In this document: positions 1-35,308 of the stretch, piece by piece | How positions within the stretch are numbered: the first letter of the stretch is position 1 | How the letters are laid out: each line of letters starts with the position of its first letter | From: an uncultured Burkholderiales bacterium | GTDB lineage: Bacteria > Pseudomonadota > Gammaproteobacteria > Burkholderiales > Burkholderiaceae_C | NCBI GenBank assembly: GCA_903864315.1 | Contig: CAIPFK010000078.1 | Location: 1-35,308 of the forward strand | DNA length: 35,308 bases | Direction of reading: 5' to 3' | Made by a program: the position numbers and the translations under genes | Notes under the pieces: generated by a model | Database searches by the model: none | The model's input: the letters and a program-made list of their open reading frames with translations, nothing else | Told to the model about the DNA's origin: nothing

Positions 1-939
1 CGATGTGCCGGCTGAAAGAGCTCGAGAGTTCAAATTCGGTTTGGTGGCAGTGACACTGGGCGGCACCAGCAATGTGGACGACGCCTGAGAGTTCGCCCCG
101 GACGAGGGGAGCGCATTGGAAGCAACAGTTTTGCCCTCACCCCCAACCACCGAGTTGGCCACGGAGCCCGGAACGTCTTGTCGGGCCAATTCCACTTTGC
201 TCGTGGCATTGAGAGGCGAGCTCACCGCGTTGTTTGGTTTTTGGCCAAATGCTTCATTGCTCAACGGCTTATCAAGGGGGGTTGCAAGGATCTTGGGATT
301 TTGGGCTTGTAGCCACTCAGTCAATGCATCTTCCTTGACCACGGAAGACTTCGTCGTCGTTTGTGGGGTGGGCGGTGCTGGAGGGTTGGGTCTTGGAGTC
401 GCGCCATTCACACCGGAGTCTTGCATCTTTTGTGCAATCAAGGCCTCCAGCGGATCAATCTCTTGGAGTGGGTACAAATCAAGCACCAGTCGGTAACCAT
501 ACTGCACTTGGTCGGCACGGTTTGAGCTCAATGCCGACAAGTTGAACACCTGTGGCTTGACATCTTGGCGAAGGTCAAAGACCAATCTCACCACGCCTGG
601 TGAAAACTGACCCACCCTCACACCCATGATGAAGGGGTCATCGGATTTGATTTTTCCAACCAGTTCTTTGAGGGCTGGGTTCAAGTCCACCCCGCTGATA
701 TCCAAGGCCAAGCGCGCTGGATTGGAGACCAAAAAAGGTTGTGACCCCAAGGGCACATCGGACTCAATGGTCACCCGGGTGTACTCTTTGGCAGGCCACA
801 CGCGCACCGCCATGATGTTGGCACCCCAGGCCAGTTCTTGAGCGCCTAGGAGCAACACCAAGGCGCCGGACTGAACAAAGCCACGGCGATTGAGTTGTCC
901 TTTGGTGACATTGGCCTTGAACAAACGACTGGAGTCCAT
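1..939 (-). CDS. amiC: N-acetylmuramoyl-L-alanine amidase, AmiC type (N-terminal 313 residues, partial)
   Basis: Periplasmic amidase that cuts the bond between muramic acid and the stem peptide during daughter-cell separation. Only the N-terminal part is visible; the zinc amidase domain lies beyond base 1. The reading frame is open from an ATG at 937-939 to the window edge. Residues about 17-40 hold a twin-arginine type signal (LNRRGFVQSGALVLLLGA), as in other AmiA/AmiC proteins exported by Tat. Residues about 43-160 look like an AMIN domain (septal targeting), with the typical ending YGYRLVLDLYP. After that comes a Pro/Ser/Thr/Ala-rich linker of at least 140 residues. The start overlaps the tsaE stop by one base (TGATG), so the two are almost certainly co-transcribed and translationally coupled. 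The function rests on the AMIN-plus-Tat architecture and the neighbourhood, since the catalytic domain is not seen. Confidence 0.88.
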   Translation of the reverse strand, partial: MDSSRLFKANVTKGQLNRRGFVQSGALVLLLGAQELAWGANIMAVRVWPAKEYTRVTIESDVPLGSQPFLVSNPARLALDISGVDLNPALKELVGKIKSDDPFIMGVRVGQFSPGVVRLVFDLRQDVKPQVFNLSALSSNRADQVQYGYRLVLDLYPLQEIDPLEALIAQKMQDSGVNGATPRPNPPAPPTPQTTTKSSVVKEDALTEWLQAQNPKILATPLDKPLSNEAFGQKPNNAVSSPLNATSKVELARQDVPGSVANSVVGGEGKTVASNALPSSGANSQASSTLLVPPSVTATKPNLNSRALSAGTS

Positions 940-1385
940 CACTCAAAATCCCAAACCGTTGGGTCAAAGTGCAAAGTAGCACTCCTGCTTTCATCCAAAT
1001 TCACCGCCAGCTCAATCTCAAGACTGGGTGTGGGCAGCAAGCCCATCACCCGCTCAGGCCACTCATAGACTTTGAGCCCCGAAGACACAAAAACATCCCT
1101 CAACCCCGCCTCCTCCCATTCCAGAGGATCCCTCATTCGATAAAAATCCATGTGCCAAATGTCCAAAGGAATCTGACCTTGTTGGCCTTGGTAAGTCTCC
1201 ACCAAAGCGTAGGTGGGGCTCTTGATGACGCCCGTCACGCCCAACGATCTGAGCAAATGACGAACCAAGGTGGTTTTGCCCGCACCCAAGTCCCCTGTCA
1301 AGGAAATTTGGGCATTCAAAAGACTGGGGTGGCGCGCCAATTGCTCTGCGAAAACTTGGGTCTCGCCCTCATCGGTCCATTTCAT
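939..1385 (-). CDS. tsaE: tRNA t6A37 biosynthesis ATPase TsaE
   Basis: ATPase subunit of the complex (with TsaB and TsaD) that makes N6-threonylcarbamoyladenosine at position 37 of ANN-decoding tRNAs; cytoplasmic. The P-loop GDLGAGKTT is near residue 30, followed by the family segments SPTYALVETY and WHMDFYRM, and the length (148 aa) is normal. The ATG at 1383-1385 gives the usual N-terminus. A TTG at 1410-1412 would add nine residues and has an AGGTG five bases upstream, so it is a real alternative. The gene is divergent from queG and followed directly by amiC with a one-base overlap. Confidence 0.92.
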   Translation of the reverse strand: MKWTDEGETQVFAEQLARHPSLLNAQISLTGDLGAGKTTLVRHLLRSLGVTGVIKSPTYALVETYQGQQGQIPLDIWHMDFYRMRDPLEWEEAGLRDVFVSSGLKVYEWPERVMGLLPTPSLEIELAVNLDESRSATLHFDPTVWDFE

Positions 1386-2718
1386 GCATACTGTGCGCTT
1401 GGCGATATTCAAAGGGACACCTATTTTGCTAGATTCATCGGCATTGTTAGACCAAATCCAAGCTTGGGGACAAGAGCTTGGATTTTCTCAAATCGGCATC
1501 TCCAGCATTGACCTCTCGAGTGCCCAGGCCCCATTGTTGGATTGGCTTGAGCGTGGGTTCCATGGCGAAATGGCTTACATGAAGCGACACGGCCTGTTGC
1601 GCACACAACCCGTGTCCTTGCACCCAGGCACCATGAGCATTGTGACGGCACGAATGAACTACTTGCCTGCGCTGAGTTCAACCAAGACCTCTAGACCCAG
1701 CCCGACCAACACTGACAAGCCAAGAGATTTTGTACGATTGCATTCTAAAGAGTTTTCCCAAGCAAACCAGGAAGCTGAACCGATTCAAGACCTTTTTCCA
1801 AGCATGACCCCGCAATCCGAATCTGCTGGCACCTGGACTTCGGTTGAGTGGGAAAGACTCCATTCCCCCCAGGAGGCGGTGGTGTCGCTTTACGCTCGCG
1901 GGCGAGACTATCACAAGGTGATCAAGCAACGACTGGAGATGTTGACGGAAAAAATTCAACATCGGCTGGGCCCATTGGGCCACCGTGTCTTCACCGACTC
2001 CGCTCCCGTGATGGAGGTTCAACTGGCCACCCAATCGGGGCTTGGGTGGCGCGGCAAACACACCCTGGCGCTGCATCGCCAAGCAGGTTCGATGTTTTTT
2101 TTGGGTGAAATTTTCATCAACCAAGACCTCACGCAAGCTTTGAGCGATTCAGAGCGGGAACGCTACGCCCGCGACTCCAGCAACCATTGTGGCAGTTGCC
2201 AATCTTGCATCGAGGTGTGTCCAACACAGGCCATTGTGGCGCCCTATGTTCTCGATGCAAGGCGGTGCATCTCTTACTTGACCATTGAGCACAAGGGCTC
2301 CATCGATGAGGCTTTGAGGCCCCTGATGGGCAACCGCATTTATGGCTGCGATGACTGCCAACTCATTTGTCCTTGGAACAAATTTGCCCAAAGAGCAGTC
2401 GTTGCCGATTTTCAAGAGAAAGAGCACTTGAAAAACCCAAGTTTGCTGCAACTGTGGGACTGGCAAGAAGAGGATTTTTTGCGACTCACCGAGGGTCAAG
2501 CGATTCGAAGAATTGGCCATGAGCAGTGGTTGAGGAACTTGGCCATTGCGCTGGGCAACGCTTTGCGGCAAACCGTGGAGTCGCAACAGCAACAAGATCT
2601 CCAGCAGGCCCTGTCTCGACGCATCGAAGATCAAAGCCCCTTGGTGCGCGAGCACGTTCAATGGGCCTTGGCGCAAGGATTGCCCTCAAGGCCTGCAGCC
2701 CATGCGTCCTTGGATTGA
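1384..2718 (+). CDS. queG: Epoxyqueuosine reductase QueG
   Basis: Cobalamin-dependent iron-sulfur enzyme that reduces epoxyqueuosine to queuosine at the wobble base of GUN tRNAs, the last step of queuosine synthesis. Visible are the N-terminal segment WGQELGFSQIGI, the catalytic-domain segment YARGRDYHK, two ferredoxin-type 4Fe-4S motifs (HCGSCQSCIEVCP and CDDCQLICPWNK) and a C-terminal HEAT-like segment (AIRRIGHEQWLRNLAIALGN). The start is uncertain: ATG 1384 (444 aa) has no Shine-Dalgarno, whereas TTG 1426 (430 aa) has AAAGGGA at 1411-1417 and gives an N-terminus closer to the family length. About 50 extra polar residues are inserted before YARGRDYH. The ferredoxin-RluA fusion gene begins 5 bases after the stop. 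Confidence 0.94.
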   Translation: MHTVRLAIFKGTPILLDSSALLDQIQAWGQELGFSQIGISSIDLSSAQAPLLDWLERGFHGEMAYMKRHGLLRTQPVSLHPGTMSIVTARMNYLPALSSTKTSRPSPTNTDKPRDFVRLHSKEFSQANQEAEPIQDLFPSMTPQSESAGTWTSVEWERLHSPQEAVVSLYARGRDYHKVIKQRLEMLTEKIQHRLGPLGHRVFTDSAPVMEVQLATQSGLGWRGKHTLALHRQAGSMFFLGEIFINQDLTQALSDSERERYARDSSNHCGSCQSCIEVCPTQAIVAPYVLDARRCISYLTIEHKGSIDEALRPLMGNRIYGCDDCQLICPWNKFAQRAVVADFQEKEHLKNPSLLQLWDWQEEDFLRLTEGQAIRRIGHEQWLRNLAIALGNALRQTVESQQQQDLQQALSRRIEDQSPLVREHVQWALAQGLPSRPAAHASLD

Positions 2719-2723
2719 AGACC

Positions 2724-3764
2724 ATGCCGACGATCCCAAGCCTCAATCAACCCATCAGCCCACCCATCGGCCCACCCAACCATGCACTCAACAGTGCAGC
2801 AAGCTTGGGGCAAGGCCCAAGGGCACAGGACTTCACCATCACGCTGCAAAACCGTCAACTGTCTTGGTCATGCCATGCTCACGAGAGCGTGGTCCATAGC
2901 GCCAAGCGCCAGGGCATTGAATTGCCCACCAGTTGTCAAAACGGCACCTGCCGCACGTGCTTGATCCCGTCATCCAAGGGTGGCCTAGAACACCTGATCG
3001 ACTGGCCAGGACTGAGCTTGGAGGAAAAGCAGCAAGGCGCGCTTTTGCCGTGTGTAGCTTGTGCGACGTCCGACCTAGAAGTGCACGATGCGCACTGGAG
3101 GGACGCCATCTTTGAGCAAGCCTTTCACCTGCTGCATGAAGACTGCGACTTGTTGGTGCTCAACAAACCCAGTGGACTTTTATCGGTCCCAGGCAAAGGA
3201 GTGGACAAAATCGACAGTCTGTCGCACCGTGTTCAGCAGTTGCACCCCAACGCATTGGTCATTCACCGCCTTGACCAAGCCACATCCGGCCTCATGCTCA
3301 TGGCGCAAAACCCCAATGCGCAACGAGACGTCTCGCATCAATTTGCCAAGCGAATGGTTGACAAGCGCTACTTGGCAAAAATCAAGGCCAACCTCTCACC
3401 CAGTGATGAATGGCAAACCATCGATGCACCGATTTATGCCGACTGGTCGCTGCGCCCAAAGCGCATCGTTCATTCGCTCGGACAACCAAGCCAAACGCGT
3501 TGGCGTGTGCTTCATTCAAGCGGTGGATTTTCTTGGCTGGAGGTTCAACCCCTCACGGGCCGCACTCACCAAATACGGGTTCACTTGAGTCACATGGGGT
3601 GGCCCATTGTGGGTGACCGCATGTATGCTCCCGAGTCGGTGCAATCCCTCAGCGAGAGACTACTCCTTCATGCTTGGAAAATCTCCCTCAAGCACCCCCT
3701 CACCGAAGAGGCGTTGTTCTTTGTGGCTCAACCGCCCGAATCCCTGGGGGATTCTTTCATTTAG
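2724..3764 (+). CDS. rluA: Fusion of a [2Fe-2S] ferredoxin domain and RluA-type pseudouridine synthase
   Basis: The C-terminal part (about residues 130-346) is an RluA-type pseudouridine synthase. It has NKPSGLLSVPGK near the start, the catalytic-Asp motif HRLDQATSGL (Asp184), and GRTHQIRVHLSHMGWPIVGD. By family it makes pseudouridine at tRNA U32 and 23S rRNA U746. The N-terminal part (about residues 35-122) is a plant-type [2Fe-2S] domain with Cys71, Cys76, Cys79 and Cys110 in the pattern C-x4-C-x2-C-xn-C (GIELPTSCQNGTCRTC). E. coli RluA has no such domain. The ATG at 2724 lies 5 bases after the queG stop; a longer open frame upstream overlaps queG and is ignored. The role of the ferredoxin domain is unknown; passing electrons to QueG is my inference. 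There are no in-frame stops between the two domains, so the fusion looks real. Confidence 0.9.
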   Translation: MPTIPSLNQPISPPIGPPNHALNSAASLGQGPRAQDFTITLQNRQLSWSCHAHESVVHSAKRQGIELPTSCQNGTCRTCLIPSSKGGLEHLIDWPGLSLEEKQQGALLPCVACATSDLEVHDAHWRDAIFEQAFHLLHEDCDLLVLNKPSGLLSVPGKGVDKIDSLSHRVQQLHPNALVIHRLDQATSGLMLMAQNPNAQRDVSHQFAKRMVDKRYLAKIKANLSPSDEWQTIDAPIYADWSLRPKRIVHSLGQPSQTRWRVLHSSGGFSWLEVQPLTGRTHQIRVHLSHMGWPIVGDRMYAPESVQSLSERLLLHAWKISLKHPLTEEALFFVAQPPESLGDSFI

Positions 3765-3872
3765 CGCTTGACTGGGCCTCCAAACTGGGGTCTGTCTGGA
3801 GCACTCATGAAGCTCAATTGGGTTAGACTTTGTTGAACTGTGTAAATTTTTAATTGTCAGAAGGACGTTGAT

Positions 3873-5054
3873 ATGCGTGAAGTCGTCGTCGTGAGCGCTT
3901 TAAGAACTGCCATTGGCACCTTTGGCGGAAGTTTAAAGGACACTCCCCCAAGCGCACTGGCCACCACGGTGGTCAAAGAGGCCATTCAAAAAGCGGGGAT
4001 CTCGGCCAGTGACGTGGACCAAGTGGTCATGGGACACGTCATCAACACCGAACCCAAGGACCTCTACCTCTCGCGCGTGGCAGCCATTCAAGCCGGGTGC
4101 GATAACCGCGTCACCGCCTTCAATGTCAACCGCTTGTGTGGCTCAGGGCTTCAAGCGCTGGTTTGTGCTGCACAGTCCATCATGCTGGGTGACACCCAAA
4201 TCGCAGTGGCAGGCGGAGCAGAAAACATGACTCGAGCGCCGTTTCTCAATGCCGCTCAACGCTTTGGTCAACGCATGGGAGACGTTCAAATCGTGGACAT
4301 GATGATTGGCGCCTTGCACGACCCCTTTGAAAATATCCACATGGGGGTGACCGCCGAGAACATCGCCAAGAAATGGGGCATCACCCGGCTTGAGCAAGAC
4401 GCATTGGCCCTGCAAAGCCACCAGCGTGCCCAGCGAGCGATTGCTCAAGGCTATTTCACCCATCAAATCGTCCCCATCACCCTCAAAACCCGCAAAGGCC
4501 CAGTGCAGTGGGCCAGCGACGAGCACTTGCGCATGGACGCCAAAGCAGAGGATTTCTCGTCGTTAAAGCCCGTGTTCATCAAAGACAATGGCACCGTCAC
4601 AGCGGGCAACGCATCCGGCATCAACGACGCCAGTGCCGCCTTGGTCTTGATGGACAGCGAAGTCGCCAAAGCCAGACACTTGAGGCCCATGGCTCGCTTG
4701 GTGAGCCATGCCCACTCCGGCGTTGAAGCCGCTTACATGGGCATTGGGCCCGTGCCTGCCAGCCAAGCCGCACTTCAAAAAGCGGGTCTATCGGTCAACG
4801 ACTTGGATGTGATCGAGGCCAACGAAGCCTTTGCAGTTCAAGCTTGCGCGGTGATCAAGGATTTGGGGTTGGATCCAGCCAAGGTCAACCCCAATGGGTC
4901 CGGGATTTCGCTGGGGCATCCGATTGGCGCCACTGGCGCCTTGATCACCGTCAAGGCTTTGCATGAGCTCGAGCGCATTCAAGGCCGCTATGCATTGGTG
5001 ACGATGTGCATTGGCGGCGGACAAGGGATTGCAGCGATTTTCGAGCGACTCTAG
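3873..5054 (+). CDS. bktB: Acetyl-CoA C-acyltransferase (thiolase), BktB-like
   Basis: Thiolase that condenses or cleaves acyl-CoAs (acetoacetyl-CoA or beta-ketovaleryl-CoA), acting in polyhydroxyalkanoate precursor supply or beta-oxidation. At 393 aa it has the full family length. It shows the nucleophilic Cys in NRLCGSGLQAL, the HEAF-like segment as NEAFAVQAC, the catalytic His in GISLGHPIGATGA, and the second Cys in MCIGGGQGIAAIFE. From memory the sequence is closer to Cupriavidus BktB than to PhaA, which suggests use of longer or odd-chain substrates; this is a judgement from recall. The start has AAGGA eight bases upstream (3861-3865). The 108 bases before it presumably carry its own promoter, but I see no convincing -35/-10 pair. 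No phaB or phaC is in the window. Confidence 0.93.
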   Translation: MREVVVVSALRTAIGTFGGSLKDTPPSALATTVVKEAIQKAGISASDVDQVVMGHVINTEPKDLYLSRVAAIQAGCDNRVTAFNVNRLCGSGLQALVCAAQSIMLGDTQIAVAGGAENMTRAPFLNAAQRFGQRMGDVQIVDMMIGALHDPFENIHMGVTAENIAKKWGITRLEQDALALQSHQRAQRAIAQGYFTHQIVPITLKTRKGPVQWASDEHLRMDAKAEDFSSLKPVFIKDNGTVTAGNASGINDASAALVLMDSEVAKARHLRPMARLVSHAHSGVEAAYMGIGPVPASQAALQKAGLSVNDLDVIEANEAFAVQACAVIKDLGLDPAKVNPNGSGISLGHPIGATGALITVKALHELERIQGRYALVTMCIGGGQGIAAIFERL

Positions 5055-5104
5055 AGCATTCACCACGAATTTTTGAGGACACCCAAGCGAGTGTGCTCTC
5101 GCCA

Positions 5105-6148
5105 TCAAGCGGCAAGAAGGCTTGGGTTTGGGTTTGACCTGCGTGCGTTCAGGCCCATTTCTTGGGCCAACAAAGCATACGACTGCTCTTGCACTTTGGG
5201 GTCATGGGCCCAGGTGATCACCACCACCTCCTCCAAGCCATAACGCTCAGCGAGTCCTTGCAAGCGTTGCGAGACACGTTGAGGGGTTCCAATCAAAGCC
5301 TTTTCTTGCATTGCTTTCACCATGGACCATTCTTGTTCAGTGAATGAAGCCGCCGCCTCCTCAGGCGAGAGCAAGGGACCGATCTTGCCCGAGTTGCGGT
5401 CAAGCTTCCAGCGAGCGCGCCCATTGAATTGGTGCAAAGCCTCTTCATGGGTTGGGGCCACCAGCGCCCAGACACACAAGGTGGCGTGAGGCTTGCTACC
5501 CATGGCAGAAGGCTTGAAGCCAGAGAAATACAAATCCATCGCCTGGTCCACACCAGCACCATCGGTGATGAAGTGGGCAAATGCGTAGGGCAAACCAAAA
5601 TGGGCCGCCAACTGGGCTCCATAGTCAGAACTGCCCAGAACCCAGATGTCGGGTTGCGTGCTGGACTGTGGGTAAGCAAAGACACCGGCGCCTGGGTGGG
5701 TTGCTGGCAGCGGTGTACCACTGAGCCAAGCGCTCAATTCCAAAATTTGCTGGGGGAAATTGTCCGAGGCGTAACGGTTGGGATTGAGGAGCTGCGCAGT
5801 TTTCTGGTCACTGCCAGGTGCCCGGCCCACCCCCAAATCGATGCGCCCCGGGGCCAAGGCATCCAAAACCCGGAACTGCTCGGCCACTTTGAGGGAGGCG
5901 TAGTGGGGCAACATGACCCCCGCACTGCCAATGCGAATGCGTTGGGTTTTCATGGCAATGGCCGCCATCAAAATCTCTGGAGCCGAGCCCAAGATACTGG
6001 GGTGAGAGTGGTGCTCGCTCACCCAAAACCGGTGATAACCAAGACGCTCGGCTGTTTGCGCCAATTGCACCGTTTGTGCAATGGTGTCTTGGTGGGTGCG
6101 ACCTTTGGGGTTGACCGACTGATCCAACACGGACAATTGAATGCTCAT
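5105..6148 (-). CDS. Luciferase-like (LLM class) flavin-dependent monooxygenase
   Basis: A 347-residue TIM-barrel protein of the bacterial luciferase-like family, subgroup with the N-terminus LSVLDQSVNPKG. Other markers are YHRFWVSEHHSHPSILGSAP, GSAGVMLPHYASLKVAEQFR, GRIDLGVGRAPGSD and WVLGSSDYGAQLAA. Members use reduced flavin and oxygen; the substrate cannot be read from the sequence. The ATG at 6146-6148 is chosen because MSIQLSVLDQS is the conserved N-terminus; upstream in-frame codons do not look like protein. It converges on bktB with a 50-base gap and is followed by no obvious partner or flavin reductase. Confidence 0.88.
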   Translation of the reverse strand: MSIQLSVLDQSVNPKGRTHQDTIAQTVQLAQTAERLGYHRFWVSEHHSHPSILGSAPEILMAAIAMKTQRIRIGSAGVMLPHYASLKVAEQFRVLDALAPGRIDLGVGRAPGSDQKTAQLLNPNRYASDNFPQQILELSAWLSGTPLPATHPGAGVFAYPQSSTQPDIWVLGSSDYGAQLAAHFGLPYAFAHFITDGAGVDQAMDLYFSGFKPSAMGSKPHATLCVWALVAPTHEEALHQFNGRARWKLDRNSGKIGPLLSPEEAAASFTEQEWSMVKAMQEKALIGTPQRVSQRLQGLAERYGLEEVVVITWAHDPKVQEQSYALLAQEMGLNARRSNPNPSLLAA

Positions 6149-6301
6149 GGCGAGTCTCTTTGTAGTTGTGCAATCGAAGGAATTCGTCCCCCCAATGATA
6201 GTCCAAGCCCAACCAGCCTTCAAGAAACGCCTGGCATGGCTCCTCCCAGTGTTCTACCCATTGAACCCCCATCGATCGAGCTGGGGCGCCACTGACAAGC
6301 C

Positions 6302-7963
6302 TTACTTGAGTGCTTTGAAACGCATGCGATGCGGTTTCGCACCCTCTTCGCCCAATCGTTTTTTCTTGTCCGCTTCGTATTCTTGGTAGTTGCCATCAAA
6401 AAAGACCCACTGGGAGTCGCCTTCGCTGGCCAAGATGTGCGTGGCAATGCGGTCCAAGAACCAGCGGTCGTGGCTGATCACCATCACACAACCGGCAAAC
6501 TCCAAGAGCGCATCTTCAAGGGCACGCAGTGTCTCCACATCCAAGTCATTGGAGGGCTCATCCAGGAGCAACATATTGGCACCCGCAATCAAGGTCTTGG
6601 CCAGATGCAGTCGCCCTCTTTCTCCACCAGACAAGGTGCCCACTCGCTTTTGTTGGTCCCCACCGTTGAAGTTGAAGCGGCCACAGTAGGCTCTTGAGGC
6701 CATCTCAAACTTGCCCACCGTGAGAATGTCCAAGCCCCCAGAAATGTCTTCCCAGACTGTTTTTTCGTTGCTCAAGTCGTCCCGGGTTTGCTCCACAAAG
6801 GCCAACTTGACGGTGCTGCCGATCTTGACTTCACCTTGATCGGGTTGTTGGTGGCCAGCGATCATGCGAAACAGTGTTGACTTTCCCGCCCCGTTGGGGC
6901 CAATGATCCCCACAATCGCGCCAGGGGGCACCTTGAAGCTCAAGTTGTCAATGAGCACTCGCTCGCCAAAGGACTTGCTCACATTGATGAACTCGATGGC
7001 CTCATTGCCCAGTCTTTCGGCCACGGGGATGAAAATCTCTTGAGTCTCGTTTCTCTTTTGGTACTCAAAGTCGGACAACTCCTCAAACCGGGCGATCCTC
7101 GCCTTGCTTTTGGCTTGGCGGCCTTTGGGGTTTTGTCGGATCCACTCCAACTCCTTTTTAAGGGCTTTGGCACGGGCTTCTTCGCCCTTGTTTTCTTTCT
7201 CAAGACGGTCTTGCTTTTGGCTGAGCCAGGTGCTGTAGTTTCCCTTCCAGGGTATGCCGTGCCCACGGTCCAACTCCAAAATCCATTCGGCCGCATTGTC
7301 CAGAAAATACCGATCATGGGTGATGGCAACGACCGTGCCAGAAAAGCGCTGCAAAAACTGCTCGAGCCAGTCGACAGACTCGGCGTCCAAGTGATTGGTG
7401 GGCTCGTCCAAGAGCAGCATATCGGGCTTGCTCAGCAGCAATCGGCACAACGCCACGCGGCGCTTCTCACCCCCAGAGAGCACTCCAATCACGGCGTCCC
7501 AAGCGGGCAAGCGCAACGCATCGGCGGCAATTTCAAGTTGGTGCTCACTGTCGGTGCCAGCAGCGGAGATGATGGCTTCCAGCTCCCCTTGCTCGGCAGC
7601 CAATTTGTCAAAATCCGCATCCGGTTCGGCGTAGGCTGCGTAAATTTCTTCCAAACGATTTTTCGCCGCCAACACCTCCCCCATGGCGCCTTCCACGGCT
7701 TGGCGAACGGTCTCCTCGGGGTTCAACTCGGGCTCTTGGGGTAAATATCCAATTTTCAGGCCCGGCATGGGTGTGGCCTCGCCCTCGATCTCTTTGTCCA
7801 CGCCGGCCATGATTTTCAAGAGTGTTGACTTGCCCGAACCATTGGTACCCAACACACCAATTTTGGCGCCCGGGAAAAAACTAAGGGATATATCCTTGAG
7901 AATTTGGCGTTTGGGTGGAACGATTTTTCCAACGCGGTTCATCGTGAATACATATTGAGCCAT
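6302..7963 (-). CDS. ettA: Energy-dependent translational throttle protein EttA (ABC-F ATPase)
   Basis: ABC-F family ATPase that binds the ribosomal E site and gates entry into the elongation cycle according to the ATP/ADP level. It is soluble, with two ABC domains: Walker [10 protein letters not shown] and GPNGAGKST, signature LSGGEKRRV and LSGGERGRL, Walker [12 protein letters not shown] and [11 protein letters not shown]. The arm and linker region contains [21 protein letters not shown]. At 553 aa it matches the family. The ATG at 7961-7963 gives the standard [13 protein letters not shown] start, with AGGAAAG upstream. It is divergent from rhlE across a 338-base region. Confidence 0.97.
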
Positions 7964-8103
7964 GAGCGAAACTTTCCTGATTGAATTCAAATGAGCTGAG
8001 TACTCTAACACCATTGATGCCCTAGGAACACGCCCTTGGACCTTAATTTCGAGGCAAACCGAGCTGCAAGTGTTGGTTTTTTTGATCGGATGGAACTGAA
8101 AAT

Positions 8104-8133
8104 TTCACGCCAAAGCACAATTCGTGAGACAAT
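8104..8133 (+). promoter_or_regulatory. Inferred rhlE promoter (extended -10)
   Basis: TTCACG at 8104-8109, an 18-base spacer, then GACAAT at 8128-8133 preceded directly by TGA, which fits an extended -10 (TGn). Transcription would begin near 8140, placing the 8141-8164 hairpin at the very 5' end of the mRNA. The matches to consensus are modest. Confidence 0.4.
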
Positions 8134-8140
8134 GTGCTTG

Positions 8141-8301
8141 GTTTAGGCAACCAGTCGCCTAAACATCAGCATTTCTGCTCGGGCTTTGCGCCGGTGTTAC
8201 CACCTGGTTTTTGCGCCCATTTTTTGTTCCCCGGTCTCTTACTGGTTGCCCTTTTGAACGGCAATGATGACCGATCCATGCGCCGGACAAGGCGCTCCAC
8301 T
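8141..8301 (+). promoter_or_regulatory. Structured 5' leader of rhlE
   Basis: GTTTAGGC (8141-8148) and GCCTAAAC (8157-8164) form a perfect 8-bp hairpin with an 8-base loop. GGCAACCAGT (8146-8155, loop plus part of the stem) is exactly complementary to ACTGGTTGCC (8241-8250); the core AACCAG can also pair with CTGGTT at 8204-8209. Just before the start codon GCGCC (8280-8284) and GGCGC (8291-8295) form a hairpin that takes up the AAGG at 8289-8292, the only Shine-Dalgarno-like sequence. Two more GCGCC copies lie at 8188 and 8213. These pairings are seen in the sequence; a regulatory role is inference. Confidence 0.5.
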
Positions 8302-10182
8302 ATGAAATTTGAAGAACTCAATTTGGCTCCTGCCATCTTAAAAGCCATCCAAGAACAAGGCTACGAAAACCCCACGCCCGTTCAAGAACAAGCCATCCCC
8401 ATTGTCCTCACAGGTCAAGATCTGTTGGCCGGGGCACAAACAGGAACCGGCAAAACCGCTGCGTTCACCCTGCCCATGCTGCACAAGCTGACCATGTCTC
8501 GCAGCGTGCCCAATAAATTCGGGGTCTACGGCATCCGCGCCCTGGTCCTCACCCCTACCCGTGAATTGGCCGCTCAAGTCGAAGAGTCCGTGAGAACCTA
8601 TGGCAAATATTTGCAACTGAGCTCAACCGTGATTTTCGGTGGCGTTGGCATGAAGCCTCAAATTGATCGCCTCAAAGGCGGCATTGATATTTTGGTGGCC
8701 ACGCCAGGCCGTTTGCTTGACCTCCAACAACAAGGGTATGTGGATTTGGGCACCATCCAAATGCTGATCTTGGACGAAGCCGATCGCATGCTGGACATGG
8801 GCTTTATCCATGACGTCAAGAAGATTTTGGCCCTGATTCCTGCAGAAAAGCAAAGTCTTTTGTTTTCCGCCACCTTCAGCCAAGAGATCAAAGACTTGGC
8901 GCAAAATCTCCTCAAAAATCCCCAAAGCATTCAAGTCACTCCTCCCAACACCACGGTGCAGCGCATCAAACAGCTCGCGCACCCGGTTGGACGTGGCAAG
9001 AAAAAAGCCCTGCTCGCTCACATCATTCAAACGCGAAACTGGAGTCAAGTGCTGGTCTTTACTCGCACCAAATTTGGCGCCAATTCAGTGGCTGACTATT
9101 TGAACAAACAAGGCATCAGCGCCATGCCCTTGCACGGCAACAAAAGCCAATCGGCCAGAACCCAAGCGCTGGAAGGCTTCAAGAGTGGAGACGTGCGCGC
9201 CTTGGTCGCCACCGACATTGCGGCGCGCGGGATTGACATTGACGAATTGCCCCACGTCGTGAATTATGAAATCCCCAATGTCTCTGAAGACTATGTGCAC
9301 CGCATTGGACGCACAGGCCGCGCTGGCTCCGATGGAGAAGCGGTGAGCTTGGTCTCCTTGGACGAAGAGGGCTTCATGCGCGACATTGAACACTTCACCC
9401 ATCAAACCATCGAAGTCGAAATGGTTGAGGGCTTTGGCCCAGAGCCCGACGAGAAAGCCGAGCCCATTGCCATGGGTCGTCAGACGATTTGGGGTGGCAT
9501 TGGTCGCGCCCCTTCCCGAGACGTGATGGCAGCTGCTGCCAAGGCAGCGCGCTTTGAAATGATGGAGCGCATCAAGGACAAGAAACTGGCCAGCCCCAAC
9601 AAAGCTCGCCCGTCACAAAACAATGGCCCCGCCAGGAGCTCTCGCCCCTCTAGGCCCAATGGAGACGTCAACCGCGAACGCGTGTTCGATCCCAATCAAG
9701 CCCCCAGCCCCTATGCGAGAGGCTCGAACCAAGGCGCACCTCGCGACGGCGCTCACCCCAACCACAGACCCGGTGGCCCAGGACGTGGTGCTCCTGCCAG
9801 AGGCAACGAGCAGCGCGGCAGCTTCAAGCCCCGTGGCCCGGCCCGCCAAGGACAATCCCAACCCCGCGAGGGCGCGCACGATGTCAACCATGTGCCACAA
9901 GCGCCCCGTGCACACATGATGGACGAGGATTACCAGCCGCGCGAAAACGCCCATCTGGGAACCCACAACGGGGTGAATGCCTTTGGTCATAAAAATCAAA
10001 ACAAAGTCGCTCGCACACCCGACCCCACCCGCACCAGCGTCGACCTCATGAGCGAGAGACGCGGTGGCGGCGGTGGCGCCAATCGACCCCGAGGCCCCAA
10101 GCCTGCTGGCGGTGGATTTGGTGGCAAACGCAGTGGTGGCGGAGGCGGCGGCGGCGGTGGTCGGGGTGGATTCGGCCGGTAA
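8302..10182 (+). CDS. rhlE: ATP-dependent RNA helicase RhlE (DEAD-box)
   Basis: DEAD-box RNA helicase that remodels rRNA during ribosome assembly and mRNA during decay; cytoplasmic. The 626 residues contain the Q motif (GYENPTPVQEQAI), motif I AQTGTGKTAAF, Ia PTRELA, motif II LDEADRMLDMGF, motif III FSATF and motif VI HRIGRTGRAG. After the core (about residue 400) comes a long disordered tail rich in Arg, Pro and Gly, ending in a poly-Gly/RGG stretch, typical of RhlE in this order. ATG 8302 gives the normal start MKFEELNLAP; upstream frame is judged to be leader. The long structured leader suggests post-transcriptional control. It lies convergent to the 2-hydroxyacid dehydrogenase gene. Confidence 0.95.
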   Translation: MKFEELNLAPAILKAIQEQGYENPTPVQEQAIPIVLTGQDLLAGAQTGTGKTAAFTLPMLHKLTMSRSVPNKFGVYGIRALVLTPTRELAAQVEESVRTYGKYLQLSSTVIFGGVGMKPQIDRLKGGIDILVATPGRLLDLQQQGYVDLGTIQMLILDEADRMLDMGFIHDVKKILALIPAEKQSLLFSATFSQEIKDLAQNLLKNPQSIQVTPPNTTVQRIKQLAHPVGRGKKKALLAHIIQTRNWSQVLVFTRTKFGANSVADYLNKQGISAMPLHGNKSQSARTQALEGFKSGDVRALVATDIAARGIDIDELPHVVNYEIPNVSEDYVHRIGRTGRAGSDGEAVSLVSLDEEGFMRDIEHFTHQTIEVEMVEGFGPEPDEKAEPIAMGRQTIWGGIGRAPSRDVMAAAAKAARFEMMERIKDKKLASPNKARPSQNNGPARSSRPSRPNGDVNRERVFDPNQAPSPYARGSNQGAPRDGAHPNHRPGGPGRGAPARGNEQRGSFKPRGPARQGQSQPREGAHDVNHVPQAPRAHMMDEDYQPRENAHLGTHNGVNAFGHKNQNKVARTPDPTRTSVDLMSERRGGGGGANRPRGPKPAGGGFGGKRSGGGGGGGGGRGGFGR

Positions 10183-10275
10183 AGCAATCAAGCCCATCAA
10201 ACTGCGCGAGATGGCTCTAGGCTCAAGCAGTTGATGAAACACCCCTAGGACTCTGGGGCTCTAGAACCCTAGACC

Positions 10276-11235
10276 CTAAACCGCTTCGGGCCAAGGTGTC
10301 AGCAGTGGCCTCGCCTCAAAATGGGCGTGCAAATTGGCCAGCAACAACTCCCCCATGGCCATGCGTGACTCTTGGGTGGAGCAGGCAATGTGGGGAGTGA
10401 GCAAGACGTTGTACAGACTCCTGAGCTCTGCGGCCACTTTGGGCTCTTCTGGAAAAACATCCAAGGCAGCACCCGCGATCCGTTTGGACTGCAAGGTCTT
10501 GACCAAGGCCGCTTGGTCCACCCAAGACGCGTGACCCACATTGATCAAGTAACCTTTAGAGCCCAACGCATCCAACACAGATTGGTTGATCAAGGCTTGT
10601 TGCGGTGCAGGCGTGGTTTTACAGATCACCAAAAAGTCCACCTGCGTGGCCAAGTCAAGCACAGACTTGACAAAGGGCACCTCACTGGATGCATCGGCCA
10701 CCGTGTCGTGATAACTCACCTTTAAGTTAAAGCCCATGGCTCTTTGCGCGAGTTCTTTGCCCAAGGCGCCATAACCCACCAGACCCAAGCGCAATCCACT
10801 GAAGGTTTTGGTCAAAGGAAATGCGCCCTCCACCCAGTCAAGATTTCTCACAAATCGGTCTGCTTGCAAAATTTTTCGCGATGCGTTGAGCATCAACCCA
10901 AACGCCATGTCGGCCACATCCTGAGGAGCATGCTCTGGGGTGTAGGTCACTTTGATGCCGCGAGATCTTGCCGCCCTGACATCGACCTTGTCCAACTGGG
11001 TGCCCATGATGGTGATGATCTCGATCTTGGGATAGGTGGCCAGTAGCTTGGCATCGATCTTGGCCTCATCGCTACCGATCATGGCGCGCACACGACCAAA
11101 AGCGGCAGGATCGGTGATGTGTTGGTTGTCGTGCAACTCATACATGGCTTGCAAGCCATTCATCACAAAATGCGGCAATGCCGTGACGAGCAAGACATCG
11201 ATGTGCTGGTCCATTTGCGTGTCAGTGTCAGACAT
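10276..11235 (-). CDS. D-2-hydroxyacid dehydrogenase family protein with altered active-site Arg
   Basis: A 319-residue NAD(P)-dependent 2-hydroxyacid dehydrogenase of the D-isomer family. The nucleotide-binding motif is GLVGYGALGKELA (about residues 151-163); the Glu of the active-site triad is in DVFPEEP (Glu264) and the His in LTPHIACST (His282). At the position of the usual catalytic Arg (normally INxARGxxVD) the sequence reads INVGHASWVD, so Arg is replaced by His235. The fold is clear, but the substrate, and whether it is a normal dehydrogenase, are open. ATG 11235 has AAGGA seven bases upstream; a TTG five codons earlier is less likely. It is a single gene. Confidence 0.88.
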   Translation of the reverse strand: MSDTDTQMDQHIDVLLVTALPHFVMNGLQAMYELHDNQHITDPAAFGRVRAMIGSDEAKIDAKLLATYPKIEIITIMGTQLDKVDVRAARSRGIKVTYTPEHAPQDVADMAFGLMLNASRKILQADRFVRNLDWVEGAFPLTKTFSGLRLGLVGYGALGKELAQRAMGFNLKVSYHDTVADASSEVPFVKSVLDLATQVDFLVICKTTPAPQQALINQSVLDALGSKGYLINVGHASWVDQAALVKTLQSKRIAGAALDVFPEEPKVAAELRSLYNVLLTPHIACSTQESRMAMGELLLANLHAHFEARPLLTPWPEAV

Positions 11236-11403
11236 GTTGTGATCCTTCAAAAATAATGAGTCCGCAGGCCTCAGACGGAGTCTAAACGCAAATGAGACTT
11301 CCTATCAAGCGAAAGTGCCCTGGCTTGCAAGGTCTGATCATGATCCGGGACAAGACAAGCCCTTTTATCGCATCAGGGCAACAGTCCACCGATTGCAAAG
11401 ACC

Positions 11404-11411
11404 GCTAAAAT
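11404..11411 (+). promoter_or_regulatory. GCTAAAAT, probable -10 region of gloA
   Basis: TAAAAT (11406-11411) in the context CCGCTAAAAT lies 51 bases before the gloA start. The same GCTAAAAT occurs before two other genes here (14419 and 20936). I see no good -35 at 17 bases. The call rests on the repeated context. Confidence 0.4.
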
Positions 11412-11461
11412 TCTGATGTCCTCTGGGCTTTGGCCTTGGTTTTAATTTTTTGGAAACCCCC

Positions 11462-11863
11462 ATGCTTTTCTTACACACCATGTTGCGCGTTGGCAATTTA
11501 GAGCGCTCAATCAATTTCTACACCCATGTGATGGGCATGACCTTGCTCAGGACCACCGATCGTCCCGATCAGCAATACAGCTTGGCTTTTTTAGGCTACG
11601 CCAGCAACCCAGAGCAAGCCGAGTTGGAGTTGACCTACAACCATGGTGTTGAGCATTATGAGTTGGGCAGTGCCTACGGTCACATTGCCGTGGGCGTGCC
11701 GGATGTGTACAGCACTTGCGAAAAAATTCGCGCCTCCAGTGGCACCATCACTCGTGAGCCCGGCCCAGTCAAGGGCGGGGACACCATCATTGCCTTTGTC
11801 ACCGACCCCGATGGCTACAAGATAGAGTTGGTGCAAAAAGAATTTTTACGCCTCACGACCTGA
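11462..11863 (+). CDS. gloA: Lactoylglutathione lyase (glyoxalase I)
   Basis: Converts the methylglyoxal-glutathione hemithioacetal to S-lactoylglutathione; a small cytoplasmic metalloenzyme. The 133 residues show both vicinal-oxygen-chelate halves: [17 protein letters not shown] (metal His5), [14 protein letters not shown] (metal Glu), YGHIAVGV (metal His) and [11 protein letters not shown] (metal Glu). These four ligands match the Ni/Zn glyoxalase I set. ATG 11462 is preceded by GGAAA; a TTG four codons upstream is ignored. It is separated from pdxH by 82 bases on the same strand. Confidence 0.95.
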
Positions 11864-11945
11864 TGACTTGTAAAGCCTGGCATCGGCCTGGGTCACGCCA
11901 TCTTTGCTTGACCGCTGATGCGGCCCTTCACACAAAGGACTTGCC

Positions 11946-12602
11946 TTGAATCCCCAAACTCTCTCGGACATGAGGAAAAGCTACGAATTGGCTGAACTCG
12001 ATGACGCCCATCTCAAAGACACGCCGCACGAGTTTTTTCAGCTTTGGCTCGATGAGGCACTCAAGGCACAAATCCCAGAACCCACGGCCATGACACTGGC
12101 AACGGTGGACAGTCATTTGAGACCCAGCACGCGCATCGTCTTGCTCAAAGGCTTGGAGAGCGAGGGACTGATTTTTTACACCAACTATCAAAGCCGCAAA
12201 GGCCAAGAGTTGGCTGGTAATCCGCAGGCTGCCTTGCAGTTTCACTGGATCGAATTGGAGCGCACGGTCCGCATTGAGGGCGTGATTGAAAAAACCAGTG
12301 ACGCCATGAGTGATGCGTACTTCCAATCGCGCCCCAGAGGCTCACAGATTGGTGCCTGGGCCAGTCCTCAAAGTGAGGTCCTCCAAAACCGCGAGCAACT
12401 CCAATCGGAGGTCACGCGTCTTGAGCAACTCTACGCCCATCAACCCATCCCGCGACCCACTCACTGGGGAGGCTATCGATTGGTCCCACAGACGTGGGAA
12501 TTTTGGCAAGGACGCCCCAGTCGTTTGCACGACCGAGTGCGATACCAAAGACGCCCAGACGCGCTCGGTGCCACTTGGGCCATTGATCGCCTAGGGCCTT
12601 GA
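11946..12602 (+). CDS. pdxH: Pyridoxine/pyridoxamine 5'-phosphate oxidase
   Basis: FMN-dependent oxidase that makes pyridoxal 5'-phosphate from pyridoxine or pyridoxamine phosphate. The 218 residues include [80 protein letters not shown] and [10 protein letters not shown], all family hallmarks including the C-terminal RLHDR. Translation most likely begins at TTG 11946: AAGGA at 11935-11939 lies six bases upstream and the resulting N-terminus (SDMRKSYEL) matches the family. The first ATG (11970) would remove conserved residues. Confidence 0.95.
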
Positions 12603-12627
12603 GGCAGAGCAAGACTTTGAAGACTCT

Positions 12628-13164
12628 TTAGGCTTTCAAACGCTCAGAAAAAGTCTTGGTGAATTTGGCCACTTTGGGCGCGACCACATAGGCGCAGTAG
12701 CCTTGGTTGGGATGATTCAAGAAATAGTCTTGGTGATAATCTTCAGCAACGTAAAAGTTCTTGAGCGGCAAGACTTCGGTGGTGATTGGCGCGTCATAGG
12801 CCTTGGACGCCTTGAGCTCAGAGAGTACTTTTTCGATGACAAGAAGATCCGATTCGTCTTCTGTATAAATCCCACTGCGGTACTGCGTGCCCACATCATT
12901 GCCTTGACGATTCAAGGTCGTGGGGTCATGGATCACAAAAAAAACTTGCAGCACCTCTTCTAAGCCAATGACACTGCTGTCATAGCGCAGCTTCACCACC
13001 TCCACGTGACCGGTCTCACCCGAACAAACCGACTCGTAACTGGGGTTCAGGGTGTGGCCGTTGCAGTATCCGGATACGACATCTTGCACGCCTTGGAGGC
13101 GATCAAACACCGCCTCCACACACCAAAAACACCCGCCGCCCAAGGTGATGGACTTGATTGTCAT
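12628..13164 (-). CDS. msrA: Peptide-methionine (S)-S-oxide reductase MsrA
   Basis: Repairs methionine S-sulfoxide in oxidised proteins. The 178 residues contain the catalytic GGCFWCVEAVF near the N-terminus, GYCNGHTLNPSYESVCSGETGHVEVV, and GTQYRSGIY. At the C-terminal end NQGYCAYVVAPKV supplies a likely resolving Cys. Family length is normal and no MsrB domain is fused. ATG 13164 has GGAG nine bases upstream. It converges on pdxH with a 25-base gap; the upstream torF gene is ended by a terminator, so msrA needs its own promoter in 13165-13219. Confidence 0.95.
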   Translation of the reverse strand: MTIKSITLGGGCFWCVEAVFDRLQGVQDVVSGYCNGHTLNPSYESVCSGETGHVEVVKLRYDSSVIGLEEVLQVFFVIHDPTTLNRQGNDVGTQYRSGIYTEDESDLLVIEKVLSELKASKAYDAPITTEVLPLKNFYVAEDYHQDYFLNHPNQGYCAYVVAPKVAKFTKTFSERLKA

Positions 13165-13219
13165 TGCAGCTCACTCCGTATAAAAAACCACGCCCACGCG
13201 TGCTCAGTGGGTTCAGTTG

Positions 13220-13247
13220 AAAAAAACACGTCAAGCCTGGGCCTGAC
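13220..13247 (-). terminator. Intrinsic terminator of the TorF-type porin gene
   Basis: Directly after the stop codon, read on the minus strand, an 18-base hairpin (13230-13247, GTCAGGC arm, 7 pairs with one G-U, 4-base loop) is followed after GTG by seven T residues (13220-13226). Confidence 0.8.
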
Positions 13248-14111
13248 TTAAAAACCTTTGGTAAAACCCAAGGTCAAACCTGACTTGCCAGCAGAGCGCA
13301 AACCATAGGCGTCGGTCTGAAAATAACCGCGCTTGGAGGTGGAGAAGTAGTTCGCCGTGACCACAGCGTTGTCGCCAAAGTCCTTGCCAATGCTCAATTT
13401 ATAGTCATTGACCGTGGGTGTGAGTGGCTGTGTTCCCAATTCACTGGCTTGAACAAACTGGGTTTGCTTGTAATTTTTCAAGCCCAAGACCCCCACGTGT
13501 GCACCAAAGACCAAGCCCAAAAACTGCTGCGTGTACCCCAGGTCCACATAAGTCGTTCCTTTGGTGGACAAGGGCGCAGACAGGCTAGACGCCATTTTGA
13601 AGTAGTCTGAGGTGGCAACGTTCACCTTCAACGACAAGGGGCCGTTGCTCAAGCCCAGATACACTTCGGTATTGTTGTACGCTGTGTTGTTGAGCAACAA
13701 AGAGTTTTGTGGGGGATTGGTGCCACTCTTGGGATAGCCATAATAAATGGCGCCCACGTCATAAGTGGTGCCAAAGAGGCCATGCCACTCGCCTTTGAGG
13801 CCGCCGTAAAAATCCATCTCCAAAGTGGCGCCGTTGTAGAGGTCTTGGGCCACGTTGGAGTTCCAATTGCCCAAGTACAAACCATTGCGGTGCTCCCAAT
13901 CCAAGCCCCCTTGCATGGCTGGGCCGTAATTGGTTTGGGTAAAACCTCGGAAACGGTAGTCACTCGCGATTGACATATTGCCCGTGACTTTGGACTCTGG
14001 CTCCTCGGCCAAGGCGGCCTGCATTGCACCACCCAGCGAGGCTGCGAGCAATACGCCCCCAAAGACCCTGTGGGCTAGGCCCAGGACGCTGGCATTCATT
14101 GTTTTTTTCAT
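13248..14111 (-). CDS. TorF family putative porin (Gcw_chp domain)
   Basis: A 287-residue outer-membrane beta-barrel protein. The Sec signal peptide has a positive start (MKKTMNASVLGLAHR), a hydrophobic core and a likely cut after ALA before EEPESKV. The mature part begins VTGNMSIASDYRFRGFTQT, the standard TorF/Gcw_chp opening, and continues with alternating aromatic and polar strands to a terminal Phe (LTLGFTKGF), as BAM substrates have. The ATG has AAGGA upstream. The solute is unknown. Directly repeated ATTGATTT(T)AA elements lie 25-48 bases upstream of the start and may be regulatory. Confidence 0.88.
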   Translation of the reverse strand: MKKTMNASVLGLAHRVFGGVLLAASLGGAMQAALAEEPESKVTGNMSIASDYRFRGFTQTNYGPAMQGGLDWEHRNGLYLGNWNSNVAQDLYNGATLEMDFYGGLKGEWHGLFGTTYDVGAIYYGYPKSGTNPPQNSLLLNNTAYNNTEVYLGLSNGPLSLKVNVATSDYFKMASSLSAPLSTKGTTYVDLGYTQQFLGLVFGAHVGVLGLKNYKQTQFVQASELGTQPLTPTVNDYKLSIGKDFGDNAVVTANYFSTSKRGYFQTDAYGLRSAGKSGLTLGFTKGF

Positions 14112-14366
14112 GGCGCATCCTTCATGTTTTTTTATATTGATTTAAGTCATTGATTTTAATGTCCAACCCCGATCAACTCGGGAACAACCAAGCCAGATGT
14201 GAGGACTTCGGCACCGCCCATCGTCTTATTTTCACACCGTAATGGCGTAACCGACCCAAAAAAGAATACTTATGAATTCATTTTTCCTGCGCCAAGCGTG
14301 TTCCCCCAGGCCAAAGCCAGCGCAGTGGTCTTCCCCCAGCTTGAAATGGGATCAACGCTTAGGGGA

Positions 14367-14393
14367 CAACACCAATGCATGGCCATGGTGTTG
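14367..14393. promoter_or_regulatory. Perfect inverted repeat, possible operator upstream of the PCMT-rhodanese-tolC genes
   Basis: CAACACCA (14367-14374) and TGGTGTTG (14386-14393) are perfect inverted arms with an 11-base spacer. The centre lies about 53 bases before the inferred transcription start (after the TAAAAT at 14421-14426), just upstream of where a -35 would be. This suits a dimeric regulator site; no regulator gene is adjacent. Confidence 0.45.
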
Positions 14394-14418
14394 CGATTCG
14401 ACGCTACAAGCCTCGGGC

Positions 14419-14426
14419 GCTAAAAT
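14419..14426 (+). promoter_or_regulatory. GCTAAAAT, probable -10 region of the PCMT-rhodanese-tolC genes
   Basis: TAAAAT at 14421-14426 in the context GGGCGCTAAAAT, 44 bases before the start codon. It is the same motif as before gloA and ogt. The -35 region is weak (around 14397-14403), in keeping with activation from the adjacent inverted repeat. Confidence 0.45.
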
Positions 14427-14469
14427 GCAGTTTTAAGTTTGACGACAAGTCCTACCATAGGAGTGGTGA

Positions 14470-15123
14470 ATGAACCCAGAACAAGCTCGCTTTAACATGA
14501 TTGAGCAACAAATCAGAACATGGCACGTGTTGGATGCTCAGGTCTTGTCGAGCTTTAAGTTGGTCAACCGCGAGCGTTTTGTGCCCGCGGCTTACAAAGC
14601 CTTGGCCTACACGGAAAGCCCCATCCCGATCTCTGCCCACGAAGTCATGCTCAGCCCCGTGATTCAAGCGCGCTTGGTGCAAGACCTGGGGGTCAAGCCC
14701 TCTGACAGTGTTCTCGTTGTGGGCTGTGGCAGTGGCTACACCACGGCACTTTTGGCTCACCTCGCTGGCAAGGTCTTGGGGCTCGAGATCGATCCAGCCT
14801 TGGTCAAAACGGCCCAAGCCGCCTTGAGCCAAGAAGGCTTGACCAATGCCCATGTGCTCGAACAAGATGCGAGTTCAACATCAGCACTGCATCAACGCTT
14901 TGATGCCATTTTGATGGGAGGCTCGTGTGCACAGGCTCCTGAGCATTTGCTCCAAGCCCTTCACATTGGCGGCAAGCTATTGGGTATTTTTGGGCATGAA
15001 CCACTCATGCAAGCCACGTTGGTGACTCGAACGGGTGAAACTCAATGGCAAGAAAACCCACTCTGGGATACCTGCGCTCCTCGCCTGCACGGCTTTGCTG
15101 AGTCATCGGCCTTTCATTTCTGA
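14470..15123 (+). CDS. Protein-L-isoaspartate O-methyltransferase family protein (divergent)
   Basis: A 217-residue SAM-dependent methyltransferase of the PCMT family. The opening FNMIEQQIRTWHVLD and the segment VNRERFVPAAYKALAYTE are family-like, and motif I is VLVVGCGSGYTTALLAHLAG. The substrate loop that in true PCMT reads like GQTIS.P is replaced by PIPISAHEVMLSPV, so repair of isoaspartate is not assured. AGGAG lies six bases before the ATG. It is followed by a rhodanese (44 bases) and a TolC-type gene (77 bases) on the same strand, an order I recall from other Burkholderiales. Why a PCMT homologue travels with tolC is unknown. Confidence 0.82.
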   Translation: MNPEQARFNMIEQQIRTWHVLDAQVLSSFKLVNRERFVPAAYKALAYTESPIPISAHEVMLSPVIQARLVQDLGVKPSDSVLVVGCGSGYTTALLAHLAGKVLGLEIDPALVKTAQAALSQEGLTNAHVLEQDASSTSALHQRFDAILMGGSCAQAPEHLLQALHIGGKLLGIFGHEPLMQATLVTRTGETQWQENPLWDTCAPRLHGFAESSAFHF

Positions 15124-15167
15124 GTTTTTTCTAAGTTTCTCCTCCATTTCTTTTGACATAAAAATCC

Positions 15168-15512
15168 ATGATTGAGCAATTGAGACCCCAAGCTTTTTTT
15201 GATTGGCTGCAGACACACGCTGCCAGCAGCCCCAAGCCCTTGTTGATCGATGTGCGCGAAGGCTGGGAATTGGAAGCCGCCCACGTCAACGCACAGGGGT
15301 TTGAGTTGGTGCATTGGCCCATGCAAACGGTTCCCCAGGAATTCACTGCGCTGGACCCCCAAAGGCCCGTGGCGGTGTTGTGCCACCATGGATCTCGCAG
15401 CATGGCTGTGGCCCATTTTTTGGAACAACAAGGCTTTCAAACCCTGATCAATATTCAAGGCGGTATTCATGCCTGGTCTGAAGAGATTGATCCTCAAGTT
15501 GCCCAATACTGA
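15168..15512 (+). CDS. Rhodanese-like domain protein
   Basis: A single rhodanese domain of 114 residues, cytoplasmic (no signal peptide). It begins with PLLIDVREGWELEAAHV and has the active-site loop VLCHHGSRSMAVA with the catalytic Cys, then GFQTLINIQGGIHAWS. Such proteins carry persulfide sulfur; the acceptor cannot be told. It lies between the PCMT-like and TolC-type genes, probably in one transcript. Confidence 0.9.
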   Translation: MIEQLRPQAFFDWLQTHAASSPKPLLIDVREGWELEAAHVNAQGFELVHWPMQTVPQEFTALDPQRPVAVLCHHGSRSMAVAHFLEQQGFQTLINIQGGIHAWSEEIDPQVAQY

Positions 15513-15589
15513 GTTGGGGCTCTTGAATTCTTTTTCCTTGAACCCTGGCCTTTTTTGCTCTTGTCCATCACCACTTTGAGAAACCAACC

Positions 15590-16945
15590 ATGAAGCGCAT
15601 CCTCTGGGCCTTGTCCATCATTTGGGGTATAGCATGTTGCACTAGCACCTGTGCTCAAAATTTAGTCACTTTGTTCGATGCAGCCAAAAACTTTGACGCA
15701 GCGTACCTCTCGGCGTCTGCACAATACCGGGCCAATCGCTACAAAGCCGATCAAGCCTGGGGGGCATTGCTGCCCAATGTGAACTTGAGTGGAAATTCCG
15801 CCCACACGTTCACCGACTACACCCCAGACACCATCTCCACGAGTCAAAACGTGGTGCCTTATCAACGCTGGTATGGCACCCATGTGGCGACCTTGTCGGC
15901 CATTCAACCGCTCTACAGACCAGGCTTTTACGATGCATACTTGCAAAGCAAACGCCTCTTGGCCCAGTCGGTGGCGCAGTTGGTGGGGGCTGAGCAAGAT
16001 TTGCTCTTGCGACTGAGTCAAGCCTACTTTGATGTGCTGAGCTCCAAAGACAGCTTGGATTCAATTCGCGCACAAAAGACCGCCATCACGGAGCAATTCG
16101 CCTCGGCCAAACGCAACTTTGAAGTCGGCAGTGCCACCATCACCGACACTCGCGAGGCGCAAGCGCGCTTGGATTTGATCTCGGCCCAGGAAATCGCTGC
16201 AGAAAACGACCAACGCGTCAAAAAATTGGCCCTCGACCAGGTCGTTGGACAAAGCAACACCCAACCCACTCCCCTGTTGGCCTCAGCCGCCATTGAATCC
16301 TTGAGCCCCAAAAATTTGGAGTCTTGGGTCGACACCTCGGTGCAAGCCAGTCCCAATGTGCAAATTGCTCAATTGGGGCTTGAGATTGCAACGCTGGAAG
16401 TGTCCCGGGCCAAATCGGCCCACCTGCCCACACTGGATCTGGCCGCCAGCATGGGTGGCACTCGCAACGTGGGTGGCACCGCCAACTCCGGCACCTCTTC
16501 TTTGAGCTCTCACCTCTTGAACAAATCCATTGGCGTGGTCCTCAATGTCCCCTTGTTCTCGGGCTTTGTCGCTCAAAACCGTGTGCTTGAAACGACCGAG
16601 TTGGTCGACAAAGCAGAGCATGATTTGGATTACGCCAAACGCAATGCCGCCCAAGCCACTCGGGCGGCCTATTTGAATCTCATCTCGGGCGTGGGCCAAG
16701 TCGGTGCGCTGAGGGCCGCGCTCAGTTCTAGCCAACTTGCTTTGGAGTCCAATCTACTGGGCTACAACGTGGGGGTTCGTGTGAACATCGATGTGTTGAA
16801 CTCGCAAAGCCAACTCTATCAAACACAACGCGATTTGGCCAACGCCAAATACAGTGTCCTCATGGGTCAACTCAAGCTCAAACAAGCCAACGGCACCTTG
16901 CAGCCCAATGACTTGGTCGAATTGAACAACATGCTCAAGCCTTGA
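15590..16945 (+). CDS. tolC: TolC family outer-membrane efflux protein
   Basis: Outer-membrane channel protein of type I secretion and tripartite efflux systems. The 451 residues begin with a signal peptide (about residues 1-22, ending CTSTCA before QNL). Two OEP repeats follow: the first includes LLPNVNLSGN and long helical segments rich in Gln/Ala (RLSQAYFDVLSSKDSLDSI, AQARLDLISAQEIAAEND); the second includes HLPTLDLAAS, VPLFSGF and YNVGVRVNIDVLNSQSQLYQ. The family assignment is firm. No membrane-fusion protein or pump is adjacent, so it probably serves several partners. It converges on waaA with a 29-base gap and no clear terminator. Confidence 0.92.
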   Translation: MKRILWALSIIWGIACCTSTCAQNLVTLFDAAKNFDAAYLSASAQYRANRYKADQAWGALLPNVNLSGNSAHTFTDYTPDTISTSQNVVPYQRWYGTHVATLSAIQPLYRPGFYDAYLQSKRLLAQSVAQLVGAEQDLLLRLSQAYFDVLSSKDSLDSIRAQKTAITEQFASAKRNFEVGSATITDTREAQARLDLISAQEIAAENDQRVKKLALDQVVGQSNTQPTPLLASAAIESLSPKNLESWVDTSVQASPNVQIAQLGLEIATLEVSRAKSAHLPTLDLAASMGGTRNVGGTANSGTSSLSSHLLNKSIGVVLNVPLFSGFVAQNRVLETTELVDKAEHDLDYAKRNAAQATRAAYLNLISGVGQVGALRAALSSSQLALESNLLGYNVGVRVNIDVLNSQSQLYQTQRDLANAKYSVLMGQLKLKQANGTLQPNDLVELNNMLKP

Positions 16946-16974
16946 GAGCGAGAGGGTGTGGCTGCGATCTCACC

Positions 16975-18345
16975 TCACGCGTTGGACAAATACACGCCCA
17001 GTGCCAAAGCCAGCGCCTGACTTGCACCCTGGTGGGCTTTGATAAAGTCTGCACAAGACTCGCTCGCCAAGAGCCACTCCTGGGGTGACTGGGCCCATTG
17101 CAAGGCCGTTTGCAATCCCTGTGCCATGGTGGGACTTGAACGCGCAACGCCAGCGCTCAAGGCCGTGCTGGCAATGTCTTGGAAATTAAACGTGTGGGGA
17201 CCCAGCACCACGGGGCATTCATTGGCGATGGCTTCGATCAAGTTTTGCCCGCCCAAGGGCTTGAAACTGGCCCCCATCATGGCCACGTTGGCGCAGGCGT
17301 AATAAAAATTCATCTCCCCCATGGAATCCCCCAGATAAATCCTGCCCTGGCTCACCAACCCGCCACCTTGGCCGTCGCGCCCACGGGATTCATGTGGCTG
17401 GGGCTCATTGAGCGACTGAGCAAACTCGCCCAGCGTCTCAAAGTGGCTGCGACGCACGAGCTCAAAGCCAAGCGATTGAATGCGCTCAGCCTCGCCTTCA
17501 AAGCGTTCAGGATGCCTTGGGACCACCAAAAAAGCCACCGAGGCCCTCGCCTCAAGCGTGAGCCCCAAGAGGCTCTCCAAAAACAAGGCCTCTTCACCCT
17601 CGCGTGAACTCGCCAAGAGCACTTTGGCATGATCAGAACCTCGTCTCGCCCCTTGCCCCAACTGGGCTTGCGCCTCGTTGGGCTGAGCGTCAAATTTGAC
17701 ATTGCCCAACACGCCTTGAATGTTGGCACCCAAGGCCTTGAGCCTTTGTGCATCTTCAGCGGTTTGCGCCCACACCGCACTCAGTCCTCGGTAGGCTGGC
17801 TTTGCAAGCCATGCGAGTCGTTGGGCCGAGCGAAAACTTTTTTCGCTCAATCGCGCATTGACCAAGCACATGGGGATCCCACGGGATTGGCATGCTTGCA
17901 CCCAATGCGGCCACACTTCCGTCTCGATCATGATCGCAAGCGTGGGATTGAAGTGATCCATGAAACGCTGCACAGTCGCACTCGCATCCCAAGGCTGCCA
18001 GACCTGCAAGTCATCTTTGCCCAGCAACCGTGCACCTTCTTCTCGACCCGTGGCGCTGCCATGGGTGAGCAAAAACCGAATGTGCGGGTGGGCTTGTCTG
18101 AGGGCTCCCATCAGCAAACCAGCAGCGCGGGTCTCGCCCAAGGAGACTGCATGCACCCACACCCAAGGACCTCGTGCCACTGGCCCACTGAGCGTTGCAT
18201 CGTATCGGCCAAACCGCTCTTGCACCTGAGACGCGAGCAAGGGCTGGTTGACCGCACGCTTGGCCAGTCGCAGTCTGACGACTGGACACAAGAGTTGCAT
18301 CAAAACACCATACACCCTCAACGCGATGTGCTCGAGCCAACTCAT
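16975..18345 (-). CDS. waaA: 3-deoxy-D-manno-octulosonic acid (Kdo) transferase WaaA
   Basis: Transfers Kdo from CMP-Kdo to lipid A precursor at the inner face of the cytoplasmic membrane, starting the LPS core. The 456 residues have an N-terminal membrane-associating segment, the catalytic Glu in WVHAVSLGETRAA, MIETEVWPHWVQACQSRGIP, VNARLSEKSF, LLASSREGEE, VPRHPERFEGEAERI and the GT-B C-terminal signature GDSMGEMNFYYACANVAMMG with GPHTFNFQDI. ATG 18345 overlaps the waaC stop by four bases (ATGA). A longer frame to 18414 would run into waaC and is not used. A stretch near residue 330 (PHESRGRDGQGGG) is a loop insertion. Confidence 0.94.
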   Translation of the reverse strand: MSWLEHIALRVYGVLMQLLCPVVRLRLAKRAVNQPLLASQVQERFGRYDATLSGPVARGPWVWVHAVSLGETRAAGLLMGALRQAHPHIRFLLTHGSATGREEGARLLGKDDLQVWQPWDASATVQRFMDHFNPTLAIMIETEVWPHWVQACQSRGIPMCLVNARLSEKSFRSAQRLAWLAKPAYRGLSAVWAQTAEDAQRLKALGANIQGVLGNVKFDAQPNEAQAQLGQGARRGSDHAKVLLASSREGEEALFLESLLGLTLEARASVAFLVVPRHPERFEGEAERIQSLGFELVRRSHFETLGEFAQSLNEPQPHESRGRDGQGGGLVSQGRIYLGDSMGEMNFYYACANVAMMGASFKPLGGQNLIEAIANECPVVLGPHTFNFQDIASTALSAGVARSSPTMAQGLQTALQWAQSPQEWLLASESCADFIKAHQGASQALALALGVYLSNA

Positions 18346-19457
18346 GAACCAAGCCCACGCCAGTGCACGGACCTTTGAGTTTTGGCGGCAGAGCACATGC
18401 CCCAGGTGCGCCAAACTTCATCGACCTCTTGAACCCATGACGATGTTTGATCGTTGACGGCAAGGGTGGGGTCGCCCAGTGATTTTGCGCCATGCAGTTG
18501 CAACACACTGTGTTGGTAAGCCCCGTGCGACTGGGCCATTGGGCCTGTTCTCCAAGCGGTATCAAAACGGTAAATTTGTACGTGCACCAAGTCGAGCGCC
18601 ACCGACAAATGGCTGGGCCCGCTGTCGACCCCCACCGAGCCCACGGTTTGCTGCAGCCGTTGGGCCAACTCGACAAGCGTGCACCTGGGCCAAATCACCG
18701 CGCGACTCACTTGCTGGGCCACGCGTTGGCACGATTGGAGCTCACTCTCACTGCCGTGTACCAAGCAAACCTCCAAGCCACTTGCATTGAAGCGCCTGGC
18801 AAGCTCAACCCAGTGGTCCTCTGGCCAGGTTTTGTCAGCACGGGACGTGCCCATCAAAAAAGCCACCTTGGGGCTTGCAGATGTGCTTGGGCTCAGATCG
18901 AGTTCTGCGTTGGCAAGAGCAACTCCTCGCGCAACTGGCGGCACCACCAACCCAAAGTCCACCTCAGAGGAGAATGAATAACCAAGCGCCTTGGCACACA
19001 ACCACCTTGAACGCTCGAGCGCATGCAGTTGAGGCGTCAACACAATCGCCCGATCGGCCAACCACCGGGTGAGTGGCTCATAGGAGGAGCCCAAGGTGCG
19101 ATTGGCCATGGCGTACCGCACGCCAGCGGGTGTGAGCTTGGCCAATCTCGCCACCACGGCCGACTTGCTCAATCCTTGCAAATCGAATACACAGTCGTAG
19201 CGAACTTGGGTGAGTTGAGTCCAAAATTCTCGCATTTGCAAACGCGCTTTGGCATTGAAGCGTGCACGCCTCCATTGCCTCAATGCACAGGGAATGATCC
19301 GAGACAGTCCTGGGTGCATCTCCAGCACGCTTGCAAAGGCAGGTTCCACCACCCAATCGATCTCAATGCCAGGAAGGGCCTGGTGCAAGTCCTGAACCAC
19401 TGGCAAGGTGTGAATCACATCTCCCAATGAAGAGAGTTTGACCAACAACACCCTCAA
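18342..19457 (-). CDS. waaC: Lipopolysaccharide heptosyltransferase I WaaC
   Basis: Adds the first L-glycero-D-manno-heptose to Kdo2-lipid A; peripheral membrane GT-B enzyme. The 371 residues start with the family N-terminus RVLLVKLSSLGDVIHTLP (catalytic Asp in SLGDV) and contain FDLQGLSKSAVVARL, the nucleotide-sugar segment GTSRADKTWPEDHWVELARR and GVDSGPSHLSVAL. Initiation is at a TTG (19455-19457): the protein begins exactly where the family does and TTGA overlaps the stop of the upstream phosphomannomutase gene, so translational coupling is likely. The C-terminal 35 residues extend past the usual end. Confidence 0.93.
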   Translation of the reverse strand: MRVLLVKLSSLGDVIHTLPVVQDLHQALPGIEIDWVVEPAFASVLEMHPGLSRIIPCALRQWRRARFNAKARLQMREFWTQLTQVRYDCVFDLQGLSKSAVVARLAKLTPAGVRYAMANRTLGSSYEPLTRWLADRAIVLTPQLHALERSRWLCAKALGYSFSSEVDFGLVVPPVARGVALANAELDLSPSTSASPKVAFLMGTSRADKTWPEDHWVELARRFNASGLEVCLVHGSESELQSCQRVAQQVSRAVIWPRCTLVELAQRLQQTVGSVGVDSGPSHLSVALDLVHVQIYRFDTAWRTGPMAQSHGAYQHSVLQLHGAKSLGDPTLAVNDQTSSWVQEVDEVWRTWGMCSAAKTQRSVHWRGLGS

Positions 19458-20875
19458 TGTTGCGCCTCTTGGAGGCGGACTCCTGGCAAGACGTGACTGA
19501 GCAGTTGCATCATGTCTTTTTCAATTCGCGAGAGGACTGCGTCTGTGTGTCCCTCAAACCGCAACACCAGCACAGGGGTGGTGTTGGAGGCCCGGATCAA
19601 ACCAAACCCGTCATCCCAATCGATTCGCACGCCATCGATGGTGTGCAGCACTGGGTGATGCGCCAAGGCGGGTAGACCAACTGCTTGAAGGCGAGCGAGC
19701 AAGCCTTCAATGATGCCTGGCGCTTGGCCCTCTTGAATCGAGACGTTGAGCTCGGGGGTAGAGCAACTGCTGTCCAAGGCATTGAGCACGGCACTGGCGT
19801 CTGGAGAGCGGGACAAGATTTCCAATAATCGAGCACCAGCATAGGTGCCATCGTCAAAGCCAAACCAGCGTTCCTTGAAAAAGATATGACCGCTCATCTC
19901 TCCACCCAAAGCAGCACCCAGCTCCTTCATTTTGGCTTTGATGAGCGAGTGCCCCGTCTTGTACATCAAGGGCTCGCCACCTGCGCGGCGAATGGCGGGG
20001 GCCAGGCGCTGGGAACACTTCACATCAAAAACGATGTGAGCACCAGGCTCACGCGACAAGACGTCTTGTGCAAACAGTTGCATTTGACGATCGGGATAAA
20101 TGTTATGCCCTTGGCGAGTCACCACCCCCAAGCGGTCCCCATCGCCATCGAAAGCAAAACCCAACTCAGCACCATGCAACTCAATGGCGGCGATCAAATC
20201 CTTCAAGTTCTCGGGCTTGCTTGGGTCAGGGTGGTGATTGGGAAATTGTCCATCCACCTCACTGAAGAGCTCAATGACTTCAGCACCCAAGGCACGAAAA
20301 ATGGCGGGCGCTGTGGCCCCAGCAACACCATTGCCCGAATCAACCACGATTTTCAGGGGACGACTCAAATGCACATCGCCCAAGATGCGCTTACGGTAAG
20401 CGGGCAATACATCGGCTTGATGCTCAAAGCCGTGTCCTGTGGGTACACTGTCCGAGCCCAGTTCGGCCAAACGACTCAGCTGCATGGTTTCTTGCAAATC
20501 TTGGATATCCTTGCCGTAAAGCGCGCGCCCCTGGACCACCATCTTAAAACCGTTGTAGTCTTTGGGGTTGTGGCTGCCGGTGATTTGAATGCCGCTATTG
20601 CTCAAGGTGTGGGCGGCAAAGTAAAGCATGGGGGTCGTGCACATCCCCACATTGATCACCTCTAGGCCCGCTTGCACCAAGCCACTGGACAATGCGGACA
20701 ACAAGGCTGGGCCACTCAATCGTCCGTCTCGGCCAACACAAACCCTCTCCTCACCAAGTGACTTCACCAAGGTGCCGTAAGCCAGTCCCAGGTGAAAAGC
20801 AAACTTCTCGTCAATTTGAGAGGGAACGACACCACGAATATCGTAGGCCTTGAAGACGTGTGGATTGAATTTCAT
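19454..20875 (-). CDS. Phosphomannomutase/phosphoglucomutase (AlgC/ManB type)
   Basis: Interconverts hexose 6-phosphate and 1-phosphate (mannose or glucose) for nucleotide-sugar synthesis. The 473 residues contain FKAYDIRGVVP near the start, the phosphoserine loop TGSHNPKDYNGFK, the metal loop FDGDGDRLGV, the sugar loop GEMSGHIFF and the phosphate-binding RASNTTPVLVLRFEG. This is the AlgC-type dual-specificity subgroup. ATG 20875 gives the conserved MKFNPHVFKAYD start. It is the first gene of a three-gene operon with waaC and waaA, which fits supply of sugar phosphates to LPS or capsule synthesis. Confidence 0.93.
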   Translation of the reverse strand: MKFNPHVFKAYDIRGVVPSQIDEKFAFHLGLAYGTLVKSLGEERVCVGRDGRLSGPALLSALSSGLVQAGLEVINVGMCTTPMLYFAAHTLSNSGIQITGSHNPKDYNGFKMVVQGRALYGKDIQDLQETMQLSRLAELGSDSVPTGHGFEHQADVLPAYRKRILGDVHLSRPLKIVVDSGNGVAGATAPAIFRALGAEVIELFSEVDGQFPNHHPDPSKPENLKDLIAAIELHGAELGFAFDGDGDRLGVVTRQGHNIYPDRQMQLFAQDVLSREPGAHIVFDVKCSQRLAPAIRRAGGEPLMYKTGHSLIKAKMKELGAALGGEMSGHIFFKERWFGFDDGTYAGARLLEILSRSPDASAVLNALDSSCSTPELNVSIQEGQAPGIIEGLLARLQAVGLPALAHHPVLHTIDGVRIDWDDGFGLIRASNTTPVLVLRFEGHTDAVLSRIEKDMMQLLSHVLPGVRLQEAQH

Positions 20876-20935
20876 GGCTTCATTGTAGAGCCAGTTCAGG
20901 GGTTGTGCAGCTTGGAGTGGCAAAATCCAAGGACC

Positions 20936-20943
20936 GCTAAAAT
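20936..20943 (+). promoter_or_regulatory. GCTAAAAT, probable -10 region of ogt
   Basis: TAAAAT (20938-20943) in the context ACCGCTAAAAT, 55 bases before the ogt start, with the same CCGCTAAAAT core as before gloA. TTGGAG at 20912 is too far (20-base spacer) to be a good -35. Confidence 0.4.
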
Positions 20944-20962
20944 CAAACACCAGCCCCAAGAC

Positions 20963-21001
20963 ATGCCCGCAAAAACACCCTCACTGGTCAGCCCATCATG
21001 A
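20963..21001 (+). CDS. Possible 12-codon upstream reading frame before ogt
   Basis: ATG at 20963 opens a frame of 12 codons (MPAKTPSLVSPS) whose TGA overlaps the ogt ATG as ATGA. It lies after the inferred -10. The arrangement would couple translation of ogt, but there is no clear Shine-Dalgarno and the peptide may be chance. Confidence 0.2.
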   Translation: MPAKTPSLVSPS

Positions 21002-21537
21002 CAAAACCTGACGAAGCCGCTGCGAGCATTTCCAGGCTTACAACACCGCTGGGCGACATGACGCTGGCTTGCACCTCTGTGGGCGTGAGCGGATTGTGGT
21101 TCAAGGGACAAGCCCATTTTCATGAAGAAGTGCTGGCTTGGCCCACAGCCAGCCCCCATCACCCCCAACGCGAACTCCATGAGAGGACCCACGAGTGCGT
21201 GCACGCCTACTTCAAAGGGCAGCTGCAGCACTTTGAGCTTCCCATCGATTGGACGCGGTGGGGCACCGAGTTTGAAAAAACCGTTTGGCGTGCCTTGCAG
21301 GGCATTGCGTGGGGTGAAAAAATCACCTACGGGGCATTGGCCAAAGCACTCCAGCGACCGCTTGCAGCACGTGCCGTGGGTGCGGCCGTGGGCAAAAACC
21401 CCGTGTCCTTGATCGTGCCTTGCCACCGCGTTTGTGGGGCCCGTGGCGCGCTCACTGGGTATGCGGGTGGACTGGATAAAAAGATCTTTCTGTGGGCGCT
21501 TGAGAGTCCTCCGCATGATGAAAGCCTGCGCCCATGA
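20998..21537 (+). CDS. ogt: Methylated-DNA--[protein]-cysteine S-methyltransferase
   Basis: Suicide repair enzyme that moves the alkyl group from O6-alkylguanine to its own Cys. The 179 residues show the conserved WRALQGIAWGEKITYGALA helix-turn-helix region, RAVGAAVGKNPVSLIVPCHRV with the acceptor Cys142, and GALTGYAGGLDKKIFLWALE after it. There is no Ada N-terminal domain, hence the Ogt type. ATG 20998 lacks a clear Shine-Dalgarno and overlaps the end of a tiny upstream frame. It is divergent from the phosphomannomutase gene and converges on the alpha/beta hydrolase gene. Confidence 0.94.
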   Translation: MTKPDEAAASISRLTTPLGDMTLACTSVGVSGLWFKGQAHFHEEVLAWPTASPHHPQRELHERTHECVHAYFKGQLQHFELPIDWTRWGTEFEKTVWRALQGIAWGEKITYGALAKALQRPLAARAVGAAVGKNPVSLIVPCHRVCGARGALTGYAGGLDKKIFLWALESPPHDESLRP

Positions 21538-21565
21538 CACCAAGGATCAGGCCACCACAGGGGCT

Positions 21566-22480
21566 TCAATGGGCGGGTGAAATCTTCATGTTCAATTTGA
21601 GCAATTGCATCAAGCGGGAATGGGGGTCCAAAAAACTCTCCAAAATGGAGAAGTGTTGAAGTCCTTTGATTTCCTCACTCACCGGCACGATGTGTTTGCC
21701 CCAACTTGACTGGATCAAATGGCATTGGCGTTTGAACTCTTCGCTCTCCAAGCTCCCCACCACGCTCACGAGTCGTGCGTGTGCAGGGGCGGGCATGTAC
21801 GCCGGGCTCAGCGCCAACGCTTCTTTCGCGCTCATGCCCAAGGTGTCGTTTAAAAACGGGGTGCGTCGAATCGACTCCAACTCATGCAGGCCTGAAATCG
21901 ACAATGCACTTTGAATGAAGGAAGAAGGCATCTCAACGCCCCAATGTGCGCCCAACTCACGCCAACGGGCGGTGAGCATCATCGCAGCCAGGTGTCCGCC
22001 CGCCGAATGGCCCACCACATGGATATTGGACCTGTCGCCACCGAAGTGCTCAATGTGCTGATAAATCCACGACATCGCATTGGCCATTTGCATGACAATG
22101 TGCTTCATGCTCACACTCGGACACAGTGCGTAATTGAGCACCACGCTCACCACGCCAAGATCAGTCCAAGCGGGCACCAAAAATGCATGGTCCTCTTTGT
22201 ACAAACTGCGCCAGTATCCACCATGGATAAAGACCAAGACTGGTCTCTTTGTTCCTTTGGCCATGGGGGTTTTCTCTGAAACTGGATAAATATCCAAATT
22301 TTCATGCTCACCATGACCATAGGCCATCTCGAGTCTGGGGCGATTGCGCTGGGCCAACACGCGGCGCGATGCTTGCTGCCAAAACTGCAAATGCGCTGGC
22401 GACTCGGGGACCAACTCGCGGTTGTTGTACATGGCGTTAAACCACGCGGCACTATGACGCTTCAAATTGATTCTCCACAA
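21566..22480 (-). CDS. Alpha/beta hydrolase, arylformamidase-like
   Basis: A 304-residue alpha/beta hydrolase with oxyanion-hole motif FIHGGYWRSLYKED and nucleophile motif VVGHSAGGHLAAMM (Ser in GHSAG); the acidic residue and His follow in the C-terminal third (the His probably in LQHFSILES). The N-terminal YNNRELVPESP is found in kynurenine-formamidase-like esterases. No other tryptophan-catabolism gene is near, so the substrate is unknown. Translation probably begins at TTG 22480, three bases after the upstream stop; the first ATG (22432) would cut into the conserved YNNR segment. It is the last gene of an operon with two membrane proteins. Confidence 0.82.
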   Translation of the reverse strand: MWRINLKRHSAAWFNAMYNNRELVPESPAHLQFWQQASRRVLAQRNRPRLEMAYGHGEHENLDIYPVSEKTPMAKGTKRPVLVFIHGGYWRSLYKEDHAFLVPAWTDLGVVSVVLNYALCPSVSMKHIVMQMANAMSWIYQHIEHFGGDRSNIHVVGHSAGGHLAAMMLTARWRELGAHWGVEMPSSFIQSALSISGLHELESIRRTPFLNDTLGMSAKEALALSPAYMPAPAHARLVSVVGSLESEEFKRQCHLIQSSWGKHIVPVSEEIKGLQHFSILESFLDPHSRLMQLLKLNMKISPAH

Positions 22481-22483
22481 TGA

Positions 22484-23305
22484 TCAAAAGGTGACGAGAC
22501 CCGCCGAACAATACACCAAAGCGGGAAAGGTGACCATCCAGGCCCAAAAAAAACGATTCAGTCCAAAATACCAAAATACCAAAAAATGAAACACAGCCGC
22601 GACCAGGCAATACAGCTCGGCCCAGATGGGGCCGATCAACAGCACAGGAGACACTGCCTCCCAAAGCATGAAGCCCCAACTGCAAAGCTTGGCCACCCAA
22701 GGACGGCGAAACACACTGGTGCTCTTGAGTGGGCCGTAGATCCCTGCATCGAGAAAAATCACCAACGCGTCTCCACTGCGCCACTCAGCGCGCTTGAGCT
22801 TGACCCAACCCGAAACAAAATAAGATGACATGGCGTGCAGCGAAATGTACCAAAGTGAAGCGTTGTGGGCGAGTTTTTGTCCCACAAAGGGCGTGAAAAA
22901 TTCGGCCAAGAAAAGCCCACTCACCACCACCAAGGTCATGAAGTCGCTCCCGCCATTGAACGCTCCCCTGAACCGAAACAAAAGCAAGACGGTGCTCGCG
23001 AGCAAGAAAAGCATGAGCTCCCAAGGCGAGCCCCAGAGCATCAAAACCACAGCACTCAAAGACCTGAGTAAAAACAAGCCTCTGAGCTGAGACGGCGCAA
23101 ACAGCCAACCCAGGGCCGACAACACCCCTGTTGCGCGCGTTGGCATCTCTTTGACTTGAAGCGACCAGCGCCAAACGCCCTCTTCTGAGAATTCATGAAG
23201 CTTGGACTGCATGCCCAAGAACTCAATGCTTTGAATGAGCAAACTCCACCCCAAGAGCACTTGCACTCCTCGGTAGGCCCACTCAAGACTCAAGGGCGCG
23301 ATCAT
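22484..23305 (-). CDS. Multi-pass membrane protein, HTTM/DoxX-like
   Basis: A 273-residue inner-membrane protein with about six or seven hydrophobic segments. Polar signatures are FRFRGAFNGGSDFMTL, LWYISLHAMSSYFVSGWVKLKRAEWRSG and FHFLVFWYFGLNRFFWAW. They resemble, from memory, the HTTM (vitamin K-dependent carboxylase-like) or MauE/DoxX-type proteins of this order; no activity is known for these. ATG 23305 overlaps the stop of the preceding gene (ATGA), and the hydrolase starts three bases after its end, so the three are translated together. Confidence 0.7.
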   Translation of the reverse strand: MIAPLSLEWAYRGVQVLLGWSLLIQSIEFLGMQSKLHEFSEEGVWRWSLQVKEMPTRATGVLSALGWLFAPSQLRGLFLLRSLSAVVLMLWGSPWELMLFLLASTVLLLFRFRGAFNGGSDFMTLVVVSGLFLAEFFTPFVGQKLAHNASLWYISLHAMSSYFVSGWVKLKRAEWRSGDALVIFLDAGIYGPLKSTSVFRRPWVAKLCSWGFMLWEAVSPVLLIGPIWAELYCLVAAVFHFLVFWYFGLNRFFWAWMVTFPALVYCSAGLVTF

Positions 23306-23850
23306 GGGTCAATTGGACCCGAGGCCAGCATCACGTGGGAGTCACGCTGTGGCTCCCAGTGTGCCCGTGAGGGCAACTCCACGCGAAGCTCAAACTCAAA
23401 AGCTCGAATGGGCTTGGCACTCGCTTGGGTCAACGCCAAGCGCATGCGGTTCACCACCATCTGATAGGTCACCAAAGCCCTTGCATCTTGCCCATCGCCC
23501 AGCGCATTGATGTCGGCCACCAAATGCTCCACCAAGTTTTGTGAGGCCAAGTCCAAATTGACCCTGGGGTTGTAAAAGAGGTGATGAAGGCGACGCGCGT
23601 GCCTGGGGTAAACGACGGACCACGGCCCCCACCTCAAATCGTTGTCCAAAACACGCCCATACAAGCGAGGTGCATAGCCCACGGCATGAAAGAATTTCCA
23701 ATTGGGGAAAAAAGCTCTTAAAAAAAACCACCACCGACCCTTGACCTCGCGAGTCTTATAGCGAATGGCCAACATCAAGAGTAAAAAATAGACTACAAAA
23801 AAAATAATGACCATGGTTTGAGCGATCAACAAGTGCCAAGGTCTGTCCAT
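23302..23850 (-). CDS. Small membrane-anchored protein of unknown function
   Basis: A 182-residue protein not recognised by function. It begins MDRPWHLLIAQTM and has one strong N-terminal membrane helix (about residues 9-28, VIIFFVVYFLLLMLAI), then a basic, aromatic-rich segment (RWWFFLRAFFPNWKFFHAVG) and a soluble domain with YPRHARRLHHLFYNPRVN. The FFPNWKFF motif recalls small proteins found beside HTTM-type proteins. The soluble part probably faces the cytoplasm or lies on the membrane. ATG 23850 places the helix at the N-terminus; the longer frame to 23922 adds a non-conserved stretch. It is the first gene of the operon with the HTTM-like protein and the hydrolase. Confidence 0.7.
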   Translation of the reverse strand: MDRPWHLLIAQTMVIIFFVVYFLLLMLAIRYKTREVKGRWWFFLRAFFPNWKFFHAVGYAPRLYGRVLDNDLRWGPWSVVYPRHARRLHHLFYNPRVNLDLASQNLVEHLVADINALGDGQDARALVTYQMVVNRMRLALTQASAKPIRAFEFELRVELPSRAHWEPQRDSHVMLASGPIDP

Positions 23851-23897
23851 TATCGTGCATGGCGTGAAAGACTTGAAGCCGTCTCCAAGGTGCAGGC

Positions 23898-23923
23898 TTT
23901 GGGGAAAAACCTGTATCCCCAAA
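23898..23923. promoter_or_regulatory. Perfect 7-bp inverted repeat in a divergent promoter region
   Basis: TTTGGGG (23898-23904) and CCCCAAA (23917-23923) with a 12-base spacer, in the 154-base gap between the membrane-protein operon and the CoA-transferase operon. It has no T tract and lies upstream of both start codons, so an operator is more likely than a terminator. Confidence 0.35.
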
Positions 23924-24004
23924 ACACGCCACCTCTGTTAGCATCTCCCCCTCCACCAAGCCCACACTGATGAGGCTCAATTTCCGCCTTTTCGGATTCC
24001 CTCC

Positions 24005-25282
24005 ATGACCACCGCCACCCCAACTGACACCCCGTTCGCGTCACCACCAATCCCGCCAACACCCGCGCCCTTGGGTGAACTCAAAGTGCTCGAATTGGGG
24101 CAATTGATCGCCGGCCCCTTTGCCGCCAAAACTCTGGCAGACTTTGGCGCCCAGGTCTTGAAAATTGAGTCCCCTCACACGGGTGACCCCTTGCGGCAGT
24201 GGCGCGTCTTGCACGAGGGCACATCGCTGTGGTGGCAGGTGCAGTCACGCAACAAACAATCGCTGAGCATGGATTTGCGCCACCCCAAGGCGCAAATGAT
24301 CGTCAAACAACTGATCCCCCAGACCGATATCTTGATCGAGAATTTTCGCCCTGGCACGCTCGAAGAGTGGGGCCTTGGGCCGGAAGAATTGCAAAAAATC
24401 AACCCGCGCTTGATCGTGTTGCGCATCAGTGGCTATGGGCAAACCGGCCCTTACAAAGACAAGCCTGGCTTTGGCGTCATTGCCGAGGCCATGGGTGGCC
24501 TGCGGCATTTGACGGCCGAGCCCAGCCGTGTGCCAGTGCGCGTGGGGGTCTCCATCGGCGACACCTTGGCTGCACTGCATGGGGTGATTGGGGTGTTGAT
24601 TGCACTGCACGAGCGAGAGCGCTCCGGCAAGGGACAAGTCATTGATGTGGCCTTGTACGAAGCCGTCTTCAATTGCATGGAGAGTTTGCTGCCCGAATAC
24701 AGTGCCAAGGGGCTCGTGCGTGAAGCCGCGGGCTCGGCCCTGCCCGGCATTGCACCCACCAACGCCTACCGCTGCCTTGAAGACCGTTACGCGCTGATCG
24801 CAGGCAATGGTGACTCCATTTACAAACGCCTCATGAGTGCGATTGGTCGAGATGACCTCGGACAAGACCCCGAGTTGGCCCACAACACCGGCCGGGTCAA
24901 GCGGGTTGAAGAAATTGATGCAGCCATTCAAGAGTGGAGTCAAACTCGCACAGTGAGCGACGTGCTTGAAACCCTGGAGCGCGCCCAAGTGCCTGCGGGG
25001 CAAATTTACAATATCGCCGACATCGCACAAGACCCCCACTACCGTGCACGCGGCATGCTGCAATCGCTCACCTTGCAAGACGGAACCACTTTTGAGGTGC
25101 CGGGCATCGTGCCCAAACTCAGTCGCACACCCGGCGCCCATGCCCACCTTGCGCCGCAGTTGGGAGAGCATACCTTGCAAACCCTCACCGCACTGGGTCT
25201 CAATGCCATCCAGATCCAAGGTCTGTTGGACCAAGGCATCATTGCCGTGCCCAAAGAGCCGTCAACAATGGCACCAAGGTGA
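24005..25282 (+). CDS. CaiB/BaiF family (class III) CoA-transferase
   Basis: Class III CoA-transferase that moves CoA between organic acids; cytoplasmic. The 425 residues show LKVLELGQLIAGPFAAKTLADFGA, NKQSLSMDLRHPKA, ILIENFRPGTLEEWGLG, RISGYGQTGPYKDKPGFGVI and VSIGDTLAALHGVIGVLIAL with the catalytic Asp of the family in IGD. The C-terminal part has VPAGQIYNIADIAQDPHYRARGM. The first 25 residues are a Thr/Pro-rich extension. The substrate cannot be read from the sequence. It is followed by a methyltransferase gene with a GTGA overlap, so it belongs to a three-gene operon. Confidence 0.92.
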   Translation: MTTATPTDTPFASPPIPPTPAPLGELKVLELGQLIAGPFAAKTLADFGAQVLKIESPHTGDPLRQWRVLHEGTSLWWQVQSRNKQSLSMDLRHPKAQMIVKQLIPQTDILIENFRPGTLEEWGLGPEELQKINPRLIVLRISGYGQTGPYKDKPGFGVIAEAMGGLRHLTAEPSRVPVRVGVSIGDTLAALHGVIGVLIALHERERSGKGQVIDVALYEAVFNCMESLLPEYSAKGLVREAAGSALPGIAPTNAYRCLEDRYALIAGNGDSIYKRLMSAIGRDDLGQDPELAHNTGRVKRVEEIDAAIQEWSQTRTVSDVLETLERAQVPAGQIYNIADIAQDPHYRARGMLQSLTLQDGTTFEVPGIVPKLSRTPGAHAHLAPQLGEHTLQTLTALGLNAIQIQGLLDQGIIAVPKEPSTMAPR

Positions 25283-26640
25283 ATGCCATCTCGCGTGCCG
25301 CCACCCCACCCAAGACGCTGCCCTTGGGCAGTGAACTGAAGCGGCTTGAGACCTTGCCCACGTGCTGGCACTGGAAATCCGAAAGTGACACGCCAGCGCC
25401 CACGGCATGGGTGAACGTCACGACCGAGCTCAATGCCCCAACAGCCTTGCTCTTGGCACGTCAAAACGTGGGCATGGTGTGGTGGTGTGATTTTCAAAAT
25501 GCCAAGCAGTTGCTCGTGGCCTTGCAAAAACGACTCGAGCCTCGCGCAACCCCACAGCCCACCACCGCCAAACAAAACACGACGACCCACCCCTTGGCGC
25601 AGGCATTTCACGTGCAGCGACTGCACCGCTCAGAGCAGCTGAAAATTCTCAGCAAACTGCTCATCCCTATCCTTGCCGATTACACCATTGCCTTGAAACG
25701 CTCACCCCAGGTGCGAGAGGTGTTGATCTCGGTCTGGGGCGAGCCTTGTGAGCCATCCAATGCGGCATTGAGCGTTCAATCAGGCGAACAGGTCACCGTG
25801 GCGAATCAAGCGAATCAAGCGCCTCAGGTCCTGCATGACACCGCCATCACCCTGGTCTCTTTAAAAGAACTCTTGGGATACATTGGGGCGCATGAGTGGC
25901 AAAAAAAAGGCGTCGCCATCCCCGCTTTGAAGAGCACTCCACCCAGCGGTCTCTCAACGAGTCCAACCAACCCAGAGGCCCCACGCATTTACCCACACTA
26001 TGGTGTGTTTTCACCTGTTCGAGGCGAATACTTGAATTTGGTGGGTACCGCTCCCTTGCCCCTTGCGCTTGAGGGCAACTCCGTCGCCCAAGACGTTGGC
26101 GTGGGCACGGGTGTGCTCAGCGCCATTTTGTTGTCTCGTGGCGTGCAAAGAGTGGTGGGCACCGACACACAGGATAGAGCGCTTGAATGCGCCAGGGACA
26201 ACTTGAATCGCCTGGGACTGATGGAGCGCGTGCAACTCCTGAAAACCTCCCTCTTTGCCCAGACGCGCAGCCCATTGATCGTATGCAATCCGCCGTGGCT
26301 GCCTGGCAAGGCCAGAAGCCCCATGGAGCGCGCCGTCTTTGATCCGGAGAGTGCCATGCTCAAAGGCTTTTTGAGCGGACTCCAGGCTCATTTGAGCCCC
26401 GAGGGCGAGGGCTGGCTCATCATGTCTGACCTGGCAGAAAGGCTCGGACTCAGAGCCAGCGGAGCGCTCCAAGGGTGGATTGAGCAAGCGGGCTTGGTCG
26501 TTGTGGGTCAACTCAAAGCCGCGCCCACACATCCCAAGTCCAGCGACACGAGCGACCCTTTTTATGAAGCCCGCCGAGGAGAAATCACCTCTTTGTGGCG
26601 TCTGCGTTCGCGCCTGAACCACACCAACCCAGAAAAATGA
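25279..26640 (+). CDS. Class I SAM-dependent methyltransferase (NPPW type)
   Basis: A 453-residue protein with a C-terminal Rossmann methyltransferase domain: motif I DVGVGTGVLSAILLSRG, then VVGTDTQDRALECARDNL and the NPPW motif in LIVCNPPWLPGK. An NPPY/NPPW motif points to methylation of an amide or base nitrogen, as in PrmC, RlmG or TrmN6; which target is not known. The N-terminal half (FHVQRLHRSEQLKILSKLL and further) is an uncharacterised domain with several low-complexity polar inserts, including the duplicated NQANQA. It starts with GTG overlapping the CoA-transferase stop (GTGA) and ends overlapping the next methyltransferase (ATGA). Confidence 0.82.
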   Translation: MNAISRAATPPKTLPLGSELKRLETLPTCWHWKSESDTPAPTAWVNVTTELNAPTALLLARQNVGMVWWCDFQNAKQLLVALQKRLEPRATPQPTTAKQNTTTHPLAQAFHVQRLHRSEQLKILSKLLIPILADYTIALKRSPQVREVLISVWGEPCEPSNAALSVQSGEQVTVANQANQAPQVLHDTAITLVSLKELLGYIGAHEWQKKGVAIPALKSTPPSGLSTSPTNPEAPRIYPHYGVFSPVRGEYLNLVGTAPLPLALEGNSVAQDVGVGTGVLSAILLSRGVQRVVGTDTQDRALECARDNLNRLGLMERVQLLKTSLFAQTRSPLIVCNPPWLPGKARSPMERAVFDPESAMLKGFLSGLQAHLSPEGEGWLIMSDLAERLGLRASGALQGWIEQAGLVVVGQLKAAPTHPKSSDTSDPFYEARRGEITSLWRLRSRLNHTNPEK

Positions 26641-27326
26641 CCATGAACAACTCTGATGAGTCCGTCGATCGAGCACAACAGCGCCCAAAACGCGAACCCT
26701 CGGCCCATAAAAATACACAAGCCGCCTACTGGGACGAGCGCTACGGATCGACGCCTTGGGCCTATGGCCTGGAGCCCAACGATTTTTTACGCAGTCAACT
26801 CGAGACATTGAGCGCCACTTGGGGGACTTTCACCGGGCGACGCGCCTTGTGTTTGGCCGATGGGGAGGGCAGAAATGGCGTCTATTTGGCAAGCCTGGGG
26901 TTCACGGTCACCAGTCTTGATTTCTCCAACTTGGCACGCAAAAAAGCCCTGCAACTGGCCCAAGAGCGTGGTGTTGAATTGAACTACCACATCGTGGACT
27001 TGAACGATTACGAACCAGGCGATCAAACGTGGGACTTGATCGTGTCGATTTTTTTCCAACCTCAAGCCTCCACCCGCGAGCGACTGTTTGCCCGCTTTGG
27101 CACCGTGTTAAAGCCCGATGGGCGTTTCATCTTGGAAGCCAAACACGAGCCAAGCGTCGCTCCAACCCCGCCCAGCGAACGCTATCCAGGATTGAACATC
27201 TTGCGTTCAAACTTGTCCCCGCTTCAAGAGGTTTGGGGCTTGGAGTGCACCCGCGCACTGAGCGAAGGCCCCTACCACCAAGGGGACCATGCAGTCGTGC
27301 AACTGCACGCAAAAAAAATGGCCTAA
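26637..27326 (+). CDS. SAM-dependent methyltransferase, TehB-like
   Basis: A 229-residue class I methyltransferase. After a disordered 30-residue start comes YWDERYGSTPWAYGLEPNDFL, then motif I CLADGEGRNGVYLASLGFTVTSLDFS and WDLIVSIFFQPQASTR. DGEGRN is typical of the TehB/thiopurine-like group, which methylates small molecules; no more precise call is possible. ATG 26637 overlaps the stop of the preceding gene (ATGA). Its last codons and stop contain the terminator of the convergent helicase gene. Confidence 0.83.
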   Translation: MTMNNSDESVDRAQQRPKREPSAHKNTQAAYWDERYGSTPWAYGLEPNDFLRSQLETLSATWGTFTGRRALCLADGEGRNGVYLASLGFTVTSLDFSNLARKKALQLAQERGVELNYHIVDLNDYEPGDQTWDLIVSIFFQPQASTRERLFARFGTVLKPDGRFILEAKHEPSVAPTPPSERYPGLNILRSNLSPLQEVWGLECTRALSEGPYHQGDHAVVQLHAKKMA

Positions 27327-27331
27327 GGCCA
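27311..27331 (-). terminator. Intrinsic terminator of the second DEAD-box gene, inside the convergent gene
   Basis: On the minus strand TGGCC-TTA-GGCCA (27319-27331) is followed by eight T residues (27311-27318). It lies 70 bases after the helicase stop and within the last codons of the convergent methyltransferase gene, whose TAA forms the loop and whose AAA codons give the T tract. Confidence 0.75.
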
Positions 27332-27361
27332 ATCAAGCCCTAAGCCATGGAGAGAACAAGC

Positions 27362-27384
27362 CACGCCTATGGGGCAGTGGCGTG
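27362..27384. repeat. Perfect 6-bp inverted repeat in convergent gap
   Basis: CACGCC (27362-27367) and GGCGTG (27379-27384), 11-base loop, between the convergent methyltransferase and helicase genes. It has no T tract in either direction and may act as a 3'-end stabilising hairpin. Confidence 0.35.
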
Positions 27385-27401
27385 ATCAAGCGTCAACGCA
27401 T

Positions 27402-29195
27402 TCAATTGCTTTTGGGTTTGAAGCTTTTGGAGGGAGCACCCTTGTGGGCTGCCGCCTTGTGGGGTGCAGCGCCGCGAGGTGCTTGTCCACGCGGAGCAAA
27501 CACATCACGGGGTGCGAAATCACGGGGTGCATTGCTGCGAGGCGCTGCGTCTCTAAAAGCACCATCCCTTGGTGCGGCATCTCTGTACCCACCTTCACGG
27601 GGAGCGGCATCTCGGAAGCCGCCTTCACGGGGTGCACCGCTTCTGGCGCCTGCAAATCCATCACGGTGTCCACCGCCACCGCCACCAAAGGGTCGACCAC
27701 GGCCTCTGGGAGGCGCACCACGGCGAGAATCATCAAAGCCACGCGGCCTCTCGCTGCGTTGCGAGGGCTCCAAGCCTGCGATCACCTCTGTGGGCAAAGG
27801 CTGACGGGTGAAGTGTTCAATGTCTTGAATTTTGCGACGATCGCGGAACTCGGCAAATGTGACCGCCAAGCCGTCGCGTCCAGCGCGTCCTGTGCGTCCG
27901 ATGCGGTGAGTGTAGTCCTCGCTCTTCATCGGCAAGCCATAGTTGAACACGTGCGAGATGGAGGGCACATCGATGCCCCTGGCGGCCACGTCGGTGGCGA
28001 CCAAAAACTGAACTTGCCCATTGCGAAGCGCCATCAACCGACGGTTTCTCAAGCCTTGGCTCAAAGCGCCGTGCAACGCAACTGCAGAAAAACCCGACTG
28101 CTGCAAATCAGCGGCCAAACCATCGCACTCGACTTGGGTGCTGGCAAAGACGATGGCTTGCTCAATGCTGGTGTCTCGCAGCCAATGGTCCAAGAGTTTT
28201 CTTTTGTGCTGCGAATTGTCGGCCCAAAAGAGCAACTGTTTGATGTTGTTGTGACGCTCTTGGGGAGTGTCGATTTGAATGTGCTGTGGCTTTCTCATCA
28301 CACGAGCGGCCAAGCTTTGAATGCGAGGTGCAAAGGTGGCGCTGAACATCATGGTTTGACGGCGCTCAATGGTGAGTTGATTGATTTCGGCCAAATCGTC
28401 CGAGAAACCCAAGTCCAACATCCGATCGGCCTCATCAACGACGAGAAACTGAACGTCCTCGAGCTTGATGTGCATGGAGCGTTGTAGGTCAATCAAACGA
28501 CCAGGCGTCGCCACCACGAGATCGGCATTTTGTAGCTTGGCAATTTGTAGTGCGTAAGGCATACCACCCACCACAGTGGCGACACGAATGCCTTTGCAAT
28601 GCTTGACAAAGCCAATGGCGTCGTGTGCCACTTGTTGAGCGAGCTCGCGGGTGGGGCACAGCACCAAGGCGCCGGGTGTCGCCGCCTTGAAATGACGGGG
28701 GTTGGTGGGGTCCTTGCGCTTGGCACGCTTTGGAATCGGTGTGCCTGCAGCCTGTGCCGCAGCGACTTGGGCATCAAATGCCTGGGCTTCGGCCACTTCT
28801 CGCTCGCGGGCTTGTTGGAGCAAGGTTTGGATCACGGGCAACAAGAATGCTGCCGTTTTACCGCTACCGGTCTGGGATGACACCATCAAATCGGTGTGGC
28901 CACCGTCGAGCGAATTTTTCATCGCCAAGGGAATGACCTTGACTTGAACGGTGGTGGGCGCGGTGTAGCCGAGGTCAAAGACCGCTGCCAAGAGTTCGCG
29001 CGTCAAACCCAATTCTTGAAATGGGTTGGGCTTGACTTCTTTGGGGGTGACGACTTCAGGTGCAGCGTCAACACTGACTGGAGACAAGCCTTCTCCATCT
29101 TGCTCGTGGAGCAAGGGGGCCTTGGCGTGATCTTCACGGGGGTTTGATTCAGAATTGGCAATAGCGTTGCTATCGATCTCGAGAGACTCGTACAT
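27402..29195 (-). CDS. DEAD-box RNA helicase (second, RhlE/SrmB-like)
   Basis: A 597-residue DEAD-box helicase. After an acidic N-terminal extension of about 60 residues come the Q-motif region (PNPFQELGLTRELLAAVFDLGYTAPTTVQ in parts), motif I SSQTGSGKTAAF, PTRELAQQV, motif II VVDEADRMLDLGF, motif III FSATFAP and motif VI HRIGRTGRAGRDG. An insertion of about 40 residues, rich in Ala/Glu then Lys/Arg (AQAFDAQVAAAQAAGTPIPK), separates motif I from Ia. The tail is Arg/Gly/Pro-rich and contains four imperfect ten-residue repeats. ATG 29195 has GGAG six bases upstream. It has its own promoter and a structured leader of about 170 nt; likely roles are ribosome assembly or mRNA decay, perhaps in the cold. 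Confidence 0.93.
   Translation of the reverse strand: MYESLEIDSNAIANSESNPREDHAKAPLLHEQDGEGLSPVSVDAAPEVVTPKEVKPNPFQELGLTRELLAAVFDLGYTAPTTVQVKVIPLAMKNSLDGGHTDLMVSSQTGSGKTAAFLLPVIQTLLQQAREREVAEAQAFDAQVAAAQAAGTPIPKRAKRKDPTNPRHFKAATPGALVLCPTRELAQQVAHDAIGFVKHCKGIRVATVVGGMPYALQIAKLQNADLVVATPGRLIDLQRSMHIKLEDVQFLVVDEADRMLDLGFSDDLAEINQLTIERRQTMMFSATFAPRIQSLAARVMRKPQHIQIDTPQERHNNIKQLLFWADNSQHKRKLLDHWLRDTSIEQAIVFASTQVECDGLAADLQQSGFSAVALHGALSQGLRNRRLMALRNGQVQFLVATDVAARGIDVPSISHVFNYGLPMKSEDYTHRIGRTGRAGRDGLAVTFAEFRDRRKIQDIEHFTRQPLPTEVIAGLEPSQRSERPRGFDDSRRGAPPRGRGRPFGGGGGGHRDGFAGARSGAPREGGFRDAAPREGGYRDAAPRDGAFRDAAPRSNAPRDFAPRDVFAPRGQAPRGAAPHKAAAHKGAPSKSFKPKSN
27516..27635 (-). repeat. Four imperfect 30-bp coding repeats (APRxGxFRDA)
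   Basis: The helicase tail reads APREGGFRDA, APREGGYRDA, APRDGAFRDA and a diverged APRSNAPRDF in tandem. The DNA unit is 30 bp, so copy-number change keeps the frame. Further APR motifs follow in the tail. Confidence 0.8.
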
Positions 29196-29366
29196 GTTTA
29201 CTCCACCCACCAATCGGTGAGGGCTCCATCAAAGGTTGTTGACAACATCAACCTTCAAACAGAGAACAACGCTTGATGATTAAAGTTAATCCAAGCGATT
29301 TTGGTAATCCAATTCGGAATACCCAAGGTGTGAGGTAGATGCGCGAGTTCGTCATCTAGGACGAAC
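29196..29366 (-). promoter_or_regulatory. Structured 5' leader of the second DEAD-box gene
   Basis: On the minus strand the inferred transcript begins with GTTCGTC (29360-29366), a 6-base loop and GACGAAC (29347-29353), a perfect 7-bp hairpin. TAGATG in that loop region can also pair with a CATCTA shortly downstream. A second perfect stem, AAGGTTG with CAACCTT (29232-29238 and 29249-29255), stands about 40 bases before the start codon. No gene is seen in this region. Regulation is inference. Confidence 0.5.
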
Positions 29367-29372
29367 CCATGG

Positions 29373-29401
29373 ATTATGGCACACACTCGGGTTTTTACCA
29401 A
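29373..29401 (-). promoter_or_regulatory. Promoter of the second DEAD-box gene
   Basis: On the minus strand TTGGTA (29396-29401), a 17-base spacer and CATAAT (29373-29378), preceded by TGC as an extended -10. Transcription would begin near 29366, giving a leader of about 170 nt. Confidence 0.6.
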
Positions 29402-29462
29402 GGACAATTTTTGCACTGCCACCATGCCATGGCGTTAGAGGCCACAACGAGCCAGGTGCAGA

Positions 29463-29486
29463 CTTGGCGCCTTCACCAAAGCCAAG
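29463..29486 (-). repeat. Inverted repeat directly after orn
   Basis: CTTGGC and GCCAAG (29463-29468 and 29481-29486), 12-base loop, one base after the orn stop. It lacks a T tract, so it is a possible 3'-end hairpin rather than a full intrinsic terminator. Confidence 0.35.
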
Positions 29487-29487
29487 G

Positions 29488-30123
29488 CTAGAGTTGGATG
29501 AAGTGCTCTCGGTAGTGAATCAACTCTTCGATGGACTCGTGCACATCGGCCAAGGCCGTGTGCTTTTGTTGTTTTTTAAACGAACTGTAGGCTTTGGGCT
29601 TCCAGCGTTTGGCCAACTCTTTCAAGGTGCTCACATCCAAGTTGCGGTAATGCAACCAAGCTTCAAAGTGGGGCATGAATTTCACCAAAAATCGCCGATC
29701 TTGGCTGATGGTGTTGCCGCACAAGGGAGAGGAGGACTTGGGGACATAGCGTTTGATGAAGGCCAAGAGTTCTTGCTCGGCTTGCGCCTCATCCATGGTG
29801 GAGGCGCGCACGCGTTCGATCAAACCACTTTTGCCATGGGTGGATTTATTCCAAGCGTCCATCTTGGACAAAATGTCCTCCGATTGATGGATCACCAAGA
29901 CGGGGCCTTCGATGCGAGGCGTCAACTGTGGGCCGGTGATGACGACTGCAATTTCAATGAGTCTCTCGCGCTCGGGGTCAAGACCCGTCATCTCGCAATC
30001 GACCCACACCAAATTTTGATCAGACTTGGCCAACTCGGGGGGCGCAGGATCGGGCGCAGCGCCTGTGGTGTTGGGAGCGGATGGGGCGGCAGAGGTGGAG
30101 TGGGCTGAGTTCATCCCCATCAT
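29488..30123 (-). CDS. orn: Oligoribonuclease Orn
   Basis: 3'-5' exoribonuclease that degrades di- to penta-nucleotides, including pGpG from cyclic-di-GMP breakdown; cytoplasmic. The DEDDh residues are visible in [22 protein letters not shown], the middle segment [12 protein letters not shown] and [14 protein letters not shown]. The start is uncertain: ATG codons at 30123, 30120 and 30114 all give an N-terminal Ser/Ala/Pro-rich extension of about 35 residues before the family start; AAGGGA lies nine bases before 30123. The final [16 protein letters not shown] is typical. It is divergent from the M48 protease gene. Confidence 0.95.
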
Positions 30124-30263
30124 TGTCGCGCATCCCTTGGGGATTTTTTGCCCTTGATGAAAAAGTTTGGGGGGTGGCCAAGCCCAGGTGGAGCAATGGG
30201 GGTCTGGGCACGCTATCGGGGTGGTGTGTTGGAGAGTTGTGCAATTGGCTTTAAACTCTGGGG

Positions 30264-31532
30264 ATGAATCCATCCATGAACATGACCCTTGCATTCGCCA
30301 TCGCCTTGGTTTTGAACCTCATCGTCAAAATCAGCCTCATGACGCGTCAAAACAAATGTGTGTTAACCAACCGCGCACAAGTGCCCAAGGCATTCGAGAG
30401 CACCATCACCTTGGTGGCCCATCAAAAGGCGGCTGACTACACATTGGCCAAATCAAAAATCGCATTTTGGGATTTGTTTTTAGAGACCTTGGTGATCGTG
30501 GGCTGGACGCTCTTGGGTGGGATCAACTGGCTCAACCAAGCCTTGGTGTCGTGGTTGGGCTTGGGACTCATTGAAGAAACCGTCTTCATCTTGGCCTTTG
30601 TGTTCATCTCTGGGTTGATCAATTTGCCCTTGTCGTGGATTCAAACCTTTGTGGTCGAAGAGCGCTTTGGCTTTAATAAACTCACGCTTAAATTGTGGAT
30701 CACGGACATGATCAAGGGCGTCGCACTCGGACTGGTGCTCGGAGTACCCTTGATTGCGCTTATTTTGTGGCTCATGGATGCAGGAGGTGCGAATTGGTGG
30801 CTCAAGGCCTGGGGTGCCATGGTCGCCTTTCAACTCCTCATGATTTGGATAGCGCCCACTTTTTTGATGCCCCTCTTTAACAAGTTCACCCCCTTGAATG
30901 ACGACACCCTCAAGGAGCGCATCGCCTCTCTTATGGAGCGCTCGGGCTTTAAAGCCAAAGGGTTTTTTGTGATGGATGGCTCCAAGCGATCGGCGCACTC
31001 CAATGCTTTTTTCACCGGTTTTGGCAACAGCAAACGGGTGGTGTTCTTTGACACCTTGCTCGAGCAATTGAGTGCCGATGAGATGGAGGCGGTCTTGGCG
31101 CATGAGTTGGGGCACTTCAAGCACAAGCACCTGCTTAAAATGATTGCGATCAATTTTTGTTTGTCGCTCTTGGGGTTTGCCATTTTGGGCTATCTCTCAC
31201 AGCAAGCATGGTTTTTCACAGGCATGGGCATCACGCCCAACTTCCAAGGTTTCACGCCCTCGGGCAACAACGCTTTGGCCTTGATACTATTCACCTTGGT
31301 CACCCCATTGGTGACCTTCATGAGCACGCCGATTTCGAGTTGGAGGTCTCGTGTGCAAGAGTTCGAAGCCGATGCATATGCAACGAGTCACACACCGGCT
31401 GAGCACTTGGAGAGCGCCCTCACCAAGCTCTACAAAGACAATGCGTCCACACTCACCCCCGACCCTTGGTACGCGGCCTTTTACTATTCCCATCCACCGG
31501 CCACTGAGCGTTTGGCGCGCATGCGCGCATGA
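30264..31532 (+). CDS. M48 family metallopeptidase, Ste24/CAAX-protease type
   Basis: Inner-membrane zinc protease of 422 residues, with the N-terminal multi-helix domain of the Ste24 group and a C-terminal peptidase domain. The zinc motif is HELGH in [15 protein letters not shown] (about residue 280), and the third ligand is in [11 protein letters not shown]. Other family marks are [51 protein letters not shown] and the ending [11 protein letters not shown]. Bacteria lack CAAX prenylation, so it probably takes part in membrane-protein quality control like HtpX. ATG 30264 is used; ATG 30276 is possible. Its stop overlaps the rsgA start (ATGA). Confidence 0.93.
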
Positions 31533-32422
31533 AGCAACTCGGTTTGGTCGTGTCTGGACATGGCCGACACGTGATGGTGGAGAGTGCGGATGGCTCAAGA
31601 CGCATTTGTCGCTCTCGGGGAAAAAAGTCGCTTGCATTGGTGGGCGATCAGGTCTGGTGGACGCCCACCCAAGATGAAGGCACCATCGAGAGCATCGAGC
31701 CCAGGCGAAACGAGTTTTATCGACAAGATGAATTGCGAACCAAATCCTTTGCCGCCAACATCGATCAGTTGCTCATCTTGATTGCGGCCGAGCCTGAGTT
31801 CTCTGAGACCCAACTCACCCGAGCTTTGATCGCAGCCCAAGCTGCGCAAATCAAAGCATTCATTGTGTTGAACAAATCCGATCTCAAAGCACCATTCGAT
31901 GAAGCTTGGAGCAAGTTGCAGGTGTACCCCAGCATGGGCTACCCTTTATTTGCCTTGTCGTTGAAACACGACCATCCCTCTTATGAACTCTTGTTCCAAT
32001 CCCTCAAGGGACAAATGACCTTGATTTTGGGGCCCTCAGGCGTGGGCAAGAGCACCTTCATCAACACCGCCATCCCAGGTGCGCACATTGCCACCCAGGA
32101 GATATCGCAGGCCCTCAATTCGGGCAAACACACCACCACCGCCACCAATTTGTATTGGGTTGATGAAGAGCACCAAACCGCGCTGATCGACTCGCCAGGT
32201 TTTCAGTCTTTTGGCATTCACCAAATTGCAGCCAACGAATTGAGCCACTTCATGCCAGACTTCAAATCACATGCCAGCAGTTGTCGCTTTTACAACTGCA
32301 CCCACCTGCATGAACCCAACTGCGGGGTGCGAGAGGCCTTGGCGCAAGGGCTGATCAATGCCTCTCGCTACAAAATCTATCAACAGCTTTTTGAAGAGTT
32401 GAGCCTGGGCCGAACTTATTGA
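31529..32422 (+). CDS. rsgA: Ribosome small subunit-dependent GTPase RsgA
   Basis: Circularly permuted GTPase that checks late assembly of the 30S subunit. The 297 residues hold an OB-fold at the N-terminus, then GTPase motifs in permuted order: G4 VLNKSDL, G1 GPSGVGKST and G3 DSPGFQSFG. The C-terminal zinc knuckle is seen in CRFYNCTHLHEPNCGVREA. The N-terminal region is slightly short. ATG 31529 overlaps the M48 protease stop. Together with rplS and trmD nearby it continues the ribosome theme. Confidence 0.96.
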   Translation: MKQLGLVVSGHGRHVMVESADGSRRICRSRGKKSLALVGDQVWWTPTQDEGTIESIEPRRNEFYRQDELRTKSFAANIDQLLILIAAEPEFSETQLTRALIAAQAAQIKAFIVLNKSDLKAPFDEAWSKLQVYPSMGYPLFALSLKHDHPSYELLFQSLKGQMTLILGPSGVGKSTFINTAIPGAHIATQEISQALNSGKHTTTATNLYWVDEEHQTALIDSPGFQSFGIHQIAANELSHFMPDFKSHASSCRFYNCTHLHEPNCGVREALAQGLINASRYKIYQQLFEELSLGRTY

Positions 32423-32449
32423 GCTCGTTGGGGCCATGCTCTGAAACGA

Positions 32450-33544
32450 TCACCCTAAAAGTCGAGCCAGACTCAACAGCGTCAACAGCACGAACCACAT
32501 CACCACGGTTCGCCACACCAAACCCACCACGCTGTTCAAGTGATGCACTTGTGGCTCTGCCCCCAAGTCTGCATTGGTGGTCGAAGCAGAAAAATCTGCC
32601 AAGAGGGCCCCCCCCAACTGCAGTCCCAACGCACCGGCGGTGGCGGCCACCACCACGCCATCGTTGTCGTCGGGATCTGCCCCTGAGCGCATTCGCCAGT
32701 TCTCAATGGCGTCTTCAAAATTGCCCACCACTGCAAATGACAGTGCTGTGGCCCTGGCCGAGAGCCAATCCAAGCGCATCCAAGCCCAAGCACTCCAACC
32801 CCTCAAAGCTTCACTGACAAAATGCGCCTCCAAACGCTCTGCGCGAGCGAAATCGTCCTCCATGGGGTTGGTTGAGGCATCGCCCAGCAAGGATGAAACA
32901 CTGGAAGCACCAAGTGCACCAAGGGCATCAAGGGCACCAGGGGTACCCAAGTTCATTGGTGCGTCCCAAGTGGCCCCCTCTGGGCTTGGGTGCGACCACA
33001 GCCTGGCGAGCAAATGGCTCATTCGATAGACCACGGCACCCATGGGCCCGAGTCCCACACTGGCAAAGATAGAGAACCAAAACAACACACCAAAGACGTG
33101 CTGATGTGCCGCCAAGACGGAGTATTCGATGGCCAAACGGATGACCTCGGGTTTGCTCAGATGGGTGGTGTCGGCGCGTTGCCAAAGGGCCAACTTTTGA
33201 CGCGCCAGTGCCTCGTCTCCCGCTTCAAGCGCATCGCGAATCTCTGTGAAGTGGTGGCTGAACTGGCGAAAACCCAAGGTGGCATAAAGCACCAAGACGC
33301 TCCAAAGCATCGCAACAACCCAACCCAAACTCCACCACAAGAACCAGTGCATGAACAGCACGAGGAGTGACGGTGCGCCCACGCTTAGGCACCAAATCAA
33401 GCGAGCATGGTGGGACTGGCCCACGTCCAAATGCCGACTGAACCACTGCGCCCATCGGGCGCATTCGCTTTGTACCCAATTGCGATCCTTCAGGGGGCGA
33501 ACCTGTTCAATGAGGAGTGCAAAGAGCAAAGATAAAAGCGTCAT
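32450..33544 (-). CDS. CobD/CbiB (AmpE-like) family membrane protein
   Basis: A 364-residue membrane protein with an N-terminal hydrophobic segment (MTLLSLLFALLIEQVRPL), further transmembrane segments around residues 60-110 and 150-180, and one at the C-terminus. TEIRDALEAGDEALARQKLALW and the segment VIRLAIEYSVLAAHQHVFGVLFWF are typical of the family called CobD/CbiB in Burkholderiales, which also resembles AmpE. No other cobalamin gene is present, so adenosylcobinamide-phosphate synthesis is not supported. A polar loop carries a 9-bp tandem repeat. ATG 33544 lies 28 bases after the NUDIX stop, so the two may be co-transcribed. Confidence 0.8.
   Translation of the reverse strand: MTLLSLLFALLIEQVRPLKDRNWVQSECARWAQWFSRHLDVGQSHHARLIWCLSVGAPSLLVLFMHWFLWWSLGWVVAMLWSVLVLYATLGFRQFSHHFTEIRDALEAGDEALARQKLALWQRADTTHLSKPEVIRLAIEYSVLAAHQHVFGVLFWFSIFASVGLGPMGAVVYRMSHLLARLWSHPSPEGATWDAPMNLGTPGALDALGALGASSVSSLLGDASTNPMEDDFARAERLEAHFVSEALRGWSAWAWMRLDWLSARATALSFAVVGNFEDAIENWRMRSGADPDDNDGVVVAATAGALGLQLGGALLADFSASTTNADLGAEPQVHHLNSVVGLVWRTVVMWFVLLTLLSLARLLG
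32908..32943 (-). repeat. Four imperfect 9-bp tandem repeats in the CobD-like gene
   Basis: Units on the plus strand read CACCAAGTG, CACCAAGGG, CATCAAGGG and CACCAGGGG in direct succession, with a diverged fifth. They encode the Gly/Ala/Leu-rich PGALDALGALGA part of a loop. The 9-bp period keeps the frame. Confidence 0.75.
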
Positions 33545-33572
33545 GTCCTGATCATAGTGGCAAGGCTTGGCT

Positions 33573-34271
33573 CTAGGGCAAAGGATGCGACAAAAAGGCG
33601 TAAAAACTGCGAATGATATTGGCCGTTGCGCCCCAGATGAAGTGCTCTTTGTCGCCCAGTTGATACGGCATGGCATACCATTCGCGCACTTGGCCGTCGT
33701 GCTCGGTTCGGCGTCGCTGATGATGGGCTGGATTCATCAAAAAAGACAAGGGCACTTCAAAGACATGATCAACCTCGCCCGCGTTGGCCAAAATCTCGTG
33801 CTCGGGATGAACCCACGCCACCACGGGTGTGATGCGAAAGGCGGTTCCAGTGACCAAGGGGTTCAGCCGACCCAGGACCGTGACATGGCTGGGGCTCAGT
33901 CCCACCTCTTCATGGGCTTCGCGCAGGGCCGTGGCCTCGGGATTTGCATCTTGCGGATCGACCTTGCCACCAGGAAAGGCAATCTGCCCAGAATGCGTGG
34001 ACAAATGTTTGGCGCGCTGGGTCAAAATCACCGTGATCTCTGTGCGCTGCACCAAACCAAAGAGCACCGCGGCAGCCTTCAAGGGCTGCCCATGAAGGCG
34101 TCGCTCATGGTTGACCGTTTGCGTCAACGCCAAGGCGGCGGGGTTTTGAAAACGCGCTCGGATGGACTCCACACTGGTCTCTTGAGAGCCCAAGGCCCTC
34201 AGGTGGTGATCCACCCCCATGATGGGTGCTCTGAGGGGATCAAAGTGCGGTATTTTGGACAGGGGCAGCAT
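33573..34271 (-). CDS. NUDIX hydrolase, CoA pyrophosphatase (NudL-like)
   Basis: NUDIX enzyme of 232 residues; by subfamily it splits CoA or acyl-CoA to 4'-phosphopantetheine and 3',5'-ADP. The core reads STHSGQIAFPGGKVDPQD followed by ATALREAHEEVGL, which has the REx2EE metal-binding part of the Nudix box and the FPGGK(V)D lead-in of the NudL group. VLGRLNPLVTGTAFRITPVV and WGATANIIRSF are further group features. The N-terminal 65 residues are longer than in E. coli NudL and include no signal peptide. It is separated from rplS by a strong terminator, so it needs its own promoter in 34272-34364. Confidence 0.9.
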   Translation of the reverse strand: MLPLSKIPHFDPLRAPIMGVDHHLRALGSQETSVESIRARFQNPAALALTQTVNHERRLHGQPLKAAAVLFGLVQRTEITVILTQRAKHLSTHSGQIAFPGGKVDPQDANPEATALREAHEEVGLSPSHVTVLGRLNPLVTGTAFRITPVVAWVHPEHEILANAGEVDHVFEVPLSFLMNPAHHQRRRTEHDGQVREWYAMPYQLGDKEHFIWGATANIIRSFYAFLSHPLP

Positions 34272-34364
34272 GGTCTACGACTTTGGGGGGGGAAGAACAC
34301 CGATTTCAAGGACGGGGGGATTCACCAACTTGTTCACCAACTGAGACACTTTGGTTCAAATGGC

Positions 34365-34399
34365 AAAAAGCCGAACTCGGGGTGACGAGATCGGCTTTT
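34365..34399. terminator. Strong bidirectional-looking terminator after rplS
   Basis: AAAAGCCGA (34366-34374) and TCGGCTTTT (34391-34399) form nine pairs; inside, after one A-A mismatch, CTCG (34376-34379) pairs with CGAG (34386-34389) around a 6-base loop. On the minus strand the stem ends in five T residues. It lies 81 bases after the rplS stop and should end the trmD-rplS transcript. Confidence 0.85.
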
Positions 34400-34479
34400 G
34401 CGCTCCAATCGCAATCGAAAAGACTGGGCCTTCAAGCTCATGGGGGAGCCAAGACCAAGTCCCAAGACCGGGGAGAGAA

Positions 34480-34890
34480 TTACGCTTTGTTTGCAGCGGC
34501 TGCGGCGGAAGCGGCCTGGGCAGCTTGCGCAAACTTGCTGACCAATTTTTCTTTGATCCGTGCAGACTTGCCACTGCGTTTGCGCAAGTAATACAACTTC
34601 GCACGGCGCACATCGCCACGACGCTTGACTTCAATGCTGGCGATCAAGGGGCTGTAGGTTTGGAAGGTCCGCTCAACACCCTCGCCGGAGGAGATTTTAC
34701 GAACGATAAAGCCACTGTTGAGGCCGCGGTTGCGCTTGGCAATGACCACACCCTCGTAAGCTTGGACCCGTTTTCTGGAGCCCTCGACCACATTCACGCT
34801 CACAATCACTGTGTCGCCAGGTGCAAATTCGGGGATTTTCTTTCCCAGACGTGCAATTTCTTCTTGTTCCAAAGTTTGGATTAAATTCAT
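34480..34890 (-). CDS. rplS: 50S ribosomal protein L19
   Basis: Large-subunit protein at the 30S-50S interface. The 136 residues match L19 throughout: [78 protein letters not shown] and [20 protein letters not shown]. The Ala-rich C-terminal tail ([16 protein letters not shown]) is longer than in E. coli. ATG 34890 has GAGG a few bases upstream. It follows trmD but after an unusual 318-base gap with its own promoter. Confidence 0.97.
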
Positions 34891-35208
34891 GATGTCCTCA
34901 TTAACGATCTTGGATGCGCGACACGAAAGGCTTTTGGACATGCATTGACATGACATGCAGTGCCGAAAGATTTGACATCGATCAGTGCACTCAAAGCGGC
35001 CACCCAGAGGATCGCAACCCATGATTATAACAGGATTGTGCACAAAGCAAAAGCCAAACTGTCGTTTCGCCCAGAAGCCCGAGGAGCTCGCAGCCCATAC
35101 ACTCAGGTGCGCATCATCCGACCCCAGTGAAATGTCGCTTTTTGTCAACATGGCGACACACTGCATCCAGGCTTTGCATTCGCCATCGACCCGCTCAAAA
35201 CTCCAGAT
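34891..35208 (-). promoter_or_regulatory. trmD-rplS intergenic region: promoter and leader of rplS
   Basis: This 318-base region holds no gene; the frame that could extend rplS upstream is not L19-like. On the minus strand TGT plus a perfect TATAAT (35024-35032) form an extended -10; there is no good -35. Transcription would begin near 35017 and give a leader of about 127 nt. Its minus strand carries ATGTC four times (plus-strand GACAT at 34937, 34947, 34952, 34974). GATGTC and ATGTCC copies are complementary to the GGACATC just after the Shine-Dalgarno. An inverted repeat TGTCGC/GCGACA lies at 35133-35158, nearer trmD. Confidence 0.6.
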
Positions 35209-35308
35209 TCATGTCTTGCTGGGACTGGATTTTTTCTTGATGGGTGAAGACTGCACCGCAAGCGGCAACAAATCGGGGCGGTGCTGAGCGGTTAGTTTCC
35301 TGCGCTGC
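35209..35308 (-). CDS. trmD: tRNA (guanine-N1-)-methyltransferase TrmD, C-terminal end (partial)
   Basis: The last 32 residues (QRRKLTAQHRPDLLPLAVQ and a Ser/Lys-rich end SSPIKKKSSPSKT) of a protein whose start is outside the window. RRxLTAxxRPDLL is the usual ending of TrmD, and trmD directly precedes rplS in proteobacteria. TrmD makes m1G37 in tRNA. The stop is at 35209-35211. The assignment depends on the short tail and gene order. Confidence 0.75.
   Translation of the reverse strand, partial: QRRKLTAQHRPDLLPLAVQSSPIKKKSSPSKT

Follow-up and report, generated by a model that had tools for sequence, protein, structure and literature searches.

Introduction

The closest described counterpart of the enzyme half of the protein considered here is RluA from E. 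coli. In the available text of a published report (PMC9481147), loss of this pseudouridine synthase is described as abolishing psi746 in 23S rRNA along with psi32 in four tRNAs, and the RluA of P. putida is said to have similar targets. For its other half, the counterparts are the plant-type [2Fe-2S] ferredoxins, represented by TIGR02008 and PDB 3ab5 and characterized by a CX4CX2C...C motif. Additionally, a plant-type center is known from the reductive dehalogenases, which are placed in one class with the epoxyqueuosine reductase QueG. The accessible portions of two papers (PMC10463259, PMC7585037) describe a form of these enzymes in which a fused domain carrying a plant-type CxxxxCxxC-xn-C [2Fe-2S] center serves as the electron feed. 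They also report that NpRdhA, a relative of QueG, has been driven in vitro by spinach ferredoxin together with flavodoxin reductase, and that artificial electron donors have been employed. In the self-sufficient reductive dehalogenase JtRdhA, as outlined in the available part of PMC10463259, a plant-type [2Fe-2S] center feeds a cobalamin enzyme of class III, which also comprises the epoxyqueuosine reductases. There the center is fused to the cobalamin enzyme and to an FMN reductase module, whereas the one described below is fused to RluA.

The locus in question lies in a window of 35,308 nucleotides, which is the whole stretch of DNA that was analyzed, from an uncultured Burkholderiales bacterium (contig CAIPFK010000078.1). 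The encoded protein has the catalytic domain of E. coli RluA (PDB 2i82), from which a ferredoxin domain is absent, and it displays the CX4CX2C...C motif of the plant-type ferredoxins in a domain that is joined to an RNA enzyme. No description of a pseudouridine synthase carrying a fused redox domain was found in the literature searched, which comprised titles and the openings of abstracts. The sole match for both domain names, PMC3063783, names Fer2 and RluA-type domains in unrelated proteins, as judged from the part of its text that was available. The novelty of the protein lies in a new and conserved combination of known domains.

Architecture of the fusion gene

Shown in Table 1 are the coordinates of the fusion gene, its domains, and its neighbors. 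One continuous open frame encodes a Fer2 domain followed by a complete RluA domain, and the fused architecture claimed in the first-pass annotation is real. Both Pfam matches exceed their cut-offs (35.4 bits versus 21 for PF00111 at residues 40-115, and 113.5 bits versus 26.8 for PseudoU_synth_2, PF00849, at residues 142-290), the arrangement recurs in 13 genomes, and both halves are under purifying selection. The four cluster cysteines and the catalytic aspartate stand at the positions that the annotation had assigned to them, and all five residues are invariant in the 13 aligned fused proteins. No flavin module was detected in the protein by Pfam. An AlphaFold model of the fusion, calculated from five sequences, displayed a mean pLDDT of 54; it was too poor to reveal domain contacts and was set aside.

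Table 1 Features of the ferredoxin-RluA locus (window coordinates)
Feature	Position	Strand	Evidence and remarks
tsaE, t6A37 pathway	939..1412	-	PF02367 and TIGR00150 over cut-off; divergent from queG
queG, epoxyqueuosine reductase	1429..2718 (start approximate)	+	TIGR00276, 426.8 bits (cut-off 200); directly upstream of the fusion, same strand
Fer2-RluA fusion gene, 346 aa	2724..3764	+	ATG start; a TTG at 2715 that overlaps the queG stop may be used instead
plant-type [2Fe-2S] ferredoxin domain, aa 40-115	2841..3068	+	PF00111; Cys 71, 76, 79, 110
RluA pseudouridine synthase part, aa 129-346	3108..3761	+	Asp 184; Pfam match aa 142-290; closest solved sequence 2i82
thiolase gene, downstream of rluA	3873..5054	+	PF00108/PF02803

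A gap of five bases had been annotated between queG and the fusion. The stop codon of queG does indeed end at position 2718 with an ATG following at 2724, but the two genes may overlap by way of an earlier start, given that a TTG at 2715-2717 overlaps the queG stop as TTGA. A start codon that overlaps the queG stop is available in all 11 of the fusions linked to queG (-3 in six of them and -13 in five), and QueG and the fusion are thus probably translationally coupled in this lineage. In the two fusions that lie behind miaA (G023 and G359), the available starts likewise overlap the upstream stop. A scan of positions 1300-4000 for sigma-70-like promoters yielded no site, an uninformative result in light of a chance mean of 1.2. 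The thiolase gene is found downstream of rluA also in relatives that carry queG elsewhere.

Identity of the two halves

The N-terminal half has both the Fer2 domain and the four-cysteine motif of a plant-type [2Fe-2S] ferredoxin. Its score with TIGR02008, 35.6 bits, lies below the cut-off of 81.15 bits, as do those of three free relatives (49.0, 53.0, and 54.1 bits). The free ferredoxins of the bacterial family are encoded by separate genes of ~95-110 residues, and sequence comparison indicates that the fused half descends from them. Identity to the free ferredoxin of one genome of the genus (G003) is 38-46% for five fused halves, with the four cysteines invariant in 10 aligned sequences. Note that the fused halves are less acidic than the unfused proteins, with mean net charges of -1.7 (n=13) and -4.2 (n=35), respectively (Mann-Whitney p 2e-4, kinship not corrected), and the surface may therefore have been turned to another task. 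The ferredoxin profile has one strong match per fusion genome (13 of 13), namely the fusion itself, which as the only such copy found must do the job of the free protein.

The closest solved sequence to the C-terminal half is that of the ribosomal large subunit pseudouridine synthase A (PDB 2i82; residues 136-335, E 2.2e-45). As expected for an RluA-type pseudouridine synthase, PseudoU_synth_2 scores over its cut-off and the catalytic Asp 184 is contained within an HRLD motif. With the RluA subfamily model TIGR00005, the protein scores 187.3 bits versus a cut-off of 192.7, and two unfused relatives are also below (172.0 and 174.7 bits). The best-scoring specific NCBIfam model, ahead of those for RluD, RluC, and TruC, is the psi32/psi746 RluA equivalog PRK10158, with 161.4 bits versus a cut-off of 286; the two unfused relatives score 163.5 and 164.5 bits. 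Among named organisms, Variovorax and Acidovorax provide the nearest RluA matches. Five further matches to PseudoU_synth_2 occur in the same genome, and for the four that were scanned the top models are RluD, RluC, RluB, and RsuA, with the RluD and RluC scores below the cut-offs of those specific models. On the basis of these comparisons, the best reading of the C-terminal half is an RluA pseudouridine synthase of the tRNA psi32/23S psi746 type.

Distribution, conservation, and selection

Strong matches to the ferredoxin profile, defined as those with E at most 4.6e-28 (the next match lies at 7.3e-21), occur in 44 of the 84 genomes of the genus and amount to 45 copies. Thirteen of these copies, in 13 genomes, are fused to rluA in one open frame, and the fused proteins are as little as 47% identical to that of the window. 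An assembly or frameshift error as the source of the fusion is ruled out by its presence in 13 genomes. Raw pN/pS ratios over 11 pairs range from 0.12 to 0.35 for the ferredoxin half and from 0.10 to 0.37 for the RluA half, and from 0.07 to 1.63 for the short linker; the ratios are rough because pS is high in most pairs. Both halves are under purifying selection.

Full-length profile searches covered 398 other genomes from the order, 397 from the phylum, and 298 from the family, three of the latter being members of the genus. No uninterrupted fusion other than that of the window was among the strong matches listed, namely those down to E 1e-70 or 1e-80; the samples overlap, and a fusion with a much-diverged RluA would escape such a search. 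In three family genomes, a single match spans both parts with a stop codon between them, two being members of the genus (G120 and G011) and one belonging to a genus designated g103 (G229). Seven matches starting before model position 77 were considered as possible fusions elsewhere, and all seven proved by tblastn to contain rluA and no ferredoxin.

A tree of RluA was constructed from 66 of the 68 rluA places of the genus and from three additional rows, g103, Variovorax, and Acidovorax; one place was missed by the motif filter (G343) and one was cut by a contig end (G010). The 13 fusions fall into three supported groups of 9, 2, and 2 members in a tree whose backbone lacks resolution. On the best tree the fewest label changes number two, and one origin is possible. 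Three genomes without the ferredoxin (G001, G004, and G364, with completeness values of 64, 84, and 100%, respectively) sit inside the linked clade, which indicates that the ferredoxin can be lost.

Gene order around the ferredoxin and rluA

In addition to the 13 fused copies in the genus, 27 copies share the strand of rluA and stand 11-77 bp ahead of it, four lie ~1.4 kb before it, and in the one remaining case the ferredoxin and rluA are on different contigs (the gaps were measured between match ends, not gene ends). The ~1.4 kb gap in the four is filled by an MFS gene. The order ferredoxin-MFS-rluA, with miaA just upstream, is observed in G019, G370, G356, and G355; the rluA of G019 fell below the search threshold and was taken from a reading of the locus. 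In two loci from two other genera (L187 of g138 and L216 of g88), the ferredoxin gene is followed by an MFS gene on the opposite strand and then by rluA, and in g103 the ferredoxin adjoins rluA, unfused, in three of three loci. Within the genus, the ferredoxin gene tracks rluA and not queG. The rluA gene is present in all 44 genomes that have the ferredoxin versus 23 of the 40 that do not (Fisher p 3.5e-7, kinship not corrected), a pattern that might reflect a functional link with RluA. For genomes that are at least 95% complete, the corresponding values are 29 of 29 versus 9 of 11 (p 0.07). One genome, G371, contains two ferredoxin-rluA pairs (L133 and L134); its bin is 85% complete with 6% contamination, and thus one of the pairs may be foreign.

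In a tally of the first-listed genome from each of 140 other genera of the family, 137 of which gave a match, a strong ferredoxin match was observed in 74. Forty loci from 38 other genera, chosen from the strong ferredoxin matches and covering up to ~4 kb on each side (three are less than 8.5 kb where contigs end), contain a GNAT gene in 10 cases, a Dus gene in 9, a YgjP-like gene in 9, and a DUF808 gene in 8. These family names rest on one example each, and the Dus example scores best as DusC, below the cut-off. Only the two MFS-containing loci noted above, L187 and L216, have rluA at an identity of at least 50%. With its varied neighbors in so many genera, the ferredoxin therefore has a life apart from RluA.

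Two arrangements recur among these free ferredoxins. In L196, L198, L204, and L209, the ferredoxin gene is positioned head-to-head with a gene for a YgjP-like metallopeptidase, and a DusC-like Dus gene is next in three of the four, such that this is a second ferredoxin neighborhood with a tRNA-modifying enzyme. In L187, L190, L206, L216, and L222, the ferredoxin gene and a GNAT gene are divergently oriented and DUF808 follows, in a recurrent block.

Candidate roles of the ferredoxin half

The first-pass annotation had put forward the ferredoxin half as a possible electron donor to QueG. In the form considered here, the donor would be made from the same mRNA by way of the overlapping start and stop codons, with RluA as a mere carrier. 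Such a role is in our estimation unlikely, although several observations speak for it. Eleven of the 13 fusions lie directly behind queG, each with an overlapping start available, and the annotated link between a [2Fe-2S] domain and genes for anticodon-loop modification is borne out by this queG-ferredoxin-rluA order. Additionally, all 13 fusion genomes contain queG; a fusion in a genome lacking queG, which the annotation had named as evidence against its proposal, was seen in 0 of 13. Given that a plant-type [2Fe-2S] domain supplies electrons to one form of the reductive dehalogenases of QueG's class, as stated in the available text of PMC10463259 and PMC7585037, the donor role would be chemically reasonable, but the analogy is weakened by NpRdhA, whose activity in vitro was not supported by its own neighboring ferredoxins according to the accessible part of PMC10463259. 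The adjacency of fusion and queG proposed by the annotation breaks down in the remaining two fusions, those behind miaA. More telling are the unfused copies, for a dedicated donor would be expected to follow queG also when unfused. For none of the 32 in the genus is queG closer than 6 kb on the contig (in 14 of them queG is on the same contig, at the nearest 6.2 kb away, and for 18 there is no queG match on the contig), and queG is likewise absent, within up to ~4 kb, from all 40 loci of the 38 other genera. Strict linkage of the ferredoxin to queG is ruled out by these two sets. QueG is found, furthermore, in 34 of the 40 genomes of the genus without the ferredoxin and in 42 of the 44 with it (the two lacking QueG are 80-83% complete), and thus QueG in general needs no such ferredoxin. 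With 44 of the 45 copies fused to or near rluA, the notion that the ferredoxin exists for QueG is not supported. From the gene orders, the place of the fusion behind queG looks derived, by rearrangement.

The loop rule of RluA (U32, A36-A37-A38) agrees with that of MiaA and MiaB and not with that of QueG, and MiaB, the radical SAM enzyme responsible for ms2i6A37, needs a reductant. The similarity of the loop rules makes MiaB a rival acceptor, to which the ferredoxin half would bring electrons at tRNAs that RluA also recognizes. We consider this highly unlikely. The miaA gene lies directly upstream of the ferredoxin in five genomes (G019, G370, G363, G356, and G355) and of the fusion in two, G023 and G359, that of G023 scoring over the cut-off; in four genomes without the ferredoxin (G015, G017, G006, and G007), a gene that appears miaA-like by eye directly precedes rluA. 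Still, miaA is beside the ferredoxin in a minority of the ferredoxin-bearing genomes. The tRNAs recovered from the fragmented genome of the window include Leu-CAA, which has U32 and A36-A38, and the Q-type tRNAs for Asp and His, which do not fit the loop, but this set excludes Phe, Cys, Trp, Tyr, and Asn, and one loop is unreadable. MiaE as the acceptor is also unlikely; PF06175 scored over its cut-off in none of the 84 genomes (one weak match, 22.9 versus 27 bits), in a search that lacked a positive control since 14 control genomes also gave no match. Alternatively, RluA may be tuned by the [2Fe-2S] center, acting as a sensor of redox state, a possibility also raised in the annotation, or of iron, or else as an element for structure or RNA binding. 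The long-lasting fusion, the tight linkage to rluA in unfused relatives, the presence of rluA in every ferredoxin genome, and the less acidic surface of the fused form are all in keeping with such a role. It is nevertheless decidedly unlikely in our judgment, for the free ferredoxins lie away from rluA in 38 of the 40 loci from other genera, 23 genomes of the genus retain rluA but lack the ferredoxin, and the AlphaFold model gives no structural support. That the fusion is neutral, arising from loss of a stop codon between neighbors with no new function or interaction, is extremely improbable. It would have formed easily given the gene-order series, and the ferredoxin can be lost, as in the three genomes inside the linked clade, but it has been kept in 13 genomes over a deep divergence with purifying selection on both halves. 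Note that selection on the halves alone cannot separate a neutral fusion from one with two jobs.

Origin and function of the fusion

We favor, with somewhat better than even confidence, a bifunctional protein that was formed stepwise from a ferredoxin-MFS-rluA arrangement and that keeps two jobs. The graded series, in which the genes are apart, adjoining, or fused, argues for a stepwise origin with the following presumed direction. Starting from the order ferredoxin-MFS-rluA, loss of the MFS gene would have placed the ferredoxin gene just before rluA. Loss of the stop codon and of the frame break would then have allowed the two to be read as one, and the fused unit would have moved behind queG in the lineage of the window. 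In such a protein, the RluA half would still isomerize uridine without redox chemistry. The ferredoxin half, with its putative cluster bound, would still act as an electron carrier in trans, presumably reduced by a ferredoxin/flavodoxin reductase and passing its electrons to a partner enzyme, the candidate acceptors being QueG or MiaB. Several points count against this bifunctional protein. The fusion has been kept down to 47% identity, a hint of more than chance adjacency, rluA is present in 44 of 44 ferredoxin genomes, the fused halves are less acidic, the pN/pS ratios are rough, and no partner has been found.

A further proposal, which we regard as quite unlikely, sees the ferredoxin, tethered to RluA, as a mobile source of electrons for modification of the anticodon loop, with RluA docking on that loop and the [2Fe-2S] half feeding QueG or MiaB. 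If true, modification at positions 32, 34, and 37 would be coupled to the redox state of the cell. Regardless of the acceptor, the genus holds separate genes, close neighbors, and fusions together, and it thereby provides a natural series for testing a dedicated ferredoxin in RNA modification.

Two other observations concern further genes of the window. The matches to the QueG of the window are split in two around residues 82-134 in many relatives, and the stretch beyond the first piece is thus variable or inserted. Farther along the window, at positions 8134-10182 and 27402-29213, are two proteins that, when read by eye, are DEAD-box helicase-like with long glycine/arginine-rich tails.
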